From contig JAOASS010000016.1 in the NCBI GenBank assembly GCA_030158485.1, forward strand, positions 171,398 to 235,397: 64,000 nt of DNA, written 5' to 3'. The stretch is from Pseudobdellovibrionaceae bacterium (lineage in GTDB: Bacteria > Bdellovibrionota > Bdellovibrionia > Bdellovibrionales > Bdellovibrionaceae). Shown in pieces: positions 1-64,000 of this stretch; within the stretch, counting starts at the first letter, position 1; every line of letters starts with the position of its first letter. The notes under the pieces are model-generated. The model was not told the DNA's origin, made no database searches, and was given only the letters and a program-made list of their open reading frames with translations. Made by a program: the position numbers and the translations under genes.

Positions 1-572
1 GTTTCGGCGGTCAAGGTCAATTTAATCCATTCTTTGGTGGTGGCGGTGGCTTTGGTGGTCCCGGTTTTGGCGGTCAAGGTCAGTTTAATCCGTTTGGCAA
101 TCAAGGTTTTAATCCCTACGGTGGTGGTGGATTTAACTCTCTTGGGCAGTTGCAAATGCAGCAACAAATGCTTCAGCAGCAATTTCAACAAGCTCAAATG
201 CAATTCCAACAGCAGCAAATGTATATTCAAAATGAAACTCGAAGACAGCAAACACTGGGATCTCTTAATATGGAGCTTCAAAGTCTCATGACAAGAATTC
301 AGCAAGTTCAATACGGTGGTAGCTTTGGCACATCCTATCCTGGCTTAGGTGGTAGTGGCGGATTCGGCGGGCAAGTAGGTTTTGGTGGGTCAATTGGTAT
401 AGGCGGTTCAATCGGGGTTGGTGGACAATACGGAAGCGGAGTTGGTTACGGTGGAGGTAACGGAAGTTATCTTTATCCTCCTTACCAGCAGAGCGGAAAT
501 ACTAATTGTGTTGGTGTTAGTTGTGCACCTTCTTCATTGCCTGGTGGAACGACTTCTGGGCCAACTCGATAA
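1..572 (+). CDS. Glycine-rich, glutamine-rich protein, 5' end missing
   Basis: The open frame enters from the left edge (in phase with base 3) and stops at 570-572, so the start lies outside the window. About 189 residues are visible. The order is a Gly/Phe/Asn/Gln-rich block with the phrase GGQGQFNPF used twice, a Met/Gln-rich helical segment (about residues 50-100, likely coiled coil), a second glycine-rich block with GFGGSIGIGGSIGVGG-type repeats, and a short tail with two cysteines (CVGVSC). The DNA of the first block holds a 23-base direct repeat with one mismatch (6-28 and 69-91). Composition suggests an exported or surface structural protein, but the N-terminus needed to see a signal peptide is absent. 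Function is not recognised. Confidence 0.75.
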   Translation, partial: FGGQGQFNPFFGGGGGFGGPGFGGQGQFNPFGNQGFNPYGGGGFNSLGQLQMQQQMLQQQFQQAQMQFQQQQMYIQNETRRQQTLGSLNMELQSLMTRIQQVQYGGSFGTSYPGLGGSGGFGGQVGFGGSIGIGGSIGVGGQYGSGVGYGGGNGSYLYPPYQQSGNTNCVGVSCAPSSLPGGTTSGPTR

Positions 573-597
573 TCTAGTTAAAACAAGATTTGCATTT

Positions 598-628
598 AAA
601 GCCCTTTGGAGTAAAACCAACGGGCTTT
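598..628 (+). terminator. Hairpin after the glycine-rich gene, ending at the next start codon
   Basis: AAAGCCC (598-604) pairs with GGGCTTT (622-628). TTGG/CCAA extends the stem after one mismatch. It lies 25 bases after the stop at 572 and is followed by a short, interrupted T-rich stretch (TTTATGCTTT). It probably terminates the glycine-rich gene. It also sits directly against the ATG at 629, so it could affect translation of the next gene. Confidence 0.5.
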
Positions 629-1963
629 ATGCTTTACAAAGGGACTCATACTTTACCCAATCTCTATGATAGCCATGTCCACTGGTATTACACAGGTCAA
701 GTTGCAAGCACTTGGAACTTAAAAAAATACACGGACCCTGATCAGATTTTGAAAGCTCATATAAAATTAGAATACTTTCGCGGTGATTGGCTTACAGCAT
801 TTGGTTGGGATGAAAATAATTGGAATTCGGAATTTAAAATTCACCGTTACTTTTTAGATCAAAAATTTTTAAATATTCCAGTTCATTTTTCTCGGACTGA
901 TGGCCATTCAAGTTGGGTCAATACCAAAGCTTTAAATCTTCTTGGTTTTTTTGATACAAGAAGTGATCACTTTAAAAAATATGCTAAGGACATTGTGTTA
1001 GATGACGCGGGGATACCGACGGGATACTTAAAAGAATCAGCACATATGTATGCTCTATTCAGCTTACCTGAAGTTAATGATGGACTTCAAAAATCTTTTT
1101 TATTAAGAGGCGCAGAAATCTTTAATCAAGCAGGATTTACTCACATCAGAGACATGACTTCAAATCCTAAGCAATGGAAATTAAACTTAGAACTGCTTTC
1201 TGAATCTGATTTTTTACTTCACACCGAGCATTGGTTTGTATGCGAAGAGTTCGCAAATCTTCAGCAGACAATACAACAAATTCAAGATTGCCAAAAAAAT
1301 GAAAATAACTGGATGAAAATTCGTGGGGTCAAAGTTTTTGCAGATGGGTCTTTAGGTTCTCAAACGGCTTGCCTGTCGAAACACTATGAAGGATCTACAC
1401 AATCGGGACAAATAATTTGGAGCGAAGTAGATGTTAAAAATATGATGCGCGAAGTGTGGAAAAATAAAATTGAAATAGCATTTCACGCAATAGGAGATCA
1501 AACTTCTCACCAAATCATTCAGTGGGCTCGAGAAGTATACTCTGAAGGCGTCCAAGGGCGCATACATTTAGAGCATGCTCAAATATTACGACCCGAAACA
1601 ATTCAAAACATGAAGTCTTTACATGTACGATGTCATCTGCAACCCTGCCACTGGTGGAGCGATCAAAAGTGGCTCAAAAAACGATTGGGTGTTTTATTTG
1701 ATTATGTGTTTCCTTGGGAAGCTTTAAGAAAAGCTCAAATACCTTTTTCGTTTGGCAGTGATTCTCCGATTGAAAGTTCAAGTTTTTTTTCAAACTTAAA
1801 AGCCTTGGATGATTCTGCCATCAAGGGTATTAAAAAATTAGGTGGAAATCCTGAAAAATTTCATTTGTATCCGGCCCAGGATAGCGTCGAAGGCTGGACA
1901 CAAATTGTAGACGATACTGTTCATTCTATATATCTAGGTAGTAAAAAAAGATTTTTCACCTAA
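629..1963 (+). CDS. Amidohydrolase family 3 (YtcJ-like) metal hydrolase, short N-terminus
   Basis: Predicted zinc-dependent amidohydrolase of the YtcJ/AepA type, substrate unknown. Visible landmarks in family order are YDSHVHW (first metal ligands), GVKVFADGSLGS (region of the bridging lysine), HAIGD, LEHAQ and FGSDSP (the aspartate ligand). The chosen ATG gives 444 residues. An in-frame TTG at 590 would add 13 residues but lies upstream of the hairpin at 598-628, and neither start has a clear ribosome site. Family members usually carry about 45 more residues before HVH, forming part of the beta-sandwich. Here only about 15 precede it. The stop interlocks with the stop of the convergent gene (1960-1963). 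The enzyme class is fairly sure, the start is not. Confidence 0.8.
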   Translation: MLYKGTHTLPNLYDSHVHWYYTGQVASTWNLKKYTDPDQILKAHIKLEYFRGDWLTAFGWDENNWNSEFKIHRYFLDQKFLNIPVHFSRTDGHSSWVNTKALNLLGFFDTRSDHFKKYAKDIVLDDAGIPTGYLKESAHMYALFSLPEVNDGLQKSFLLRGAEIFNQAGFTHIRDMTSNPKQWKLNLELLSESDFLLHTEHWFVCEEFANLQQTIQQIQDCQKNENNWMKIRGVKVFADGSLGSQTACLSKHYEGSTQSGQIIWSEVDVKNMMREVWKNKIEIAFHAIGDQTSHQIIQWAREVYSEGVQGRIHLEHAQILRPETIQNMKSLHVRCHLQPCHWWSDQKWLKKRLGVLFDYVFPWEALRKAQIPFSFGSDSPIESSSFFSNLKALDDSAIKGIKKLGGNPEKFHLYPAQDSVEGWTQIVDDTVHSIYLGSKKRFFT

Positions 1964-2784
1964 AATTTAAAACTAGGTTTTTCTAAGATAACTTTTTTTC
2001 CTGAAATTAGTCCGACAGTGCCAACACCTAAAATAAGGCCCGCGGCTATCCAAATACGTTCTTTATTTTTTTCATAAAAAGTAGAATTTTTGATTGGAAG
2101 AACAAGCGAAGATTTAATGCAATTCCTGTTTAATAAAACATGGTTATTCATAGATTGAACTTCAGTTAGAATAGTAAACTCATCACAGTTACCACTGACC
2201 CAATCTTGTTGTGTTGGGTTTTTAAATTTGAGATCTTCCCATTTTCCCTTAAAAGTATAGGTTTCAAATCGTGCAGATAGGAAAATCCAAGTTACAGGCT
2301 CATTTGAAATTGAGATCTCGCCCCAGGCCACTCTGGGGTAAGCTTTTCCATCAACGACAATCCAGTCATATTTTTGTAATATAGGTGCTAAATGTTGGGG
2401 AAATATTTTAATTCTATGGCAATTTCGATCAAAATCTAATCTGCAGAGCCAATTATTTTTTTGAGTAGTAGGCATGTCGGATTTTTGAATTGTATCAATC
2501 AAAATAATTCGTTCTTGTTGATTAAAACCTTTTTCGGCCCACGTAATTAAAAACTGCATGTAATCACCGTGAGTAATTTTCTTTTCTAAATAAAGTGCAG
2601 ATGAGTTCATAACGTCTTCTCTCATCGCCCGGTTTTGGATGTTTTCCGCTTCTGTATCGCTCCAGAGTTTAAATCCTTCGGGAAGAGCTATTTCTCGAGG
2701 ATCTAAATCAGCTTTTAAAATGAGACTATTTGCCAAAACTAAATGTGAATATAGTAGTACGATTGAAATAAATAGCTTTTTCAT
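1960..2784 (-). CDS. Exported protein of unknown function at the end of the pilin cluster
   Basis: 274 residues. It starts with a clear signal peptide (MKKLFISIVLLYSHLVLANS) and ends with a hydrophobic segment (IWIAAGLILGVGTVGLISG) and a short basic tail, so it is probably secreted and held in the inner membrane by its C-terminus. No catalytic motif is recognised. It is the last gene of a minus-strand run with Flp and TadE-like pilins and starts two bases after the stop of the previous gene, so it is probably co-transcribed and may serve pilus assembly. That role is inferred from position only. Confidence 0.7.
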   Translation of the reverse strand: MKKLFISIVLLYSHLVLANSLILKADLDPREIALPEGFKLWSDTEAENIQNRAMREDVMNSSALYLEKKITHGDYMQFLITWAEKGFNQQERIILIDTIQKSDMPTTQKNNWLCRLDFDRNCHRIKIFPQHLAPILQKYDWIVVDGKAYPRVAWGEISISNEPVTWIFLSARFETYTFKGKWEDLKFKNPTQQDWVSGNCDEFTILTEVQSMNNHVLLNRNCIKSSLVLPIKNSTFYEKNKERIWIAAGLILGVGTVGLISGKKVILEKPSFKF

Positions 2785-2786
2785 AA

Positions 2787-3269
2787 TTACTCCTGATAAC
2801 TAATTTGAATTTTTGGTTTCAATTTGTTCTGATAAAAATTGCTTTTGGTCTGTTTTTTATTTTGAATTAAAGCAAAATAGGGACCTGGTTTATTTAAAAA
2901 AGCTACTGAAGAAGAATCTTCAATAAGAAGTGCAAAAAAATCAGGATTTTTTGGAGCACGGAGCATTTTTACACGACTTGCAATTTTTGTTTGAGGATTC
3001 ATGGTCGTAGGGTTAACAGTCAAAATATCGACAATTGCTGTTGATCCCATAATAGAAGCAAGTGCTTCTCTATTCACTAATTCGATCGGCAGTAAAACAT
3101 AACCAGCTGGGATTAATTCATCAATTTCAGGGCTTTGTAATGGCGTAATTTCAATTTTATCTTCATCTCGTGAAATAAAAAATGTGATGAAACCCAAGGC
3201 AATAAATATTCCGCAAAGAATAAATTTTTCACTTTTAATTATCTTTTTTAAATTCAATTTTTGTATCAT
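2787..3269 (-). CDS. Membrane-anchored protein, possibly CpaB/RcpC-like pilus assembly factor
   Basis: 160 residues from the ATG at 3269 (MIQKLNLKK). An upstream in-frame start at 3326 exists but would lie deep inside the previous gene. There is one membrane segment (about residues 14-32, FILCGIFIALGFITFFISR), followed by a beta-rich periplasmic part. The stretch IPAGYVLLPIELVNREA followed by IVDILTV recalls the SAF/CpaB fold, in which a proline/glycine turn precedes a V-D-V strand. CpaB/RcpC proteins act at the outer membrane in Tad pilus assembly. The match is weak and rests partly on the neighbouring Flp and TadE-like genes. This version is also shorter than typical CpaB (about 250 or more residues). 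Confidence 0.6.
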   Translation of the reverse strand: MIQKLNLKKIIKSEKFILCGIFIALGFITFFISRDEDKIEITPLQSPEIDELIPAGYVLLPIELVNREALASIMGSTAIVDILTVNPTTMNPQTKIASRVKMLRAPKNPDFFALLIEDSSSVAFLNKPGPYFALIQNKKQTKSNFYQNKLKPKIQISYQE

Positions 3270-3405
3270 GTCCAATCTTCCATTTTTTCGTATTATTTTT
3301 CTGAAGTAGTATGCTTTTTTGAACAAAAATCCAAAAAAGTAAAAACATCGAAATGACTAATGCCATTTCGAGTAAAGCTTGTCCCTTCTGATTTTGGGTA
3401 CCCAT
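3235..3405 (-). CDS. Very small TadE-like pseudopilin
   Basis: 56 residues from the ATG at 3405, chosen because GGAGG sits seven bases upstream. The N-terminus MGTQNQKGQALLEMALVISM has the prepilin-like pattern of a short polar leader, Gly, then a hydrophobic helix with Glu at the fifth position after the glycine (GQALLE). The rest is a short basic tail, so almost the whole protein is the helix. It overlaps both neighbours (3357-3405 and 3235-3269). Most likely a minor pilin or membrane partner of the Tad-type system. Confidence 0.6.
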   Translation of the reverse strand: MGTQNQKGQALLEMALVISMFLLFWIFVQKSILLQKNNTKKWKIGHDTKIEFKKDN

Positions 3406-4148
3406 GAATTTTCCTCCAAAGTGGCGTGACATTGTGAATTTGATTGGTGAATTTCCTTAAGAAATCCTTTTATTGTATATTTTTGTTTCCACATTTGTGA
3501 CGTGACTTGTTTTTTTTCGAAGTTTTTTTTGGGTACATAAACCGGCGCTAAATTTCGATCTAAAGGTTTGACTGCAAGTCGGGGAATAATGGGATTATGT
3601 ATTACAAAATTGATATCAGCCCAACCTGCGCTGCGCTTTTTAATATCTATAAAAGCTGACTTCAATTTTTGATAAGTAGAAAATGTTCCTGAATGAAGCT
3701 TAATATTCGCGGTCTGAATTAGACTTTTTTGAATTTTTTCAAGTATGTGTTGCTGTTTTCGGATAATTGAAATTTCAATACGGGACTCAGCCGCCAAAGC
3801 CATATTCAAATGGATTAAGGCAAGCGCAAGCTTTGCTTTGGCGACACCAAGTCGTATTCGAAGTAATTTTGCTTGGTTATTAAGCCCAAAAAGCTTTTTG
3901 ATAAGTGGTTCAACATCTGCCTGTACTTTAAGGCTTTCTATTCGGCAAATATGAGTCAATTGCATTTGGCCTTGAATCAGTCCAAAGCCGGAACCTACGG
4001 CTGTTGTAATAAGTAAAACTAATGAAACTAGAATCAGCCATGTGACCAGAGTTTGCCCTTGGTTATCGCCTAATCGGCCATGGAATACTTTTCTCCAATT
4101 TAAAATTTTGTCTTCCTGCAAAAGGAAGGGAAAAGCTAATTTTTCCAT
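3357..4148 (-). CDS. TadE/TadG-like minor pilin-type protein
   Basis: 263 residues. A leader of about 27 residues precedes NQGQTLVTWLILVSLVLL, a pilin-like hydrophobic helix in which the usual Glu5 is replaced (GQTLVTW instead of GQxLxE). The middle is helical, rich in Lys, Ala and Leu (about residues 75-150), and the C-terminus has two cysteines. The start lies 86 bases inside the previous gene, and an internal TTG start is also possible. Its position between Flp/TadE-like genes supports a minor pilin or assembly role. No precise family is recognised. Confidence 0.6.
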   Translation of the reverse strand: MEKLAFPFLLQEDKILNWRKVFHGRLGDNQGQTLVTWLILVSLVLLITTAVGSGFGLIQGQMQLTHICRIESLKVQADVEPLIKKLFGLNNQAKLLRIRLGVAKAKLALALIHLNMALAAESRIEISIIRKQQHILEKIQKSLIQTANIKLHSGTFSTYQKLKSAFIDIKKRSAGWADINFVIHNPIIPRLAVKPLDRNLAPVYVPKKNFEKKQVTSQMWKQKYTIKGFLKEIHQSNSQCHATLEENSWVPKIRRDKLYSKWH

Positions 4149-4410
4149 AAAGTTGGTTCGTCCTTTTTTCTAAATTGAAATTAGAAATTTTCAAATAATG
4201 TGCTCCTTGCTTCATTCGGATTTGGTATTTTCTGCGACAATTATAAGAACTGTCGTCGCTTAAACAAATCACTGCTTCTTGCAGTTGATATTCGATCCAA
4301 TAGAGAGACCAGCCACTGGCCGCGCTCCAAATAATTAACGTAAACATTAAAATGCCAATCGGGAAAATATAAAGCGTTTCAATCAGTGCTTGGCCTGATT
4401 GATTTTTCAT
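4063..4410 (-). CDS. TadE-like minor pilin
   Basis: 115 residues. MKNQSGQALIETLYIFPIGI is a classic TadE-type start: a short positive leader, a Gly-Gln-Ala-Leu-Ile-Glu processing-like motif, then a hydrophobic helix of about 22 residues. A beta-rich domain with two cysteines (VICLSDDSSYNCRR) follows. TadE-like proteins are processed pseudopilins of the Tad/Flp pilus. The gene starts one base after the flp stop (4412) and overlaps the next gene by 86 bases, consistent with one polycistronic message. Confidence 0.7.
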   Translation of the reverse strand: MKNQSGQALIETLYIFPIGILMFTLIIWSAASGWSLYWIEYQLQEAVICLSDDSSYNCRRKYQIRMKQGAHYLKISNFNLEKRTNQLYGKISFSLPFAGRQNFKLEKSIPWPIRR

Positions 4411-4411
4411 T

Positions 4412-4690
4412 TTAACGTCCTGTCATTCGACCAGATGATGAATTTGAAGACCCATTTTCGCCCGTACCCTTCATAAAATCTGAAAAATCACGTTTTGAGT
4501 AATCATCTTGAGATACTTTTTCGGTTTTTAATTCGCCTTGTCCGCCAAGTGCGCGGGAAATATTTGCAAATTGAACGCGCACGTTTTTACCTACCACTCT
4601 GATGACGGCCATCGATCCAACTGCGATCAGGCAAACAAGAACTAAATATTCAATGAGGCTTTGGCCTTTTTTATTTTTTAGCAATTTCAT
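4412..4690 (-). CDS. flp: Flp-type major pilin-like protein
   Basis: 92 residues. KNKKGQSLIEYLVLVCLIAV matches the Flp/Fap pilin start (leader, Gly, then xxxxEY and a hydrophobic helix). After the helix come VRVQFANISRALGGQGE, as in Flp pilins, and a longer polar Gly/Ser tail than usual. It is the first gene of the minus-strand pilin run, with AGAGG about six bases before the ATG, and follows a terminator at 4731-4762, so a promoter in 4691-4730 is likely. Confidence 0.8.
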   Translation of the reverse strand: MKLLKNKKGQSLIEYLVLVCLIAVGSMAVIRVVGKNVRVQFANISRALGGQGELKTEKVSQDDYSKRDFSDFMKGTGENGSSNSSSGRMTGR

Positions 4691-4730
4691 ATCGAACCTC
4701 TTTTCTAGTGAAGAAGTTCAATGCAATATT

Positions 4731-4762
4731 CAAGACAAAATAAAACCCCGCTTTCGCGAGGT
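4731..4762 (-). terminator. Intrinsic terminator of the Lys/Ala-rich gene
   Basis: Read on the minus strand, ACCTCGC and GCGGGGT (4762-4745) form a 7-bp stem with one G-T pair around a GAAA loop, followed directly by TTTATTTT. It lies about 50 bases after the stop of the minus-strand gene at 4813 and before flp. Confidence 0.8.
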
Positions 4763-4812
4763 CGTGTTTGCGGAATCCGGATGATGGGCGTCAGATTTCG
4801 GATCTGAATGTT

Positions 4813-5283
4813 TTATTTTTTCTTTGGTTTTTTAGTAGCAGGTATTTTTGCTTTTGGTGTTGGTTTTTTTGTTTTTGCTGCTGGCTTTGCAGTTATTTTT
4901 GAAATTGTTTTGGCGGCAGCTGTTTTAACTACAGCTTTTGCAGATGAAGCTAGTGCTTTTGCCGCTGGTTTAGATGTTTTCATGGGTTCTGTTGGTTTTT
5001 GAATAGTTTTAATTTTCTTTATGTTGTCAGTCGCGACAACTTTTTCCATACGTGCAGCTTCTTTAGCTGCTTTCTTATCGATTGCCTTTTTATTTTTACG
5101 GTTTTCGATGATTCTGTTCAAAATTTCATAGGCTTCTTTTTGTAAGTCATTTTCAAAAATAAAACGATAAAAGCCTTCAATTTCTGGAGATTGGCGGAAT
5201 TTTTTGACCGAAGTAGGTATATTGTCAGATGTAACAAAATCAATTGCGGTACCGTCTTTAGAGAGTTTTACTTTTTCGCCCAT
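4813..5283 (-). CDS. Small protein with histone H1-like Lys/Ala/Pro tail
   Basis: 156 residues from the ATG at 5283, chosen because a perfect AGGAGG lies six bases upstream (a start at 5340 would add 19 residues). Residues 1-75 form a compact-looking domain (MGEKVKLSKDGTAIDF, later FYRFIFENDLQKEAYEILNR) with a helical end. Residues 80-156 are a tail of Ala, Lys and Pro repeats like KPAAKTKKPTPKAKIP. Such tails are typical of histone H1-like DNA-binding proteins and of some ribosome-associated proteins. A single gene with its own terminator. DNA or RNA binding is inferred from composition only. Confidence 0.75.
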   Translation of the reverse strand: MGEKVKLSKDGTAIDFVTSDNIPTSVKKFRQSPEIEGFYRFIFENDLQKEAYEILNRIIENRKNKKAIDKKAAKEAARMEKVVATDNIKKIKTIQKPTEPMKTSKPAAKALASSAKAVVKTAAAKTISKITAKPAAKTKKPTPKAKIPATKKPKKK

Positions 5284-5408
5284 GGAAGCCTCCTCGAATG
5301 GATATGGGCGCACAATAGACATCGAGGAGCTTTGGGTCAAGTTTTCTTTTTATAGTTAAATGATTGAATTCTTTCAGTAAAAAGCTATATCAAAAGAGAG
5401 GTTTATCG

Positions 5409-6275
5409 ATGCAAAATTTTATGTTGTTAGACGGTAAAAAAGTCGCTGATGCTGTGAAGGTAGAACTTTTAAGCGAGATAACTCGATTTGAAGCAAAATG
5501 GGGGCGAAAACCTTCGCTTCATGTCGTACTAGTCGGACAAGACCCAGCAAGCAAAATTTATGTGGGTCACAAGGAAAAAATAGCGGCTGAACTAGGTTAT
5601 CAGTCTCGGGTTTGGAAAATGCCTGAATCAATTTCTCAAAAGGAATTAGAACTTCATCTTCAAAAATTAATTGCAGATCCTCTCGTTGATGGGATTTTGG
5701 TTCAACTACCATTACCTCAAAATTTAGATTCTGATCGAATTATGCAAATGATTCCGTTTGAAAAAGATGTGGACGGTTTGACAGCTGAAGCTTTCGGGGC
5801 CTTAGCTGCAGGTCACGCGCCAGCTGTTTCATGTACTCCTGCAGGAGTGATGGAAATTTTAAAGTTTTATCAGATTGATGTTAGGGGCAAAAGTGCTGTT
5901 GTGATTGGCCGTAGTCAAATTGTGGGAAAACCCATGGCTCTACTGCTTTTAAATGCAGATGCAACAGTGACCATCTGTCATTCGAAAACACCAGATATCA
6001 AAAGTTTCACTTCAAGGGCTGACATTGTCGTAGTGGCAGCAGGTAAGAAGCACTTGATGTCAGCACGGGATTTTAAAGAGGGTGCTGTTGTAATTGATGT
6101 TGGTATGCATCGGGATGAAAATAATAAACTTCAGGGTGATGTCAATCCTTTGGGTCTTGATAAAATTGCAAAAGCCGCAACTCCGGTTCCTGGAGGCGTG
6201 GGTCCCATGACTATTATGATGCTGATGAAAAATACTTTAAAATTAGCAGAGTTCAGGATGAAAAATGGTCACTGA
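5409..6275 (+). CDS. folD: FolD: methylenetetrahydrofolate dehydrogenase / cyclohydrolase
   Basis: 288 residues. Bifunctional cytosolic enzyme that interconverts 5,10-methylene-, methenyl- and 10-formyl-tetrahydrofolate using NADP. Visible are VGQDPASKIYVGHKEK (the Y-x3-K active-site region), QLPLPQNL, DVDGLTAEAFG, CTPAGVMEIL, VIGRSQIVGKPMA (nucleotide binding) and PVPGGVGPMT. Length is normal. The ATG at 5409 has AGAGAGG upstream, and an in-frame start at 5364 is less likely. It overlaps the next gene by 11 bases. It supplies one-carbon units also used by ThyA and the glycine cleavage proteins encoded elsewhere in the window. Confidence 0.97.
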   Translation: MQNFMLLDGKKVADAVKVELLSEITRFEAKWGRKPSLHVVLVGQDPASKIYVGHKEKIAAELGYQSRVWKMPESISQKELELHLQKLIADPLVDGILVQLPLPQNLDSDRIMQMIPFEKDVDGLTAEAFGALAAGHAPAVSCTPAGVMEILKFYQIDVRGKSAVVIGRSQIVGKPMALLLLNADATVTICHSKTPDIKSFTSRADIVVVAAGKKHLMSARDFKEGAVVIDVGMHRDENNKLQGDVNPLGLDKIAKAATPVPGGVGPMTIMMLMKNTLKLAEFRMKNGH

Positions 6276-7311
6276 AATTCTTAAAAATGTTTGGTATGCG
6301 ATTGGATTGAGTACAGAAGTGCCTCTTAATAAAATGAAGTCGTTTGTTTTAGCGGGGGAGCCTCTTGTTTTGACTCGTAAAAGCAATGGTGAAGTTTTCG
6401 CCCTTCGTGATATATGTCCCCACAGAGGAATTCCTTTTTCATACGGACGAGTCGTCAATGATCAAGTTGAATGTCCTTATCATGGCTGGAAATTTAATTC
6501 TCAAGGTTTATGCACAGAAATTCCCTCTTTGTGTGCTGGACAGGAATTTGATTGCAGTCGAATTAAAGTGAAAAACTACCCTGTTATGGAAAGGCAGGGA
6601 TTGATTTGGATCTATCTTGTCGATCAGGACCAGCCACAAGATGCTGCACTTGCGCCTCAGCCTCCCACGCTGCCTCATCTCTCATTGAATGCAAAACCTG
6701 GAATTGTGGAAGAAGCTCTTTTTCCCTGTCATATTGATCATGCGGTGATTGGCTTGATGGATCCAGCTCATGGCCCTTATGTTCATAAATCTTGGTTTTG
6801 GCGTTCATCAAAATCAGCTTATGAAAAGAAAAAGAAATTTGTGCCAGTGCCTTTTGGTTTTCAAATGGTGAAACATCAGCCATCAAAAAACTCTAAAGCT
6901 TATAAAATACTAGGTGGACAGCCGACCACTGAAATTACATTTTATTTACCAGGTTTTAGAGTTGAAGATATACAAATTGGTGACCGTCACATTTATAGCC
7001 TGACAGTTCTATCGCCCATTAGCGAAAATAAGACTCGAGTTATTTCTTTGCTTTATTGGGACATGCGGTGGCTGAGTTTTGTGAAACCTTTAGTCAAAGT
7101 ATTCGCTCATAAATTTCTATACCAAGACATGGATGCTGTCAGCAAACAACAAGAAGGGTTGAAATACGACCCATCCCTTATGTTAATTAAAGACGCTGAC
7201 ACTCAAGCAAAGTGGTACTACGTTTTAAAAAATGAATGGCTTCAACATATAATCGAAAAAAGGAAATTTAGTAATCCAGTCAAAGAAGCTGAATTAAGAT
7301 GGAAAAGTTAA
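6265..7311 (+). CDS. Rieske [2Fe-2S] oxygenase, PaO/TIC55-like
   Basis: 348 residues. The N-terminal Rieske domain has CPHRG (C51, H53) and CPYHG (C70, H73), the four iron-sulfur ligands. The catalytic domain shows MDPAHGPYVH (D166, H169, H174), resembling the mononuclear iron site of ring-hydroxylating and pheophorbide-oxygenase-like enzymes. No membrane segment is obvious, and the natural substrate cannot be read from sequence. It starts 11 bases inside folD and its end overlaps the next gene by 13 bases, so the four genes 5409-9580 are probably translated from one message. No matching reductase gene is nearby. Confidence 0.88.
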   Translation: MVTEILKNVWYAIGLSTEVPLNKMKSFVLAGEPLVLTRKSNGEVFALRDICPHRGIPFSYGRVVNDQVECPYHGWKFNSQGLCTEIPSLCAGQEFDCSRIKVKNYPVMERQGLIWIYLVDQDQPQDAALAPQPPTLPHLSLNAKPGIVEEALFPCHIDHAVIGLMDPAHGPYVHKSWFWRSSKSAYEKKKKFVPVPFGFQMVKHQPSKNSKAYKILGGQPTTEITFYLPGFRVEDIQIGDRHIYSLTVLSPISENKTRVISLLYWDMRWLSFVKPLVKVFAHKFLYQDMDAVSKQQEGLKYDPSLMLIKDADTQAKWYYVLKNEWLQHIIEKRKFSNPVKEAELRWKS

Positions 7312-8294
7312 TTTTTTTTCTTTTTCATGCCACTTTTTTTCTTTCGAATCCTATTTTTGCCCAGAAAGTTGAAAAATTAAAATTACAGAAATTTGAATCT
7401 CAGAAAAGATTCAACAACCATCTTTACGGGGGGATTTCGGGTCTTACTTATGCAGATGGTTTTTTGTGGTCAATTTCAGACGACCGAGGACAGTACGGTC
7501 CCCCACGTCTTTATAAGAATTCTATTATTGATAACGTGGTTAAAATTGAAAATGAGATATTACTTTTGGCACCCACAGATTCGTTGGTTGTTGATTATGA
7601 GGCACTTTATCGATTTAAAAATGGAGATTTTTTAATATCATCGGAAGGTGATTTAAATAAGAAACCAAGAGTAGCTCCTTATCTTAAGTTTTGGTCTGAA
7701 GCTAAAAAATGGGGAATAGAAATCGAACTACCACCAGATTTATATTCTGAAAAAATTGGCATGCAGACAAAAGGGCTTCAAAATAATTCTGCATTTGAAG
7801 CGGTCACAGTGAGCCAAGATGAAAAAACAATCTACCTCATTTCAGAAGCGCCACTTTATCAAAATAAAAAGTCAGAAATTGAATTTTTAACTTACGAAAG
7901 AAGTGAAAAATATAATCATCATTGGAAGCTCAAGTCTCGGCAAATTTATACCAGAGGAGCTGCTTCTAAAAGTATTATAGAGGTCATGCGAGGCGTGAGT
8001 GAAATCCTTTATTGGAATAAAGATCATTTATTAGTTCTTGAGCGTTGGGTTCGCCTAAATCAGTCAAAAGTCATTAAAATCGGGGCTGAACTTTTTTCAG
8101 TAAATCTGAAAAATCTAAAGAAGAAAAAGATTTTTACTTTTGATGCTGATTTGGCTGCTAACTGGGAAGGTCTCGCGTGGGGACCCAATCTTTCAGATGG
8201 ACGAAAACTTTTGATATTGGTATCAGACAATAACTTCGAAAAACAGACGCCAACTCAATATTTATTTTTGGCTTTTCAAGAGGAATCACCGTGA
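7299..8294 (+). CDS. Exported phytase-like (esterase-like) domain protein
   Basis: 331 residues with a signal peptide (MEKLIFFLFHATFFLSNPIFAQ). The pattern GGISGLTYADGFLWSISDD, then DYEALYRF, FLISSEGD, NNSAFEAVTV and SEAPL matches the Phytase-like family (PF13449), a beta-propeller fold with a proposed esterase or phosphatase activity that is poorly tested. Probably periplasmic. Its end overlaps the next gene as GTGA (8291-8294), so the downstream methyltransferase is translationally coupled. Confidence 0.8.
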   Translation: MEKLIFFLFHATFFLSNPIFAQKVEKLKLQKFESQKRFNNHLYGGISGLTYADGFLWSISDDRGQYGPPRLYKNSIIDNVVKIENEILLLAPTDSLVVDYEALYRFKNGDFLISSEGDLNKKPRVAPYLKFWSEAKKWGIEIELPPDLYSEKIGMQTKGLQNNSAFEAVTVSQDEKTIYLISEAPLYQNKKSEIEFLTYERSEKYNHHWKLKSRQIYTRGAASKSIIEVMRGVSEILYWNKDHLLVLERWVRLNQSKVIKIGAELFSVNLKNLKKKKIFTFDADLAANWEGLAWGPNLSDGRKLLILVSDNNFEKQTPTQYLFLAFQEESP

Positions 8295-9580
8295 CGGTTT
8301 GGACTATTAAAAAAGACGCCCAATACAGAGTAAAGCTCCAGCACCCTTGGGTTTATCGAGATGAACTTAAGCAAGCTCCAGAATTACCCTACCGGGGAGC
8401 TCCTGTTGAACTTCGCTCGGAGACTGGTGATGTCTTGGCTCGTGGTTATGGAAATTTGACTTCCAAGTTGGCCTTTCGTGTTTTGAGTTTTGGTAGTTTT
8501 ACGGGAAACCCAACAAGTCAGGAATTTGTTCTTTATAAACTTACAAATGCTTGGAAGTTGCGAAAGCGTCTTGGCTTCAAAGGCAGCTTTCGGCTTTGTT
8601 TTGGTGAAGGGGATGGGCTAACAGGACTTGTTATAGATTATTACAAACTGGATCTTCCAGTTCCTGTGCAAGTTTTGGCTTGTCAAATTTTGACAGCAGG
8701 ACAAGAAAATATCTTCAGAGCTTTTCCAGAACTACTTAAGATTTTAATAGAGCGTGCTAATGAGCAAGGCTTAACAAATATCGCGTGGGACCGTACGGCT
8801 GTGATTTATCGAAATGATGTGAAAGTCAGAGAGCACGAAGGATTGAAAAAAGAAGAAGCTCGCTTTGTGCAAAATTTAAAAGATATTGATTGGACAAATG
8901 CTCCAATTATTTTAAATTCTTGGAATTGGAATGAAACTGTTAGATTGCATTGTGATCTTTACCAAGGGCAAAAGACGGGTCTTTTTCTAGATCAGTCTTA
9001 TAATATTCATTCTGTTTTAAGTTTTATGACAAAATTCAATGATAAGAAAAAAATAAAAATTCTTGATATTTGTTGTTATGTTGGCCATTGGTCTGCTCAA
9101 TTTTCTCACTGGGCTAAAACAAATAATATTGAGCTTGAAATCGATCTATTAGATATTTCAGAATCGGCACTGAAGTATGCTGAAGGAAATGCGAAAGCTA
9201 ACGGTCATGCAATAGTTCGGACGATCAAACAGGATGCTTTAGAAGACTGGTCTTTAGAAGAAAAATCTTATGATGTTGTAATTTGTGACCCTCCGGCTTT
9301 TGTGAAGTCGATGAAAGATAAAGATAAAGGTTTGGGTGCCTATGTGCGCTTGAATACCGAATCGATTAAGCGCGTCGCCAAAAGTGGTCTGCTTGTCACT
9401 TGTTCTTGTTCTGGAATAGTAGAGCGTGAAGACTTCGATAAAGCGATTCAGAAAGGCTTTTTAAGAAGTGAACGTCAGGGACAGCTTTTATTCAGGGGTG
9501 GAAATGCGTGGGATCATCCGGCTCGACCAAACTTTCCTGAAGGTCAATATTTAAAAATGAATACTTATTTGGTAGATTAG
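8291..9580 (+). CDS. RlmI-type 23S rRNA (cytosine-5) methyltransferase
   Basis: 429 residues with a GTG start inside the previous stop. An N-terminal PUA-like RNA-binding domain (HPWVYRDEL, GDVLARGYGN) is followed by an insert with GEGDGLTGLVIDYY and a Rossmann methyltransferase domain: KTGLFLDQSYN, LDICCYVGHWS (SAM binding), CDPPAFVKS (catalytic DPPA-F motif) and VTCSCSG (candidate catalytic cysteine). This is the order of RlmI/YccW and related SAM-dependent rRNA methyltransferases. The exact target base is inferred from the family. The stop interlocks with the convergent gene at 9577-9580. Confidence 0.85.
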   Translation: MTVWTIKKDAQYRVKLQHPWVYRDELKQAPELPYRGAPVELRSETGDVLARGYGNLTSKLAFRVLSFGSFTGNPTSQEFVLYKLTNAWKLRKRLGFKGSFRLCFGEGDGLTGLVIDYYKLDLPVPVQVLACQILTAGQENIFRAFPELLKILIERANEQGLTNIAWDRTAVIYRNDVKVREHEGLKKEEARFVQNLKDIDWTNAPIILNSWNWNETVRLHCDLYQGQKTGLFLDQSYNIHSVLSFMTKFNDKKKIKILDICCYVGHWSAQFSHWAKTNNIELEIDLLDISESALKYAEGNAKANGHAIVRTIKQDALEDWSLEEKSYDVVICDPPAFVKSMKDKDKGLGAYVRLNTESIKRVAKSGLLVTCSCSGIVEREDFDKAIQKGFLRSERQGQLLFRGGNAWDHPARPNFPEGQYLKMNTYLVD

Positions 9581-10095
9581 TTTTTTTTGGCACGATCAGC
9601 TACTTTTTGAATATACGCGATAAAATCAGGATCTTCACCCAGAAGAAGTTCTGGAAGAACGTCCCTAAAATCTTGTCGTTTACACCAGAATCTTATGTAG
9701 TCATCCCAGGTCGCCCAAAGACGTTGAGTTTGTTTGTTCATTTTTTCTTCGTAAACTAAGATATAGGCTCGTTCAAAAAGTGAAACCAGTAAATCATATA
9801 TAATTTGTTTTCGTTCTTTCTGTTCAGCACTGAGCTTTTCATCTGTTATGAGATTTGACATCAATCCAAGATCTGCATTTTCAAGAAGTATTTTGGAAAA
9901 ATCAGCGTATTCATCTGTCAATTGTTGATAAATTTCTTCTTCTTCATTTTGTCGTTCTTTACGTTGTTCCATTATGAAAACAATAATAGCGAAAGGAAGA
10001 GCGACAACGGTTACTACATAACTTGAAATTTCCCAAAATTCTCCGTCGAAAAACCAGTCCTGTATCATTTTTTGCACTTTCTGTTTGTCGTTCAT
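9577..10095 (-). CDS. Single-pass membrane protein of unknown function
   Basis: 172 residues. One membrane segment near the N-terminus (about residues 24-42, SSYVVTVVALPFAIIVFIM), then a charged helix (EQRKERQNEEEEIYQQLTDEY) and a helical cytoplasmic domain with several Trp and Tyr. It resembles small membrane proteins of the DUF4760 kind, but no family is certain. An internal ATG at 10068 is an alternative start. Monocistronic as far as can be seen, divergent from the gene at 10300. Confidence 0.65.
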   Translation of the reverse strand: MNDKQKVQKMIQDWFFDGEFWEISSYVVTVVALPFAIIVFIMEQRKERQNEEEEIYQQLTDEYADFSKILLENADLGLMSNLITDEKLSAEQKERKQIIYDLLVSLFERAYILVYEEKMNKQTQRLWATWDDYIRFWCKRQDFRDVLPELLLGEDPDFIAYIQKVADRAKKN

Positions 10096-10224
10096 TTACG
10101 TCAGTCTCATTTTAAGACGAAACTTTGTATCTGCCAAACTTCTCGACAGTCGAGACCTCAAAGTGGCCGAACTCCTAGTCTTGTCTCTGGTTGGGGCACC
10201 AGGGCTAGTCTAGGATTGTCAGGA

Positions 10225-10240
10225 CAGATTTCGGAATCTG
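10225..10240. repeat. Short perfect hairpin CAGATT-TCGG-AATCTG
   Basis: Six-base perfect arms around TCGG in the 204-base spacer between divergent genes (10096-10299). A close variant, CAGATTTCGGATCTG, occurs at 4792-4806. No T-run follows, so an operator or RNA element is as likely as a terminator. The rest of the spacer shows no further gene. Confidence 0.4.
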
Positions 10241-10299
10241 ACATTTGGCATTTTGAGTGCAATTAACAAAAGCAGAGAATAAGCAGAATTGAGGTCGTT

Positions 10300-11424
10300 A
10301 TGGAGAATAATAATATAAAGTGGTTTGCAGCCGGTGCCGGCATGCTGATCATCATGTTATTGTTTTCTTTTACTCAAACTCTAAATACGGCGCACAATTC
10401 AAAGTCTCTTGATGATTTTCTAAAAGTTTCCATGCCCAGGCCGATCAAAGAATTTATACTGGGTTTTACTTTAGAAGGCCGCCAAGTGATCAGGGAAGTT
10501 GAAGCTGGTATGGCCATTAATACTATTATTTCAAAAGTTCCTAAAAAATCCACAGGCAGTTTAACAAAAGCCTTAGTGGATAAGGGATCTAAAATAAAAA
10601 GTTATAATAATGCCATAGAAGCTGCTAGAAAAAAGAGTCTCATAAACGAACAGCGACGTCGTCAATTCCAAGCGAGAGTCATTGAACAAGCGGAAAGATA
10701 CAGACAAAGTCTAAGAATTCAAACGTTAAGCCAAAACGAATATGAGCAAGCAGAGAATCTTTGGAAAAATCCAAAATTGCAGGTTGAAACTTCACCTGAA
10801 AATCAAAATAAGAAAGAGGAAGTCCAAAAACTAACTTCTGCTGAATGGAAAAGTTTGATTTTAACTCAGCCAAATGAAGCCAACATACAAAAATTGATTA
10901 AAGCTTTGACGTCTGGAGAAATTGAGCAAGATACGTATTTAGAAATTTCTGAAACATTGATTAAAGATAATTCGCAAGAAAAAAGAAGAATGGGTATTTG
11001 GGCTTTAACTTCAGTCTATAATCGCTATGCGTTCATATCTTCGGCTCATTTGGTCAATGAAACTGATGCAACAACTCAGAAAACATTGAATGACTATATG
11101 TATAACTATAATCGAATTCAAACTTTAGGTATTCTTGAAGAGGTATTAAAATCACAAGATTCAGTTGCTGCCGCGGCGGCAGCTCAATCGATTACTAAAG
11201 CGATTCAAAATATTAAGTCAGCTTCGAATACAACTCAAAGTTCAAATGAAAGAAACAGTCCGCGGACCGGTGGAATTCCTCAACAAGTTAAACAACTCAC
11301 TTTGACGTCTTATCAGCGTCTTATTCCAACTTTAAAGTTTGTTGCAGAAAATAATTTAAATAATCTTTCGCAGTGGGCCCAGAATCTGCTTTCACAGTTG
11401 CAGACGGCAGCGACAACTGCCTAA
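10300..11424 (+). CDS. Membrane-anchored helical protein of unknown function
   Basis: 374 residues. One N-terminal membrane anchor (about residues 8-26, FAAGAGMLIIMLLFSFTQT), then a long soluble part that is almost all helical: charged helices at 90-150 rich in Arg, Gln and Glu, a region of helical pairs at 190-300 that looks HEAT-like, and a Ser/Asn/Pro linker before the last helix. The ATG has GAGG upstream. Its end is eight bases from the next gene, a likely outer-membrane protein, so both may belong to one envelope function. No domain is recognised. Confidence 0.65.
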   Translation: MENNNIKWFAAGAGMLIIMLLFSFTQTLNTAHNSKSLDDFLKVSMPRPIKEFILGFTLEGRQVIREVEAGMAINTIISKVPKKSTGSLTKALVDKGSKIKSYNNAIEAARKKSLINEQRRRQFQARVIEQAERYRQSLRIQTLSQNEYEQAENLWKNPKLQVETSPENQNKKEEVQKLTSAEWKSLILTQPNEANIQKLIKALTSGEIEQDTYLEISETLIKDNSQEKRRMGIWALTSVYNRYAFISSAHLVNETDATTQKTLNDYMYNYNRIQTLGILEEVLKSQDSVAAAAAAQSITKAIQNIKSASNTTQSSNERNSPRTGGIPQQVKQLTLTSYQRLIPTLKFVAENNLNNLSQWAQNLLSQLQTAATTA

Positions 11425-11432
11425 TATAATAT

Positions 11433-12146
11433 ATGCTTTGGTGGCGTAGTTTATATTTAATATTCGCATCTCTATTAACTAACGCAGCAGACTTTGAATT
11501 TCCAAGCGGCTTAACAGATCAAGATGTTCCAGCAATAGTGAAATCTTTTAATTCGGGATTTCTGACGCGAACATCAATTAATTTGCTAGGACTTGAAGAT
11601 TACAATACGCAAGTCAACTTCAGATTTAATTTTATTGATACAAAAAAAATTTCTAAGTTGGGTAATGGATCTAAAAAAGAGGAAGTTAAACTTCAAGAGT
11701 TAACATTTTCTAAAAAATTGCCTTTAAATACAGAAATAGGTTTGCATTCTAGTCTTTCAATCTTTGATCGTGATATCAGTTCATACGGTGGTTATGTGCG
11801 CTGGGAATTTTTTTTAACTTCATGGGGTGGAGTTAACTTACTAGGACATGCTGCTAGTGGGAATTATAAAAATGTTTTAGGTACAAATCTTTATGGAAGT
11901 TCATTAAATATAGATTTAAATTTATGGTCATTTTATTTTTCAGCAGGTTCTGGTTTTGTTCGAACTACAAATACTTTTGATCCAATTTTATTTGGGACAA
12001 CAGATCAGCCGGCAGTTACTTATGGAAAACTTTATTCTCATCAAAATGTGAAGCTTTCTTATCTGTGGAATAACTTTTCTTTGACTGGTCAATTAGATTG
12101 GGTCAAAGATTTTTTTAGTTCAATGAGTATAAGTTATTTATTTTGA
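11433..12146 (+). CDS. Probable outer-membrane beta-barrel protein
   Basis: 237 residues with a signal peptide (MLWWRSLYLIFASLLTNAAD). The mature part is made of alternating amphipathic strands (GGYVRWEFFLTSWGGVNLLG, SLNIDLNLWSFYFSAGSG) and ends in Phe (SISYLF), the usual signature for barrel insertion into the outer membrane. No family is recognised. Eight bases follow the stop of 11424. Its 3' end overlaps the convergent rfaE2 gene by 13 bases. Confidence 0.65.
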   Translation: MLWWRSLYLIFASLLTNAADFEFPSGLTDQDVPAIVKSFNSGFLTRTSINLLGLEDYNTQVNFRFNFIDTKKISKLGNGSKKEEVKLQELTFSKKLPLNTEIGLHSSLSIFDRDISSYGGYVRWEFFLTSWGGVNLLGHAASGNYKNVLGTNLYGSSLNIDLNLWSFYFSAGSGFVRTTNTFDPILFGTTDQPAVTYGKLYSHQNVKLSYLWNNFSLTGQLDWVKDFFSSMSISYLF

Positions 12147-12601
12147 GATTTTTCAATCAGTCGAGTTGTTGATTTGCCTTCGATAAAAGCTAGTGAATAA
12201 ACTTTTCCACCATATGATTGCACAAATGGTGCACCGATAATTTGATCAATTTTCCAATCTCCACCTTTAGCTAAAATATCAGGTTTGATGAGTCGAATAA
12301 TTCTTTCAGGAGTTTCGTCATCGAATAAAAAAGTAAAATCAACACAGTTTAGGGAAGCTAAAATTTCTGCACGGTCATTTTCTATTTGTACTGGGCGAGT
12401 TGGACCTTTTAACTTTTTGACACTGCTATCTGTATTCAGAGCGACTATCAAAATATCGCCCAGCGCTTTAGCTGCGTGTAGATATCTAACATGTCCAACA
12501 TGCAGTAAGTCGAAGCAGCCGTTCGTGAAAATTAATTTTTTATTTTGTCGTAGAAACTTGATTTGATGTAACAGATCAGATTCAGTCGTAAACTGACCCA
12601 T
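12134..12601 (-). CDS. rfaE2: RfaE2/HldE-type heptose-1-phosphate adenylyltransferase
   Basis: 155 residues, the length of the stand-alone adenylyltransferase. TNGCFDLLHVGHVRYL carries the HxGH nucleotidyltransferase motif, followed by VALNTDSSVKKLKGPTRPV and the C-terminal EGKSTTRLIEK (substrate and ATP loop). It activates D-glycero-beta-D-manno-heptose 1-phosphate with ATP to ADP-heptose for the lipopolysaccharide core. The kinase half (RfaE1) is not adjacent. The start codon overlaps the stop of the RDD gene (TAATG at 12601), so translation is probably coupled. Confidence 0.9.
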   Translation of the reverse strand: MGQFTTESDLLHQIKFLRQNKKLIFTNGCFDLLHVGHVRYLHAAKALGDILIVALNTDSSVKKLKGPTRPVQIENDRAEILASLNCVDFTFLFDDETPERIIRLIKPDILAKGGDWKIDQIIGAPFVQSYGGKVYSLAFIEGKSTTRLIEKSQNK

Positions 12602-13341
12602 TAGCGCTTTCTATATGTGCAAAGACCAGAAACTCCACCTAGGTCACGACCTAAAGCCCAGCTAAGGAGTGGAATTGTAATGACACCAGTTACCATGATT
12701 AAAATTTGTCGATAAAATACTTTTAAACCGAATGTGGCTTTGTTCATTTCTTCTGGTAAACCCATTCGCTGTTCATAAGCCCATTCGCCCAAAGTACAAC
12801 CAACAAACATTCTTTGAGCTACGTAGTAAACAAATCCAACAACTAAAAAAACAGCAGCTGTTGAAAGCCAAACTTCAGTTCCACCATCTGCAATTGACTT
12901 AATCAGATCCAGTTTTAATGTAAAAATAAGTGTCATGAGGTAAAGAAGACTTAATGCAGTGATCAAAAGTAAGTCTAAAAATCCTGCTGATAAACTGGGA
13001 GCTGTTTGTAAGTACGGTGAAAGAGATTTGCTTTTATCTTGGAAGCTGAGAGCCTTATTTTTGTCATTTAAATTTTTAAGAATATTGTCGACAGTTTGGT
13101 TTGCAGCAGAAGGAGTCGGAGGAGTCTTTCGAACTTCTGGTCGAGGAAGCGGAGTATCTAAACGAAGATTGCGAGCTGTCAAAGAGTTGGAACTGTTTGT
13201 TGGTGTTGTTAACTTTGAAACGGGCTTAGCAATGGAAGTCGGGATTGAACCTAGAGATTCTTTTTTTGGATGAAATCCAAGGCCTTTGGTCAGGGGTTTG
13301 AATTGAAAGTCATCCTGTTGGTTCCCATTAAGATCGTTCAT
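12601..13341 (-). CDS. RDD family membrane protein with a disordered N-terminus
   Basis: 246 residues. Residues 1-115 are polar, rich in Ser, Pro, Thr and Asn, and look unstructured. The rest is an RDD-type membrane domain with three hydrophobic stretches (AGFLDLLLITALSLLYLM, WLSTAAVFLVVGFVYYV, ILIMVTGVITIPLLSWALG) and the typical GCTLGEWAYEQRM turn. RDD proteins are poorly understood membrane proteins, and some take part in ion exchange. It overlaps rsmE by four bases (ATGA at 13338-13341) and rfaE2 by one base. Confidence 0.8.
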   Translation of the reverse strand: MNDLNGNQQDDFQFKPLTKGLGFHPKKESLGSIPTSIAKPVSKLTTPTNSSNSLTARNLRLDTPLPRPEVRKTPPTPSAANQTVDNILKNLNDKNKALSFQDKSKSLSPYLQTAPSLSAGFLDLLLITALSLLYLMTLIFTLKLDLIKSIADGGTEVWLSTAAVFLVVGFVYYVAQRMFVGCTLGEWAYEQRMGLPEEMNKATFGLKVFYRQILIMVTGVITIPLLSWALGRDLGGVSGLCTYRKR

Positions 13342-14099
13342 TTAGTCTTCCTCATTAATCCTAGCTCATACTTTAGGACGCTGATGAGAGCGATGCAAGC
13401 GGTTTCAACTCGCAGAATTTGATCACCGACTGTGACGGGCTGAATTCCTATTTTATGCAAACTCGAGACTTCTTGTTTGGAAAAGCCACCTTCTCCACCA
13501 ACAATAACCCAAGTATCTGACCACTTTTTCAGATTTTGTGGCTTTAAATAATCTTGTAGTGCCATCGCATCATCGCCTTCATATCCAAATAGACACAAGG
13601 AACGATGAATTGGGTCCATTTCCTGAAGGAATATATTCAAGGGCCTGGGCTGGACTAAAGTCATAAGCTCGCCTCGACCACACTGTTGTGTTGATGAAAC
13701 AATAATTTTTTGCCAGCGATCCCATTTGTTTTCCGATATTTTTTCACTGGATTTGATGAAGCTACAGTCAGAAGTTAAAAGTTGGATTGAATGAACTCCC
13801 AATTCCACAGCTTTTTCTAAAACAGACTCTAATACTGGAAAGCGGGGAATACAAAGTGCTAACTTCAAGTAGGGTTCAGGTAGAGTTGCGATAACACGCT
13901 CTTCAATGATATTTGCCAAAGCTGTTTTTTTTAAAATTTCTGTAGCTTCTACAAGATAAGCTTTACCTTCGATAATGACTTCAAATTTTGAGCCTTTTTC
14001 TTGTCGACAAACTTCAAAAATATGATGAAAAAGATCGCTTTCAAATTTGACAGTTTGAGGAGTCAAAATATTTTTTTTTTCGATCCAGTAGCGACGCAT
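13338..14099 (-). CDS. rsmE: RsmE: 16S rRNA m3U1498 methyltransferase
   Basis: 253 residues. N-terminal PUA-like part (MRRYWIE, FHHIFEVCRQEKGSKFEVI), then a SPOUT knot domain with KAVELGVHSIQLLTSDCS, VGGEGGFSKQEV and GDQILRVETACIALISVL, which build the SAM-binding knot. It methylates U1498 of 16S rRNA in the assembled small subunit. Four bases separate it from prmA and it overlaps the RDD gene, giving an operon prmA-rsmE-RDD-rfaE2. Confidence 0.93.
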   Translation of the reverse strand: MRRYWIEKKNILTPQTVKFESDLFHHIFEVCRQEKGSKFEVIIEGKAYLVEATEILKKTALANIIEERVIATLPEPYLKLALCIPRFPVLESVLEKAVELGVHSIQLLTSDCSFIKSSEKISENKWDRWQKIIVSSTQQCGRGELMTLVQPRPLNIFLQEMDPIHRSLCLFGYEGDDAMALQDYLKPQNLKKWSDTWVIVGGEGGFSKQEVSSLHKIGIQPVTVGDQILRVETACIALISVLKYELGLMRKTK

Positions 14100-14103
14100 A
14101 AAC

Positions 14104-15030
14104 TTATGTTGCTCGAGCTAGCCAGAAGCCAACCCAATCCTCTTTTTCCAAGCGCCGTATAACTTTAAGTTTTGAATCTTCAATAAATTTTTCGAAAAAC
14201 AAAGATTCTCTTTCGACTAGAATGCCAGTCACAAAAATTTGACCTTCTGGCTTGAGAACACGAAGAAGTTCAGATCGCAATTGAATGAGGACTCCGTCTA
14301 CAATATTAGCCATAACCACATCATATTTTTCACGAACTTCTTCTAAAAGTTCTGATGTGATTTGAATATCAGTCATCTCATTTAATTTTATATTTTCTTT
14401 TGAAACCCGGTGCGCTTCTAGATCAATATCAATTCCTTTAATTGACTGAAAACCATTCAGTCGGGCCATCATAGCAAGAATGGCAGTGCCAGTCCCAACA
14501 TCAAGAAAGTTCATCAACTTGATTTTATCAGGATTTTTTTGAGCATACTTTTCAACAAAGTAGGCAGCCATCTGGGTTGTGGCATGAGTTCCCGTTCCAA
14601 AAGCCATGCCGGGATCAATGCGAATTGACTTATCTGCTTCTGCAGGTATTTTCTGCCAAGAGGGTACAATCCAAACTTTTTGAGTCAATGCGAATGGAAC
14701 AAATCCTTTTTTCCATTCTTCAAGCCAGTCTTTATGTTTTTCTTCATAAATTTGCCAGCTGATTCGATCATCGAGTTTTTTAATTTCTTCGAAATACTCC
14801 GTGACGGGTTTTTCGGAGAAAAAAACATCAATTTCATGAGATCTTTGTTTTAAAACTCGTGGTTCGTATGCCAGATCGTGCTGAGTATAAGCGAGCGCTT
14901 CAGAGATACCGCTTGCACCATAGTCGATACTTAAAGTTGTGATGATGTCCTCGGACATGGCAGTCAAATTTTGGACGCGAATTCGAAAATAAGTTTCAGG
15001 TGTATTTGTCACTGAATCCTTATGCCACAA
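14104..15030 (-). CDS. prmA: PrmA: ribosomal protein L11 methyltransferase
   Basis: 308 residues from the ATG at 15030. A GTG at 15012 (302 residues) has AAGGA five bases upstream and may be the true start. The N-terminal L11-recognition part begins YFRIRVQNL. The catalytic domain has IDPGMAFGTGTHATTQM and FLDVGTGTAILAMMA (SAM site), then MANIVDGVLI. It trimethylates ribosomal protein L11 in the cytosol. First gene of the operon with rsmE. Confidence 0.93.
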   Translation of the reverse strand: MWHKDSVTNTPETYFRIRVQNLTAMSEDIITTLSIDYGASGISEALAYTQHDLAYEPRVLKQRSHEIDVFFSEKPVTEYFEEIKKLDDRISWQIYEEKHKDWLEEWKKGFVPFALTQKVWIVPSWQKIPAEADKSIRIDPGMAFGTGTHATTQMAAYFVEKYAQKNPDKIKLMNFLDVGTGTAILAMMARLNGFQSIKGIDIDLEAHRVSKENIKLNEMTDIQITSELLEEVREKYDVVMANIVDGVLIQLRSELLRVLKPEGQIFVTGILVERESLFFEKFIEDSKLKVIRRLEKEDWVGFWLARAT

Positions 15031-15098
15031 CTAATGGGGACTCGCAATACGAAGGAGTCATATTTTCAAGTCAGATTGTTTTTAATAACAGCTTAAAT

Positions 15099-15476
15099 CT
15101 ATTTTTTTAGCTGAACTAAATCACCTGCCATAATGCCTGTTTGTTCAAGCATCGGCAGAGCTTCGCGGTCTAGAAGTTTGATTAATCGAGCTACCGTGAC
15201 ACGTTCGTAGACCGCAATAATTTTAAGTTCGCCAACGGGAACTAAAATCTCACCGATATTGGTTGCGCCGCTTGCGTCTCGGATATTGATTTTACGTTGC
15301 GCCGTAAGAGTTTGCCCGCTTTTCATTCCAGCTTCTGTTCCTGCATTTATGTAATAGTCTTTATAGATTTTATCAGTATCAGAAAGAGTAATATTTCGTC
15401 TGACGTCAACAACACGAATTTCATTACTAAATGCAAAACATGAACTCAAAAATAAAATAAGCGAAGTCAACTTCAT
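15099..15476 (-). CDS. Exported protein, possibly FlgT C-domain-like
   Basis: 125 residues from the ATG at 15476 (MKLTSLILFLSSCFAFS, a signal peptide). A start seven codons upstream is less likely. The mature part reads like an SH3-type beta barrel: INAGTEAGMKSGQTLTAQR, IGEILVPVGELKIIAVYE, then GIMAGDLVQLKK. This pattern recalls the C-terminal domain of FlgT and similar periplasmic envelope proteins, but the match is too weak to name it. It stands alone between prmA and the terminator at 15576-15612. Confidence 0.65.
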   Translation of the reverse strand: MKLTSLILFLSSCFAFSNEIRVVDVRRNITLSDTDKIYKDYYINAGTEAGMKSGQTLTAQRKINIRDASGATNIGEILVPVGELKIIAVYERVTVARLIKLLDREALPMLEQTGIMAGDLVQLKK

Positions 15477-15575
15477 GCTTAACTTATCGGCCTGCAAAAA
15501 ATGCTACTTAAGGCTATATCTTCATTGAGTTTAATACGGCTGCAATTTGCGACCTTGGGCTGGTTTTCTATGAAG

Positions 15576-15612
15576 AAAAGACTGCCTTACATTGAATAAG
15601 ACAGTCTTTTTT
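15576..15612 (-). terminator. Intrinsic terminator after the pseudouridine synthase gene, bidirectional in form
   Basis: AAAAGACTG (15576-15584) pairs with CAGTCTTTT (15602-15610), and CTTA/TAAG inside extends the stem. On the minus strand the hairpin is followed by TTTTCTTC, 40 bases after the stop at 15652. The plus-strand reading also ends in six Ts, so it could stop transcription from both sides. Confidence 0.75.
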
Positions 15613-15651
15613 GAGAACTAAATGAATTCTTGATTCTACGTGATTTGGAAC

Positions 15652-16524
15652 TTACATGTTGTCAAAATTTAGTTTTTTTCCAATATGTTTGTCTGTTTTC
15701 CTTGGAATTCTTTTTTTCAATCGTATTGCAGGTGTGGTTGCACCTTTAACGGCTGCATGGGCGAGAGCTTTTTCGGATTTTATTTTATCTTCTGGTAAGT
15801 CAGGAATAAAAACTTTTTTGATTTGATCTTCGGAAAGTTCAGTCCATTCACCACGAGGCAAAGAACCGATTTTTAAACGTCCAATTGCAACACGTTGGAG
15901 CTTCATAACGTCGAAACCAATTTTTGCAAACATTTCTCGAATTTGGCGATTTTTACCTTCCGAAATAACAATTTTGTACCAGTCATATTTATCGGAAGAA
16001 TCAGGTCGTTTTATTTTTTCAACATGTCGAGCTTTTGCTTTTCCAGTTACAATTGAAACGCCCGTTAAAAGCTTATCGATATCTTTTCGTTCTGGTTTGC
16101 CACTGACTTTTACAAGATAAGATTTTGTCACTTCACCTTTGGGATGCATAACGCTGTTTGCATAATCCCCATCATTTGTTAAAAGGAGAAGACCTTCTGA
16201 TTCCCAATCCAAACGACCAATAGGGAAAATTCTTTCGGGGTATTTTTTGAAATAATCGATGACTGTTGGACGGCCTTCCGGGTCATTGAGTGTGGTCATC
16301 ACATTACGAGGCTTATGAAACATGACATAGACTTTATTATTACCAAAAGAAACGGGATGTCCATCAACGATGACTCTGTCTTTGCTGGGATTGATTTTGA
16401 CTCCCATTTCAAAAACTTTTTTTCCATTAACAAGAACTAATCCAAGTTCAATTAATCGATCGGCTTTGCGGCGGCTTGTAATACCGGCTTCTGAAAGGGC
16501 CTTATTGAGACGTACGGAATTCAT
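15652..16524 (-). CDS. RsuA/RluB-family rRNA pseudouridine synthase
   Basis: 290 residues. N-terminal S4 RNA-binding domain (VRLNKALSEAGITSRRKADR), then the catalytic domain with VMFHKPRNVMTT, FPIGRLDWESEGLLLLTNDG (Asp in GRLD is the catalytic residue), TKSYLVKVSGKP and EGKNRQIREMF. A basic tail of about 45 residues follows. It converts specific uridines of rRNA to pseudouridine, with RluB (23S U2605) as the best guess. 14 bases separate it from dsbD upstream. Confidence 0.9.
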   Translation of the reverse strand: MNSVRLNKALSEAGITSRRKADRLIELGLVLVNGKKVFEMGVKINPSKDRVIVDGHPVSFGNNKVYVMFHKPRNVMTTLNDPEGRPTVIDYFKKYPERIFPIGRLDWESEGLLLLTNDGDYANSVMHPKGEVTKSYLVKVSGKPERKDIDKLLTGVSIVTGKAKARHVEKIKRPDSSDKYDWYKIVISEGKNRQIREMFAKIGFDVMKLQRVAIGRLKIGSLPRGEWTELSEDQIKKVFIPDLPEDKIKSEKALAHAAVKGATTPAIRLKKRIPRKTDKHIGKKLNFDNM

Positions 16525-16538
16525 TTGTCCACTCCTGG

Positions 16539-18119
16539 TTAGCGCGAAATCACTTCGCTCATGCGCCGTAAAAACGGCTCAGGTGATTCATACTCGTTTA
16601 ATGTTAAATTCTCAAGCCATACTCCTTCCCGAGAGATAAAGATCACAGCAGGAAGGCCTCGGATGGAAAATTTTTCCATCCATTTTTGGGTTTCAGGGGT
16701 AACTTGAGTTGCATCGTATTTTAAAACAACAAATTCCTGGGCTTTGGCCAATACTTCGGCCGTTGAGAAAGTATTTTGTTCAAGTTCATGGCAGGCGGCA
16801 CACCAAACAGCCCAAAAATCAATCATGACAGGTTTTCCTGACTTTTTGGCTTGTGCTAGGGCTTCGTTTGTTAAAGGCTTCCAATCCAAAGCTGAAGTGC
16901 CAACTCGAGATTCATCTAAATGAGTTCGGTTTTTAAATTGGATTTGCTCCCATATAAGAGTCCCATAGTAAAAACTCACTCCTAAAACGACGAGTCCCAT
17001 AATTTTTTTAACATGAACCATCCACTGACCCGATCGGGGTAAAGCTTTGGAGAAAAAACCAAGGACTATAAAAATCATTCCAAGGCCAATAGCGTAAGTA
17101 AAGAGAAGCACAAAACCTAAAATCGGCTTTTGAGTCGTGCTGACCCATGCTAAAATAGCAACCAGAACGGGTCCTACGCAAGGACTCGCGACAACTCCAA
17201 AAAATAATCCTGAAATGAAAGCACCAGCGAATCTTCCCGTTCCCTTTTTGAGACTTTGATTCATTAAGAAAGCTGGAGGATTGATTTCAAAGAGACCAAA
17301 AAGACTAAGAGACATAACAAGAAGAATCAAAGCGACAACTGCCAAGACCCAAACTTGACTTAAAAGTGATCCGAACAAAAATCCAAATTGAGCGGCTGCA
17401 AGTCCCAAAATAGAAAAAGTAGTTGCGATACCTAAAACATAAATAATGGAAAAGAAGAGTTGTTCAGATTTTTTTCGGTTTTCAGCGCCTTGAGATAATA
17501 CAGCTAATGTAATGGGTACCATTGGGTAGACGCACGGAGTGAGACTTGTCAGTAAGCCCGCGACAAAAGCGATCAAAATTGAAAAGAAAATACTTTCAGA
17601 TAAGCTTTTTTTCAAAAGTTCTTGCAAATCCCAACCGAATAACGGTTTTGGCATTTCGCTTGTGCCGACAACGCTAAAATCGACCGATAATTTTTTTTTC
17701 ACAGGAAAAAGGCAAAATGTTTCACTGCAAGCCTGGTAAATCAGTTCGAAATTTAATTCAGACCCCACTATTTTTTGGGGGGCAATTAGTTCTATAACGA
17801 TTTCTCCTTTGTGAGAGATTCCTTCCCTATTTTTTTTTGAAAATTTATCAAACCATTTTTTGAGTGGACGTATTGTGAATTCCCCCATTTGAAAACCACT
17901 TTTTTCGTCAATTTTGATAAAGAATTGGTCGGCATAAGCGTGATATTCTGCTGGCAAAGTCATTTGAAGTATTAACTTAAGAGGCTGATGCGGTTTGATT
18001 TTATCAGGAACAAGTTGTGCCTGGACTTTGAGCGGATCTGGAAGCTTGTTTTCCCCGAATGTTGAAGTCGCAGTAAAAATAGAAATACAGAATAAGAGGA
18101 AAAGACTTTTTAAAATCAT
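16539..18119 (-). CDS. dsbD: DsbD: membrane thiol-disulfide reductant carrier
   Basis: 526 residues. A signal peptide is followed by a periplasmic alpha domain with the cysteine pair in QACSETFCLFP, then eight hydrophobic segments with the conserved cysteines in LTPCVYPMVPIT and SPCVGPVLVAIL, and a C-terminal thioredoxin domain with WAVWCAACHE. DsbD passes electrons from cytosolic thioredoxin to periplasmic disulfide isomerases and cytochrome maturation proteins. All three redox modules are present. It is slightly shorter than the E. coli protein (about 565). A further exported thioredoxin-type protein (20029-21645) is encoded nearby and may be a client. Confidence 0.94.
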   Translation of the reverse strand: MILKSLFLLFCISIFTATSTFGENKLPDPLKVQAQLVPDKIKPHQPLKLILQMTLPAEYHAYADQFFIKIDEKSGFQMGEFTIRPLKKWFDKFSKKNREGISHKGEIVIELIAPQKIVGSELNFELIYQACSETFCLFPVKKKLSVDFSVVGTSEMPKPLFGWDLQELLKKSLSESIFFSILIAFVAGLLTSLTPCVYPMVPITLAVLSQGAENRKKSEQLFFSIIYVLGIATTFSILGLAAAQFGFLFGSLLSQVWVLAVVALILLVMSLSLFGLFEINPPAFLMNQSLKKGTGRFAGAFISGLFFGVVASPCVGPVLVAILAWVSTTQKPILGFVLLFTYAIGLGMIFIVLGFFSKALPRSGQWMVHVKKIMGLVVLGVSFYYGTLIWEQIQFKNRTHLDESRVGTSALDWKPLTNEALAQAKKSGKPVMIDFWAVWCAACHELEQNTFSTAEVLAKAQEFVVLKYDATQVTPETQKWMEKFSIRGLPAVIFISREGVWLENLTLNEYESPEPFLRRMSEVISR

Positions 18120-18191
18120 GAGCTAATCTAACTCAAGGAGGGTCTTGACGACAAGAAATCTCGACTTCTGCCTAGATTCGGAACACTGCCT

Positions 18192-18218
18192 TTAATTCTG
18201 TCTGGTTTAAACCGATAG
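18192..18218 (+). promoter_or_regulatory. Sigma-28 (FliA)-like promoter before motA
   Basis: TTAA (18192-18195), then exactly 15 bases, then ACCGATAG (18211-18218). This is close to the flagellar sigma-28 consensus TAAA-N15-GCCGATAA. It ends 17 bases before the motA ATG, so the leader would be very short. Confidence 0.5.
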
Positions 18219-18235
18219 AGATCTTGAGGTTAACT

Positions 18236-19102
18236 ATGGGATTTGTCGGAATTATAGTTGTTTTTGCAATGGTGTTCGGTGGATTCGTCATCGCTGGTGG
18301 AAATATGTCCATCATTTTAAAAGCGGCTCCGATCGAGATGATGATCATCGGTGGTGCAGCTTTAGGTGCTTACATCATTGCTAACCCAATGAAAATTATC
18401 AAAATGGGTATAACCCTCAGTATAAAATCCATGACGGCGAAGGGGCCTCAGAAGCCGGATTATTTAGAGCTTCTTCAGCTTTTATTTCAACTTTTTCAGG
18501 TTTTTAGAAAAGAAGGTCCTCAAGGAGTAGAAAAGCATATTGAAAATCCTCAGCAATCTGAAATTTTTAAAGCTTATCCTGGTTTTATGAAAAACCATCA
18601 TGCTGTCCACTTTCTTTGTGACACTATGAAAATTACTCTATCGGCTGAGCTTTCTCCTTACGATGTAGATGATCTTTTGGGGAATGATATTAAAGCTATC
18701 CATTCGGAAGAACACTTAGCACAGCATGCGGTACAAGCTGTTGCAGATGGATTTCCTGGGTTAGGAATCGTCGCTGCGGTTTTGGGTATCGTTAAAACGA
18801 TGGGCCATTTAACTGAAGGTGTTGAAAAAATCGGAGCTCTCGTTGCGGGCGCCCTGGTTGGAACGATGTTGGGAGTTTTCGGTGCTTATGGCATGATAGG
18901 ACCTACTGCGACTAAAATGGCAGCAGATATTGAAGCAGAAGGTCGATACTTAGAAGCAATTAGACAAGCCATGGTAGCTCTTCAAAGAGGAGCGCCACCA
19001 CTTGTTTGTGTCGAGTATGCAAGACGATCTATCATGCCTGAAGAGCGACCTACTTTTGAAGAGATGGATCAATCAACTAAAAATATTAAAAAAGCAGCTT
19101 AA
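18236..19102 (+). CDS. motA: MotA flagellar stator protein
   Basis: 288 residues from the ATG at 18236, chosen because GAGG lies six bases upstream. Four membrane segments are visible: two at the N-terminus (GFVGIIVVFAMVFGGFVIAG and the next, IEMMIIGGAALGAYIIA) and two after the cytoplasmic loop (FPGLGIVAAVLGIVKTMG, LVAGALVGTMLGVFGAYGMIG). The cytoplasmic loop carries the charged residues that touch FliG. With MotB it forms the proton-driven stator. Followed by motB after 23 bases. Confidence 0.96.
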   Translation: MGFVGIIVVFAMVFGGFVIAGGNMSIILKAAPIEMMIIGGAALGAYIIANPMKIIKMGITLSIKSMTAKGPQKPDYLELLQLLFQLFQVFRKEGPQGVEKHIENPQQSEIFKAYPGFMKNHHAVHFLCDTMKITLSAELSPYDVDDLLGNDIKAIHSEEHLAQHAVQAVADGFPGLGIVAAVLGIVKTMGHLTEGVEKIGALVAGALVGTMLGVFGAYGMIGPTATKMAADIEAEGRYLEAIRQAMVALQRGAPPLVCVEYARRSIMPEERPTFEEMDQSTKNIKKAA

Positions 19103-19125
19103 ATAAAAGAAAGTAGTATAGAAAA

Positions 19126-20025
19126 GTGGCTAAAGAAAAACCCATAATCGTTATAAAAAAAATCACAATCGCAGGTGGCGGACACCATGGTGGTTCTTGG
19201 AAGGTGGCACTTGCAGACTTCATGACAGCGATGATGGCGTTTTTTCTTGTGATGTGGCTTCTAGGTCAAAGTGATGAAACTAAAAAAGCTGTTTCGGATT
19301 ATTTTTCAACTCCTTCAATTATTGAGTATAATTTTTCAAACTATGGCGTGGAACTGACTTTAGAAAAACTATTTTTAGATCTATTGAATGAGCCGTTAAA
19401 AGCGTTTCAGAGTTTTTTGGAGCCTATTGATACAACACCAAACTTATTGGATACGGGATCGCAAAAAGTTGTTATTTCGAGTTTAGCAGACCAGTTAGGT
19501 GAGCTTGCTAAAAACGTACAAGTCAGCCAAGATGGTTTCGATTTTGATATTCCTGATAACCTACTTTTCATTCGTGGAACGTCAATACCGACTCCGGAAT
19601 ATATTTTTATTATGGATAAAATCAAAGGAATTACAACGGGACTTTCGGATGCAGAAATCAAAGTGGTATCTGCTATGTTTACACAAAGTGTAAGAAGTCA
19701 GTCAGAAATCGAAGCAAAAAAAATTGCTTCTCAAAGATTAGATCTGATTCGGAATAAAATTTCATCAAGCATTGAAAATACATCTTCGACAGTTGTTGGC
19801 AGCATCAATGTCAGAGACAAAAAAGGTGAAATAGAGCCCAGCAAGCTGATTGGGTTTATCAAGTTAAGTATTCGACAGAAAGCTATTAAAACCGATGGAT
19901 CGCAAGCTCGTAAGCTGGAAGCGATGTTTGGTGAAAAGCAGAATATGAATGTCTACGAAGACTACGTTCAACAAGTGACTTCAAAGAAAAAACAAATTCA
20001 GCCACAACAAAAACGAACTGAGTAA
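19126..20025 (+). CDS. motB: MotB-like stator protein with divergent C-terminal domain
   Basis: 299 residues with a GTG start. The N-terminus is canonical: GSWKVALADFMTAMMAFFLVMWLLG has the single helix with the proton-binding Asp (ALADF). The C-terminal half should be an OmpA-like peptidoglycan-binding domain. Its beginning is there (DNLLFIRGTSIPTPEYIFIMDKI), but the usual G-H-T-D stretch and the LSxxRA signature are not, being replaced by AMFTQSVRSQSE and IASQRLDLIR. The tail is basic and Gln-rich. It should pair with MotA, but how it grips the wall is unclear. Confidence 0.88.
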   Translation: MAKEKPIIVIKKITIAGGGHHGGSWKVALADFMTAMMAFFLVMWLLGQSDETKKAVSDYFSTPSIIEYNFSNYGVELTLEKLFLDLLNEPLKAFQSFLEPIDTTPNLLDTGSQKVVISSLADQLGELAKNVQVSQDGFDFDIPDNLLFIRGTSIPTPEYIFIMDKIKGITTGLSDAEIKVVSAMFTQSVRSQSEIEAKKIASQRLDLIRNKISSSIENTSSTVVGSINVRDKKGEIEPSKLIGFIKLSIRQKAIKTDGSQARKLEAMFGEKQNMNVYEDYVQQVTSKKKQIQPQQKRTE

Positions 20026-20028
20026 TGT

Positions 20029-21645
20029 CTAAAGTGTCTGACTGAGATTTTCAAGTTTTCCCTTGATAGTCTTTAAATCAGAAAAATTAATTTCATTACG
20101 ATTCAAGTAGCGCGAGATCAATTTCTTAGCGTGGTCTTTTTTATTAGAACTGACATAAGCTTTGGCAAGAGTCTCAACAACAAAAAACTCATTAATTCCA
20201 TAGGAATTCTTAAGGGCATTTTCTCCGGTCTGAATTGCTTCTTCATATTTTTTGAGCTCGAAAAGAATACGCATTTTTCGTCTTAGCAGGTCTCCATCTT
20301 GGTTTTTAGTTTGAAGTAAACCATTCACAAGATTGAGTGCTTTTTCAAAATTTTCAGCTTTTATCATAGCTGTTAAAAGTCTTAAAGAAGCTCCTGGTGT
20401 ATGCGCATTAATTTTATATTTTTCACCTTGGGTGATTACATTTTCCCAAGATTTTTTGGAGTTCAAATCCGCTAGTTCTGAGGTTTCAGCATTTATCATG
20501 GCGATATAGAATCCTTCTAAATCAGTGTATTCTCCTATGAAATCTGTTGAAATCGCTGATTTAAGTGCCGTTTCATCATTCAAAAGTTTTTGGGTTAAAA
20601 TTTCAGATTCTTGCGCTCGAATTTTAATTTCTTTACTATTTTTATCTAAAACACTGACTAGATTCATTCTCCAAACAAGTGATTGAGAGCTTTCGGGGTT
20701 ACTTTCTATGGCTTTAATTAAGGTTTGAATTTGATACTTTTTATTTGAAGGATCTTTTTTATACAGACTTTCGGCTTCGGCCACTTTTGCAAACCAGTAT
20801 TCGCGCGGAAAGGGGTTCATTGTTTCCATCAGTGCAATTGCTTTTGAGTGCTGGTCTGAAAAGAAATATCTCTTGGCTAATCTTATTTTGATTTCTGGAG
20901 TCAGTTCTTTTGTTTCTAGTTCTTCGATAGCTTCTGGATAGTTTTTAATTTCATTTATTACTTCGTTGATAAAGCTCATGGGTTGGAAATCATAGAAGCG
21001 AGTGATTTCTTTTCCCGCTGGCGTCAAAAAGAGGATAGTTGGAACACCTTTTACATTATACTTATCTTTGATCACGAAACTTGAGAACTGATCAATATCG
21101 ACTTTGATTTTAACATAAGATTTGGTTAAATTTTTAAACTTTTTATCAGTCAAAATTTCGTTTTCAAGACGAACGCAAGCAGGGCACCAACGTGCCCCGA
21201 AATTAGCAAGAATTATTTTGTTTTCATTTTTTGCATTTTTTAATGCGGTATCAAAATCATCCAGAATAAATCCATGAAGATTTATTTTTCGATTACTTTG
21301 AGTTTTGATTTTTGGTTTTGAAAAAATTCCTTTTGAGCCTAATGATATCGAATGCATATCACAAAAAGTCACCTTGTCATCACAAACATATAAATAGGCC
21401 ATTCCAGAAGTTATGTCTTTTTGAAGATTTTCGAACTTTATTGTTCGCGGTAAAAAAGTGTTAGGTTTAATAAACTTTTCTTGAAGTTGAATTCCGTTTG
21501 GAGCTTTGTCATTAAAGTGAAAACCTGGGTTAAGATTGGCAGAAAATGAATTGGCTTGAAAAGAAGTTTTAAGAGCCTTTGCACTTCTGAGTTCAGGAGC
21601 CGCCCATGCGATTTGAATAAAGCTAACAAAAATCAATAGTTTCAT
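20029..21645 (-). CDS. Exported thioredoxin-domain protein with TPR-like C-terminus
   Basis: 538 residues with a signal peptide (MKLLIFVSFIQIAWAAPE). Residues 20-125 form a beta-rich part with a cysteine pair (VCDDKVTFCDM). Residues 130-235 are a thioredoxin fold with FGARWCPACVRLE as active site and GVPTILFL with the cis-proline. Residues 245-538 are helical repeats of TPR type (for example EREYWFAKVAEAESLY-like and ALNLVNGLLQTK). Probably a periplasmic disulfide exchange protein that binds partners through the TPR part. DsbD (16539) is a plausible electron donor. Its stop lies three bases from the motB stop. Confidence 0.82.
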   Translation of the reverse strand: MKLLIFVSFIQIAWAAPELRSAKALKTSFQANSFSANLNPGFHFNDKAPNGIQLQEKFIKPNTFLPRTIKFENLQKDITSGMAYLYVCDDKVTFCDMHSISLGSKGIFSKPKIKTQSNRKINLHGFILDDFDTALKNAKNENKIILANFGARWCPACVRLENEILTDKKFKNLTKSYVKIKVDIDQFSSFVIKDKYNVKGVPTILFLTPAGKEITRFYDFQPMSFINEVINEIKNYPEAIEELETKELTPEIKIRLAKRYFFSDQHSKAIALMETMNPFPREYWFAKVAEAESLYKKDPSNKKYQIQTLIKAIESNPESSQSLVWRMNLVSVLDKNSKEIKIRAQESEILTQKLLNDETALKSAISTDFIGEYTDLEGFYIAMINAETSELADLNSKKSWENVITQGEKYKINAHTPGASLRLLTAMIKAENFEKALNLVNGLLQTKNQDGDLLRRKMRILFELKKYEEAIQTGENALKNSYGINEFFVVETLAKAYVSSNKKDHAKKLISRYLNRNEINFSDLKTIKGKLENLSQTL

Positions 21646-21723
21646 GCCTATTTCTCCTATGCTGGGGAACTTAGCACAAAAATCTGGGCGGAAACAAATC
21701 GAATCTAGAGTTTTTAAAGGGAA

Positions 21724-22425
21724 TTAGAACCCAACAGTGGCACTTAAAATAAAAGCAAGTTCGCCTTGATCTTTAATTTCACCAGTCGCAGTCGTCATGG
21801 AAAGACTTCCCATAAGAACAAAGTCTTTCGCTTTTGTTCCAAGGCCTGTTCGAATATCAAAATAACTCGTGATACCTTCAGCTTCAGGCATTGTATAGCC
21901 GGCGTGATTAGTCCAAATGTATTCATTCCAAACAACTGCGTCTTTACCAGCTCCAGCATACGTCGCTTTTTGGCCCGTTCCTTCCCAGTTGCTTTCCATG
22001 TCATAAATGATTTTCCAACCCCAAAAGTCAAAATGTAAACCCACTGTATTTCCACTTCTATCGTTGTCTTTGTAGTACTTGTTTTCGCTATAAAGGATAT
22101 TCATTTTTGCATTCTGTGAAAAGTCGACTTTTACATCTGCATTTGCTTTGAGCCAAAAGTGAGTTGTCGGCGTAGATTCGTATCTGACATTAGCTCCCCA
22201 AAGTCCCATCCTGAACTGCGAACCAAAGTTGAACCAAAAATCTGTTTGTAGTCCGGGATCACCTTTTGTTTGCGTAAGACCTTTTTCGACAAAGTTACTG
22301 GCCAATGTCGCCGCGCCCGTGAGTCGATAAGTGGGTTGAGTTGACGCTCCACTTGATTGAGCTAAAGCGTTCGTTGTGCTGAAAAGGAAAGTTGTTAGAA
22401 TAAGGAATTTTTTTTTATTAATCAT
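21724..22425 (-). CDS. TorF-type putative porin (TIGR02001-like outer-membrane protein)
   Basis: 233 residues with a signal peptide ending in ALAQ. TYRLTGAATLASNFVEKGLTQ followed by DPGLQTDFWFNFGS and a string of amphipathic strands fits the TIGR02001/TorF family of barrel proteins, in which the start TGxxxLxSxYxxRGxSxT is typical. The chain ends FILSATVGF, with the terminal Phe expected for outer-membrane insertion. The transported solute is not known. Divergent from the exonuclease gene with 47 bases between. Confidence 0.75.
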   Translation of the reverse strand: MINKKKFLILTTFLFSTTNALAQSSGASTQPTYRLTGAATLASNFVEKGLTQTKGDPGLQTDFWFNFGSQFRMGLWGANVRYESTPTTHFWLKANADVKVDFSQNAKMNILYSENKYYKDNDRSGNTVGLHFDFWGWKIIYDMESNWEGTGQKATYAGAGKDAVVWNEYIWTNHAGYTMPEAEGITSYFDIRTGLGTKAKDFVLMGSLSMTTATGEIKDQGELAFILSATVGF

Positions 22426-22472
22426 GATGATATTAGTTTGACTAAAGATACAGAGAAAAACAATAAAGAGAC

Positions 22473-23306
22473 ATGGATCGAACTCGACTTTGGACAGAAT
22501 ACCCTCTTATTGGCTTTGATACTGAAACAAGTGGAGCTTATCCAGTTGGGAATGACATTGTCGAATTTGGTGCTGTTAAATGGTTTCAAGGAAAAGAAGT
22601 AGATCGTCTTCAAATTTTAATCAAACCAAGAGAGCCAATGGGGGATTTTGTCATCGGAATTCATGGAATTACGAACGAAATGGTTGAAAATGCACCCCCT
22701 ATAAAAGATGTAATCGGTAAAATTCATGATTTTTTTAAAAATGGCATAGGAATAGCTCATCACGCTCCGTTCGATATGGGATTTATTTCATTTGAATTTG
22801 AAAGACATGGGTTTCCGCTGCCTTCAACGCCAGTTTTTTGTACAAGTCTTTTATCAAGAAAGTTGATTCACGGAACAGAGAATCACAAACTTCAAACTCT
22901 CGTGAAACATCTTGGAATTGATGGTGGGTCAGCCCATCGAGCAACGGATGATGCAAACGCATGTTTGCAATTGGGGCTTAAGTGTTTAGGCTTGTTAAAC
23001 AATTATTCCATTCAAAAAGTTCAAGAGCTTCAAGGCAAAAAAATTGAATGGGCTTACTATAGTTTGGCATTTCAGCAATCGATGGCAGCGCAAGTTATTC
23101 GAGAAGCTTTACTGAAAAAAAAGAATGTGGAAATTATTTACGAAAAAGGGTCTAAGTCGGGGAAGTTAAGACCTATTCAACCACTTGGTATCGTTCGAAA
23201 CCCAGACGGTGATTACATAGCTGCTATTTGTCTATTGGATCATCAGAAGAAAAGGTTTTATTTACAACACTTGAAGGAAGCTGCGATTCTTGAGGCGACG
23301 ATTTAA
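22473..23306 (+). CDS. DEDDh 3'-5' exonuclease with C-terminal WYL-like domain
   Basis: 277 residues. Residues 10-180 are a DnaQ-type exonuclease: GFDTETSG (D16, E18), HAPFDMGF, and HRATDDANA (His plus Asp of the DEDDh set), with IHGITNEMV typical of the epsilon family. Residues 205-277 read ALLKKKNVEIIYEK, RPIQPLGIVRNPDGDYIAA, then KKRFYLQHLKEAAIL, which is the strand pattern of a WYL ligand-binding domain. The family of the front part is sure, the WYL call is moderate. It may trim DNA in repair or defence under control of a bound ligand. The last 83 bases overlap lspA on the other strand. Confidence 0.85.
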   Translation: MDRTRLWTEYPLIGFDTETSGAYPVGNDIVEFGAVKWFQGKEVDRLQILIKPREPMGDFVIGIHGITNEMVENAPPIKDVIGKIHDFFKNGIGIAHHAPFDMGFISFEFERHGFPLPSTPVFCTSLLSRKLIHGTENHKLQTLVKHLGIDGGSAHRATDDANACLQLGLKCLGLLNNYSIQKVQELQGKKIEWAYYSLAFQQSMAAQVIREALLKKKNVEIIYEKGSKSGKLRPIQPLGIVRNPDGDYIAAICLLDHQKKRFYLQHLKEAAILEATI

Positions 23307-24192
23307 GGCTATGGTAAGTTTCTGAAATTTGAACTGCAAGTGGCTCGAGATGTTGAAACTCATCGTTTTTTCGAACTTTAAAAATCACTTTTTTACCGGT
23401 CATCGTTTCTCTTAGAAATTTTTCAAAAGCATAAATCGGTCCGGCTATACGATGAGAAAAAACTCCTCCTAAAATATAGACAAGTAATGAAAAGCCAAAC
23501 CCTAAACAAAGTATGAGTAAAACAAAAGGTCGTACAAATTTTTGTACGATTTGTTGATTTGCAGCAGTGAGCTCTTGGAGAGTAACACGCAAATAAGTGT
23601 AACAGAATACAACAAATATTCCTGTTAAAATGAGGCTAATTGCAGCTAAGAAAAAGCTAAACCTTTTTTGAAATGGAGCGTTAACCCAAAACGACTTGCG
23701 AGAATTTTTTTCCGGCCAAAGAGTGTGTCCTTCTCGAATGAAGAAATAAAGAATAAGTGAGTAGCCGATCCATTGAACAATATCTGCAACGTTAAAAATA
23801 GGGGAAACGTAAGTTCCATAGTTGATTTTAATAAAGTCGATAACCGCGCCGTAGCGAACTCTGTCTAGAACGTTTCCTAGAATACCACCAAGCAAAATTG
23901 AAAGTCCTATTCGAAGTTTCATATGATGACCAGGCGTCAGGTATTGAAATAGAAAAAAAACGCCTACAATCAGAGCGCCAAATGTGGATAATGAAACAAT
24001 TCTAAGTGTTGGAGGCAGATCTGAGAACAGTCCTAGCATCGCACCATGATTAAAGATCATATAAAAAGGACCAAAGGGCCCTTCTCTATTATTTGTAAAA
24101 CTCAGCGCTAGACTTTTTGTAAACCAATCCAACAGAATAAGAAGTGGAATGGGAATGTAGACAATAATCCAATCTTTACGAGTCATGTTCAT
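23224..24192 (-). CDS. lspA: Signal peptidase II (LspA) fused to a two-helix HAMP module
   Basis: 322 residues, about twice the usual LspA length (about 160). Residues 1-160 are LspA: LLDWFTKS, IFNHGAMLGLF, GGILGNVLDRVRYGAVIDF (catalytic D119) and FNVADIVQWIG (catalytic D137), with four membrane segments. Residues 177-242 add two more membrane helices. Residues 243-295 have SHRIAGPIYAFEKFLR and RKNDEFQHLEPLA, as in HAMP signal-relay domains. It cleaves lipoprotein signal peptides in the inner membrane. The role of the HAMP part is unknown. The frame is continuous, and the 3' end overlaps the exonuclease gene by 83 bases. Confidence 0.9.
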   Translation of the reverse strand: MNMTRKDWIIVYIPIPLLILLDWFTKSLALSFTNNREGPFGPFYMIFNHGAMLGLFSDLPPTLRIVSLSTFGALIVGVFFLFQYLTPGHHMKLRIGLSILLGGILGNVLDRVRYGAVIDFIKINYGTYVSPIFNVADIVQWIGYSLILYFFIREGHTLWPEKNSRKSFWVNAPFQKRFSFFLAAISLILTGIFVVFCYTYLRVTLQELTAANQQIVQKFVRPFVLLILCLGFGFSLLVYILGGVFSHRIAGPIYAFEKFLRETMTGKKVIFKVRKNDEFQHLEPLAVQISETYHSLKSSPQESQLPSSVVNKTFSSDDPIDK

Positions 24193-24227
24193 TGGATTAC
24201 CGTAATTCTTTTTCAGGAGGATGGCTA

Positions 24228-25646
24228 GTGAGAGCGATCAAACATCTAGTAGGGTTTTTGTGCGTAATTTTATTTGCGAAGTCTGCTCATAGTGAATCAT
24301 TTTCTGACTGGACTTTAAGCTTAATTAAAAAAAATAAGCTGAATCCAGACCACTTTTCTTTTCATTGGGCCAAGCCAGATGCTTCGGTTATTCTTCAGCA
24401 TCGATCTGATGTTTTGATGTTACCAGCTTCTATTAGTAAAATTGCCACAGCTTCAGCGGTACTTGAATATTTGCCACCGGGAACTCAATTTAAAACTCAA
24501 CTTAAATCATCTGCTAGAATTGTCGGTGAGCAATTAAAAGGATCTCTTTATTTAGTAGGCGGTGGAGACCCCTCTTTTGTTTCAGAAAATATGTGGTTTT
24601 TAGTTAATTCATTTAAAAGAAACAATATAAAAGAAATTGTGGGTGATATTTGTGTCGACGATTCACTTTTTGACTCTATTCGTTTTGATGGTTCGCGGGA
24701 AAGTGTCAGAGTCGATCGCGCTTATGATGCTCCTGTGGGAGCCATGTCATTTAATTGGAATTCGATGAATGTTTTTGTAAGGCCAACTAAGCCTGTGACT
24801 TCTGCTTATGTCATATTAGATCCTGAAAACGAATATTTAAAACTTGAAAACTTAGTGAAGACCAAAAAATTCGGTCCTGCCGAAATTCAAGTTGATCGTG
24901 ATTGGAGTGAAAAAAACAATATTGAGACCGTTAAAGTAAGAGGAGCAATAGGCGAAAATCAGCAAGAAGCTGTTATCTTTGCCAATATTACAAAGCCCGA
25001 CTTGTGGTCTGGTGCAAACTTAAAATCTTTTTTAAGTCAAAGAGGAATTCAAGTTTTAGGAAATGTTAAAAATTGCGTTTCTAATTCGTCTATGGAAATT
25101 TTGGCTGAATATCAAAGTAAACCAATTGAAATGATATTATCTGATATGAATAAGTTTTCGAATAACTTTGTCGCTGAAATGTTAACTAAAAATATGGCGG
25201 CATTGTCGCAGAAGCCGGCGACTTTAAAAGTAGGTGTTGAAAAAATTCAGCAACACCTAAAAAAATTGGGTTTCGATTTACAAAAAGATTTCATCATTTT
25301 GAATCCTTCAGGTCTAACTCGAGATAACAAGATGACGGCGTATGCTATGTGGAAACTTTTATTAATCAGAGAAAAAGATTTTTCATCAATGCCAGAATTT
25401 ATAATGTCACTTCCGATTTCAGGAGTTGACGGCACATTGAAAAAAAGAATGAAAGACCCTTTAACTTATCGTCAGGTGCGAGCTAAAACCGGGATGCTGA
25501 ATGGAGTGGTGTCTCTTGCGGGTTATGCGACAGACATGAGTGGAATGCCGATCCCATTTGCTTTTATGTACAACGGTCCGGGCGATAGTGCCCGGGCCCG
25601 ATCAATAATTGATCAAATTTTTGAAAAATATTATTCGCAAAGATAA
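24228..25646 (+). CDS. dacB: DacB-type D-alanyl-D-alanine carboxypeptidase/endopeptidase (PBP4)
   Basis: 472 residues from the GTG at 24228, chosen because AGGAGG lies seven bases upstream and a signal peptide then starts directly. S13 family motifs are in order: PASISKIAT (SxxK), KFSNNFVAEML (SxN) and RAKTGMLNG (KTG). A periplasmic enzyme that trims peptide stems and can cut crosslinks of murein. In Bdellovibrio such enzymes also act on prey walls, but this copy has no feature that shows such a role. Its end overlaps tetR by 16 bases. Confidence 0.93.
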   Translation: MRAIKHLVGFLCVILFAKSAHSESFSDWTLSLIKKNKLNPDHFSFHWAKPDASVILQHRSDVLMLPASISKIATASAVLEYLPPGTQFKTQLKSSARIVGEQLKGSLYLVGGGDPSFVSENMWFLVNSFKRNNIKEIVGDICVDDSLFDSIRFDGSRESVRVDRAYDAPVGAMSFNWNSMNVFVRPTKPVTSAYVILDPENEYLKLENLVKTKKFGPAEIQVDRDWSEKNNIETVKVRGAIGENQQEAVIFANITKPDLWSGANLKSFLSQRGIQVLGNVKNCVSNSSMEILAEYQSKPIEMILSDMNKFSNNFVAEMLTKNMAALSQKPATLKVGVEKIQQHLKKLGFDLQKDFIILNPSGLTRDNKMTAYAMWKLLLIREKDFSSMPEFIMSLPISGVDGTLKKRMKDPLTYRQVRAKTGMLNGVVSLAGYATDMSGMPIPFAFMYNGPGDSARARSIIDQIFEKYYSQR

Positions 25647-26284
25647 CGCAAAAACAGACGTTTGATTTCAGAAACCATTTTTTCATCATCAATGAAATCA
25701 GGATTGTCCACAACGACTTGTTCCATTAAGCCAATAAAGCCGTGAATCGTCAGTTGAGCCATGATTTTTGAATCACGATTGGCTTGCGGTATAATGTACT
25801 GAGCTAATGTTTCAGAATAGGAATTGATTATTTTTTTGAATTCTCCCTGGTCAACTAAGTATTGGTAGATACCTTGAATCTTTTGGCGAATGTCTTTTTG
25901 AGTTGAATAGATTTCAAGACCAAGCTGAATGATAAAGGGAACCCTTTGATCAGCAGGCAAACTGTTAATTGAAGCCATTTTTTCTTGAAAGTATTGACTG
26001 TCTTTGCGAAGAAGTTCGTGGATTAGGGCTGACACGACAGATTCTTTATTTCCAAAAAATTGATAAAGAGAGCCAATGCTGACGCCAGCTTCTTTTGCAA
26101 TTTTATCAGTTGTAACCCCATAAAAGCCTTCGCGAATCATAATTCTTTCGCAAGCTTCGAGAATCGTAGCAACTGTTTGCCGCGATCTTTCCTGAGTCGG
26201 AGCCTTCATTTGAAGTTTTGTTTTTGATTTTTTAGTTTTACTTTGATCAGTTGTCATGGTCACACCCAACATATTAGTGCTCAT
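25631..26284 (-). CDS. TetR/AcrR family transcriptional regulator
   Basis: 217 residues. A basic leader is followed by the DNA-binding helix-turn-helix: TILEACERIMIREGFYGVTT, then DKIAKEAGVSIGSLYQFFGNKE (recognition helix and the FxNKE end typical of the family). The remaining helices form the ligand and dimer domain. GAGGAG lies six bases before the ATG at 26284. Two copies of ACTTRAGTAA lie 67-95 bases upstream, which suggests self-regulation. The ligand is unknown. Confidence 0.92.
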   Translation of the reverse strand: MSTNMLGVTMTTDQSKTKKSKTKLQMKAPTQERSRQTVATILEACERIMIREGFYGVTTDKIAKEAGVSIGSLYQFFGNKESVVSALIHELLRKDSQYFQEKMASINSLPADQRVPFIIQLGLEIYSTQKDIRQKIQGIYQYLVDQGEFKKIINSYSETLAQYIIPQANRDSKIMAQLTIHGFIGLMEQVVVDNPDFIDDEKMVSEIKRLFLRYLCE

Positions 26285-26350
26285 GTTATCTCCTCTATTT
26301 ATTTACAAACGCACTCAAAATTCTAATTTCCGTTTTAATTTGTGTCTCAG

Positions 26351-26378
26351 ACTTAAGTAAATCCAGTTACTTGAGTAA
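26351..26378. promoter_or_regulatory. Two operator-like repeats before tetR
   Basis: ACTTAAGTAA (26351-26360) and ACTTGAGTAA (26369-26378) are 10-base direct repeats starting 18 bases apart. Each is close to palindromic, and TTACTTGAGTAA (26367-26378) is a full palindrome. A related inverted pair, TAAGT-N6-ACTTA, occurs at 26600-26615. Position and symmetry fit a binding site for the adjacent TetR protein. Confidence 0.45.
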
Positions 26379-26448
26379 GTGACAAAAAATAACGTGAGGC
26401 ACATTTGTATGATGCCTTTTTTGCACGACTAAGTACAGTCTCAAATTC

Positions 26449-26492
26449 AGCTGGCAGAAGTGTGAATTAACGTTCTTTAACTTCTGTCAGCT
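26449..26492 (+). terminator. Strong 13-bp hairpin in the gene-free region, T-rich tail
   Basis: AGCTGGCAGAAGT (26449-26461) pairs along its full length with ACTTCTGTCAGCT (26480-26492), with one G-T pair and an 18-base loop. On the plus strand a T-rich stretch follows, including seven Ts in a row 10 bases later. No plus-strand gene ends nearby (dacB stops at 25646), so it may end a small RNA or be a regulatory structure. Confidence 0.5.
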
Positions 26493-26743
26493 TTGTTCAA
26501 ATTTTTTTAATAATCTAATCTTTTTGCTAACGGTGCCGCAATATTCAATTAGAAAATTAACATATATTAAGCCTGCGAATAATTTTGAGTGATTTTGATT
26601 AAGTAAAATAACTTAGCAACGAACAACCCAACATCATTCGCTCATATTCCATTCACTCTTTGTGCCAGATTGATTGCCTAGAATTTCTTCAGTTTTTCGA
26701 ACTTTTGTCTGATTTGGTATGAATAGGTTTTAGACAGGTGACG

Positions 26744-27976
26744 TCAAAATCCTATTCCAAAATCAAGAGCGCGGTGTGGATTGTCAGCTAAGCCTATTAA
26801 ATAAAGAAAAGGCTCGGTGTTTTTAGCTACGACAGAATCTAAAATTTCGTCTCCAGGGTAGAAGCCTCCACCGCTCCATTGATCTCTTGGGTCAAGCTCG
26901 AAAGTGAATGCAAAGATCCCGTGTTCTCCATAGGCCCAGTCACAAGTGTCACCACTGGCAATATAGAGCTCTGCCGATTGCTGCGGGGTGTATCCGGTCC
27001 ATTGGGCCATTGTTTCTGCCATTTTAACAAAAGTTTGATGGTCCTTTTGATTCGGTATTTTATTATCCAGGTGGCCCCATGGATAAAGGATCAAGGAAGA
27101 AAAGGTATGGTAGGATAATAGTATTTTGATTTTTTTCAGAGATTCGACATAGTTTTTGATAGCTTTTGATTCGGGTTCACTAAACGGAGATGTGCCCATA
27201 TAAGTGTCAGAATTGGGATTTTTGCTCGATCCTCCCGTACCCCAACCAAATCCATAATTTCTGTTAAGATCAACGCCATAGGTGCCATCATGGTTTTGTT
27301 TTCGATTTTTTCGCCACATTTTGTATTTGTTTGTTGAAATATCATATTCTAAGCCATCTGGGTTGACAGCGGGAATCATATGAATTTCGCGACTATTAAC
27401 AAGGTCAATTACTTTGCGATTTCCTTTTTTATATTCTGCTAAAAGCCACTTTAAAAGTCTGAGTGGAGTATCAACTGATAAGTGTTCTCTTGCGTGGTGT
27501 CCTCCCATAAAGAGTGCTTGAGGTAATTCTTTATTGGGATCTTGTTCTCCGCGAACCATAAAAGCCCAAATTTCTCGGCCTTCGATGCTTCGACCGGCCG
27601 ATTTCAGTTCTGTGATTTGTGGAAATTCAGAGTGGAGGTCTTGAAGCGCTTTCGTAAGCTCGCTGTAGTCATGATATTCAGAGTCTTCGCTAGGGAACGT
27701 CATCGATTGCATTGTACGGCTAGTTAAATCTTCAAGAATCAGACCCATCTTTTCAAGCTTATTTTTTTCTTCCAGTACAGCTGTTGCAATAACATAATCT
27801 GAGTTTATAAAATCAATAGCGGCCCCTGTATTTGCTATCATGGTTCTTTGGAATGAGTCGGAAGCTTTTAATTTTAGAACATATGTTCTTTGAGTTTCTG
27901 TTTGAGCCAATTGAGAAATTCCATTAAAGACGACGAATAAAAAACAGCTTAAAAAAATGCTCAAAGTATTTTTCAC
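26744..27976 (-). CDS. Secreted zinc carboxypeptidase, M14 family
   Basis: 410 residues with a GTG start (AGGAGG six bases upstream) and a signal peptide ending near AQTE. A propeptide-like part of about 90 residues precedes the M14 domain: MGGHHAREHLS (zinc ligands His and Glu), MIPAVNPDGLEYD, WRKNRKQN, GVDLNRNYGFGWG, SYHTFSSLILYPWG (third zinc His) and FTFELDP (catalytic Glu). This is the order of carboxypeptidase T/A-like enzymes. It should remove C-terminal residues from peptides outside the cell or in the periplasm. It fits a predatory or proteolytic lifestyle. Confidence 0.94.
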   Translation of the reverse strand: MKNTLSIFLSCFLFVVFNGISQLAQTETQRTYVLKLKASDSFQRTMIANTGAAIDFINSDYVIATAVLEEKNKLEKMGLILEDLTSRTMQSMTFPSEDSEYHDYSELTKALQDLHSEFPQITELKSAGRSIEGREIWAFMVRGEQDPNKELPQALFMGGHHAREHLSVDTPLRLLKWLLAEYKKGNRKVIDLVNSREIHMIPAVNPDGLEYDISTNKYKMWRKNRKQNHDGTYGVDLNRNYGFGWGTGGSSKNPNSDTYMGTSPFSEPESKAIKNYVESLKKIKILLSYHTFSSLILYPWGHLDNKIPNQKDHQTFVKMAETMAQWTGYTPQQSAELYIASGDTCDWAYGEHGIFAFTFELDPRDQWSGGGFYPGDEILDSVVAKNTEPFLYLIGLADNPHRALDFGIGF

Positions 27977-28030
27977 GAAAGCCCTCCTGGCTTATACCCA
28001 AACGTCTTACTTCGCTTGCGCTAAGGTATT

Positions 28031-28068
28031 AACCAGTCAATCGTAATAATTTTGTTTAATCACTGGTT
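28031..28068. repeat. Inverted repeat AACCAGT/ACTGGTT
   Basis: Seven-base perfect arms 24 bases apart in the 190-base spacer between the PilZ gene (stop at 28167) and the M14 gene (start at 27976), both on the minus strand. No T-run follows on either side. It may be an operator for the peptidase gene or a weak terminator. Confidence 0.35.
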
Positions 28069-28166
28069 CCACTTTGAAACTGGACCAGCAGATAACAAAT
28101 ATAGACGAATATCTAACTATCGAATTTTGAAATTATAATTTGAACATGCTTTTTTTGAGTCTAAAT

Positions 28167-28469
28167 TTAATCAGCTTTGCCCTGAAGCATTTTTGTTACG
28201 AGTTCTTCTTTGGCCACAAATTGAGCACCAAAGCCGAGGCCTCTTCCCCAGACAACTTCTGCATGAAGAACATGGGATTTTTTAAGAGAAGTGAGGTGAA
28301 CAGTCACGCAAAGCATGTCGCCTCGACGTGGAACATATTCAGATTGGGCAAGTTCGAAGAATGCACCTGAGCTTGAAACGTTTTTCAATTTGGCGACCAT
28401 TTTACCATGGTGGCGACCGTAAACTTCAATATGGGCGAGCTCTTTAGTTTCAAACCTTAATGATGACAT
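28167..28469 (-). CDS. Small PilZ-like protein without the RxxxR motif
   Basis: 100 residues, one domain. KNVSSSGAFFEL fits the second PilZ motif ((D/N)xSxxG) and GFGAQFV the last strand. The first motif, RxxxR, needed for cyclic di-GMP contact, is not present (the start reads SSLRFETKELAHIEV). Such degenerate PilZ proteins often do not bind the nucleotide and act through protein contacts. No operon partner is evident; folA is 49 bases upstream. Confidence 0.8.
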   Translation of the reverse strand: MSSLRFETKELAHIEVYGRHHGKMVAKLKNVSSSGAFFELAQSEYVPRRGDMLCVTVHLTSLKKSHVLHAEVVWGRGLGFGAQFVAKEELVTKMLQGKAD

Positions 28470-28518
28470 ACATTCATTGTCGGTTATTTTTTGAACAAAT
28501 GAAAACTTCAGTAACTTG

Positions 28519-29013
28519 TTAATTTTTTCGACAATACAGCTGGAATGAAAATCGGGGTGACGTTTCGTATTGTATTTTTTTTTCTAAATCGAACTCGTTC
28601 CAGTTCACGTCAGGATAGAAGGTATCAGCGTCAAAAGTTTTTTCAATTTTAGAGACATAAATTCGGTCCGTTTGAGATAAGCTTTGTTTATAAATTTCAG
28701 CACCCCCAATAATAAAGACTTCTTTGGGCCATTCTGAGACTAAAGACTGGGCAGCTTTAATCGCTTCGTCTAAGGATGAGACATACTTCACTATTGGTAG
28801 CTCCGACTTTAAAGGCTGCCTTGAAATCACGATATGGTATCGGCCTGGCAAGGGTTTGCCTAGGGAATCATAGGTTTTTCTTCCCATAATCATAATTTTA
28901 CCTTTGGTGGTTTCTCTAAAGTGTTTCATGTCTTCAGGAATACTGATTAAAAGATTATTATTTTTTCCGATTCCGTTTTTTTGATCAATTGCAACGATAT
29001 GGCTTAAAATCAT
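28519..29013 (-). CDS. folA: FolA: dihydrofolate reductase
   Basis: 164 residues, normal length. SHIVAIDQKNGIGKNNNLL, PEDMKHFRETTKGK (active-site acidic residue), IMGRKTYDSLGKPLPGR and FIIGGAEIYKQSL are the standard landmarks. It reduces dihydrofolate with NADPH, the product being needed again by ThyA. The start codon overlaps the thyA stop (TAATG at 29013), so both are one translational unit. Confidence 0.96.
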   Translation of the reverse strand: MILSHIVAIDQKNGIGKNNNLLISIPEDMKHFRETTKGKIMIMGRKTYDSLGKPLPGRYHIVISRQPLKSELPIVKYVSSLDEAIKAAQSLVSEWPKEVFIIGGAEIYKQSLSQTDRIYVSKIEKTFDADTFYPDVNWNEFDLEKKIQYETSPRFSFQLYCRKN

Positions 29014-29807
29014 TAGACTGCAATTTCTGCTTTGATGGCTGCGTGTGGTTCATAATTTTCAATTTCAATATCTTCATATTTAAAATTAAAAATATTTTTT
29101 ATAAGCGGGTTGAGCTTGAGTGTGGGTAAGTGCTTACAGTCACGAGTGAGTTGGAGTTTTGCTTGTTCAATATGATTTGAGTAAAGATGGGCGTCACCAA
29201 GTGTATGAATAAATTCACCGACTTCAAGATCACAAACTTGAGCTACCATATGGACGAGTAATGCATAGCTTGCGATATTAAATGGCACTCCTAAGAAAAC
29301 ATCGGCACTTCTTTGATAAAGTTGACAAGAGAGTTTACCATTTGCCACATAAAATTGAAAAAAAGCATGGCAGGGGGGCAAGGCCATTCGGTCGACTTCG
29401 CTTGGATTAAACGCGATAACGAGGAGTCTTCTGGAGTCAGGATTTTTTTTAATTTGTTCAATCACGTTTGAAATTTGATCAATTTTTCTACCATCAGTCG
29501 TTTCCCACGAGCGCCATTGTTTGCCGTAAACAGGGCCTAAATCGCCCTTTTCATCAGCCCATTCATTCCAAATGGTTACGTTATGATCTTTGAGGTATTG
29601 AATGTTAGTATCGCCTTTTAAAAACCATAACAGTTCATGAAAAATGGATCGTGTATGAAGTTTTTTAGTTGTGAGAAGAGGGAAGCCTTGTTGTAAATCA
29701 AAACGCATTTGATAGCCAAAAACACTGGAGGTGCCGGTCCCTGTCCGATCCATTTTTTGTGTGCCATGCTGGAGTATATGTTGGAGTAAATCTTGGTATT
29801 GTTTCAT
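29013..29807 (-). CDS. thyA: ThyA: thymidylate synthase
   Basis: 264 residues, the exact length of the E. coli enzyme. Visible are [45 protein letters not shown] (catalytic Cys), [10 protein letters not shown] and [12 protein letters not shown]. It methylates dUMP to dTMP and yields dihydrofolate. Followed by folA with overlapping codons. The 230-base spacer on the other side (29808-30037) separates it from a divergent pirin gene. That spacer holds a TTGACA at 29908 but no clear -10 partner. Confidence 0.97.
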
Positions 29808-30037
29808 AGCGACCTACCTTTGAAAAAACCATTTTCTCGTTTGATTGTGAAGAGATCAAGATCTGCGCGCAGGGTCCTAAGCTTCTTTTTTTGTAATCAC
29901 ATCACTTTTGACAATGCGAGTTAGTAAGTCTCTTGATCCGACTCCGCGCAGAAGCAGTTCTTTTTCGTTGCAAATTATTGAGCGTCGATTTGGGGTATTG
30001 GCACAGAAGCGATCATGAGTTTGCAAAGGAGTCATTT

Positions 30038-30739
30038 ATGTTGGTTCTCCGGCCTTCAAAAGAACGTGGACATTATAAAAATGCTTGGCTTGATTCGTAT
30101 CACACATTTTCTTTCGGGTCTTACCACGATCCGGATCATCTTCAGTTCGGAGCATTGAGGGTCATTAATCAAGATGTGATTGATGTTGATAGGGGCTTTG
30201 ATTTTCATGGTCACAAAGATATGGAAATATTCACCTATGTTTTAAGTGGAACACTTGAGCATCAAGATAATATGGGAAACAAAGAAAAAATTCGCCCTGG
30301 TGAAGTGCAAATTATGAGTGCAGGAACAGGTGTTTTACACAGCGAGTACAATCCTTCGTCAGACGAAAAAGTTGAACTTCTGCAAATTTGGGTCATTCCC
30401 GATCAGTTTGGAATTGCTCCTCGGTATGCCCAAAAAAAGTTTTCTGAAAATGAAAAACTGAATCATTTTAAACTGATTATTTCTCCGGATGAAGAGGGTG
30501 AAAGTCTTAAGATCTTTCAAAAAGCTTGGGTCTGGTCTTCTCTTTTTAGTTCAGGATTTGAGAAATCGTTTCCGATTCAAAAGGGCAAGAAACTTTGGCT
30601 TCATATGGCCAGCGGTGAAATTGAAGTTGATGGACAAAAGTTAGTTAAAGGTGATGGCTTGGCTGTTCAAGATCAGGAGTTAATCAACATCAAAGGGCTG
30701 GCTACGAAATCTGAATTTATTATCTTAGAGCTGGTTTGA
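30038..30739 (+). CDS. Pirin family protein (YhaK-like cupin)
   Basis: 233 residues from the ATG at 30038, chosen for AAGGAG about seven bases upstream and because it fits the family start MLVLRPSKERG. The N-terminal cupin has HGHKDMEIFTYVLSG and AGTGVLHSEYN, giving the metal ligands His, His, His and Glu. The C-terminal cupin is degenerate. YhaK-type pirins bind iron or other metals and some oxidise quercetin in vitro. The cellular role here is unknown. Monocistronic. Confidence 0.9.
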   Translation: MLVLRPSKERGHYKNAWLDSYHTFSFGSYHDPDHLQFGALRVINQDVIDVDRGFDFHGHKDMEIFTYVLSGTLEHQDNMGNKEKIRPGEVQIMSAGTGVLHSEYNPSSDEKVELLQIWVIPDQFGIAPRYAQKKFSENEKLNHFKLIISPDEEGESLKIFQKAWVWSSLFSSGFEKSFPIQKGKKLWLHMASGEIEVDGQKLVKGDGLAVQDQELINIKGLATKSEFIILELV

Positions 30740-30743
30740 AGTT

Positions 30744-31640
30744 TTATTTTTTGAGTTCTGTCTGATGCAAGATTTTGTTATTAGCATCTAAAAAATCAAG
30801 ATTTAAACTAGCTGAAGTTATTCTGATTGATAAAAAACCTAGATTTTCAGATTGAAAAATTGTTTTATTTCGCTTTGATAATTCTTCTGTGCTGGCGCCA
30901 GCGCCTGAGACTGCGAATAATGTGGGACAATTTTTAATTCGGCCATCCGTCAGCTGTAAATTGTGATCATGTCCTGATAAATAGACATGTGCTGTGCCAC
31001 AGATGTTTTCGTCGATAAATTTTTTCACCTCAGTACCTGCTACAAAAGAGGGAAAAGAAACCCTTTCGTAGCGGCCAGCATTTCCGTGTTTTCCATTTGA
31101 AAGATAAGGGTGATGTCCAGCGACAATAAGCCACTTACCTTGAGCTTGCAAAACAGCTTCTTGGATCAGTTTTTTTTGAGCTTGAATGTCGACAGCCCAC
31201 ATGAGCCGTGTTGTATCCAAAACAACTAAAACATAATCCTCAAATGCTTGGTAATAAAAATAATTAGGCAAATAGTACTGTGGATTTTTCTGCGAGTAGC
31301 CAAGTTGCCATGTCCCACGTATCCAATCATTCGATAATTGACCGTAGTCATGGTTTCCCAAAGCTACAAAAAATGGGAATTCTAGTTTTTCATAGTGCTT
31401 TTTAAACATACGATCAAGCACGGGGTCTGAAGGAGAAGTCATTCCAGCTTCGTAAATATTATCACCCGTCAAGATCCCATGGTCGCAAAAGCTTTTCGAG
31501 CAATGACGAAAAAGAGCTTCTGCCACTGCTTTTTGCCCTTTGTTATCTTTTCCAGTATCGCCAATTACAACAACTTGGGAAATAGCCCAGCTTTGAAGTG
31601 AAATAAAAATAATAATAATAAAAGAAATAATGGAAGGCAT
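30744..31640 (-). CDS. Secreted metallophosphoesterase, purple acid phosphatase-like
   Basis: 298 residues with a signal peptide. Metal-binding motifs are in order: VVVIGDTG (GDxG), TGDNIYEAG (GDN), ALGNHDYG (GNHD), VAGHHPYLS (GHHP) and LSGHDHNLQ (GHDH). This is the tartrate-resistant acid phosphatase/calcineurin-like type with a two-metal site. It probably hydrolyses phosphate esters in the periplasm. 17 bases separate it from hpt upstream. Confidence 0.9.
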   Translation of the reverse strand: MPSIISFIIIIFISLQSWAISQVVVIGDTGKDNKGQKAVAEALFRHCSKSFCDHGILTGDNIYEAGMTSPSDPVLDRMFKKHYEKLEFPFFVALGNHDYGQLSNDWIRGTWQLGYSQKNPQYYLPNYFYYQAFEDYVLVVLDTTRLMWAVDIQAQKKLIQEAVLQAQGKWLIVAGHHPYLSNGKHGNAGRYERVSFPSFVAGTEVKKFIDENICGTAHVYLSGHDHNLQLTDGRIKNCPTLFAVSGAGASTEELSKRNKTIFQSENLGFLSIRITSASLNLDFLDANNKILHQTELKK

Positions 31641-31657
31641 CCCAGTCTCCTATGATT

Positions 31658-32188
31658 TTATTGGAAGTTTTGAACTTGACCGATAAAAGGCAAGTTTCGG
31701 TAGTAGCCTTCGTAATCTAAACCATAGCCCACAACAAATTCATTACTAATTTTAAAGCCGACGTGATCAAGGTCACACGGCACTTTAAGAGCATCTGGTT
31801 TTTCAAGAAGGGCAACAGTTGTCAAACTGGCAGGCATTCGACTCAGAATTGCATTTTTAAGATAATTCATCGTCAAGCCTGTATCGACTATGTCTTCGAC
31901 AAGTAACACATGTTTTGCTTCAACTGGCTTTGAAAGGTCGAGAGTCACTTTGACTTCGCCGGACGATGTGTTGCCGTGGTAACTTGAGACTCCAAAAAAT
32001 TCACAAGAAATATCAGCATCAATTTGTCGAATCAAATCACTGTAAAACATGAAAGAGCCTTTTAGGACACAGATTGCAATAACTTGTTTATTGCGAAATT
32101 TATCTGTCAGAATTTTTCCAATTTCAGCAACTTTTTTTTCAAGCTGTTCTTCGGTGATCAAAGGCTTAATTGAAAGTGGTTGTACCAT
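31658..32188 (-). CDS. hpt: Hpt: hypoxanthine phosphoribosyltransferase
   Basis: 176 residues. VLLVEDIVDTGLTMNYL is the PRPP-binding loop, CVLKGSFMFYSDL the early loop, and FVVGYGLDYEGYYRNLPFIG the C-terminal base-binding part of the family. It salvages hypoxanthine (and often guanine) to IMP/GMP. Useful for a cell that lives on host nucleotides, but also common elsewhere. Confidence 0.95.
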   Translation of the reverse strand: MVQPLSIKPLITEEQLEKKVAEIGKILTDKFRNKQVIAICVLKGSFMFYSDLIRQIDADISCEFFGVSSYHGNTSSGEVKVTLDLSKPVEAKHVLLVEDIVDTGLTMNYLKNAILSRMPASLTTVALLEKPDALKVPCDLDHVGFKISNEFVVGYGLDYEGYYRNLPFIGQVQNFQ

Positions 32189-32291
32189 CTGGCAGTCCTT
32201 TTCTAAAGTTTTTTAGGCGGATAATGCCGAAAGCTTATTATCGACTTTTTGGAATGTCTATTATCAACACAGGGGGATATGGTTTAAAAGA

Positions 32292-33212
32292 CTATTTTTC
32301 AAACCTCAAGATAACGACAATTTCGTGAGGCACGGCTTTGTCGCCAGTGGTCGTTGAGTTGGAGCTAGATTTGTCAAAACCTGATACAAAAAACGATTGG
32401 TCGGCCGCCATTTCAAACTGTGCTGGAAATGATGTTTGAGGATTGAGGCTCACTTCTAGTTGCCCGGATAAATTTTCATTTCTGTCATCGTCTAAAGTGG
32501 CGTAAGTGGTGATAACGGGAGTTTGTTCTAAAGAAGAATTTTCTGTTGTAGCAAGGGCTCTACCCGCTGAAGAAGTAGCTGGTATATCTGAAGCTTTTTC
32601 GAGCTTGGCAGTGTAAAGTTGATTGAGGCCATAGGTGTAAGATTCTTCTTTGAGAATTTTAATTTTAGATTTGTATTGTTCTAAAATTTGATTCAGCTTC
32701 GGTATGTAGCCAATTGTGACTTCATATGAAGTTTCCACTCGAGTGAGGGCGCCTTCTTCAAGCCATTTATTTAAAATAGCTTGCGAGATTTCGATGTAAT
32801 AAATTTTAGCAGTGGGACCCATTAATTTTTTTTCGCTTTGCTCAGTTGAACTCAGAAGTGTCGCGAAAGGTTTATTGCGGATTGATTCTTGATTTTGGGG
32901 TTCGGATACTTCGGACTCATTTGAAGTAAACTGATTCGTGTCTTTTGATTGTGATATCTGAGTTGATGATGATCCTCTTAGGAACTGAACTCGTGTCCAG
33001 AAAGATTGTCTTTGGTTTTTTGTAACGAACCAAACGGCTAATGCGCCAACCAAGATGACGATACCTAATTGGACAAAAAGGTTTTCGGATAGTTTTTGTA
33101 GCATTGATTTTTCAGGAACTTGATAGGCAGATATATCAATTCCACATTGAGCACAATAAGGGTCTTTGGGTTGGCTAAAGCCACATTTGGGGCAAACTAT
33201 AAGCATCATCAT
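32292..33212 (-). CDS. Zinc-ribbon membrane protein of unknown function
   Basis: 306 residues from the first of three consecutive ATG codons. A TTG ten codons upstream is possible. The start is a zinc ribbon, CPKCGFSQPKDPYCAQCG (two CxxC pairs), followed after about 25 residues by one membrane helix (FVQLGIVILVGALAVWFV). The outer part has a Ser/Gln-rich linker and an alpha/beta domain that is not recognised. The ribbon would lie in the cytoplasm and the domain outside. Divergent from rsmH, with 59 bases between. Confidence 0.75.
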   Translation of the reverse strand: MMMLIVCPKCGFSQPKDPYCAQCGIDISAYQVPEKSMLQKLSENLFVQLGIVILVGALAVWFVTKNQRQSFWTRVQFLRGSSSTQISQSKDTNQFTSNESEVSEPQNQESIRNKPFATLLSSTEQSEKKLMGPTAKIYYIEISQAILNKWLEEGALTRVETSYEVTIGYIPKLNQILEQYKSKIKILKEESYTYGLNQLYTAKLEKASDIPATSSAGRALATTENSSLEQTPVITTYATLDDDRNENLSGQLEVSLNPQTSFPAQFEMAADQSFFVSGFDKSSSNSTTTGDKAVPHEIVVILRFEK

Positions 33213-33271
33213 TAGGCTATCTGATTCACCATTGACGCTCAACGAAAATATCCTTATGGTTTTATTCGATT

Positions 33272-34189
33272 ATGACAAATGGTGAAGATCTTTCAAAGAC
33301 AACGTATCAGCATATCCCAGTCATGGCTCCAGAAGTTTTGCAGTCGTTTGCAAATTTTGAATCTGTAAAAACACAGAAAGAGCTTCGTTATTTCGATGGA
33401 ACTTTCGGTCGAGGCGGACATTATACTCTTGTTAAAAATTTATTTCCTCGACTGAAGGCCGTTGTGTTTGATCAAGACGTGACCGCTGTCGAATTCGCAC
33501 GCAAAAAATTCCAGACAGAAGTCGAGTCCGAGATGCTTCTGGTCCAACATGCAAATTTTTCACAGTTTTCTTCGGAAAAATGGGGCTTGTTTGATATGAT
33601 GTTATTGGATCTTGGTGTGAGCTCTCCTCAGTTGGACGAAGCGTCCAGGGGGTTCAGCTTTTATCACGACGGTCCACTCGATATGCGTATGAATTCAACT
33701 CAAGAGGTCACGGCACAAATGGTAGTGAATCAGGCGGCTGAACAAGAATTGATTCGAATTTTTCAGATTTACGGTGAAGTGAGAAGTCCGTTTCGTGTTG
33801 TTCGAGCTCTGGTCAATGATCGTAAAACAAATCCTTTTACCACAACAAAACAACTTGCAAGTCTTATTGAAAGAGTTGAAGGCTGGAAGAGAAAAGGTTT
33901 CCATCCGGCTACACTTTTTTTTCAAGGGTTACGGCTTGCTGTCAACCAAGAGCTAGAGTCAGTTGAATCAGCTTTGCCGGAACTAATAAAGGGCTTGAAA
34001 CCTGGTGGTCGTTTGACAGTCCTTACTTTTCACTCATTGGAAGATCGAATCGTAAAAAATATTTTTAAGAATTCGATATGGGGTCGACCTGTTCATAAAA
34101 AAGTTATTATACCGAGTCGGGAAGAAGAGTTTTCAAATCCACGCTCTCGGAGCGCAAAAATGAGAGTTTTTGAAAGAAGTATTGAATAA
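33272..34189 (+). CDS. rsmH: RsmH (MraW): 16S rRNA m4C1402 methyltransferase
   Basis: 305 residues. HIPVMAPEVLQSF, DGTFGRGGHYTLV (SAM site), LLDLGVSSPQLDEASRGFSF, PLDMRM and LTFHSLEDRIVKNIF are all typical. It methylates C1402 of 16S rRNA in the ribosomal P site. It is the first gene of the dcw cluster here, and the usual upstream mraZ is absent. The next gene follows after 43 bases. Confidence 0.96.
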   Translation: MTNGEDLSKTTYQHIPVMAPEVLQSFANFESVKTQKELRYFDGTFGRGGHYTLVKNLFPRLKAVVFDQDVTAVEFARKKFQTEVESEMLLVQHANFSQFSSEKWGLFDMMLLDLGVSSPQLDEASRGFSFYHDGPLDMRMNSTQEVTAQMVVNQAAEQELIRIFQIYGEVRSPFRVVRALVNDRKTNPFTTTKQLASLIERVEGWKRKGFHPATLFFQGLRLAVNQELESVESALPELIKGLKPGGRLTVLTFHSLEDRIVKNIFKNSIWGRPVHKKVIIPSREEEFSNPRSRSAKMRVFERSIE

Positions 34190-34232
34190 TTTGAAGTTTT
34201 AAAAATAAAGACAGAAGTGGGAGAGTTCAAGG

Positions 34233-34532
34233 ATGAGCTCAAATGAGATTAGGATTTTAAAACCAGTAATGAGCGTGACACTCATTATTTTAACATTATT
34301 CGGGGTTGTTTTTCTTCAAATGGAAGAACGAAGGCTGGGTTACAGTTTGTTAAAATTGACTCGGAATTACCGAAAAGTTTTAGAAAATAAAAAAAATAAT
34401 GAAATTTTGTTGGCTCAAGCTACGCGGCCTCAATGGGTTGAAAAAATGGCAGCAAGTCGTTTTACTTTAAAAAAAGCAGAAGCAAATCAGATCATTCTTT
34501 TGTCTCATCCATTTGAGGATTCTGAGCCATGA
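34233..34532 (+). CDS. ftsL: FtsL-like division protein
   Basis: 99 residues, one membrane helix (PVMSVTLIILTLFGVVFLQM) followed by a short coiled-coil-like part (YSLLKLTRNYRKVLENKKNN) and RFTLKKAEANQIILL, the usual shape of FtsL. Sequence in this family is poorly conserved, so the call rests on size, topology and position between rsmH and ftsI. FtsL joins FtsB and FtsQ to activate septal murein synthesis. The stop overlaps the ftsI start (ATGA, 34529-34532). Confidence 0.82.
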   Translation: MSSNEIRILKPVMSVTLIILTLFGVVFLQMEERRLGYSLLKLTRNYRKVLENKKNNEILLAQATRPQWVEKMAASRFTLKKAEANQIILLSHPFEDSEP

Positions 34533-36487
34533 AAACTCGAATACTCATTATATTTTTAGGTATGTTAGTTTTGGCCTCAACGATTCTTTTAAGAGCAGCA
34601 TGGCTTCAGTTTTTACCAAATGAAAAGCTTAAAAATCTTAAAAATAAACAATTCCAAACTGTGATTACTTTGCCTTCTCGTCGGGGTTCTGTTGTAGATC
34701 AAGATGGACGTGATTTGGCGATGAGCGTGGCTGCATTTTCTCTTTATGCAGATCCTAAAATTATTCAAAACAAAAAACAAATTGCTCGTAAATTAAGTAA
34801 AGAATTAAACCTTTCATTTGATTTTGTTTTTTCAAGAATCAAAGATTCTAACAGACGTTTTTCTTGGATTCAGCGTAGAATAAATCGGTCTAAAATGGAA
34901 AAAATTGAAAGTTGGAAAGTTCGTGGACTTTCTTTCGTAGAAGAGTGGACCCGAGTTTATCCGAACGAAAATCTCATGTCACAAGTATTGGGATTTTTGG
35001 GATCTGAGGGCCAAGGACTGGAAGGAATTGAATTATTTTTTGAGGAAACTTTAAAAGGAAATCAAAAAAAAATTTCCGTTAAAAGAGATGCACGAGGAAG
35101 GCCTCTTGTTTCTGAAGGGCTTCTTTTTACTGAAAATCCAGAAGGTCATGAAATCCAACTCACAATTGATTCTGAGCTTCAGTATCAACTCGAAGCGGAA
35201 TTATCAAAAGCCGTATCAGAATTTCAAGCGGTGGGTGCTGTCGGTGTGATATTGGATGCGAAGACTTCTGCGATCAGAGCTTTAGCAAGTGCGCCTACTT
35301 ATGATGCTAATAAAGCTCATAATACTTCTGCAGAGATCAGAAGAAATCGAAATGTCACTGATTTTTTTGAGCCTGGATCAGTTATTAAGCCGTTTGTTGT
35401 GGCAAAGGGCCTTAAAGATAAAATTCTGCAGCCGAACACAAAGTATTTTTGTGAAAATGGAAAATGGAAAATTGGACAACGCACGATTCGGGAATCTGAT
35501 GCCGAACACTATTTTGGAAGTCTAACGGTTTCGGAAATTTTAGCTTACTCATCTAATATCGGTACGGCAAAAATGGCACTCCAAATGGGAGATCAAAGAG
35601 TTCGTGATGGTTTAAAAGAATTTGGTTTTGGCGAAAAAACAGGTGTCGACTTGCCCGGCGAAGTAAAAGGCATTTTGCATGCCCTTCCGTGGAATGCTCA
35701 TTTGCTTGCAACCAATTCATTTGGCCAAGGAATGGCTGCGACTTCATTACAAGTGGCGACAGCTTATGCCGCATTAGCCAATGGCGGCGTTTTAAGAGCT
35801 CCCTACATCGTTCAAGGAATTCGGAATATTGAAACTGCGGAAACTCAAGAAATTGAACTCAAAAATGGAAAGAGAGTTCTAACAGAATCCGAGGCAGAAG
35901 CAATGCGAATGCTTTTAACAGCGGTCACTCAAAAAGGTGCAACGGGTTTTACAGCTCGAGTCAGTGGATTTCAAGTTGCTGGAAAAACAGGTACAGCCCA
36001 AAAAGCCCATACCAACGGTCGCGGCTATAAACCCGGAGCCTATATTAGTAGTTTCGCGGGCATGATTCCGGCACATAAGCCCGAGTACGTGATTTATATT
36101 GCTATTGATGAGCCTCAAAAAAATTACTATGCAAGCGTCGTTGCTGCACCTGTATTTTCTAGAATTGCAAGTTTCGCCGTTCGTAAAAGTGGCTTAGCTC
36201 CGACGTTGCTAGCTTCAGAAAATTATATGCCTCAACGTCTGCCTGCCGAAAAAGAAAAGTCACAAGACTTAGTTTCTTCAGAAATTTTGTCTCCGATATT
36301 GAATATGGAAAATAAAATTCTACCGGATTTAAAAGATTTAACTTTAAGACAAGTGATTAGAAAAATACAAGGTCACGAAGTCAGGCTTAAAAGAGTCGGT
36401 AGTGGGAAAGTCATTGAGACTTGGCCCCCAGCGGGTCAGGAGATTCAAGCTGATAGTACTTTGATTCTTTACATGAAAGAAGATTAA
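34529..36487 (+). CDS. ftsI: FtsI: septal peptidoglycan transpeptidase with PASTA domain
   Basis: 652 residues. One N-terminal membrane helix, then the dimer domain (RRGSVVDQDGRDLAMSV), and the transpeptidase domain with EPGSVIKPF (SxxK), YSSNIGTAKM (SxN) and AGKTGTAQKAH (KTG). Residues 590-652 form a PASTA domain (ILPDLKDLTLRQVIRKIQ ... ETWPPAGQEI ... LILYM), which is usual in Gram-positive Pbp2x/SpoVD and less usual in Gram-negative FtsI. It crosslinks septal murein together with FtsW. The stop interlocks with the antisense esterase gene. Confidence 0.95.
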   Translation: MKTRILIIFLGMLVLASTILLRAAWLQFLPNEKLKNLKNKQFQTVITLPSRRGSVVDQDGRDLAMSVAAFSLYADPKIIQNKKQIARKLSKELNLSFDFVFSRIKDSNRRFSWIQRRINRSKMEKIESWKVRGLSFVEEWTRVYPNENLMSQVLGFLGSEGQGLEGIELFFEETLKGNQKKISVKRDARGRPLVSEGLLFTENPEGHEIQLTIDSELQYQLEAELSKAVSEFQAVGAVGVILDAKTSAIRALASAPTYDANKAHNTSAEIRRNRNVTDFFEPGSVIKPFVVAKGLKDKILQPNTKYFCENGKWKIGQRTIRESDAEHYFGSLTVSEILAYSSNIGTAKMALQMGDQRVRDGLKEFGFGEKTGVDLPGEVKGILHALPWNAHLLATNSFGQGMAATSLQVATAYAALANGGVLRAPYIVQGIRNIETAETQEIELKNGKRVLTESEAEAMRMLLTAVTQKGATGFTARVSGFQVAGKTGTAQKAHTNGRGYKPGAYISSFAGMIPAHKPEYVIYIAIDEPQKNYYASVVAAPVFSRIASFAVRKSGLAPTLLASENYMPQRLPAEKEKSQDLVSSEILSPILNMENKILPDLKDLTLRQVIRKIQGHEVRLKRVGSGKVIETWPPAGQEIQADSTLILYMKED

Positions 36488-37140
36488 AGTTGATCAAGCC
36501 AGTTTCCCAATTTTTGTAAAACGGTCATCGGAATTTCGTGAACACCTTGAAAAATAACTCGTTCGCCTTTGCAACCCATTTCTGCTAAAAACGAATGGAG
36601 CTTATCAGAGTACTTTATTTTAAGAACAGGATCATTTTGTCCGTGGCTAATAAAGTAGGGAATTGGTTTTTTATTTTTTGAAAATTGGCGCCATTCATCT
36701 TTGTTGATCATTGCTGAAGAAAGTAAAATCATTCCTTTTGGTTGAAGATCTGTTCCTAAATATTGATCAACTGCGCACATGCCACCCTGACTAAATCCAC
36801 CAATAATGACTTGATTGATTGGAATTTTTAAATCAATTAGCATTTGTTGAACCCATTTTCGAGTTTGTGCTAATTCTTCAGGCTTTTCGATACTGATATC
36901 GTGGTCTAGGTTTGGGTTTTGCATTCGGGCCATGTCAATATTCCACCAACCGCGGCCTGTCCAGTGGGGACCTAGAGGAATTGCAACGGGTCCTTCTGGA
37001 AAAATATAATTGAAAGTCTTTTGAGTCGGTATGGCATCAGCTAAGGGTCTAAGGTCCGACGCGTCGGCTCCGTATCCATGAAGCAAAATCACGTATGGAG
37101 CGTTAGGATCGCGAATATCGCTATAAGTTTTGATTTTCAT
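36484..37140 (-). CDS. Phospholipase/carboxylesterase-type alpha/beta hydrolase, inside the dcw cluster
   Basis: 218 residues from the ATG at 37140, chosen for the GAGGTG upstream and because it gives the usual family length. LLHGYGADASDLRPLA is the oxyanion-side motif and GGFSQGGMCAVD the nucleophile elbow (GFSQGG). ISHGQNDPVL and HEIP carry the Asp and His of the triad. These enzymes cleave small esters or acyl groups. It is read against ftsI and murE and splits the cluster, with 36 bases between its start and that of murE. Confidence 0.88.
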   Translation of the reverse strand: MKIKTYSDIRDPNAPYVILLHGYGADASDLRPLADAIPTQKTFNYIFPEGPVAIPLGPHWTGRGWWNIDMARMQNPNLDHDISIEKPEELAQTRKWVQQMLIDLKIPINQVIIGGFSQGGMCAVDQYLGTDLQPKGMILLSSAMINKDEWRQFSKNKKPIPYFISHGQNDPVLKIKYSDKLHSFLAEMGCKGERVIFQGVHEIPMTVLQKLGNWLDQL

Positions 37141-37176
37141 GTTGGCACCTCTGTTGGGTATATCTAAAATCATTCT

Positions 37177-38667
37177 ATGAATTTGCAACAGCTTTTTAGA
37201 TTTTTTTCGTTTTCCTATGATAAGATTGATCCTCTAACAGAAGTTTCAAGTCTTTGCGTAGATTCTAGGCTTGTTATTCCAGGAGCCGTGTTTTTTGCAA
37301 TCCGAGGACATTCTTATGATGGACATGTCGGAATTCCTGAAGCTGTCGAAAAAGGCGCTGTTGCGATTGTTTGCTCTCAGACCCAAAATATTCCACAGAT
37401 ATTTGAGGGTCTTGTTCTTCAGGTTCAAGAAGTTAGAACCATTATGTCAACACTAGCGGCTCGCTATTATGACAATCCGTCACAATCACTATTTTGTGTT
37501 GGAGTAACAGGAACTAACGGTAAGACTTCGATTGCTTATTTAACTGAACATTTACTGAATCAGAATGGGAAAGCAACGGCAGTTGTTGGAACAATCAATC
37601 ATCATTTTAGAGATCAAATTTGGCCGACGGAAATGACGACACCAAATTCAATCGAGCTTCAAAAAAGACTTTCTGAATTTAAAAAAGCTGGAGCAAAAGC
37701 AGTTGTAATGGAAGTTTCATCTCATGCTCTAGATCAGAAGCGTGCTGACCATATTTCATTTGATGTGGGTGTCTTTACAAATTTGACACGAGATCACCTC
37801 GATTACCATAAGACAATGGCAAATTATCACTTTGCTAAGCAACGACTTTTCACTGATCTTTTGTGGAAGACATCGAAAATTTCAAGTTTAGCTGTTATCA
37901 ACACGGACGACGTTTTTGGCCGAATCATGAAAGTTGCAGAGCCCGCTCAGATCCTTTCATATGGCCAAAAGGAAGCTGACTTTCAGTTCAAAGTTCAAAC
38001 TATTAGCTGGGAAGGAACAGAGTTCATTTTGAAAACTCCTGTCGGGCGATTTTTTATGAAGTCACCACTGCTTGGAACTCATAATATTTATAATTCAGTC
38101 GCGGCGATAGCTGTTGGGTTTGCTTCCGGGATTCAACTTGATTTGCTCTGTGATAGTCTTAAAAGTTTTAGGGGAGTCCCTGGCCGATTACAAAAAGTGA
38201 AATCTCAACGTTTAAATATCTATGTGGATTATGCTCATACACCTGATGCCTTAGAAAAGGTTTTGAGCATTTTAAAATCACTCAGGGATCAAGTTTCACC
38301 AACATCTCGAATCTGGTGTGTGTTTGGCTGTGGTGGCGACAGAGACAAAGGAAAACGTAGTTTAATGGCTCGGTGTGCAGGTCTTTTTGCAGATCAAATT
38401 ATAATCACATCGGACAATCCTCGCACGGAAGATCCTGAGCAAATATTAAATGATATTCAATCTGGTTTCGAAAATGCACAAAAAGCGAAAGTGACAAAAG
38501 AAGTGGATCGAAAAAAAGCGATTGAGTTCGCATTGTCCCGAGCTTCTAAAAATGATGTTGTGTTGATTGCCGGCAAAGGTCATGAGGACTATCAAATTGT
38601 GGGTGATAAAAAATTTGATTTTGATGATTATAAAATTGCGACCGATTTTGAAAAAGGAATTTCATGA
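37177..38667 (+). CDS. murE: MurE: UDP-MurNAc-L-Ala-D-Glu ligase, meso-diaminopimelate type
   Basis: 496 residues. SRLVIPGAVFFAIRG, GVTGTNGKTSIAYLTEHLL (ATP loop), TTPNSIELQK, VDYAHTPDALEKVL and TSDNPRTEDPEQI. The DNPR motif is the known mark for meso-diaminopimelate as the added amino acid. It adds the third residue to the murein stem peptide in the cytosol. The stop overlaps the murF start (ATGA, 38664-38667). Confidence 0.96.
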   Translation: MNLQQLFRFFSFSYDKIDPLTEVSSLCVDSRLVIPGAVFFAIRGHSYDGHVGIPEAVEKGAVAIVCSQTQNIPQIFEGLVLQVQEVRTIMSTLAARYYDNPSQSLFCVGVTGTNGKTSIAYLTEHLLNQNGKATAVVGTINHHFRDQIWPTEMTTPNSIELQKRLSEFKKAGAKAVVMEVSSHALDQKRADHISFDVGVFTNLTRDHLDYHKTMANYHFAKQRLFTDLLWKTSKISSLAVINTDDVFGRIMKVAEPAQILSYGQKEADFQFKVQTISWEGTEFILKTPVGRFFMKSPLLGTHNIYNSVAAIAVGFASGIQLDLLCDSLKSFRGVPGRLQKVKSQRLNIYVDYAHTPDALEKVLSILKSLRDQVSPTSRIWCVFGCGGDRDKGKRSLMARCAGLFADQIIITSDNPRTEDPEQILNDIQSGFENAQKAKVTKEVDRKKAIEFALSRASKNDVVLIAGKGHEDYQIVGDKKFDFDDYKIATDFEKGIS

Positions 38668-40085
38668 AAAGTTATGAATTACAGGAGTTAGTCAGCGTAT
38701 TAAATGGTAATGTCTTATCAAAGTTTCAAACAACTTTTAAAGGAGTGGGGACTGACAGTCGAAAAAACTTAACAGGTCAGTTGTTTATTGCCTTGAAGGG
38801 AGAAGCATTTGATGCTCATCAATTCTTAGTTCAAGCTGTGCAATCTGGTGCGACAGCCGTTTTGGTTCAAGAAGTTCCAGCTCATCAAAAAGCAGTCTTA
38901 GATCAAGTCACTGTGATTCAAGTCAAAGATACTTTGAAAGCGCTACAAGATTTAAGTTATTGGGTGCGAAAACAAATGAAAGCTAAAGTATTGGCATTGA
39001 CAGGATCTAATGGAAAAACTTCTACTAAAGAATTTACGGCTCAAATATTATCGGGTTATAAAATTATTTGCTACAATCAAGGATCATTTAATAATCATTG
39101 GGGCGTTCCATTTTCTCTTTTAAGTTTGGACACAGTACACGAAACGGCCATAATTGAAATGGGAATGAATCATCCCGGTGAACTGACGTCGCTTGTTAAA
39201 ATAGCGGATCCAGACGCAGTTGTTTGCACCATGGTTGGCAGGGCTCATATGGAATTCTTTGGAACACAAGAAAAAATTGCAGAAGCTAAACAGGAAATTT
39301 ATTTAGCTTCTCATCCTAAAAGTATCGCAATTTTTAATTTAGATGATCCGTATACAAAAAAAATGTATCAGCAGACATTAAAAACGCAGCCGACAAGACC
39401 TATCCTGACTTTTTCTGAAAAAGAAAAAGCCGATGTCCAGTTAGAATTAACTGAAGCAAATTTTGATGGTTTGAAGGTAAAAGGTTTTATTAAAGGACAT
39501 TCCGGTGACACTTTTATTCCTGTGTTTGGTAAGCACAATATTACAAATTTGTTAGCAGCGACGACTCTTGCTATTGCGGCTGGTTTGACTTCAGAGCAAA
39601 TATGGAAGGGACTTAAAAACTGTAAGTCCCATTGGGGTCGAAATCAAAAAGTGAAGCTTAAGTCGGGTGCCCTGGCACTGTTTGATGCGTACAATTCAAA
39701 TCCAGATAGTATGGAAGCTCTTTTGGATAATATTGAAAGCCTCAAAGTGAAAGGTCGTAAAATCGGAGTTTTTGGACAAATGAAGGAGCTGGGTTCTCAG
39801 TCTCAGTATTTTCATCAACTCATTGGGATTAAGGTCGGCAATGTTAATTTTTCTAAAGTCTTCTTTTACGGAGATGATTTTGAATCTTTCCAAAATGGCA
39901 TTAAAGAGTCGGGGTTTAAAGGTGAAGTATTCATACAAAAAGACTTCACTGATGAACTTGCGAAAAAGTTAAAAGCTTCATTGCAAGCTGATGATTTGGT
40001 TGTTTTTAAAGCTTCTAGAGGACCACGCTTAGAAAGAATGCTGTTAGCATGTGATCCACTTGATTTTAGTTTGGACAAAAGCTGA
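38664..40085 (+). CDS. murF: MurF: UDP-MurNAc-tripeptide D-Ala-D-Ala ligase
   Basis: 473 residues. GVGTDSRKNLTGQLFIALKG, ALTGSNGKTSTKEFTAQIL (ATP loop), NQGSFNNHWGVPFSLL, EMGMNHPGEL, KHNITNLLAATTLA and LFDAYNSNPDSMEA all fit. It adds D-Ala-D-Ala to complete the pentapeptide. The ddl ligase that makes this dipeptide is not in the window. A 104-base AT-rich spacer (40086-40189) precedes mraY and may hold a promoter, although no clear one was seen. Confidence 0.96.
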   Translation: MKSYELQELVSVLNGNVLSKFQTTFKGVGTDSRKNLTGQLFIALKGEAFDAHQFLVQAVQSGATAVLVQEVPAHQKAVLDQVTVIQVKDTLKALQDLSYWVRKQMKAKVLALTGSNGKTSTKEFTAQILSGYKIICYNQGSFNNHWGVPFSLLSLDTVHETAIIEMGMNHPGELTSLVKIADPDAVVCTMVGRAHMEFFGTQEKIAEAKQEIYLASHPKSIAIFNLDDPYTKKMYQQTLKTQPTRPILTFSEKEKADVQLELTEANFDGLKVKGFIKGHSGDTFIPVFGKHNITNLLAATTLAIAAGLTSEQIWKGLKNCKSHWGRNQKVKLKSGALALFDAYNSNPDSMEALLDNIESLKVKGRKIGVFGQMKELGSQSQYFHQLIGIKVGNVNFSKVFFYGDDFESFQNGIKESGFKGEVFIQKDFTDELAKKLKASLQADDLVVFKASRGPRLERMLLACDPLDFSLDKS

Positions 40086-40189
40086 TTTTACTTTTCACCT
40101 TTTTTAGAGATCCCAAAAAATTCAAAAATTACAAGTGATATCAAGTATTTAGAAATAAGTTCTTGCTTCTTTAAAGACCTTCGTGTTAA

Positions 40190-41275
40190 ATGCCATTCAT
40201 GCTTTATCAATGGCTTTATAATCTTGCAGACGAATTTTCGCCTCTTAATGTTTTTCGCTACATCACACTTCGAAGCTTTTTAGCATTCTTCACAACATTT
40301 TTTATTTGTTTGTGGTGGGGGCCTAAATTTATTCAGAAGCTAAAAGAAAAACATTTTGGTCAATCAATCCGTGAAGACGGACCGCAAACTCACAAAGTAA
40401 AAGCGGGAACGCCAACAATGGGTGGCGGGCTTATTTTACTCAGTCTTTTGCTGCCGGTTTTTTTGTGGATTGACCTTGTGAATCCTCTTGTTTGGGGAAC
40501 CCTTGTTGTGACTTGGGGTTTTGGTTTAATCGGATACATAGACGATCATTTAAAAGTCAGTAAAAAAAATCCCAAAGGACTTTCAGGAAAAATTCGCTTA
40601 ATAGGCGAATTTCTTATTTCTGCAGGGATGATTTTTATTTTAATTCGATTTTATAACTTTTCGACAACAGTCTATATTCCTTTCTTTAAAAATATCTTTT
40701 TTGATTTGGGCTACTATTATGTCTTGTTTGGTTCTTTAGTTATTGTGGGAACAGCGAATGCTGTTAATTTGACGGATGGATTAGATGGCTTGGCGATTGT
40801 TCCTGTTATAGTCTCTGCTACGACGTTGGGAATTTTTGCTTATATCGTGGGCCATTATTCGATTGCTCAATACTTACAAATTCCACATATTGCAGGTGTA
40901 GGTGAATTAGCACCTGTTGCGGCTTGCATGGTGGCAGCTGGTCTGGGTTTCCTTTGGTTTAATGCTTATCCTGCGCAAGTTTTTATGGGAGACGTTGGAA
41001 GCCTGTCATTAGGTGGTTTTCTAGGGATGATGGCAGTTTTGACTAAGAACGAATTATTGATGATTCTTCTTGGTGGAATTTTTGTGGTCGAAGCTTTGTC
41101 TGTTATTGGGCAAGTGGCTTCTTTCAAACTCACCGGTAAAAGGATTTTTAAGATGGCTCCGCTCCATCATCATTATGAACTTGGTGGAATGACTGAAACT
41201 AAAATTATTGTACGTTTCTGGATCATTTCTATTTTGCTCGCGGTTCTTTGTTTAGCAACTTTAAAATTAAGATAA
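40190..41275 (+). CDS. mraY: MraY: phospho-MurNAc-pentapeptide transferase
   Basis: 361 residues, about ten membrane segments. [41 protein letters not shown] (catalytic DD), [26 protein letters not shown] and [12 protein letters not shown] are the conserved cytoplasmic motifs. It makes lipid I on undecaprenyl phosphate in the inner membrane. A start at the second Met (40199) is possible. Confidence 0.97.
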
Positions 41276-41293
41276 TCAAATCGGAGTCATTTT

Positions 41294-42682
41294 ATGTATC
41301 GTGAATTAAGTGAATTAAAAGATAAAAGAATTCTTATTGTGGGTTTGGGAAAGACGGGTGTTTCGCTTTGTCATTTTCTAACTCAGCATCAAGCGCAAGT
41401 GACAGTGACGGACCACAAATCAAAACCAGAACTGTCGACACAGCTGGAATTGGTTGAAAATTTACCTGTGAAATTTGAATTGGGTTCACATTCTCCTAAA
41501 ACATTTTTGCAACAAGATTTGGTGATTCTTTCTCCGGGTGTTTCTTCAAATCTCAAAATCTTTGATTACGCTAGAAGCCAGGGCGTTAAAATAACGGGTG
41601 AATTTGAATTTTCGCAAGCTTTTATCAAAGAGCCAATCATCGGCATAACTGGAACGAACGGAAAAACATCAGTAGCCAAATTAACAGAAGCTTTTTTAAC
41701 GGCTTCTGGTGTTAAGACATGGGTTGGTGGATCAAATGAAAAGCCACTCACTGATTACTTAAGAAGTGAAGAAAAGGCTCAGGTTGTGATTATTGAAGTT
41801 TCTAGTTTTATGCTTGAACATGCGGATCAGTTTAATCCCATGAACGTCGTGTTTACAAATTTGGCAGAAAATCATTTGGATCGTTATCGATCAATGGAAG
41901 AATATGTAAATGCCAAAAGACGTATTTTTAAAAATACTAACCAAGCGACAACTTCAATTTTAAATGCTGATGACAATGCAGTTGTTGAATTAGCTCGAGA
42001 TCCAGCGGTTCAGCGTGGCCGCATCTTTTATTTTTCTCGTAAGCAGGCGCTTGAGCCCCAAATTATGAATATTGGTGGCGCAGTTAACATCGGAACTGAT
42101 ATTAAAGTACGAACAGGTCCCGATATCGAAATGTATTCTATTAAAGATGTTAAAATGCGTGGTCGACATAGTATTGAAAATATTATGGCATCTATTCTAG
42201 TGGCTCGTGAACATGGTGCAAAACATGATGCGATTCAAAGTGTTATCAATACATTTAAAGGTCTTCCCCATAGAATCGAGTACGTTCGTAAAGTTGGTGG
42301 GGTGAATTTCTTTAATGATTCAAAAGGAACAAATGTTCATGCCGTCATGCGATCTTTAGATACTTTTGAAGAAAATGTTATTTTGATTATGGGTGGTAAA
42401 GAAACGAATATTAATTTTGAACCTCTTCGAAATGTAATCAAGCGGAAGGTCAAGACTTTGATCCTGGTTGGTGAAGCGAAAGAAAGAATTAATCGCGAGC
42501 TCGGTGACTTCACAGAATGCTTCTTAATCGGTACGTTTGAAGAGGCTGTTCTGATTGCTTACCAAAAGTCTAGAATTGGGGACACCGTCCTTTTGAGTCC
42601 TGGATGTCCAAGCTTTGACATGTTTGACAGCTACGAAGAGAGAGGTGACTATTTTAAAGAGATTATTCGAAAGTTCCATTAA
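41294..42682 (+). CDS. murD: MurD: UDP-MurNAc-L-Ala D-glutamate ligase
   Basis: 462 residues. LIVGLGKTGVSLCHFL, SPGVSSNL, GITGTNGKTSVAKLTEAFL (ATP loop), NLAENHLDRY, GLPHRIEYVRKVGGVNFFNDSKGTN and LLSPGCPSFDMFDSYEERGDYF are typical. It adds D-Glu, the second stem residue. GGAG precedes the start. It stands after mraY as in the usual order. Confidence 0.96.
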   Translation: MYRELSELKDKRILIVGLGKTGVSLCHFLTQHQAQVTVTDHKSKPELSTQLELVENLPVKFELGSHSPKTFLQQDLVILSPGVSSNLKIFDYARSQGVKITGEFEFSQAFIKEPIIGITGTNGKTSVAKLTEAFLTASGVKTWVGGSNEKPLTDYLRSEEKAQVVIIEVSSFMLEHADQFNPMNVVFTNLAENHLDRYRSMEEYVNAKRRIFKNTNQATTSILNADDNAVVELARDPAVQRGRIFYFSRKQALEPQIMNIGGAVNIGTDIKVRTGPDIEMYSIKDVKMRGRHSIENIMASILVAREHGAKHDAIQSVINTFKGLPHRIEYVRKVGGVNFFNDSKGTNVHAVMRSLDTFEENVILIMGGKETNINFEPLRNVIKRKVKTLILVGEAKERINRELGDFTECFLIGTFEEAVLIAYQKSRIGDTVLLSPGCPSFDMFDSYEERGDYFKEIIRKFH

Positions 42683-42700
42683 TTGAACTGAGGTCTTTTT

Positions 42701-43204
42701 ATGAATAGCAAACAAAGATGTTTTCTTTTGGCGAGCATGGTTTTTTCTATGCTCTTAATTTCTGGCTGTGCATCAGGGCGCAAACAAAAATTTGAGCAGC
42801 GTGAAAAGCTGGCAGCAAGCAGCGGACTCTATTGCGATTTTATTAATGGCGATAAAAACAAAGAAGTCGAGCTTGAGCTGAATGTTATGATGGCTAAAAA
42901 GTGCGATTCCGATAGACCGTTTTCCATTACAAATTATAAAACTCCAGCTGAAGTAACGGGCGTGCTCTACTGTTGTGCCATTAAAAAAAATGATATTCGG
43001 CCTGTCGAAATGAAATCTTCAAATCAGATATTGAGTGAGCCTAAAGCCGAGATTAAATCTGAATCTAAAGCCATACCAGCAAAACCGATTCCTGCTGCGT
43101 CTCCAGCCAAGGTCCAGTCACCAGTCGACAAAAAACCAACTCAGCCTCAGAATAATAAGAGTAATCCCGCGAATGATTTAGAAGAAGAAATCGTACCTCT
43201 TTAA
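42701..43204 (+). CDS. Lipoprotein of unknown function between murD and ftsW
   Basis: 167 residues. The signal sequence ends in LISGCASG, a lipobox with Cys23, so the protein is probably lipid-anchored. The mature part has three more cysteine positions (YCDF, KKCDS, YCCAI) in a compact domain, and a C-terminal Lys/Pro/Ser-rich tail (about residues 110-160) that could reach across the periplasm. No family is recognised. It lies 18 bases after murD and 15 before ftsW on the same strand, so it is almost surely co-transcribed with wall-synthesis genes. Confidence 0.8.
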   Translation: MNSKQRCFLLASMVFSMLLISGCASGRKQKFEQREKLAASSGLYCDFINGDKNKEVELELNVMMAKKCDSDRPFSITNYKTPAEVTGVLYCCAIKKNDIRPVEMKSSNQILSEPKAEIKSESKAIPAKPIPAASPAKVQSPVDKKPTQPQNNKSNPANDLEEEIVPL

Positions 43205-43219
43205 TTAACACTGAGACTC

Positions 43220-44356
43220 ATGACAAAATATTTAAGCTCTAGTTTACTCCTCACACTCTTAGCACTTATGGGTGTGGGTCTTGTGCAAGTTTATAGTTCC
43301 AGCTATGTTTTTGCGATTGAGTATTATAACGACGGACTTTTCTTTTTTAAAAAACAACTTATTTTTTCAGTATTGGCATTAGTCCTCATGTTCAGTGTGA
43401 CGTTGATTCCTTTGGAGCAAATTAAAAAGTACGGATGGATGACTTGGGCATTGTCTGCTTCTTTGATTGTTTTGACTATGATCCCAAGCATTGGTGTTAA
43501 AGTAGGCGGTGCTCACCGCTGGATTCAAATGCCTTTTGGTTTTCGAATTGAGCCCGCTGAGATACTCAAGCTTGCGTTCGTGATACTATTAGCTAGTTTT
43601 ATTCATCGTTATAAACATTTTCAGTTGAAACGGATTTTAAGTTGGTCAGCTTGCGTATTTGTTCCGTTGGCCCTTGTTTTAAAGCAACCGGATTTTGGAA
43701 CGTTTGCGCTGATTATGGCCGTTGGTTTTTGTTTGCTTTTTGCTTTTGGACTTCCATGGTCTGCAATTCTTGCTTCGGCAGCGATAGCGATTCCTGCATT
43801 TTACATTCTTATTATGAATGTGGCTTATCGTCGCGACCGTGTTCTTGCTTTTTTAGATCCATGGTCGGAAGCGCATCAAAAAGGATTTCAAGTTATTCAA
43901 AGTATGTTGAGTTTTCATTCGGGTGGGCTTTGGGGAACCGGTTTGGGGCAGGGACAAGGAAAATTATTTTTTTTGCCTGAAGCTCATACTGATTTTACGC
44001 TTGCAGTTCTTGGCGAAGAAATGGGATTTATAGGACTTTTTGTTGTGATGAGTCTTTACGCTTTTCTTGTATTCCGTTGTTTCCAGCTTTCACTTAAGAC
44101 TCAAGATCGTTTTCAAAAAGCTATTTGTCTAGGGGTCGCCCTGACTTTTGGTTTAACTGTTATTATTAATGCAGGTATGTCGATGGGACTATTGCCGACA
44201 AAAGGAATGGCTCTTCCATTTTTAAGTTATGGTGGAAGCTCGCTTGTTGCATCTTGTTTGATGTTTGGTCTCATGCTCAAATTAGAGCATGAAATTTTGA
44301 ACTCGACTAGATCTCAGACAAAAATGGCAGAGCTTTTAGAAAAATCTTTTTCTTAG
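43220..44356 (+). CDS. ftsW: FtsW: SEDS-type septal peptidoglycan polymerase
   Basis: 378 residues, about ten membrane helices. GGAHRWIQMPFGFRIEPAEILKLAFVILLA, KQPDFGTFAL, YRRDRVLAFLDPW, GLGQGQGKLFFLPEAHTDF-type and LPFLSYGGSSLVA motifs are present (quoted in parts). It polymerises glycan strands from lipid II at the septum with FtsI as partner. Followed by murG after nine bases. Confidence 0.96.
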   Translation: MTKYLSSSLLLTLLALMGVGLVQVYSSSYVFAIEYYNDGLFFFKKQLIFSVLALVLMFSVTLIPLEQIKKYGWMTWALSASLIVLTMIPSIGVKVGGAHRWIQMPFGFRIEPAEILKLAFVILLASFIHRYKHFQLKRILSWSACVFVPLALVLKQPDFGTFALIMAVGFCLLFAFGLPWSAILASAAIAIPAFYILIMNVAYRRDRVLAFLDPWSEAHQKGFQVIQSMLSFHSGGLWGTGLGQGQGKLFFLPEAHTDFTLAVLGEEMGFIGLFVVMSLYAFLVFRCFQLSLKTQDRFQKAICLGVALTFGLTVIINAGMSMGLLPTKGMALPFLSYGGSSLVASCLMFGLMLKLEHEILNSTRSQTKMAELLEKSFS

Positions 44357-44365
44357 GATTTTCAA

Positions 44366-45460
44366 ATGGAATTGAAGAAATTAATTATTACGGGCGGTGG
44401 AACTGGCGGTCATGTTTATCCAGGCCTGGCTATTGCTAAAGCTGTTCAAGCCCAAAAACAAAATGTTGAGATTTTCTGGGTTGGTTCCCCGGACGGTATG
44501 GAAAATAAACTGGTACCTATTGAAGGATATCCGCTATTTAAAGTTCAAGTGGGTAAACTTAATATGGTGGGAGCTTCTTTGAGGTCCCGACTCTTAACTT
44601 TGTTGGGCTTACCAGTTTGTTTTTATAAGTGTTATAAGATTTTAAAAAAAATTAAACCGGATTGCGTCTTGGGTGTTGGGGGTTTTGTTTCCGGACCTGT
44701 GACATTAATGGCGGCCTTGATGGGAATACAAACTGCTATTTGGGAGCCCAATGCTTATCCAGGTATGGCGAATCGATTTTTATCGCCCTTTGTTCGAAAA
44801 ATATTTTTAGTTTTTGAAGAAGCCGCCTTTTTATTGAAGGGAAGAAAAAAAATTCAACGTGTCGGGTTACCCATTCGCAAAGAAATTGAAGCGTTGACTA
44901 TGAAACATAAAAATATTTTAGAAAATGAAAAATTAAACGTACTTATTTTTTGTGGAAGTCAGGGCGCTAGAACAGTCAATACAATTTTAAAGAAAGCATT
45001 CGTCGAAAAAGCCCATTCATTTTCTCAGTATAATATTCGTCATCAAACAGGAGTGGCAGATTATTCTGATTGCAAAAAAACCTATGAAGGTTTGGCTTTT
45101 ATAGAAGCATACGAGTATTTAGATAATATGGCAGAACATTTAAAATGGGCAGATATTGTTGTTTGTCGAGCGGGCACTGGATCTGTTTTTGAAGTGGCAG
45201 CATGTCGAAAACCGACAATCTTTATTCCATTGCCTTGGGCGGCAGATGATCACCAGACAAAAAATGCGCAAGCATTGGTCAATGACGATGCGGCGCTCAT
45301 GATTTTACAAAAAGATTTATCAGCAGAAGCGTTGCTTTCTCATCTTGAAAAGTTTAGAAACAACCCAAGAGCTGCTATTGTCATGGGGCAAAAAGCTCAT
45401 CGTTTTTATACACCACGTGCTGCAGAAGTGATGGCAGAAGCTCTTTTGAGCGGTCTCTAA
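44366..45460 (+). CDS. murG: MurG: UDP-GlcNAc transferase making lipid II
   Basis: 364 residues. TGGGTGGHVYPGLAIAKA, GVGGFVSGPVTLMA, AIWEPNAYPGMANRFL, GSQGARTVN, CRAGTGSVFEVAACRKPTI and PLPWAADDHQTKNA are typical of the GT-B enzyme. It adds GlcNAc to lipid I on the inner face of the membrane. AGGA precedes the start, and 12 bases separate it from murC. Confidence 0.96.
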   Translation: MELKKLIITGGGTGGHVYPGLAIAKAVQAQKQNVEIFWVGSPDGMENKLVPIEGYPLFKVQVGKLNMVGASLRSRLLTLLGLPVCFYKCYKILKKIKPDCVLGVGGFVSGPVTLMAALMGIQTAIWEPNAYPGMANRFLSPFVRKIFLVFEEAAFLLKGRKKIQRVGLPIRKEIEALTMKHKNILENEKLNVLIFCGSQGARTVNTILKKAFVEKAHSFSQYNIRHQTGVADYSDCKKTYEGLAFIEAYEYLDNMAEHLKWADIVVCRAGTGSVFEVAACRKPTIFIPLPWAADDHQTKNAQALVNDDAALMILQKDLSAEALLSHLEKFRNNPRAAIVMGQKAHRFYTPRAAEVMAEALLSGL

Positions 45461-45472
45461 AGGAAGTTCATT

Positions 45473-46825
45473 TTGCGTTTAAAAAAGTCTAAATTTCATT
45501 TTGTCGGTATTGGTGGAATCGGAATGTGTGGACTTGCGGAACTACTGCACAATATGGGGGCCGTTGTATCGGGAAGTGACTTGTCAGAAAATTCTCAGAC
45601 ATTACGTCTTAAAAAAATCGGAATTCAGATTTTTATAGGTCACAAGTCTGAACAAGTTGGGGACTGTGATGTCGTTGTCTATTCAAGTGCGATAAACTCT
45701 GCCAATCCTGAAATTGCAGCAGCACGTGCGAAAAAAATTCCACTTATTCCACGTGCAGAAGCTTTATCTGAAATGATGCGTTTAAAACGTGGAATTGCAG
45801 TTGCGGGAACTCATGGTAAAACAACAACGACAAGCTTGATTTCATCCATTTTTTTACAGACTGACTTGAGCCCCACAATTTTCGTTGGTGGTCGATTCGA
45901 ATTGATTGATTCAACAGCTTTACTCGGAAAGGGCGATTGGCTTATCGCGGAAGCTGACGAAAGTGATGGAAGTTTCCATAAGCTTTCACCGGAAATATCA
46001 GTTATTACGAATATTGACTCAGATCACCTAGATCATTTCAAGACTTTTGAAAACTTACAGAAGTCTTTCTATGATTTTGCACTCAGGGTACCTTTTTATG
46101 GCAGCATCGTAGTTTGTGGTGATGATCCAATTATTACTCAAGTATTTCAGAATTTTCCTAAAAGAATTTTCACTTATGGTTTTGATGAAAAAAATGATTA
46201 TCGAATTCAAGGTGAAAAAGGAACTTATCATTTATTCCATCAAAATGTAAAACTCGGATCATTTGATCTGAATATTCCCGGTCGACATAATGCTTTGAAT
46301 GCTTGTGCTGCGATTATCGTGGCTCTTAAATCTGGAATTAGCTTTAATGAATGCATAAAAGGTTTACAGGCCTACAAAGGTGTCGATCGAAGGTTTCAAT
46401 TCAAGGGCGAAAAAAATAATATTAAAGTTTACGATGACTATGGCCATCACCCAACAGAAGTTAAAGCGACACTAGCTGCATTTAGAGAAAAGTTTCCAAC
46501 TTCAAGGATTGTTGTTTATTTTCAGCCCCATCGATTTTCACGGACTCAAACTTGTTGGCATGAGTTTACTCAATGTTTTTCAAATTGTGATTTGCTTTAT
46601 ATAACTGACATATATGCCGCCGGGGAAAGCCCGATTGAAGGAATTTATTCTGAAAAATTAGTATCAGACATCAAACATTCACAAATAAGCTATCTCAAAA
46701 AATCCAATGAAATGTCGACATTCATTTGCACGCAATTGAAACCAGGAGATATTTTTGTGACTCTTGGAGCTGGTGATGGATGGAAGTTAGGCTTAGAAGT
46801 ACTCGAGAAAATTGATTGGAAATAA
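45473..46825 (+). CDS. murC: MurC: UDP-MurNAc L-alanine ligase
   Basis: 450 residues with a TTG start, supported by AGGAAG six bases upstream. FHFVGIGGIGMCGLAELL, AVAGTHGKTTTTSLISSIF (ATP loop), AEADESDGSFHKLSP, NIDSDHLDHF, YDDYGHHPTEVKATL and FQPHRFSRTQ are the expected motifs. It adds the first stem residue. The murB start lies 10 bases inside its 3' end. Confidence 0.96.
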   Translation: MRLKKSKFHFVGIGGIGMCGLAELLHNMGAVVSGSDLSENSQTLRLKKIGIQIFIGHKSEQVGDCDVVVYSSAINSANPEIAAARAKKIPLIPRAEALSEMMRLKRGIAVAGTHGKTTTTSLISSIFLQTDLSPTIFVGGRFELIDSTALLGKGDWLIAEADESDGSFHKLSPEISVITNIDSDHLDHFKTFENLQKSFYDFALRVPFYGSIVVCGDDPIITQVFQNFPKRIFTYGFDEKNDYRIQGEKGTYHLFHQNVKLGSFDLNIPGRHNALNACAAIIVALKSGISFNECIKGLQAYKGVDRRFQFKGEKNNIKVYDDYGHHPTEVKATLAAFREKFPTSRIVVYFQPHRFSRTQTCWHEFTQCFSNCDLLYITDIYAAGESPIEGIYSEKLVSDIKHSQISYLKKSNEMSTFICTQLKPGDIFVTLGAGDGWKLGLEVLEKIDWK

Positions 46826-47712
46826 AAGCTGGAATTGCATTAGCTGACTATACATCTTGGCTTATTGGTGGACCAGCTGACTATTTTGCATTGCCAACAA
46901 ATATTGAAGAGCTTAAATCCTGTTGGAAATGGGGTTTTGAACGTTCTCTACCGGTTAGTTTTCTTGGGGGTGGAACAAATGTTCTTATTTCTGATAAAGG
47001 TATTCGTGGTCTTACAATCTGTTTAAGGAAATTTTCAAAGATTGAAATTAATTGTGAAAAATCTAATCTCAAAATATCTTGTCTATCTGGTACCGCAAAG
47101 TCAGAGTTGCTCAAAGCATTTTTAAAATACAAACTTCAGCCTGCTCTTTTTTTGGCGGGATTGCCTGGTGACGTTGGTGGCGGCATTGTCATGAATGCAG
47201 GAGTCGCAGAAAACTTTTTTCCTCGTGAATTTGGTGAAATTATTGAAAGCTTTAATGTGCTTAGTTTTGATGGAAAAATTTTTTCCATCAAAAAGTACCA
47301 ACACCATGAAATATCTTGGTCCTATCGCCATTCGAAAGGCTGGGAGCCCGGAGTTATTGTTGAAGCTTTTATTAAGTGGCCAATTGAAGAAGATTCTTCA
47401 ATTTTGGATAAAGTGAAACAAGCCAATATTATCAGACTCAGAAAACAACCACTCGATATGCCAAGTTGTGGTTCAGTTTTTATTAATTCTGCTCAACATA
47501 AGTCTGCTCAGTTAATTGATTCGTGTGGTCTTAAAGGTTTTAGAATTGGTGATGCTCAGGTTTCGACTAAACATGCAAACTTTATTGTGAACCTGAAACA
47601 AGCAACGGCTCAAGATACTTGGAGCGTTATTTTGCATGTACAAAAAAGTGTTTACGAACAAACTGGGGTTCATCTTAAAACTGAAGTCGTCAGGCTTGGT
47701 GAATGGGATTGA
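46816..47712 (+). CDS. murB: MurB: UDP-enolpyruvyl-GlcNAc reductase
   Basis: 298 residues with a TTG start inside the murC end. FAD-binding landmarks are LGGGTNVLISDKGIRGLTI and GLPGDVGGGIVMNAG. SYRHS and PSCGSVFIN carry the usual substrate residues (the Ser is the proton donor), and LKTEVVRLGEW holds the last Glu. It reduces enolpyruvyl-GlcNAc to MurNAc with NADPH. It is the last wall gene of the cluster; a PilZ gene follows after 32 bases. Confidence 0.94.
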   Translation: MEIKAGIALADYTSWLIGGPADYFALPTNIEELKSCWKWGFERSLPVSFLGGGTNVLISDKGIRGLTICLRKFSKIEINCEKSNLKISCLSGTAKSELLKAFLKYKLQPALFLAGLPGDVGGGIVMNAGVAENFFPREFGEIIESFNVLSFDGKIFSIKKYQHHEISWSYRHSKGWEPGVIVEAFIKWPIEEDSSILDKVKQANIIRLRKQPLDMPSCGSVFINSAQHKSAQLIDSCGLKGFRIGDAQVSTKHANFIVNLKQATAQDTWSVILHVQKSVYEQTGVHLKTEVVRLGEWD

Positions 47713-47744
47713 TTTGTAGCTAACTTCAATTCTAGAATAGTTGT

Positions 47745-48428
47745 ATGGATTTGCCTCAAAGTCGCATATTTCAACCAATTCCAAGGTCACAAGAGCGTGA
47801 TCTAATCTTTGCTGATGCGGCTCGAAGTGTCTCAGATGTTTACGTTAAGTTTTCTGAATCACAAACTTTGCTTGCGAAATTTTTAAAATGGATTCCTCCA
47901 TTTAAAATTAAAATTTCATATCCAGAAGGTCCACGTCCTTTAATTAAGAAAATTATTTCAATTCAATTTAACAGCCGTGGTGAAAAATATTTTGCTCAAG
48001 CATACACTCAGGATTCAGGGTCGCAGTTTTTTCTTGTGATCGAGGGCCCCATTTATAAAGTACAAAGGCGCCAAAGTTTTCGATTGAAGTTGCCCGCTTC
48101 TTACCCAATGAATGTTCAGCTTTTTGAAATGAATGGCCATAAAATGAAAGAAAACGTTCAACTACTTGATATCAGTGAAGGTGGATGCAGTCTTTCGGTT
48201 CCACTTTATCTTGCAAGTTCGATGGGTGCTTATATTGGTCTTAATATCAAGATTGGGTCCAAGCCTCTTTTTATTCAGTTTGGCCATGTTAAATATTTGA
48301 AAGTTGATAAAAACAATGTTCGATTCGGAATTAAGTTTGATCAAAATAAAGAACTAAATTCTGATCTTTTTAATCTCACACGTGATTTATATGTTGAGCT
48401 TTTTTCGAAGTGGGCTAGAAGGCGTTAA
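47745..48428 (+). CDS. PilZ-domain protein (YcgR-like), cyclic di-GMP motifs intact
   Basis: 227 residues. An N-terminal YcgR-like beta domain (about 1-105) is followed by a PilZ domain. QRRQSFRLKLP contains RxxxR and LLDISEGGCSLSV contains DxSxxG, the two motifs that bind cyclic di-GMP. The chain ends with a helix (LYVELFSKWARRR). YcgR-type proteins slow or steer flagella or control envelope enzymes. The position directly after murB suggests, without proving, a link to wall growth. Its stop abuts that of the convergent gene at 48429. Confidence 0.85.
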   Translation: MDLPQSRIFQPIPRSQERDLIFADAARSVSDVYVKFSESQTLLAKFLKWIPPFKIKISYPEGPRPLIKKIISIQFNSRGEKYFAQAYTQDSGSQFFLVIEGPIYKVQRRQSFRLKLPASYPMNVQLFEMNGHKMKENVQLLDISEGGCSLSVPLYLASSMGAYIGLNIKIGSKPLFIQFGHVKYLKVDKNNVRFGIKFDQNKELNSDLFNLTRDLYVELFSKWARRR

Positions 48429-49106
48429 TTACTTTTTTAAGATTTCTTCAAGTGCTTTTTTATCTTGCTCTTCTGGTTTTTTTGCTTGCCCCAAAGTAGC
48501 CCAAATTGCGCGATGAGACCGATCTGCAATATTTGAATCATCTGATTTCGAGGCGACAATTTTTAAAGTCTCAAGAAGATCTTCGGTTCGAGCCTGTAAA
48601 CTTATCATTCCATCAATTGCTTGCATCCTGATGATGTTTTCAAAATCTCCTAGTCGATTAGGACTTAGAAATGAATCTACTTTAGCCAAGGCAATGACTT
48701 TCAAGTTTTCTAGAGCTTCTGGTTTTCTGCTCCAACCGATTAACATAACAGCTAAAAAACGATCATCTTGTGGTTTTTGAATATCCAATGCAATTTTTTG
48801 CAATTCATTTATTTGATTATAATTAAAATTTTGAGCCCACTTTTGAAGTCGTTCCAATGTGTCTTCAGGTTGAGAATCAATTCTTCCGATCAGGGCTGCT
48901 TCTTTTTGAAGAAGCCCTGGTAAATCGGCTAATATCGGAGCAGAAGCTGTCTTTTCTACAAGAGCTTGATCGTCAATTTTTTTTTCAAGATTTGATTCAA
49001 CAGAAGAAATGATTCCATTTTTTTTTTGGAATAGTTGAATAGGATTCTTTAAAAAAAACCAAACACCAAAAAATAGAATCATGAAAACTGTGATTGTTTT
49101 TTTCAT
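48429..49106 (-). CDS. Membrane-anchored helical (HEAT-like) protein
   Basis: 225 residues. An N-terminal anchor (MKKTITVFMILFFGVWFFL) is followed by a polar linker and a helical-repeat part from about residue 75: DRFLAVMLIGWSRKPEALENLK, then MQAIDGMISLQARTEDLLETLK and SHRAIWATLGQAKKPEEQ, each a helix pair with HEAT-like spacing. It ends in a Lys/Glu helix. The start lies one base from the stop of the metzincin-like gene, so both are probably co-expressed. Role unknown. Confidence 0.7.
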   Translation of the reverse strand: MKKTITVFMILFFGVWFFLKNPIQLFQKKNGIISSVESNLEKKIDDQALVEKTASAPILADLPGLLQKEAALIGRIDSQPEDTLERLQKWAQNFNYNQINELQKIALDIQKPQDDRFLAVMLIGWSRKPEALENLKVIALAKVDSFLSPNRLGDFENIIRMQAIDGMISLQARTEDLLETLKIVASKSDDSNIADRSHRAIWATLGQAKKPEEQDKKALEEILKK

Positions 49107-49107
49107 T

Positions 49108-50436
49108 TTATTTTTCTATGACAAACCCATCATAAACAGGAGTATTGATAAGTGCTGAATATCGATTTTGCCCTAGAGGCCAAATTGACTCAGAATTATC
49201 GGGCTGCTTTTCGTAAATAACGCCATCATTTTTTAAAATAAGTGTTTTTCCTTCATAAGCTCCAATATCAACATAAGTTGGATTCCATTTGAAATTCAAA
49301 GCCCTGCCAATATTTTGATTTTGCGCATTGACTGGATAAATGGATCCACCGGCATCGATTAAATAAAGTCCAGTTTGTCCGTTTTCTAAGCGTGTTGCAA
49401 TTCTTTGAACGGCAAAGTTCAAAGAAATAGGACGGGTCCAGACGCCACGAGGGTAGTCGAAAAACTGCATGGACTGATTATTTTGCATCTGAATAGAAAA
49501 ACGTTTCGTTACCACATCAAATTCTTCGAAATCAAAAAGAGGTCCCTGGTCACGTTCGAGAAGTTTGTAATAAGAATAAGTATCTTCAATAGCAGTATTC
49601 AACTGAACATTACCATAAAGTTCAATCGAGTAAGCTTTTGTTCCATCAAAGATAACTCCACCAAAAGAGGTTCTTTTTAAGGTTCCTTGTTTTTGAGGGA
49701 CTTCTCTTGTGATAACTTCGTTATCAAAAATAAGATCGGCATGAGAATTATTTTGTGTAACTGCTAAGATAGCTTCTTTTTTATTAATAATAGGTTGATT
49801 AAAAACGAAGTTACTTCGAGCAATTCCCATCAAGCGGGCCATTGTTTTATAAACGGGATGAAAGTTTGTGCCTAACACAGAGACTCGGGCATAATATTCC
49901 ATTTCAATGCCGTGAGAACCTGCATAATTATAAGTCGTATCACATCCTGCCATTGAAGCTCCTTGGTAAGGACCTTGTGTACAGCTGACGTGTCTGTAGC
50001 CTGCTGTATGACGAGCTTCGTGAATGACAGTCCCGACTCTGCCGAGTGTCGAAAGTACGGCCCAGCCATCTTGCATCGTAAAGTAGCCGCCGCTGTTATA
50101 TGCTGTAGCTGACGGGATGTCATTTCCGCGATTAATTCCATAAGTTTGAGTCTTCATCCAGCTGTAGTAACTTTCGGCGGGAATAAATCCTTTAATAAAA
50201 ATATTATTTCCAATGGTATTAAAATTTCCTTTTTCGATAATTTCTAAATCGTTCAGTAATTTTTTTGTATCCACATTGGAGTTACAAAGTTCGAGTCCTC
50301 CGAAAGAGCGCGTATCAATTCTGTAATCTTGTATATATTTCTGCGCTACTGCACGGTCTGTGCACGCAAAATTTGAATCCTGATAAGGAAGTTCTTGAGC
50401 CCAAAGTATTCCGGATAAAAAAAGTGTGAGTAGCAT
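49108..50436 (-). CDS. Secreted protein with a complete metzincin zinc motif
   Basis: 442 residues with a short signal peptide (MLLTLFLSGILWAQE). Residues 139-149 read HEARHTAGYRH, a perfect HExxHxxGxxH zinc site, and a Met 27 residues later (GIEMEY) could serve as the Met-turn. Six cysteines lie in the N-terminal half. Residues 210-442 are beta-rich repeats (for example GTKAYSIELYGNVQ, TGLYLIDAGGSIYP, KTLILKNDGVIYE) resembling propeller blades. The gene has an AGGGGG ribosome site. A secreted metalloprotease is the best reading. The family was not recognised, so function is inferred from the motif. Confidence 0.78.
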   Translation of the reverse strand: MLLTLFLSGILWAQELPYQDSNFACTDRAVAQKYIQDYRIDTRSFGGLELCNSNVDTKKLLNDLEIIEKGNFNTIGNNIFIKGFIPAESYYSWMKTQTYGINRGNDIPSATAYNSGGYFTMQDGWAVLSTLGRVGTVIHEARHTAGYRHVSCTQGPYQGASMAGCDTTYNYAGSHGIEMEYYARVSVLGTNFHPVYKTMARLMGIARSNFVFNQPIINKKEAILAVTQNNSHADLIFDNEVITREVPQKQGTLKRTSFGGVIFDGTKAYSIELYGNVQLNTAIEDTYSYYKLLERDQGPLFDFEEFDVVTKRFSIQMQNNQSMQFFDYPRGVWTRPISLNFAVQRIATRLENGQTGLYLIDAGGSIYPVNAQNQNIGRALNFKWNPTYVDIGAYEGKTLILKNDGVIYEKQPDNSESIWPLGQNRYSALINTPVYDGFVIEK

Positions 50437-50522
50437 AGGATTCCCCCTGTAGAATAATACCTAGTACAGGGGTTATTAAATGCAACAGTTGTTCAATCGT
50501 AATGCGGCGCAATCAATCGATC

Positions 50523-50551
50523 TGTAATGGAATAATCAGTATTCCGTTACA
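50523..50551. repeat. Long inverted repeat before the metzincin-like gene
   Basis: TGTAATGGAATA (50523-50534) and TATTCCGTTACA (50540-50551) are 12-base arms with one T/G position around a 5-base centre. It lies 87 bases upstream of the minus-strand gene starting at 50436 and 15 bases after the stop of the gene at 50566. No T-run follows on the minus strand, so an operator is as likely as a terminator. Confidence 0.5.
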
Positions 50552-50565
50552 AATTAAGTTTCTGA

Positions 50566-51978
50566 TTATGAACCTTCTTTAATTTGCTTTTGTGCAGATC
50601 CTTCGATCACATCTTTTTCTTGAAAAACGTGAGCGGATGGGATTGTCGTACATGCTGAAAAAATTGTACTTTCTTCTTCCATAACTGAACAAATGAGAAT
50701 CTGAATAGCTTGATTAACTTGGTCTATTTTAGACGAGTATTTATCTTGTTTCATGAGGACAAGATAAATTTGATCTTTAACTCTTGGGAAAATCGACATT
50801 GATAAACCAACATCGGTTTTAATAATTTCGGAGGGGGTTTCACTTTTAACTTCACCCTTAAAGACAAGGGGCTTTTTCGGACTGTTGAATTCAAGTTGTG
50901 CATCGATAATAAGTTGACCACTTTGTCGGTAAAACAGGGGTTTAAATTGATCTGCTTTCATACTTTTATGTCCAATGACTTGATCAGAATACGCAAGAGA
51001 TTCATTTTCATTTAGTTTATCTTTGATTTGACTTACAAGTTGGCTACCAAAGGCATTTAAGTGCTCGTCTAGTTGTCGGCCAACGGCTAACTGTGGTACG
51101 AGCTTAAAGTTATTAGCATCTGGAAGTGCGTTACGATCTTCAGAGTACTGTTGGCCTGTTTTAAAGGCAGCATTGACATATTCGTCTTTAATCAGTTTTA
51201 AAATCGAAGGATAGTTTTCTACAATTTTATTTTCTTCATTGGTCTTGAAAATTGAAATAAAAAGGATTTCGCATCGAGCTCCAGAACAAAGTGCCAATGT
51301 GTTGAAGCCATTACTTTTGACAAGATTCAATCTATCAGCTGCAATATTAAAATCATGTATTTCTGCTACGATTTGATCTTTGCTCAATACACGATAAGAA
51401 AATTTTTTGATTGTTCCAGCATATTGAATTTTAACATCAGATTTTTCAAGTTTCGCAGGTAAAAGGGCTTGGGTCGCAGCCCCTTTTTTATCTTCACCTA
51501 AAAAACGGCTGAGAACGCTTGATAAATTCATATATTCAACAACATTCATGAGGTGTTCAGGCTTTACCGGTGGTTGTTTGCTTTGGGATGAGCTCTGTAG
51601 TGGCACTGCCTTATCGGCTTGAGGCTGAGCTTTCACAACAGTCGTTTGTTGTGCTGGTTGTGAGCCATCCAATATCTGAGTAGTTTTTTCACTTGTATTT
51701 GATTTTTGAGTGTCATCCTCTATTTTGACAGTGACGTCTTCTGTAAAGTTATCAAGATCTGTGGCTGAATTTGAATTGATATCAATTGGAGTAACTTCAG
51801 TATTAGCTGGCGGCTTATTTTCGTCTTGACTGGGTTTCAAGGTAACTTCAGGAATAGCGTCGCTTTGATTGAGCTTAAGTTCCTGAAAGTTTTTTGTGGA
51901 CTGAGGTTTTAGAAGCTGAAAGTTATCGCACCCAGTAAGGAATAGAGCGCTTAAACCAGAAATGAATAAAAATTTCAT
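50566..51978 (-). CDS. Lipoprotein of unknown function with long linker
   Basis: 470 residues. The signal sequence ends in FLTGCDNF, a lipobox (Cys17). Residues 20-135 are a polar linker rich in Ser, Thr, Gln, Pro and Asp, then a mixed alpha/beta domain (about 140-470) with four cysteines, including LCSGARCEIL and ILICSVMEE. No known fold is seen. Such linkers hold a domain away from the membrane. Same strand as the metzincin-like gene but 129 bases apart, with the inverted repeat between. Confidence 0.78.
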   Translation of the reverse strand: MKFLFISGLSALFLTGCDNFQLLKPQSTKNFQELKLNQSDAIPEVTLKPSQDENKPPANTEVTPIDINSNSATDLDNFTEDVTVKIEDDTQKSNTSEKTTQILDGSQPAQQTTVVKAQPQADKAVPLQSSSQSKQPPVKPEHLMNVVEYMNLSSVLSRFLGEDKKGAATQALLPAKLEKSDVKIQYAGTIKKFSYRVLSKDQIVAEIHDFNIAADRLNLVKSNGFNTLALCSGARCEILFISIFKTNEENKIVENYPSILKLIKDEYVNAAFKTGQQYSEDRNALPDANNFKLVPQLAVGRQLDEHLNAFGSQLVSQIKDKLNENESLAYSDQVIGHKSMKADQFKPLFYRQSGQLIIDAQLEFNSPKKPLVFKGEVKSETPSEIIKTDVGLSMSIFPRVKDQIYLVLMKQDKYSSKIDQVNQAIQILICSVMEEESTIFSACTTIPSAHVFQEKDVIEGSAQKQIKEGS

Positions 51979-52098
51979 AGAACCTCCAAACTTAGATAAG
52001 GATGCACTTTAGGGGCACAAGGCGAAGGTACTCCTTCCTGATTAAAAATGATTTGAGCTTGGGTGTTGTTCGAAAGTAGACTAAAAGTTCGACATAGG

Positions 52099-52148
52099 CC
52101 TGAATTTGTCAGCGCATTCAAATCAGGAGACCGTAACGAGGAAGTCTC
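52099..52148 (+). promoter_or_regulatory. Two hairpins in the long leader of the DEAD-box helicase gene
   Basis: CCTGAATTTG (52099-52108) can pair with CAAATCAGG (52119-52127) with one bulged base, followed at once by GAGAC (52127-52131) with GTCTC (52144-52148). They lie in the 298-base gene-free stretch 51979-52276. Cold-shock helicase genes often have long structured leaders. No other feature was seen in this stretch. Confidence 0.35.
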
Positions 52149-52276
52149 ACTAATATTAAATTTCGGGTTAAGAAACCTTGTTCTTTTTATAAATTATCGA
52201 TTTTTTAGGAAAGTTTGTCTTTTGTCGGGTATCTTACTGGCTTCAAACACAAGTTGTGAAAGATGGTTTTATTTTT

Positions 52277-54028
52277 ATGCAGAATCTTGAATTTTCAAAT
52301 ATGTCACTCAGCCCCGCTATGATCCAATCTCTTGGCATGATGGGATATACCAAACCAACTCCAATTCAAGCAGAAGTGATCACACACTTAATGAAAGAAG
52401 AAACTTTGGACCTTGTTGCTTTGGCACAGACGGGTTCTGGAAAAACAGCCGCTTTTGGCGTTCCACTTCTCGAAAAACTTGATGCGGGCCTGAATCAAGT
52501 TCAAGCTCTTGTTTTAGCTCCTACCAGAGAACTTGCGGCACAAATCGAAGAAATTTTAAGTAAGCTCATGAAGCCATTAGGTTTAAGATCTATGACTATT
52601 TATGGTGGACAAAGTTATTCTATACAGCGTGATAATATCAGAAGAAAGCCCCATGTTCTTATTGCAACCCCCGGTCGTTTGATTGATTTATTAAATCAAA
52701 AACTTGTTGATCTAACTCAAATAAAAGTTTTAGTCCTTGATGAAGCTGATCGAATGCTTTCAATGGGATTTGAAGAAGATCTTCAGGCTATTTTAAACTT
52801 CACTCATCAAAAAGACGATAAAAATCATGACCGTGCTTCTTGCCAGACCTGGTTGTTTTCAGCGACGATGGCACCTGGAATTAAACGAATTCTTAATCGT
52901 TATCTGAATAAACCAAAAATAGTTGAACAAGTTTCTGAAAACCAAGGTGTTTCATCAACTTTGACTCATCATTACGTTGCGGTTAGAAGTGGTTTCCGTA
53001 AGCAAGCTTTACTTCGAATTGTTAAAAGTGTTGATAACTTTTATGGAATTATATTTTGCCAAACAAAAAGAGACGTCAATGACGTTGAAGAATTACTGCG
53101 TGAAAACGATATCACTTGCATGAGTCTTCATGGTGACAAACAACAACGAGAGCGCGAAAGTATTTTAAAAAATTTGAAGAATGAAAAGTTTCAAATTTTG
53201 ATTGCAACAGACGTAGCTGCGCGCGGCCTTGATGTTAAAAATTTAACCCATGTTATCCATTTCTCGTTACCAATCGAAATTGAATCGTATATTCACCGAT
53301 CAGGTCGAACAGGACGAAATGGTGAAAATGGACTTGTTGTTAGCATCATGGAGCCTTCTGATTTTTCAAAACTAAGTCGTTTGCAAAGACTAACTAAAAT
53401 TCAATTCACAGCTTATCCGATGAAAAATACAGGCGAAGTATTAAAAGGTATTGTTAAAGGCGAGTTAGAATCTTTAAGTAAAAATAAAGGTGATTCTCAT
53501 ATCATGCAGGAACTTAAAAAAATCTGCGGTGAATTACTCACAGAGCAAGAAACGAATCTCTATTCGACAGCGGAATGGATGGCTGCAGTTATTAACTCAA
53601 AAATGCGTGATCAAAGCATTTGGAGAGATGATATTTATATCAACGACTTTTCGTCTAAAGCACGCACCGGTGGTGGATCAGGTGGCGGTGGATTCCGTGG
53701 CGGCTATGATCGAGGTGGTGACAGAGGCGGATTCCGTGGCGGTGATCGTCGTGGAAGTGGAAGCCGAAGCGCCGGCGGTGGTGAAAGACGTGGCGGATAT
53801 TCAGCAGATCGACGCGATGAAGGCGGCGGGTACTCGGCACCTAGAAGTCGTGATGAAAACGCGGGAAGTAGCGATTCAAGAAGCAGTCGTTTCGAAAATC
53901 GCAGGTCTGAAGAACCGCGTTCTGCAGGTCCTCGAAGTGAATCACGAAGGCCTTCGGCAGCAAGTGCAACTCAATCAAAAGAAGGAGCACGATCAAAGCC
54001 TCGCTACGTTTCTAAGAAAAAATATTAA
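52277..54028 (+). CDS. DEAD-box RNA helicase with Arg/Gly-rich tail (DeaD/RhlE type)
   Basis: 583 residues from the ATG at 52277 (a GTG at 52256 is possible; neither has a strong ribosome site). Q-motif FSNMSLSPAMIQSLG, Walker A AQTGSGKTAAFG, PTRELAAQI, TPGRLIDLL, DEADRMLSMGF, SATMAP, ATDVAARGLDV and HRSGRTGRNGENG give the two-RecA core (about 1-375). A linker with a helical part follows (to about 460), then about 120 residues of Arg/Gly/Ser/Asp-rich, disordered sequence ending in RSKPRYVSKKKY. It unwinds structured RNA, probably in ribosome assembly or cold adaptation. Confidence 0.94.
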   Translation: MQNLEFSNMSLSPAMIQSLGMMGYTKPTPIQAEVITHLMKEETLDLVALAQTGSGKTAAFGVPLLEKLDAGLNQVQALVLAPTRELAAQIEEILSKLMKPLGLRSMTIYGGQSYSIQRDNIRRKPHVLIATPGRLIDLLNQKLVDLTQIKVLVLDEADRMLSMGFEEDLQAILNFTHQKDDKNHDRASCQTWLFSATMAPGIKRILNRYLNKPKIVEQVSENQGVSSTLTHHYVAVRSGFRKQALLRIVKSVDNFYGIIFCQTKRDVNDVEELLRENDITCMSLHGDKQQRERESILKNLKNEKFQILIATDVAARGLDVKNLTHVIHFSLPIEIESYIHRSGRTGRNGENGLVVSIMEPSDFSKLSRLQRLTKIQFTAYPMKNTGEVLKGIVKGELESLSKNKGDSHIMQELKKICGELLTEQETNLYSTAEWMAAVINSKMRDQSIWRDDIYINDFSSKARTGGGSGGGGFRGGYDRGGDRGGFRGGDRRGSGSRSAGGGERRGGYSADRRDEGGGYSAPRSRDENAGSSDSRSSRFENRRSEEPRSAGPRSESRRPSAASATQSKEGARSKPRYVSKKKY

Positions 54029-55362
54029 TCTTTAAGGTATTGCATTAAAAGGGTGCGAGCTTCTAATTTCGCACCCAAAACTGATAAGAAAATAAAAACT
54101 CCCGCTGTTTTTCGATTTAAAAAGAGAAGTTCTCGTGGGGGAGTTCTAAGCGGAAACTCTTTGACCATTTTGATCGCACCATCCGTAATTCTTCTTGGTA
54201 AATCCGTCTTTTTCCAATCATAAACTTCTGGTCCAAAAGGTTCTACTGTTTCGTAGGATAACTTTTTAAAAATCTGAACAAACTCTGGATTATCATTTTT
54301 CTTCAAAAAGTCTAAATTATAACAAGCTTCTTCAAACTCTTCATTCTGAGTGACTAGACTTCGAATAAGCTTTTTATAGTTTAGCATAAAATCCTCACCA
54401 AATTCTTTAGTAGCTCCGAAATCAAAAAGGACAATTTGGTCTTGTCCAGATGGATCAATTCTTAATCGGTAATTTCCCAGGTGAGGATCTGTTTGTATAA
54501 AGCGCCATTGAAAAATTTCTTTAAAATAAAGTTCTAAGAAATGACTGGAAAGTCTGTTTCTTCTTTCTTGGCTTAAGGATTGTATTAATGGATCATCCGC
54601 TTTGAGGCCGCGTTCAAAGCTCATGGCAATTATTTTCGTAGAACTATAGCGAGAAAAATATTTTGGAACGATATATCTTGAGTCTTTTTTTAGAAGTTCA
54701 CGATATTTTTCCATCAGTCTGACTTCGTATTGGTAGTCCATTTCTTGGATCAGCATTTCTTTCATTTCTTCAAGAACTGAATCAAGTGAACCATCTATTG
54801 GAAAAACTTTAATCAGATTAAGGAAATTTTTAATAGCCTTGATATCACTATTGATTGCTTTGTCGACTCCTGGATATTGGATTTTTAGGACAATTGAAGC
54901 GCCAGTTTCTTTTATTCGGGCTCTGTGAACTTGTCCGAGAGAAGCGCAAGCAAGGGCTTCAGTTTCAATTTCCAACTCTTTTAGCAATTCGGGACCTAAT
55001 TGCTTTTCAAGAATATTTTTAATTTGAGACCATTCCATCGAAGGAGTGTCATTCTGAAGTGTTTTTAAATAATTATTTACTTCAGGTGGTAAGAAATGTT
55101 CACCCAATACTGAAAGCATTTGGCCTGCTTTCATCAAAGAACCTTTAAGCTCACCTAACTCTTTCGAAAAAATTTGAGCTTGAGATGTTAGATATTTAAT
55201 CCAAGCCTCATCACGTTCTTCTTTATTTTTTAAAAAGTTACTCACTTTCTGGGTGGCGAGACTGGCACCGGCTCCGACAGTTAATTTAGCTAAACTCAAG
55301 CTTCTGGATAGAAAACCTGACTTAATATTTTTTATTGTTTTTTGCTTTTTATTTTCTGCCAC
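54025..55362 (-). CDS. ABC1/AarF/UbiB-family atypical kinase-like protein
   Basis: 445 residues. SLMKAGQMLSVLGEHFLP holds the KxGQ motif, ACASLGQVHRARI the Ala-rich nucleotide loop, VLKIQYPGV the invariant Lys, TDPHLGNYRL the catalytic loop and VLFDFGATKEF the DFG-like metal site. The family is linked to coenzyme Q synthesis (UbiB) and lipid homeostasis and acts at membranes, though no membrane anchor is obvious here. The stop interlocks with that of the helicase gene, and the DUF2177 gene upstream is 18 bases away. Confidence 0.92.
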   Translation of the reverse strand: MAENKKQKTIKNIKSGFLSRSLSLAKLTVGAGASLATQKVSNFLKNKEERDEAWIKYLTSQAQIFSKELGELKGSLMKAGQMLSVLGEHFLPPEVNNYLKTLQNDTPSMEWSQIKNILEKQLGPELLKELEIETEALACASLGQVHRARIKETGASIVLKIQYPGVDKAINSDIKAIKNFLNLIKVFPIDGSLDSVLEEMKEMLIQEMDYQYEVRLMEKYRELLKKDSRYIVPKYFSRYSSTKIIAMSFERGLKADDPLIQSLSQERRNRLSSHFLELYFKEIFQWRFIQTDPHLGNYRLRIDPSGQDQIVLFDFGATKEFGEDFMLNYKKLIRSLVTQNEEFEEACYNLDFLKKNDNPEFVQIFKKLSYETVEPFGPEVYDWKKTDLPRRITDGAIKMVKEFPLRTPPRELLFLNRKTAGVFIFLSVLGAKLEARTLLMQYLKD

Positions 55363-55380
55363 AAAGTTTTGAGCCCTTTA

Positions 55381-55800
55381 TTAAGACGCGAACTTGTTAT
55401 TTACTAATGTGACAAGAGCAGAAACAGTTCCGCATAATAAAGTGCCCCATGCGACATCAACCAAAGTCATTTTGAGCGACCAGTTCTGTAAAGTTGAAAG
55501 ATTTGTAAAGTCATAAACTGCATAAATGACAAAACCTAAAGCGGCTCCTGATAGAAAGCTTGGTATTAAGTCTGTTGATCGAGGTAAAATAAAAAAAGTG
55601 ATTCCAAAAGCAAGTGTTACGTAAACAACAGCTGCTGCCCAAAGTATCGGGTTGAACTGTCCATCAATGGTTCGAGCTAATGTGCCAAGTTCAATTCGGT
55701 AGAAGTGCTTCATCACGAAGCCAAGCCAAATTGTATCAAGTACAAGTACAAAAAAAAGTGACAGAAAAAACTGAATTAAAAATTTCATCAGAATGATCAT
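55381..55800 (-). CDS. DUF2177 family membrane protein
   Basis: 139 residues with four membrane helices. LVLDTIWLGFVMKHFYRIELG, AAVVYVTLAFGITFFIL, GFVIYAVYDFTNLSTLQNWSL and MTLVDVAWGTLLCG match the DUF2177 pattern (conserved D-x-x-W near the start and YDFTN later). Function is unknown. A start at the next ATG (55788) would give 135 residues. It lies 18 bases before the ABC1 kinase gene on the same strand. Confidence 0.85.
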   Translation of the reverse strand: MIILMKFLIQFFLSLFFVLVLDTIWLGFVMKHFYRIELGTLARTIDGQFNPILWAAAVVYVTLAFGITFFILPRSTDLIPSFLSGAALGFVIYAVYDFTNLSTLQNWSLKMTLVDVAWGTLLCGTVSALVTLVNNKFAS

Positions 55801-55855
55801 TCATCAATAATCATAGATGCGCAACCTCAACTTTGATTATCTAACAAAGAGACAG

Positions 55856-56629
55856 TTAGTCAAAAAACAAAGTTTGAAGCTCTATGTATTTTAAATCTTT
55901 CTTCTTTTCTTTAACTATCAATTCAAATTTGTTGTTCTTGCAGGTTACTGATTTATTTTTTTTCTTTTGATAGCCTCGGTTGTCGTACCAAACAAGGCCC
56001 GCTTTCTTTTTACCTAAACATGAACCTACTACGACAATATCAGTTTCTTCATCTGAACCGTTGTCATCGGCATCAATGGGAAGCGTTTGATCTTCTGGTA
56101 TGCTTGTATCAACTGGAGTTTCAGCGGGTGAAATTTCCGTTGGATTTGAAATTTCGATGGTTTCAAGTAGAGGAATCGGTATGGGTTCTGCTGAAAGCTC
56201 GAGCACTGGCTCTGAGATCGTTTTAGGATCAGAAGGGTCTTGTAAAAAGTCGGTTTCGGGAGTTTTGATGTCAATGACTGTTGAAACATCAATTACTTCA
56301 GCTGCAGGCGAAGTCGGTGTTTCTTCAATCTCGGCAATTGTAGGTGGTTTTAATGCTGCAGGATCATCTTGTTGGAGGTCACTTCTATCATCCTCTCTTT
56401 CAAAATCAAATTGTGGGTCAGCATCAGTTTGTGGATTCGGACTTTCCGAAATGGCAGGAAGGGGCTCGCTGATAAGAACTGGTTCTGTTGGAGTGAGTGG
56501 CCTATCCGCTGAAGGTAGGCCACTGGCATCAGTCGGTGAAGCAGACTTCGAAGCATTGTCTAAACTACAGGCACTTAGAATAAGTCCTAATAAAATGGTG
56601 AAAGAAAATTGAATCAAGTATCGCACCAT
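55856..56629 (-). CDS. Acidic Pro/Glu-rich lipoprotein
   Basis: 257 residues. The signal sequence ends in ILSACSLD, a lipobox (Cys21). Residues 25-195 are low complexity, rich in Pro, Glu, Asp, Ser, Ile and Thr, with irregular repeats like EISNPTEISPAETP. A small C-terminal domain follows (about 198-257, DIVVVGSCLGKKKAGLVWYD, YIELQTLFFD), with two cysteines. It probably acts as a spacer carrying a small domain from the membrane. No family is recognised. Confidence 0.75.
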   Translation of the reverse strand: MVRYLIQFSFTILLGLILSACSLDNASKSASPTDASGLPSADRPLTPTEPVLISEPLPAISESPNPQTDADPQFDFEREDDRSDLQQDDPAALKPPTIAEIEETPTSPAAEVIDVSTVIDIKTPETDFLQDPSDPKTISEPVLELSAEPIPIPLLETIEISNPTEISPAETPVDTSIPEDQTLPIDADDNGSDEETDIVVVGSCLGKKKAGLVWYDNRGYQKKKNKSVTCKNNKFELIVKEKKKDLKYIELQTLFFD

Positions 56630-56742
56630 TTTGCGGCTCTCCTGTTTGATGCCTTCAGTTAAGTATCGGTATTCATCCTGAATAAATAACGTGTGATAGA
56701 TAATTTGTTTTATGAAGTCTAGTGTCTCAAATTAAAACTGAA

Positions 56743-57648
56743 TTATGAATCCTTGATCCAAGTCACTTCATGTTTGTTGTGACAAAGATGAAAGACTCGT
56801 GAACCTGGGATACTTAAAAAGGCATCGGTTGTGACAAAGTCTGTTGCTCCCTTGTACTTAAGGGTGCAAATAAATCGAAGGTCTGGATATCTTTTGATCC
56901 ATTTTTTGACTAAATTTAAAAGATCTTGAGGGTCGCAAATAATATCAGAAAAAAACCAATCGGGTTTCTTAATTTTTGAGGGATCTAGTTTAAAAGCATC
57001 TTGTTTTATAAATTCAATATTGGGTAAAGCCAGAATGTTTGGATCAAGAGGAGCTTTGTCCACACTTATAACCTTGCATCCGATTGTCTGTAGAACCCAA
57101 GTCCAACCACCAGGGCAAGAACCCATATCAATGACAACATGGTTTTTTTCAGGAGGTTTAACATGCAAAGTGAAAGTTTCCCAAAGCTTTAAGTAAGCCC
57201 GAGAAGGTGGGGTTGCTGTTTCTTCAACGAATTCAATTTTTCCGATAGGAAATGGATTTAAAGTCGATGGGCATTTAAGCATTTTTTTTTCTTCCAGCAG
57301 GCACCAGAAACCAAAATCGTGATTTGATAATTTTTCTAAAAATTTGATTTTTTTAAATTTTCCACGGGATACTTTTTCCTGAATGAGTTCAGTTCTTCTG
57401 TGCATGTGAAACGAATAGGCAGCCCATTTTTTATTTTCCGCTTTGAGCTTTTTAGCAGCATCATTGATCGAATCAATTTTAATGATATCGAATTTTGTCA
57501 GTTTAAGTTGGGCCCATACAAGATTAAGATCAAGATCTAATAAAAAGAGGCGACCATTTCGGATCACCACTTCTTTTGGTGCACGATAGTTTATTTCGCT
57601 CAGAAGCTCATTTTCATAGCCTTCAAATGCGAGATAAGCGAAACTCAC
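56743..57648 (-). CDS. RlmM-like 23S rRNA 2'-O-methyltransferase
   Basis: 301 residues from the GTG at 57648, whose first base is the last base of the previous stop (TAGTG), giving tight coupling. A frame upstream could start at 57696. The N-terminal part (VSFAYLAFEGYENELLSEI) looks like the THUMP-type half of RlmM. The FtsJ-like domain has SRAYLKLWE, VIDMGSCPGGWTWVL (SAM site), SVDKAPLDP and SDIICDP, and ends KHEVTWIKDS. RlmM methylates C2498 of 23S rRNA. That target is inferred from similarity. Confidence 0.85.
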   Translation of the reverse strand: MSFAYLAFEGYENELLSEINYRAPKEVVIRNGRLFLLDLDLNLVWAQLKLTKFDIIKIDSINDAAKKLKAENKKWAAYSFHMHRRTELIQEKVSRGKFKKIKFLEKLSNHDFGFWCLLEEKKMLKCPSTLNPFPIGKIEFVEETATPPSRAYLKLWETFTLHVKPPEKNHVVIDMGSCPGGWTWVLQTIGCKVISVDKAPLDPNILALPNIEFIKQDAFKLDPSKIKKPDWFFSDIICDPQDLLNLVKKWIKRYPDLRFICTLKYKGATDFVTTDAFLSIPGSRVFHLCHNKHEVTWIKDS

Positions 57649-57944
57649 TACGCAGCGACTTTTTGTGCGGGTCCTAACAGGCCCCGGCTTGAGCATACCG
57701 CTGTTAAATCTGCCCAGAATTTTTCTTTGATTTTAATTTCAGCGGGTCCCATTTTAACTTTTGGAAAATCTGTTTTTTCTGCGTGACTACAGAAGTCAGC
57801 TTCAGAGCAACCTCGAACAACTTTGAGCATCAAATTGAAGTGAACATCGGTGAAAGACTTTTGATCAATCAGCATTTTTTTTAAACCTTGTTCTGGGGTG
57901 TGTGCTAGAAATTGATAAAGGCCTGCGTAATCATATTGATTCAT
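57648..57944 (-). CDS. Small cytosolic protein before the RlmM-like gene
   Basis: 98 residues. No signal peptide or membrane segment. It is mostly helical (YDYAGLYQFLAHTPEQGLKK, FTDVHFNLMLKVV), with three cysteines. No family is recognised. It shares one base with the next gene (stop TAG at 57650-57648 and start GTG at 57648), so it is co-translated with the methyltransferase. The real frame is supported by this coupling and by an ATG preceded by a GAGAAGGAG-like site (bases 57951-57959 read on the minus strand). Confidence 0.7.
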   Translation of the reverse strand: MNQYDYAGLYQFLAHTPEQGLKKMLIDQKSFTDVHFNLMLKVVRGCSEADFCSHAEKTDFPKVKMGPAEIKIKEKFWADLTAVCSSRGLLGPAQKVAA

Positions 57945-58038
57945 TTTTAGACTCCTTCTCGTTAGTCATCTCTTGCAATGTATCGGCGCGATGGTGGTGA
58001 TTCTTGAGCAGACTTAGACTAAGGAATAGTTCTCAATT

Positions 58039-58482
58039 TCAATAGAGCTCACAATAGATTTCAACTGGTTCTTGATCAACGATTCCAATCTGTTCCAAAA
58101 TAATTTTTGAGCCCTGTTTTTTGAAATAGCCTTTCAGGTTCACTTCATCTACTTTTTGATTTTTTTGTTTGATCGTTCGAATATAGTCAAAATTCAAAAT
58201 TTGTTGATTTGAATCTTTCCAATTCATTGCCAGCATGACGTAATCGAGAGTCGATCCATCATTTATTTGGTTCTCAAATTTTCCAGGTATGCTGAGCTGA
58301 CTACCATCAATATCAATTGAATCACAAGTGGGTTGTTGAATATTAAATTCAATAGAGCCTTCCAAGTCCCCAAGCGAAGGGCTTCGGTAAAGACAACTGC
58401 CTGATAAATGGCCTGTTAAATTTAAACAAGCAAGAGCCGCATGAGAAGATAGAAAGAGTGCTAAAAATAAAACAGTATTCAT
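58039..58482 (-). CDS. Small exported protein of unknown function
   Basis: 147 residues with a signal peptide (MNTVLFLALFLSSHAALA). The mature part begins CLNLTGHLSGSCLYR and is beta-rich (GSIEFNIQQPTC, LKGYFKKQGSKIILEQI), with four cysteines that could form two disulfide bonds. The Cys directly after ALA is not a standard lipobox, but lipid anchoring cannot be excluded. No family is recognised. It lies 47 bases after the lipoprotein gene upstream on the same strand. Confidence 0.72.
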   Translation of the reverse strand: MNTVLFLALFLSSHAALACLNLTGHLSGSCLYRSPSLGDLEGSIEFNIQQPTCDSIDIDGSQLSIPGKFENQINDGSTLDYVMLAMNWKDSNQQILNFDYIRTIKQKNQKVDEVNLKGYFKKQGSKIILEQIGIVDQEPVEIYCELY

Positions 58483-58529
58483 GAGTTCTCCTATTTTGAC
58501 TCAATCAAAAAAAGAGAAGATGGGCAAAA

Positions 58530-59636
58530 CTATTGAACGATAACGCGGGGATCAAAGCAATATTCTTGTGGAAAATTTCGCATCGTTTGATGGACTTTTC
58601 CTGTACCGTAAATAATAGCAGTTTTGCGAGATTTCACATCTTGCACATATTGCGGTCTGACTGTTGTCAGTCGAGCTTCGAGTAGAGCCAATGCCCTTGA
58701 CTGATCGTTGGCATTCGGATTTTTTGCAAGCCACTTATTGTAGAGAGCCAAGTGCACGTCGCTAATACTTCCGTTCTGAACAACAATGTCGAAAAAGAAG
58801 AGTAAAAACCTAAGTTCACGAAATTGAAAATAATTAAAATACTCTTTCGCTTTTTTAAAAATCGTAGTCGAAGCGGCCAACTGAAAACTTCGGTAGCCAG
58901 GGCTAATGGCCATATCTTGAAAAGATTTTTTCCAGCGAGCTGAAACTTTTCCATTGGAGTCTAGAATATTTGATTTGGCCCAATTGACCGAATTTGAATT
59001 GTCGTTTAATGCAGTTAAAAAATTATCTTCGTATCCTATTTCAAGTTTGTTAAGAATTTTTTGATCAGAAAATAATTTCCCATCAAAAAAAGTCTGCGAA
59101 ATACCTGGATTTGTTAGATCTTCTTTTTGCCAGTCGTTAAGCATCGATTTTAAATTTCTATAGTCTTGACTGTTAAAAAAAGTCACCATTGTTGAATGGT
59201 GCAGATTGTACATTTGATTCAACCAAGGTTGCAGTGTTCCTTGTCCTAAATTTTGTTGCATGAGACCTAGGCTCATTCCTTGGCCATCTGAATTTCCTGC
59301 AATATTTTTCCAGCCTTCGCGGCCTTCAAAGCTACCCGTAATATTCAGACCTAATGCATAGTAAGTCCATTCGGGTACACTTAATTCCGAAGGCCAATTA
59401 ACACCTTCTAGATCTAATTGACTACAAAGTTTGAGGTCGGAATCTTGTCCTGGTGTTGCAGGAGGGAGTGGTAAGGGAGTTTCTTTGGGGGGTTCCGTTG
59501 GATTGGGAATCGGATCATCACTTACAACATCGCGATTTGATTTATTATCCAAGAGTTCTTTTTTTTGGGGCGAACAGGCATTCAGAACAACAACAACAAC
59601 CATCATGATAAAAAGCATGCTTTTATGAAACATCAT
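58530..59636 (-). CDS. Lipoprotein with a lysozyme-like (murein hydrolase) domain
   Basis: 368 residues. MFHKSMLFIMMVVVVVLNAC ends in a lipobox-like Cys, then comes a Pro/Thr linker (to about residue 70). The domain from about 85 reads TGSFEGREGWKNIAGNSDGQGMSLGLMQQNLGQGTLQ (in parts): GSFEG followed by a D-G-Q-G-x-S-x-G-L-x-Q-Q-N pattern, as in lysozyme-like enzymes where the Glu is the catalytic acid. The remaining part is helical. Probably a surface or periplasmic murein hydrolase. The family name is uncertain. Confidence 0.72.
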   Translation of the reverse strand: MMFHKSMLFIMMVVVVVLNACSPQKKELLDNKSNRDVVSDDPIPNPTEPPKETPLPLPPATPGQDSDLKLCSQLDLEGVNWPSELSVPEWTYYALGLNITGSFEGREGWKNIAGNSDGQGMSLGLMQQNLGQGTLQPWLNQMYNLHHSTMVTFFNSQDYRNLKSMLNDWQKEDLTNPGISQTFFDGKLFSDQKILNKLEIGYEDNFLTALNDNSNSVNWAKSNILDSNGKVSARWKKSFQDMAISPGYRSFQLAASTTIFKKAKEYFNYFQFRELRFLLFFFDIVVQNGSISDVHLALYNKWLAKNPNANDQSRALALLEARLTTVRPQYVQDVKSRKTAIIYGTGKVHQTMRNFPQEYCFDPRVIVQ

Positions 59637-59802
59637 GCAAAGCTATCGGTTCATTCCGAGACAGACTGAATTAAATCTGGTCTTTAGTTAGATGCTTATT
59701 TCTTCAATTAAGACTTTAGTTGTGAACAAGGCTTCATATACATTTTTAGAAATTTATATTAAACTGTTTGCATTGAAGATGTGGCAACAGGAGGCTCTTG
59801 GT

Positions 59803-60282
59803 ATGGATAAGCAAAAATTACTTGAAAGTATGCGAGAGCAACTGGAACAAAATCGTCTCATTTTAATCGAAGCCACCCAAGCGACCTACGAAGCGGCAAC
59901 TCACGAAGAAAGTAAGCCTGAAAATGAATACGATACTCGAGGTTTAGAAGCTTCTTATTTGGCAGGCGCACAATCTAAACGTGTCGGTGAAATCGAAGAA
60001 GCGCTTTTGATTTGCAATCAGATTAAATTAAAAAATTTTACTGAACATGATTCCATCGCACCGACAGCAGTTGTTGAATTGGATTCTGATAAAAAAAGAT
60101 CTTTTGTTTTTTTAATGCCTCAGGGTGGTGGCATGAGTCTGAAGCAAAATGGAAAATCTATTCAAGTTATTACAGGACATAGTCCTTTAGGTGAAGCGCT
60201 TATCGGTCTTAAAGTAGGTGCAAGTGCAGTTGTGGATACGGGTCGCCATGAAAAAGAATATGAAATTATTCGTATCTGGTAA
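59803..60282 (+). CDS. GreA/GreB-family transcript cleavage-type factor
   Basis: 159 residues from the ATG at 59803 (AGGAGG eight bases upstream). An N-terminal coiled coil (about 1-75, KLLESMREQLEQNRLILIEA, EASYLAGAQSKRVGEIEEAL) is followed by a C-terminal FKBP-like domain ending GHSPLGEALIGLKVGA, the family signature. The tip of the coil reads ESKPENEYDTRG instead of the classic acidic pair of GreA, so cleavage activity is not certain. It should bind the secondary channel of RNA polymerase. Monocistronic. Confidence 0.85.
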   Translation: MDKQKLLESMREQLEQNRLILIEATQATYEAATHEESKPENEYDTRGLEASYLAGAQSKRVGEIEEALLICNQIKLKNFTEHDSIAPTAVVELDSDKKRSFVFLMPQGGGMSLKQNGKSIQVITGHSPLGEALIGLKVGASAVVDTGRHEKEYEIIRIW

Positions 60283-60334
60283 ACCCGTAGAACCGTTTAA
60301 TATTCATTTCAAATTTATAAGAGGGCTCGAATAT

Positions 60335-60646
60335 CTAAAAGAAAATTTGTACTTTTTCTTTATCAATATTTGGCAAATACGATTTAGCTAAGTCCTCATA
60401 TTTAACAAGATCAACTTTAATAGTTAATTGAGAATCCTCGAGGTTTTCCTTTATTTGTGAAATTAAACTCGCTGAAATTGAGTTCTCTGAAGTCTCAATA
60501 TATAAAATATCAATGTCTGAAAAAGGATGCTGTGTTCCCCTAGCTCTTGACCCAAATACGTAGAGTTTGGCGCCGTGAGATATCAGAGGTTCAATGAGTA
60601 ATTTTTTTATGATTTGATACTGCTTTTCTTGAAGACCCCAGTTCAT
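60335..60646 (-). CDS. MNT-type nucleotidyltransferase (antitoxin-like partner of HEPN)
   Basis: 103 residues. YVFGSRARGTQHPFSDIDIL has the GSxAxG and DxD motifs of minimal nucleotidyltransferases. In MntA/HepT modules this protein neutralises the HEPN partner by adding AMP. The gene starts one base after the stop of the HEPN gene, the usual pair order. Confidence 0.9.
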   Translation of the reverse strand: MNWGLQEKQYQIIKKLLIEPLISHGAKLYVFGSRARGTQHPFSDIDILYIETSENSISASLISQIKENLEDSQLTIKVDLVKYEDLAKSYLPNIDKEKVQIFF

Positions 60647-60647
60647 T

Positions 60648-61034
60648 TTATATTCTTTGAAGATTGTTAATAAGCATTTGAACTTCAGGAATAAACTTCT
60701 GAATATTCAAAAAAACTTTTTTCGCAATGTCTTCGTCATAGGCATGAGAGGTTTCGTTTCGTGAATCAATAAAGCTAAGCCAGATTTCTGGGTTGACGAT
60801 TAGGTTATTACGGGCCATTTCACGAATCGCAGGTTTTGCAGCTTGGGTTTGAGATCCTAATGCTTTCATACTTGTTTTCCATGCAAGCTCGACACAGTAC
60901 TCAAATCTTTGAAGACACGCATCCCTGAGGGCTTTTTGAACAGCACTATCTTGCAAGTGTGATTCACCCATAAGTTGGAACGATTGAAGAAGAGAGTCTG
61001 ATGCTTTTTTGAGTTCTTCTTTTGAAATTCCCAA
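60648..61034 (-). CDS. HEPN-domain protein (HI0074/nucleotidyltransferase substrate-binding type)
   Basis: 128 residues, all helical. Conserved are FEYCVELAWKTSMKAL and SRNETSHAYDE, where R-N-x-x-x-H is the HEPN ribonuclease-like motif. Together with the MNT gene downstream it forms a HEPN/MNT toxin-antitoxin-type module. Proteins of the HI0074 branch may lack toxicity, so the role is uncertain. It lies 20 bases after the tRNA-Leu gene, in the same direction. Confidence 0.88.
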   Translation of the reverse strand: MGISKEELKKASDSLLQSFQLMGESHLQDSAVQKALRDACLQRFEYCVELAWKTSMKALGSQTQAAKPAIREMARNNLIVNPEIWLSFIDSRNETSHAYDEDIAKKVFLNIQKFIPEVQMLINNLQRI

Positions 61035-61054
61035 AAATAAATCCTTTAAAGATT

Positions 61055-61139
61055 TGGTGCCCAGTGAGGGACTTGAACCCCCACGCCGTTAAGCACCAGA
61101 TTCTAAGCCTGGCGTGGCTACCAATTACACCAACTGGGC
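61055..61139 (-). tRNA. tRNA-Leu, anticodon UAG
   Basis: Read on the minus strand: acceptor GCCCAGT pairs with ACTGGGC, D-arm GTG...CAC, anticodon stem CCAGG/TCTGG with loop CTTAGAA (anticodon TAG at 61105-61103), a long variable arm as in leucine tRNAs, T-arm GGGGG/CCCTC with TTCAAGT loop, and an encoded CCA end. It reads CUA (and other CUN) codons. Confidence 0.95.
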
Positions 61140-61201
61140 ACTTCGGAAAACTTGAAATCAGAAACTACGTTAACAATTAGCGACCTGTCAAGATGTGCAT
61201 A

Positions 61202-61227
61202 AGCCCCACACGTGTCGAGGGGGCTTC
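61202..61227 (-). terminator. Hairpin after gcvH
   Basis: AAGCCCC (61202-61208) pairs with GGGGCTT (61221-61227), a 7-bp GC-rich stem four bases after the gcvH stop, with a 12-base loop. No T-run follows on the minus strand, so termination may be partial or act through Rho. Confidence 0.5.
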
Positions 61228-61230
61228 ATG

Positions 61231-61620
61231 CTATTTATCGGCGATCAGTTTTTTATAATCAGGAGCTCTCATGAGGTTGGCGAGTTCTTTTTCGCTGTCC
61301 ATTTCAATTCGAACAAGCCAGCCTTCATTTATAGGATCGTCATTTAATGAAGAAGGATCGTCCATAAGAGTCGTGTTAACTTCAATCACTGTTCCAGATA
61401 CTGGAGAGTAAAGATCACTTACGGCTTTTACGCTTTCGATCACACCAAAAGTTGTTCCCTGAGTTACTTTCTGTCCTTCTTCAGGTAGATCGCAATAGAC
61501 AACTTCGCCCAGTTGGTCTTGTGCAAATTCAGTGATACCAACAGTCACGATGTTTTCATCGACTTGGGCCCATTCGTGTTCTTTTGTGTAGTAATAATCT
61601 TCAGGAATATGAAAAGCCAT
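61231..61620 (-). CDS. gcvH: GcvH: lipoyl carrier protein of glycine cleavage
   Basis: 129 residues, normal length. YTKEHEWAQVDENIVTVGIT, QLGEVVYCDLPEEG and GVIESVKAVSDLYSPVSG, with the lipoylated Lys in ESVKAVSD, are diagnostic. AAGGAG precedes the ATG. It carries the aminomethyl group between GcvP and GcvT. gcvT lies 31 bases upstream, and no gcvP follows here. Confidence 0.97.
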   Translation of the reverse strand: MAFHIPEDYYYTKEHEWAQVDENIVTVGITEFAQDQLGEVVYCDLPEEGQKVTQGTTFGVIESVKAVSDLYSPVSGTVIEVNTTLMDDPSSLNDDPINEGWLVRIEMDSEKELANLMRAPDYKKLIADK

Positions 61621-61651
61621 TTCGGGAGCTCCTTATTTTTTCAGAACCTTG

Positions 61652-62734
61652 TTATTTCGCGATAAAGGGAGTTTTGCAAGTAGAGGCTTTTGTTTTTTTA
61701 CCGCGAATATCAACGTAAAAAAAACTTCCAACTTGCGAAAATTCAGGTCGAACATAGCCAATTCCGATGGGTTCGTCTAGCGTAGGCGAGTGAGTGCCGC
61801 TAGTGACAATGCCTATTTCTTGGTCATTTTCGTCATGAAGAGTGTAGCCTTGGCGTGGAATTCCGCGGTCGATCATTTTGAAACCGATAAGGCTTCGCGT
61901 CAATCCTGTTTCTTTTACTTTCGTGATGATGTCTTTCGCTAAAAAGTCTTTTGCTTGAGGTTTGATGGCCCAACCCAATGAAGCTTCATAAGGGTTTGTT
62001 GTATCGTCAATTTCATGTCCGTAGAGAGACATTTTCATTTCGGTTCGCAAAGAGTCTCTGGCGCCTAAGCCGATCGGCTTGACTCCAAAGTCCTGGCCAG
62101 TTTGAAGAAGAGTTTTCCAAAGATCTGAAGCCCCTTTATTTTCGATAAAGATTTCTCCGCCTTTTTCGCCTGTGTAGCCAGTTGTTGCAAATATAACTGA
62201 ATGACCATTCCAATTTAACTTTTTTAAACTAAAAGATTTCATTGAGGCTGAGTTGATTTTTAAAACCGAATCTAACAACGCAAACGCTTTGGGTCCCTGC
62301 ACGGCAATTTGGGCCCAATAAAGGCTTTCATTAACGAGTTCGGCCCCTTTGTTATTTTCTTGAAAGTGTTTCCAGTCTTTTTCGACATTGGCGGCGTTCA
62401 CACAAACTAAGTAGTCTTCATTTTTTTTAAGGCAGTAGACGATAATATCGTCTACCAATCCGCCGCAGGAATTAGGGAGCAGTGAATACTGCGCCTGATC
62501 TTCTTCTAAAGCAGCAATGTTGTTGGTTGTCAGCCACTGAAGAGTTTCGAGAGCGCGAGGGCCTTTGAGTCTGAATTCGCCCATGTGGCTGACGTCAAAA
62601 AGTCCAACATGATTTCTAACAGTCAAATGTTCATCTTTTAAATTCGAATACTGAATAGGCATTTGCCATCCAGCAAATTCAACCATGCGGGCACCTAATT
62701 GAATATGATCTTCATACAACGGAGTTTTTTTCAT
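61652..62734 (-). CDS. gcvT: GcvT: aminomethyltransferase of glycine cleavage
   Basis: 360 residues. EFAGWQMPIQYSNLKDEHL, HVGLFDVSHMGEFRLKG, YTGEKGGEIFIE, GLGARDSLRTEMKMSLYGHE and GIVTSGTHSPTL are the standard motifs, with the Asp in LFDVSHMGE region and Arg in ARDSLR for folate. It forms methylene-tetrahydrofolate, which links to FolD and ThyA. Confidence 0.97.
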   Translation of the reverse strand: MKKTPLYEDHIQLGARMVEFAGWQMPIQYSNLKDEHLTVRNHVGLFDVSHMGEFRLKGPRALETLQWLTTNNIAALEEDQAQYSLLPNSCGGLVDDIIVYCLKKNEDYLVCVNAANVEKDWKHFQENNKGAELVNESLYWAQIAVQGPKAFALLDSVLKINSASMKSFSLKKLNWNGHSVIFATTGYTGEKGGEIFIENKGASDLWKTLLQTGQDFGVKPIGLGARDSLRTEMKMSLYGHEIDDTTNPYEASLGWAIKPQAKDFLAKDIITKVKETGLTRSLIGFKMIDRGIPRQGYTLHDENDQEIGIVTSGTHSPTLDEPIGIGYVRPEFSQVGSFFYVDIRGKKTKASTCKTPFIAK

Positions 62735-62798
62735 CAGTATCTTGAATCAAGAAGCCGGCCTTCAGTCAAAGAAAATCAATACAACATTTTTATTTAAA

Positions 62799-63773
62799 TT
62801 AATCGTGTCGTCGAATTTTTAGAGACCGTAACTCGTTGGATTTTTTTTCAAATCCATCGACATAGATTCTGTCCCCTCGACTGAGTTCTGGGGCTTCTCC
62901 ATTTCGGAGCATCCAGGACAGGAATTCACGGTCTGAACCTCGGCAAATAAGTTGTCTGGTTTTGCCTTTTTCGTGAAGCGGGTCTCCTACAAGCCGAGAC
63001 CAAGTTTTAGCAATAGGAGGTGTTTTACGGGCTGCTAAATAGCTGAAAGTGAGAGTGTTATTTTTCATAGGCAAATATTTTTCCATGTTTTCAAACCAAG
63101 AAGGTTTTTCAATCAACACCCGATCGTGACACCAGTCCGTTTTGGACTGAGAAAGTAAAGGGCAAGCTAACTGATGAGGGCAGGGCGCCCAAATAAAATA
63201 ATTTTTTTCAATCAGTTGCTGACGTAGTTCTAGCAGCTTGCGGCCGTCTTGCTGTGTTGAAGGTTCAATAATCAGAAGGGCTTCCGATTCAAAAATCCAA
63301 TCGGGTAAGCTTTCAAGCTCTGTTAAAGAGTAAGAAAAAACTGTTAAACTATGGGGACCGACTTGGGGTTTTTCAATCCAATGAAAGTTTGGGAAAAATC
63401 TTTGAGGGATTGATGACCGTTCAAAAAGTTGAGGCTTAGGAAACTGATCCTGAAGGGCCCAACTAGCAGTGCCAACTCCGGCCCCGTAATCCAGCATATA
63501 TTTTAGATTTTGAAAAAAATTTTGATTGATTAATTCAGACTTAATTTTAAGTAGTCGCAAAGTATTAAGTGGCCAAAAATAGACTAACCCTGCTCTTTGG
63601 GCCCATTCCTTTTCCCAGGGAGTCGGACTGTCGGGGTTATGGATATAAAAGTCTGAAAGCTGCAGAACGTCTTCGGCTAGACTTTTCGGCAGCTGGGACC
63701 ACTTCTTTTCAGCAAAAAGACGATTAACTTCTGATTCAATGTAGGTAGGAAAAGGAAAAATATTTTTTATCAT
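62799..63773 (-). CDS. Rsm22/METTL17-family protein with four candidate Fe-S cysteines
   Basis: 324 residues. A helical start leads to a Rossmann domain with MLDYGAGVGTASWALQD (SAM site, residues 93-109). Then APCPHQLACPLLSQSKTDWCHD gives C198, C204 and C215 (cited in part), and RQLICRG gives C277. This CPHxxxCP...WCH layout is typical of Rsm22, and mitochondrial members bind an iron-sulfur cluster with such cysteines and act in small-subunit ribosome assembly. In bacteria the role is little studied. Its first codon overlaps the start of the divergent cpaF-like gene (CATG, 63771-63774). Confidence 0.85.
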   Translation of the reverse strand: MIKNIFPFPTYIESEVNRLFAEKKWSQLPKSLAEDVLQLSDFYIHNPDSPTPWEKEWAQRAGLVYFWPLNTLRLLKIKSELINQNFFQNLKYMLDYGAGVGTASWALQDQFPKPQLFERSSIPQRFFPNFHWIEKPQVGPHSLTVFSYSLTELESLPDWIFESEALLIIEPSTQQDGRKLLELRQQLIEKNYFIWAPCPHQLACPLLSQSKTDWCHDRVLIEKPSWFENMEKYLPMKNNTLTFSYLAARKTPPIAKTWSRLVGDPLHEKGKTRQLICRGSDREFLSWMLRNGEAPELSRGDRIYVDGFEKKSNELRSLKIRRHD

Positions 63774-64000
63774 GAGGGTTGAAAAAACAACAAGACGAAA
63801 GATCAGTCAACAATTCCTTTATTATGCCGAAAAAACAGATATGAATCCGAATACAGGTGTAAGCCATACAGTCACAGATTGGAAAACGGAAGCGGGTCCG
63901 CTTCGAGTTCTTATCATGGATCCCCATGTTTCCGAAATCATGGTGAATAGTTGGGATCTTATATTCGTTGAAAAAAATGGCGTGATCGAAGAGTCTTCTA
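63772..64000 (+). CDS. cpaF: CpaF/TadA-like pilus ATPase, 3' end cut by the window
   Basis: 76 residues are visible. DPHVSEIMVNSWDLIFVEKNG matches the N-terminal signature of CpaF-type secretion ATPases (vSEImvNg-IyVErnG, partly quoted). The Walker box lies outside. CpaF powers Tad/Flp pilus assembly or retraction, which fits the Flp/TadE-like genes at 1960-4690, although these lie 59 kb away. The chosen ATG (63772) overlaps the start of the divergent gene; an ATG at 63841 is an alternative. Confidence 0.75.
   Translation, partial: MRVEKTTRRKISQQFLYYAEKTDMNPNTGVSHTVTDWKTEAGPLRVLIMDPHVSEIMVNSWDLIFVEKNGVIEESS

Follow-up and report, generated by a model that had tools for sequence, protein, structure and literature searches.

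The window, a stretch of 64,000 nucleotides from a Pseudobdellovibrionaceae genome, encodes a protein in which a signal peptidase II (LspA) domain is continued in frame by a two-helix HAMP-like membrane module. The fused gene coexists with a separate canonical LspA, and it co-occurs with, and outside its own class is linked to, genes for lipoproteins with a non-standard (odd) lipobox. We propose with moderate confidence that its product is an active signal peptidase II, the second in the cell, dedicated to an aromatic-polar-polar-Cys class of lipobox, with the HAMP-like module acting as a docking or dimerisation piece. The gene and its parts are as follows.

23224..24192, minus strand: LspA–HAMP-like fusion gene, 322 aa, ATG start, with orthologues in relatives.
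23719..24192, minus strand: LspA (signal peptidase II) domain, residues 1-158, four membrane helices (PF01252, PDB and Foldseek).
23836..23838, minus strand: codon of catalytic Asp119, 100% conserved in class orthologues and canonical LspA.
23782..23784, minus strand: codon of catalytic Asp137, likewise 100% conserved in class orthologues and canonical LspA.
23770..23775, minus strand: Gln140-Trp141, one turn past Asp137, 100% conserved in class fusions and Ile/Val in class canonical LspA.
23680..23718, minus strand: linker, residues 159-171, where the module common to stand-alone proteins starts (alignment).
23569..23679, minus strand: predicted helix 172-208, the fifth membrane helix (model).
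23401..23556, minus strand: predicted helix 213-264, the sixth membrane helix, continuing into a HAMP-like AS1, SHRIAGPIYAFEKFLR (model and alignment).
23299..23400, minus strand: HAMP-like connector and AS2, residues 265-298 (VRKNDEFQHLE), with R274 and D277 shared with stand-alone modules.

The N-terminal part has the sequence and the fold of LspA. PF01252 (Peptidase_A8) matched residues 17-151 (E = 5.3e-23; 82 bits against a cut-off of 25), covering positions 4-140 of the 142 in the profile, and the fusion protein matched a solved LspA by sequence (6ryo, E = 5.8e-9). An AlphaFold2 model of the full chain, made with 79 aligned relatives as input, reached a pLDDT of 90 and placed a HAMP-type helix layout after the LspA fold; a Foldseek search with this model returned 6ryp (E = 1.6e-5) as well as 5dir and 6ryo. 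Residues D22, K26, N48, G50, N107, D110, R111, D119, N134 and D137 were each 100% conserved across 50 class orthologues, and the Asp pair was kept in 97% of 40 fused members from outside the class (outer members). The original prediction, an LspA signature with catalytic D119 and D137 in the first ~160 residues followed in frame by two further helices and a HAMP-like region, is thus confirmed by the PF01252 match and full conservation for the enzyme, and by the model and the orthologues for the fusion. The protein scored 62.2 bits against the housekeeping-lspA equivalog TIGR00077, below the cut-off of 73.95, and so is not filed as a housekeeping LspA.

Full-length matches at 38-75% identity were present in nearly all of 60 relatives, and so was a separate LspA of ~170 aa. 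Among 291 genomes of the phylum, the fusion was near-universal in the class and occurred in about one-third of the others, at times in two copies. Since it is full length in most of the 60 relatives and found phylum-wide, the architecture is not a product of chance, assembly artefact or sequencing error; the same full-length fusions rule out a lost stop codon. A profile search of 22 genomes told full fusions apart from stand-alone LspA and stand-alone modules. Separate genes for the two parts, which had been expected to count against a fusion, do exist in relatives, but as paralogues coexisting with the fused gene. In the window's own genome, contig 9 carries the second, canonical LspA, with an lgt gene ~1.5 kb away. 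A protein scan of genome contigs found only one distant canonical LspA. Two lgt-type genes were present in all ten genomes tested, with or without fused LspA (in the own genome on contigs 5 and 9, G000:C5 and G000:C9), so a specialised Lgt as co-factor of the fused LspA was an uninformative candidate.

Two neighbours of the fused gene recur in the class:

24192..25646, plus strand: divergent D-Ala-D-Ala carboxypeptidase (Peptidase_S13), kept at 63 of the fused-gene loci fetched.
22473..23306, plus strand: convergent DEDD exonuclease with a WYL-like C-terminus, overlapping the fusion gene tail-to-tail by 83 bases; kept at 44 loci.

Elsewhere in the window, positions 19126-20025 encode a MotB-plug protein beside MotA, in which Pfam shows no OmpA-like peptidoglycan-binding domain.

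The usual view is of a single, near-universal lipobox that one enzyme reads, and prediction tools are built on it. The standard form is [LV][ASTVI][GAS]C (PMC8689077). Outside the class, lipoproteins adjoining fused genes instead carried FNHC, FTQC, YTHC, YNQC, YQNC or FQNC, of the general form [FY][QNT][NHQ]C. In one family (f18), the fused gene lies in a conserved cluster, c6-c7-c8-c9-LspA-HAMP-porin. This cluster encodes the lipoproteins c7 and c9 and the Tat-type protein c8, and several of its members have CxxCH; the c6-c9 proteins matched no Pfam family. The cluster at L100, L101, L102, L113 and L120 comprises CxxCH proteins, a Tat-type RRDFL protein, two odd-box lipoproteins, LspA-HAMP, a barrel-like protein, a TPR-like protein and YceI. 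Odd boxes were also found in unrelated lipoproteins beside the fused gene (L105/L118, L109, L122, L130 and L131), with LQNC at L095.

Homologous c6-c9 operons with and without the fused gene were compared. The c7 and c9 boxes were [FY][NT][HQN]C in 25/25 readable cases with fused LspA and of the odd type in 0/21 readable cases without it nearby, although these 46 boxes reflect few independent events, since lipobox type switches only ~2-3 times on a tree of c8. The first set consists of c6-c9 operons linked to fused LspA, or with the fused gene on another contig (G142); the second, in which 21/21 boxes were of conventional type, consists of eight genomes in which the fused gene was not detected and of unlinked paralogous operon copies (G205, G142). 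In relatives the same lipoproteins have a conventional-type box, which supports the view that those with the odd box are lipoproteins as well. Within G142, a second operon copy carries a canonical-type box, and operon copies unlinked to the fused gene in G205, G142 and G053 keep such boxes, indicating that the presence of the fused gene in a genome is not enough. One draft genome, G222 (91% complete), was an exception, having the odd box with fused LspA not found; in G269 part of the fused gene is left at the edge of a contig. Across the phylum, [FY][NT][HQ]C was just slightly above control, from which we reason that substrates outside the class would be few and mostly linked. A looser [FY][NQT][NHQ]C pattern applied to the DNA of 75 genomes was too noisy to separate genomes and was dropped.

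Spacing before the Cys was considered as a further mark of the odd box. In the outer families the uncharged stretch was near-fixed in odd-box signals, mostly 16-17 residues with a median of 17, compared with a canonical median of 13 (p ~4e-12). However, canonical lipoproteins of the class also reach a median of 16, so the spacing is not unique to the odd box and does not by itself define the class of signals.

Candidate substrates are scattered in class genomes, and the genes next to the fused gene carry no odd box there. A search of the window's own genome with a loose pattern yielded 27 sites. Ten of them lie in signal peptides at the N-terminus of ORFs of 66-459 aa, and in 10/10 of these FQN stood directly before the Cys. 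This set includes a CxxCH lipoprotein encoded immediately downstream of a c8 homologue (L134, L251), a vWA/MIDAS-type protein (L150) and a paralogue pair (L144, L146). In 99 class genomes, 613 [FY]QNC sites followed hydrophobic codons, compared with 59 for a reversed-pattern control (Wilcoxon p ~1e-17), the signal-peptide check of every site being confined to the own genome; the other 192 phylum genomes had a mean of 0.6 [FY]QNC sites. Five reduced class genomes with a missing or highly diverged fusion had 0-1 FQNC sites, a comparison confounded by their small genome size. Two apparent exceptions, G262 and G057, have FQNC sites and no fused gene; these are probably assembly gaps, because G262 lacks the adjacent carboxypeptidase gene and in G057 that gene is broken at apparent contig ends. 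G291 is a further class exception without such an account.

The link between the fused gene and the odd box is a correlation, and a different reading of it is that the fusion is a second general LspA with the same substrates as the canonical enzyme, the odd box being a trait of the lineage whose phylogenetic distribution happens to coincide with that of the fusion. The small number of lipobox switches in the operon tree fits this reading, as does the class-wide FQNC excess, which is confounded with ancestry. Against it, the fused gene is linked to several unrelated odd-box lipoproteins outside the class, and homologous operons without the fused gene, including the second copy in G142, have canonical-type boxes. 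We regard a general role as improbable, while giving it more weight than the other alternatives considered below.

Comparison of the two enzymes within the class counts in favour of the preferred reading of a dedicated peptidase. All catalytic residues are common to class fused and canonical LspA in the alignment, and Q140-W141 are candidate specificity residues. Other positions that separate the groups (fused/canonical) are V108/Y, I104/A, Q83/L, H46/V and G72/P. The fusion therefore resembles known signal peptidase II (PF01252, peptidase family A8) in its fold, four helices, catalytic Asp pair and substrate-site residues, and differs in its added two-helix module, its distinct residues next to the active site and its link to a different lipobox. 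Exchanging residues between the two paralogues of one cell would make LspA substrate specificity testable.

In the mechanism we propose, diacylglyceryl transfer to the Cys would precede cleavage by the fused LspA, which would cut before the Cys of signal peptides with [FY][QNT][NHQ]C, mostly FQNC in the class. The separate canonical LspA would take the ordinary [LV][ASTVI][GAS]C box. The HAMP-like module would most likely be a membrane docking or dimerisation piece that positions the enzyme or a partner. We favour a change of substrate over control by a signal because the conserved association is with lipoproteins that have a non-standard lipobox. More tentatively, a second lipoprotein pathway may run alongside the housekeeping one. 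It would recognise an address of its own, made up of a long hydrophobic stretch followed by [FY][QNT][NHQ] before the Cys, and would use its own signal peptidase II, which is joined to a membrane docking module; it might also lead to a separate destination, for example that of the surface lipoproteins of predatory bacteria. We hold this as a conjecture somewhat short of even odds.

If the proposal is correct, a whole class of lipoproteins has been missed or mis-annotated in a predator-rich group, probably Bdellovibrio and its relatives, and the affected proteins of the own genome would include the vWA/MIDAS-type protein and the CxxCH protein. In the collection of open-access papers searched, neither an LspA-HAMP fusion nor an FQNC lipobox was mentioned. 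Bdellovibrio proteins described there as having a 'lipobox' include a MIDAS-family invasion adhesin (PMC11003981). Myxococcus xanthus LspA3 and LspA4 are paralogues in the myxovirescin antibiotic cluster (PMC8689077); like the fused gene, they are extra lspA copies beside housekeeping ones, but unlike it they belong to an antibiotic gene cluster, and the same paper mentions no HAMP part.

The C-terminal module is HAMP-like in its layout and, we consider, HAMP by relationship. The model has the membrane helix-AS1-connector-AS2 topology, with helices at 213-264 and 282-298 and an extended connector between them. The domain search gave a divided answer: the PF01252 match and the conserved fusion were as the original prediction expected, but Pfam HAMP (PF00672) did not match the window's fusion protein. 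PF00672 did match 3/18 members of the aligned stand-alone module family (best E = 1.7e-6), and a profile search with the module found a solved histidine kinase in which the GP of AS1 was aligned (E = 0.002); on these two grounds the label 'HAMP-like' is a fair one. Foldseek with the module alone returned nothing significant. The module forms a protein family in its own right: stand-alone relatives with both helices, 140-215 aa long, occur in many related genomes. Five residues were invariant in fused and stand-alone modules (Q175, G251, P252, R274 and D277 in the fused numbering), and P252 and R274 were nearly invariant in the widest set of modules. The module is like HAMP in its membrane helix leading into AS1 with GP, its connector and its AS2 with D-x-F-x-x-L, and unlike it in having no preceding sensor, no following signalling domain and no Pfam HAMP match.

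In a few genomes the module is itself followed by further domains. A single ORF of ~655 aa at L092:4463-6421, L093:264-2237 and L094:3630-5594 runs from LspA and the HAMP-like module through a signal-sequence-like stretch into a CxxCH outer-membrane-barrel-like protein (SCLTCHYNPQGNGPLNDYGR), and at L095:3921-5378 LspA-HAMP is followed by a peroxiredoxin-like AhpC/TSA domain (PF00578, E = 9e-10). Such additions suggest a role for the module in linking the enzyme to partners. They would also suit a protein that is primarily a binding or sorting factor and not a peptidase, reading the odd box and steering lipoproteins, for example to the cell surface, with the module as interaction platform. We think this unlikely, given the full conservation in the class of the catalytic Asp pair and of the substrate residues around it, and the 97% conservation of the pair in the 40 outer members.

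HAMP normally passes signals on to what follows it. The loop between helices 172-208 and 213-264 is only a few residues long in the model, leaving no extracytoplasmic sensor in the fusion protein, and AS2 is followed by nothing but a short variable tail. The earlier proposal that LspA activity, and hence lipoprotein maturation, is switched by a signal passed on through the HAMP region can draw on the HAMP-type helices, the invariant GP and D positions and the Pfam HAMP match in relatives, but it is not supported and is the least probable of the readings, because there is neither sensor nor output domain, and LspA lies upstream of HAMP, against the usual direction of HAMP signalling. As a separate observation, a stand-alone HAMP-like two-helix gene lies ~20 kb from canonical lspA in many genomes (e.g. 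G066, G106, G113, G119, G179 and G212).
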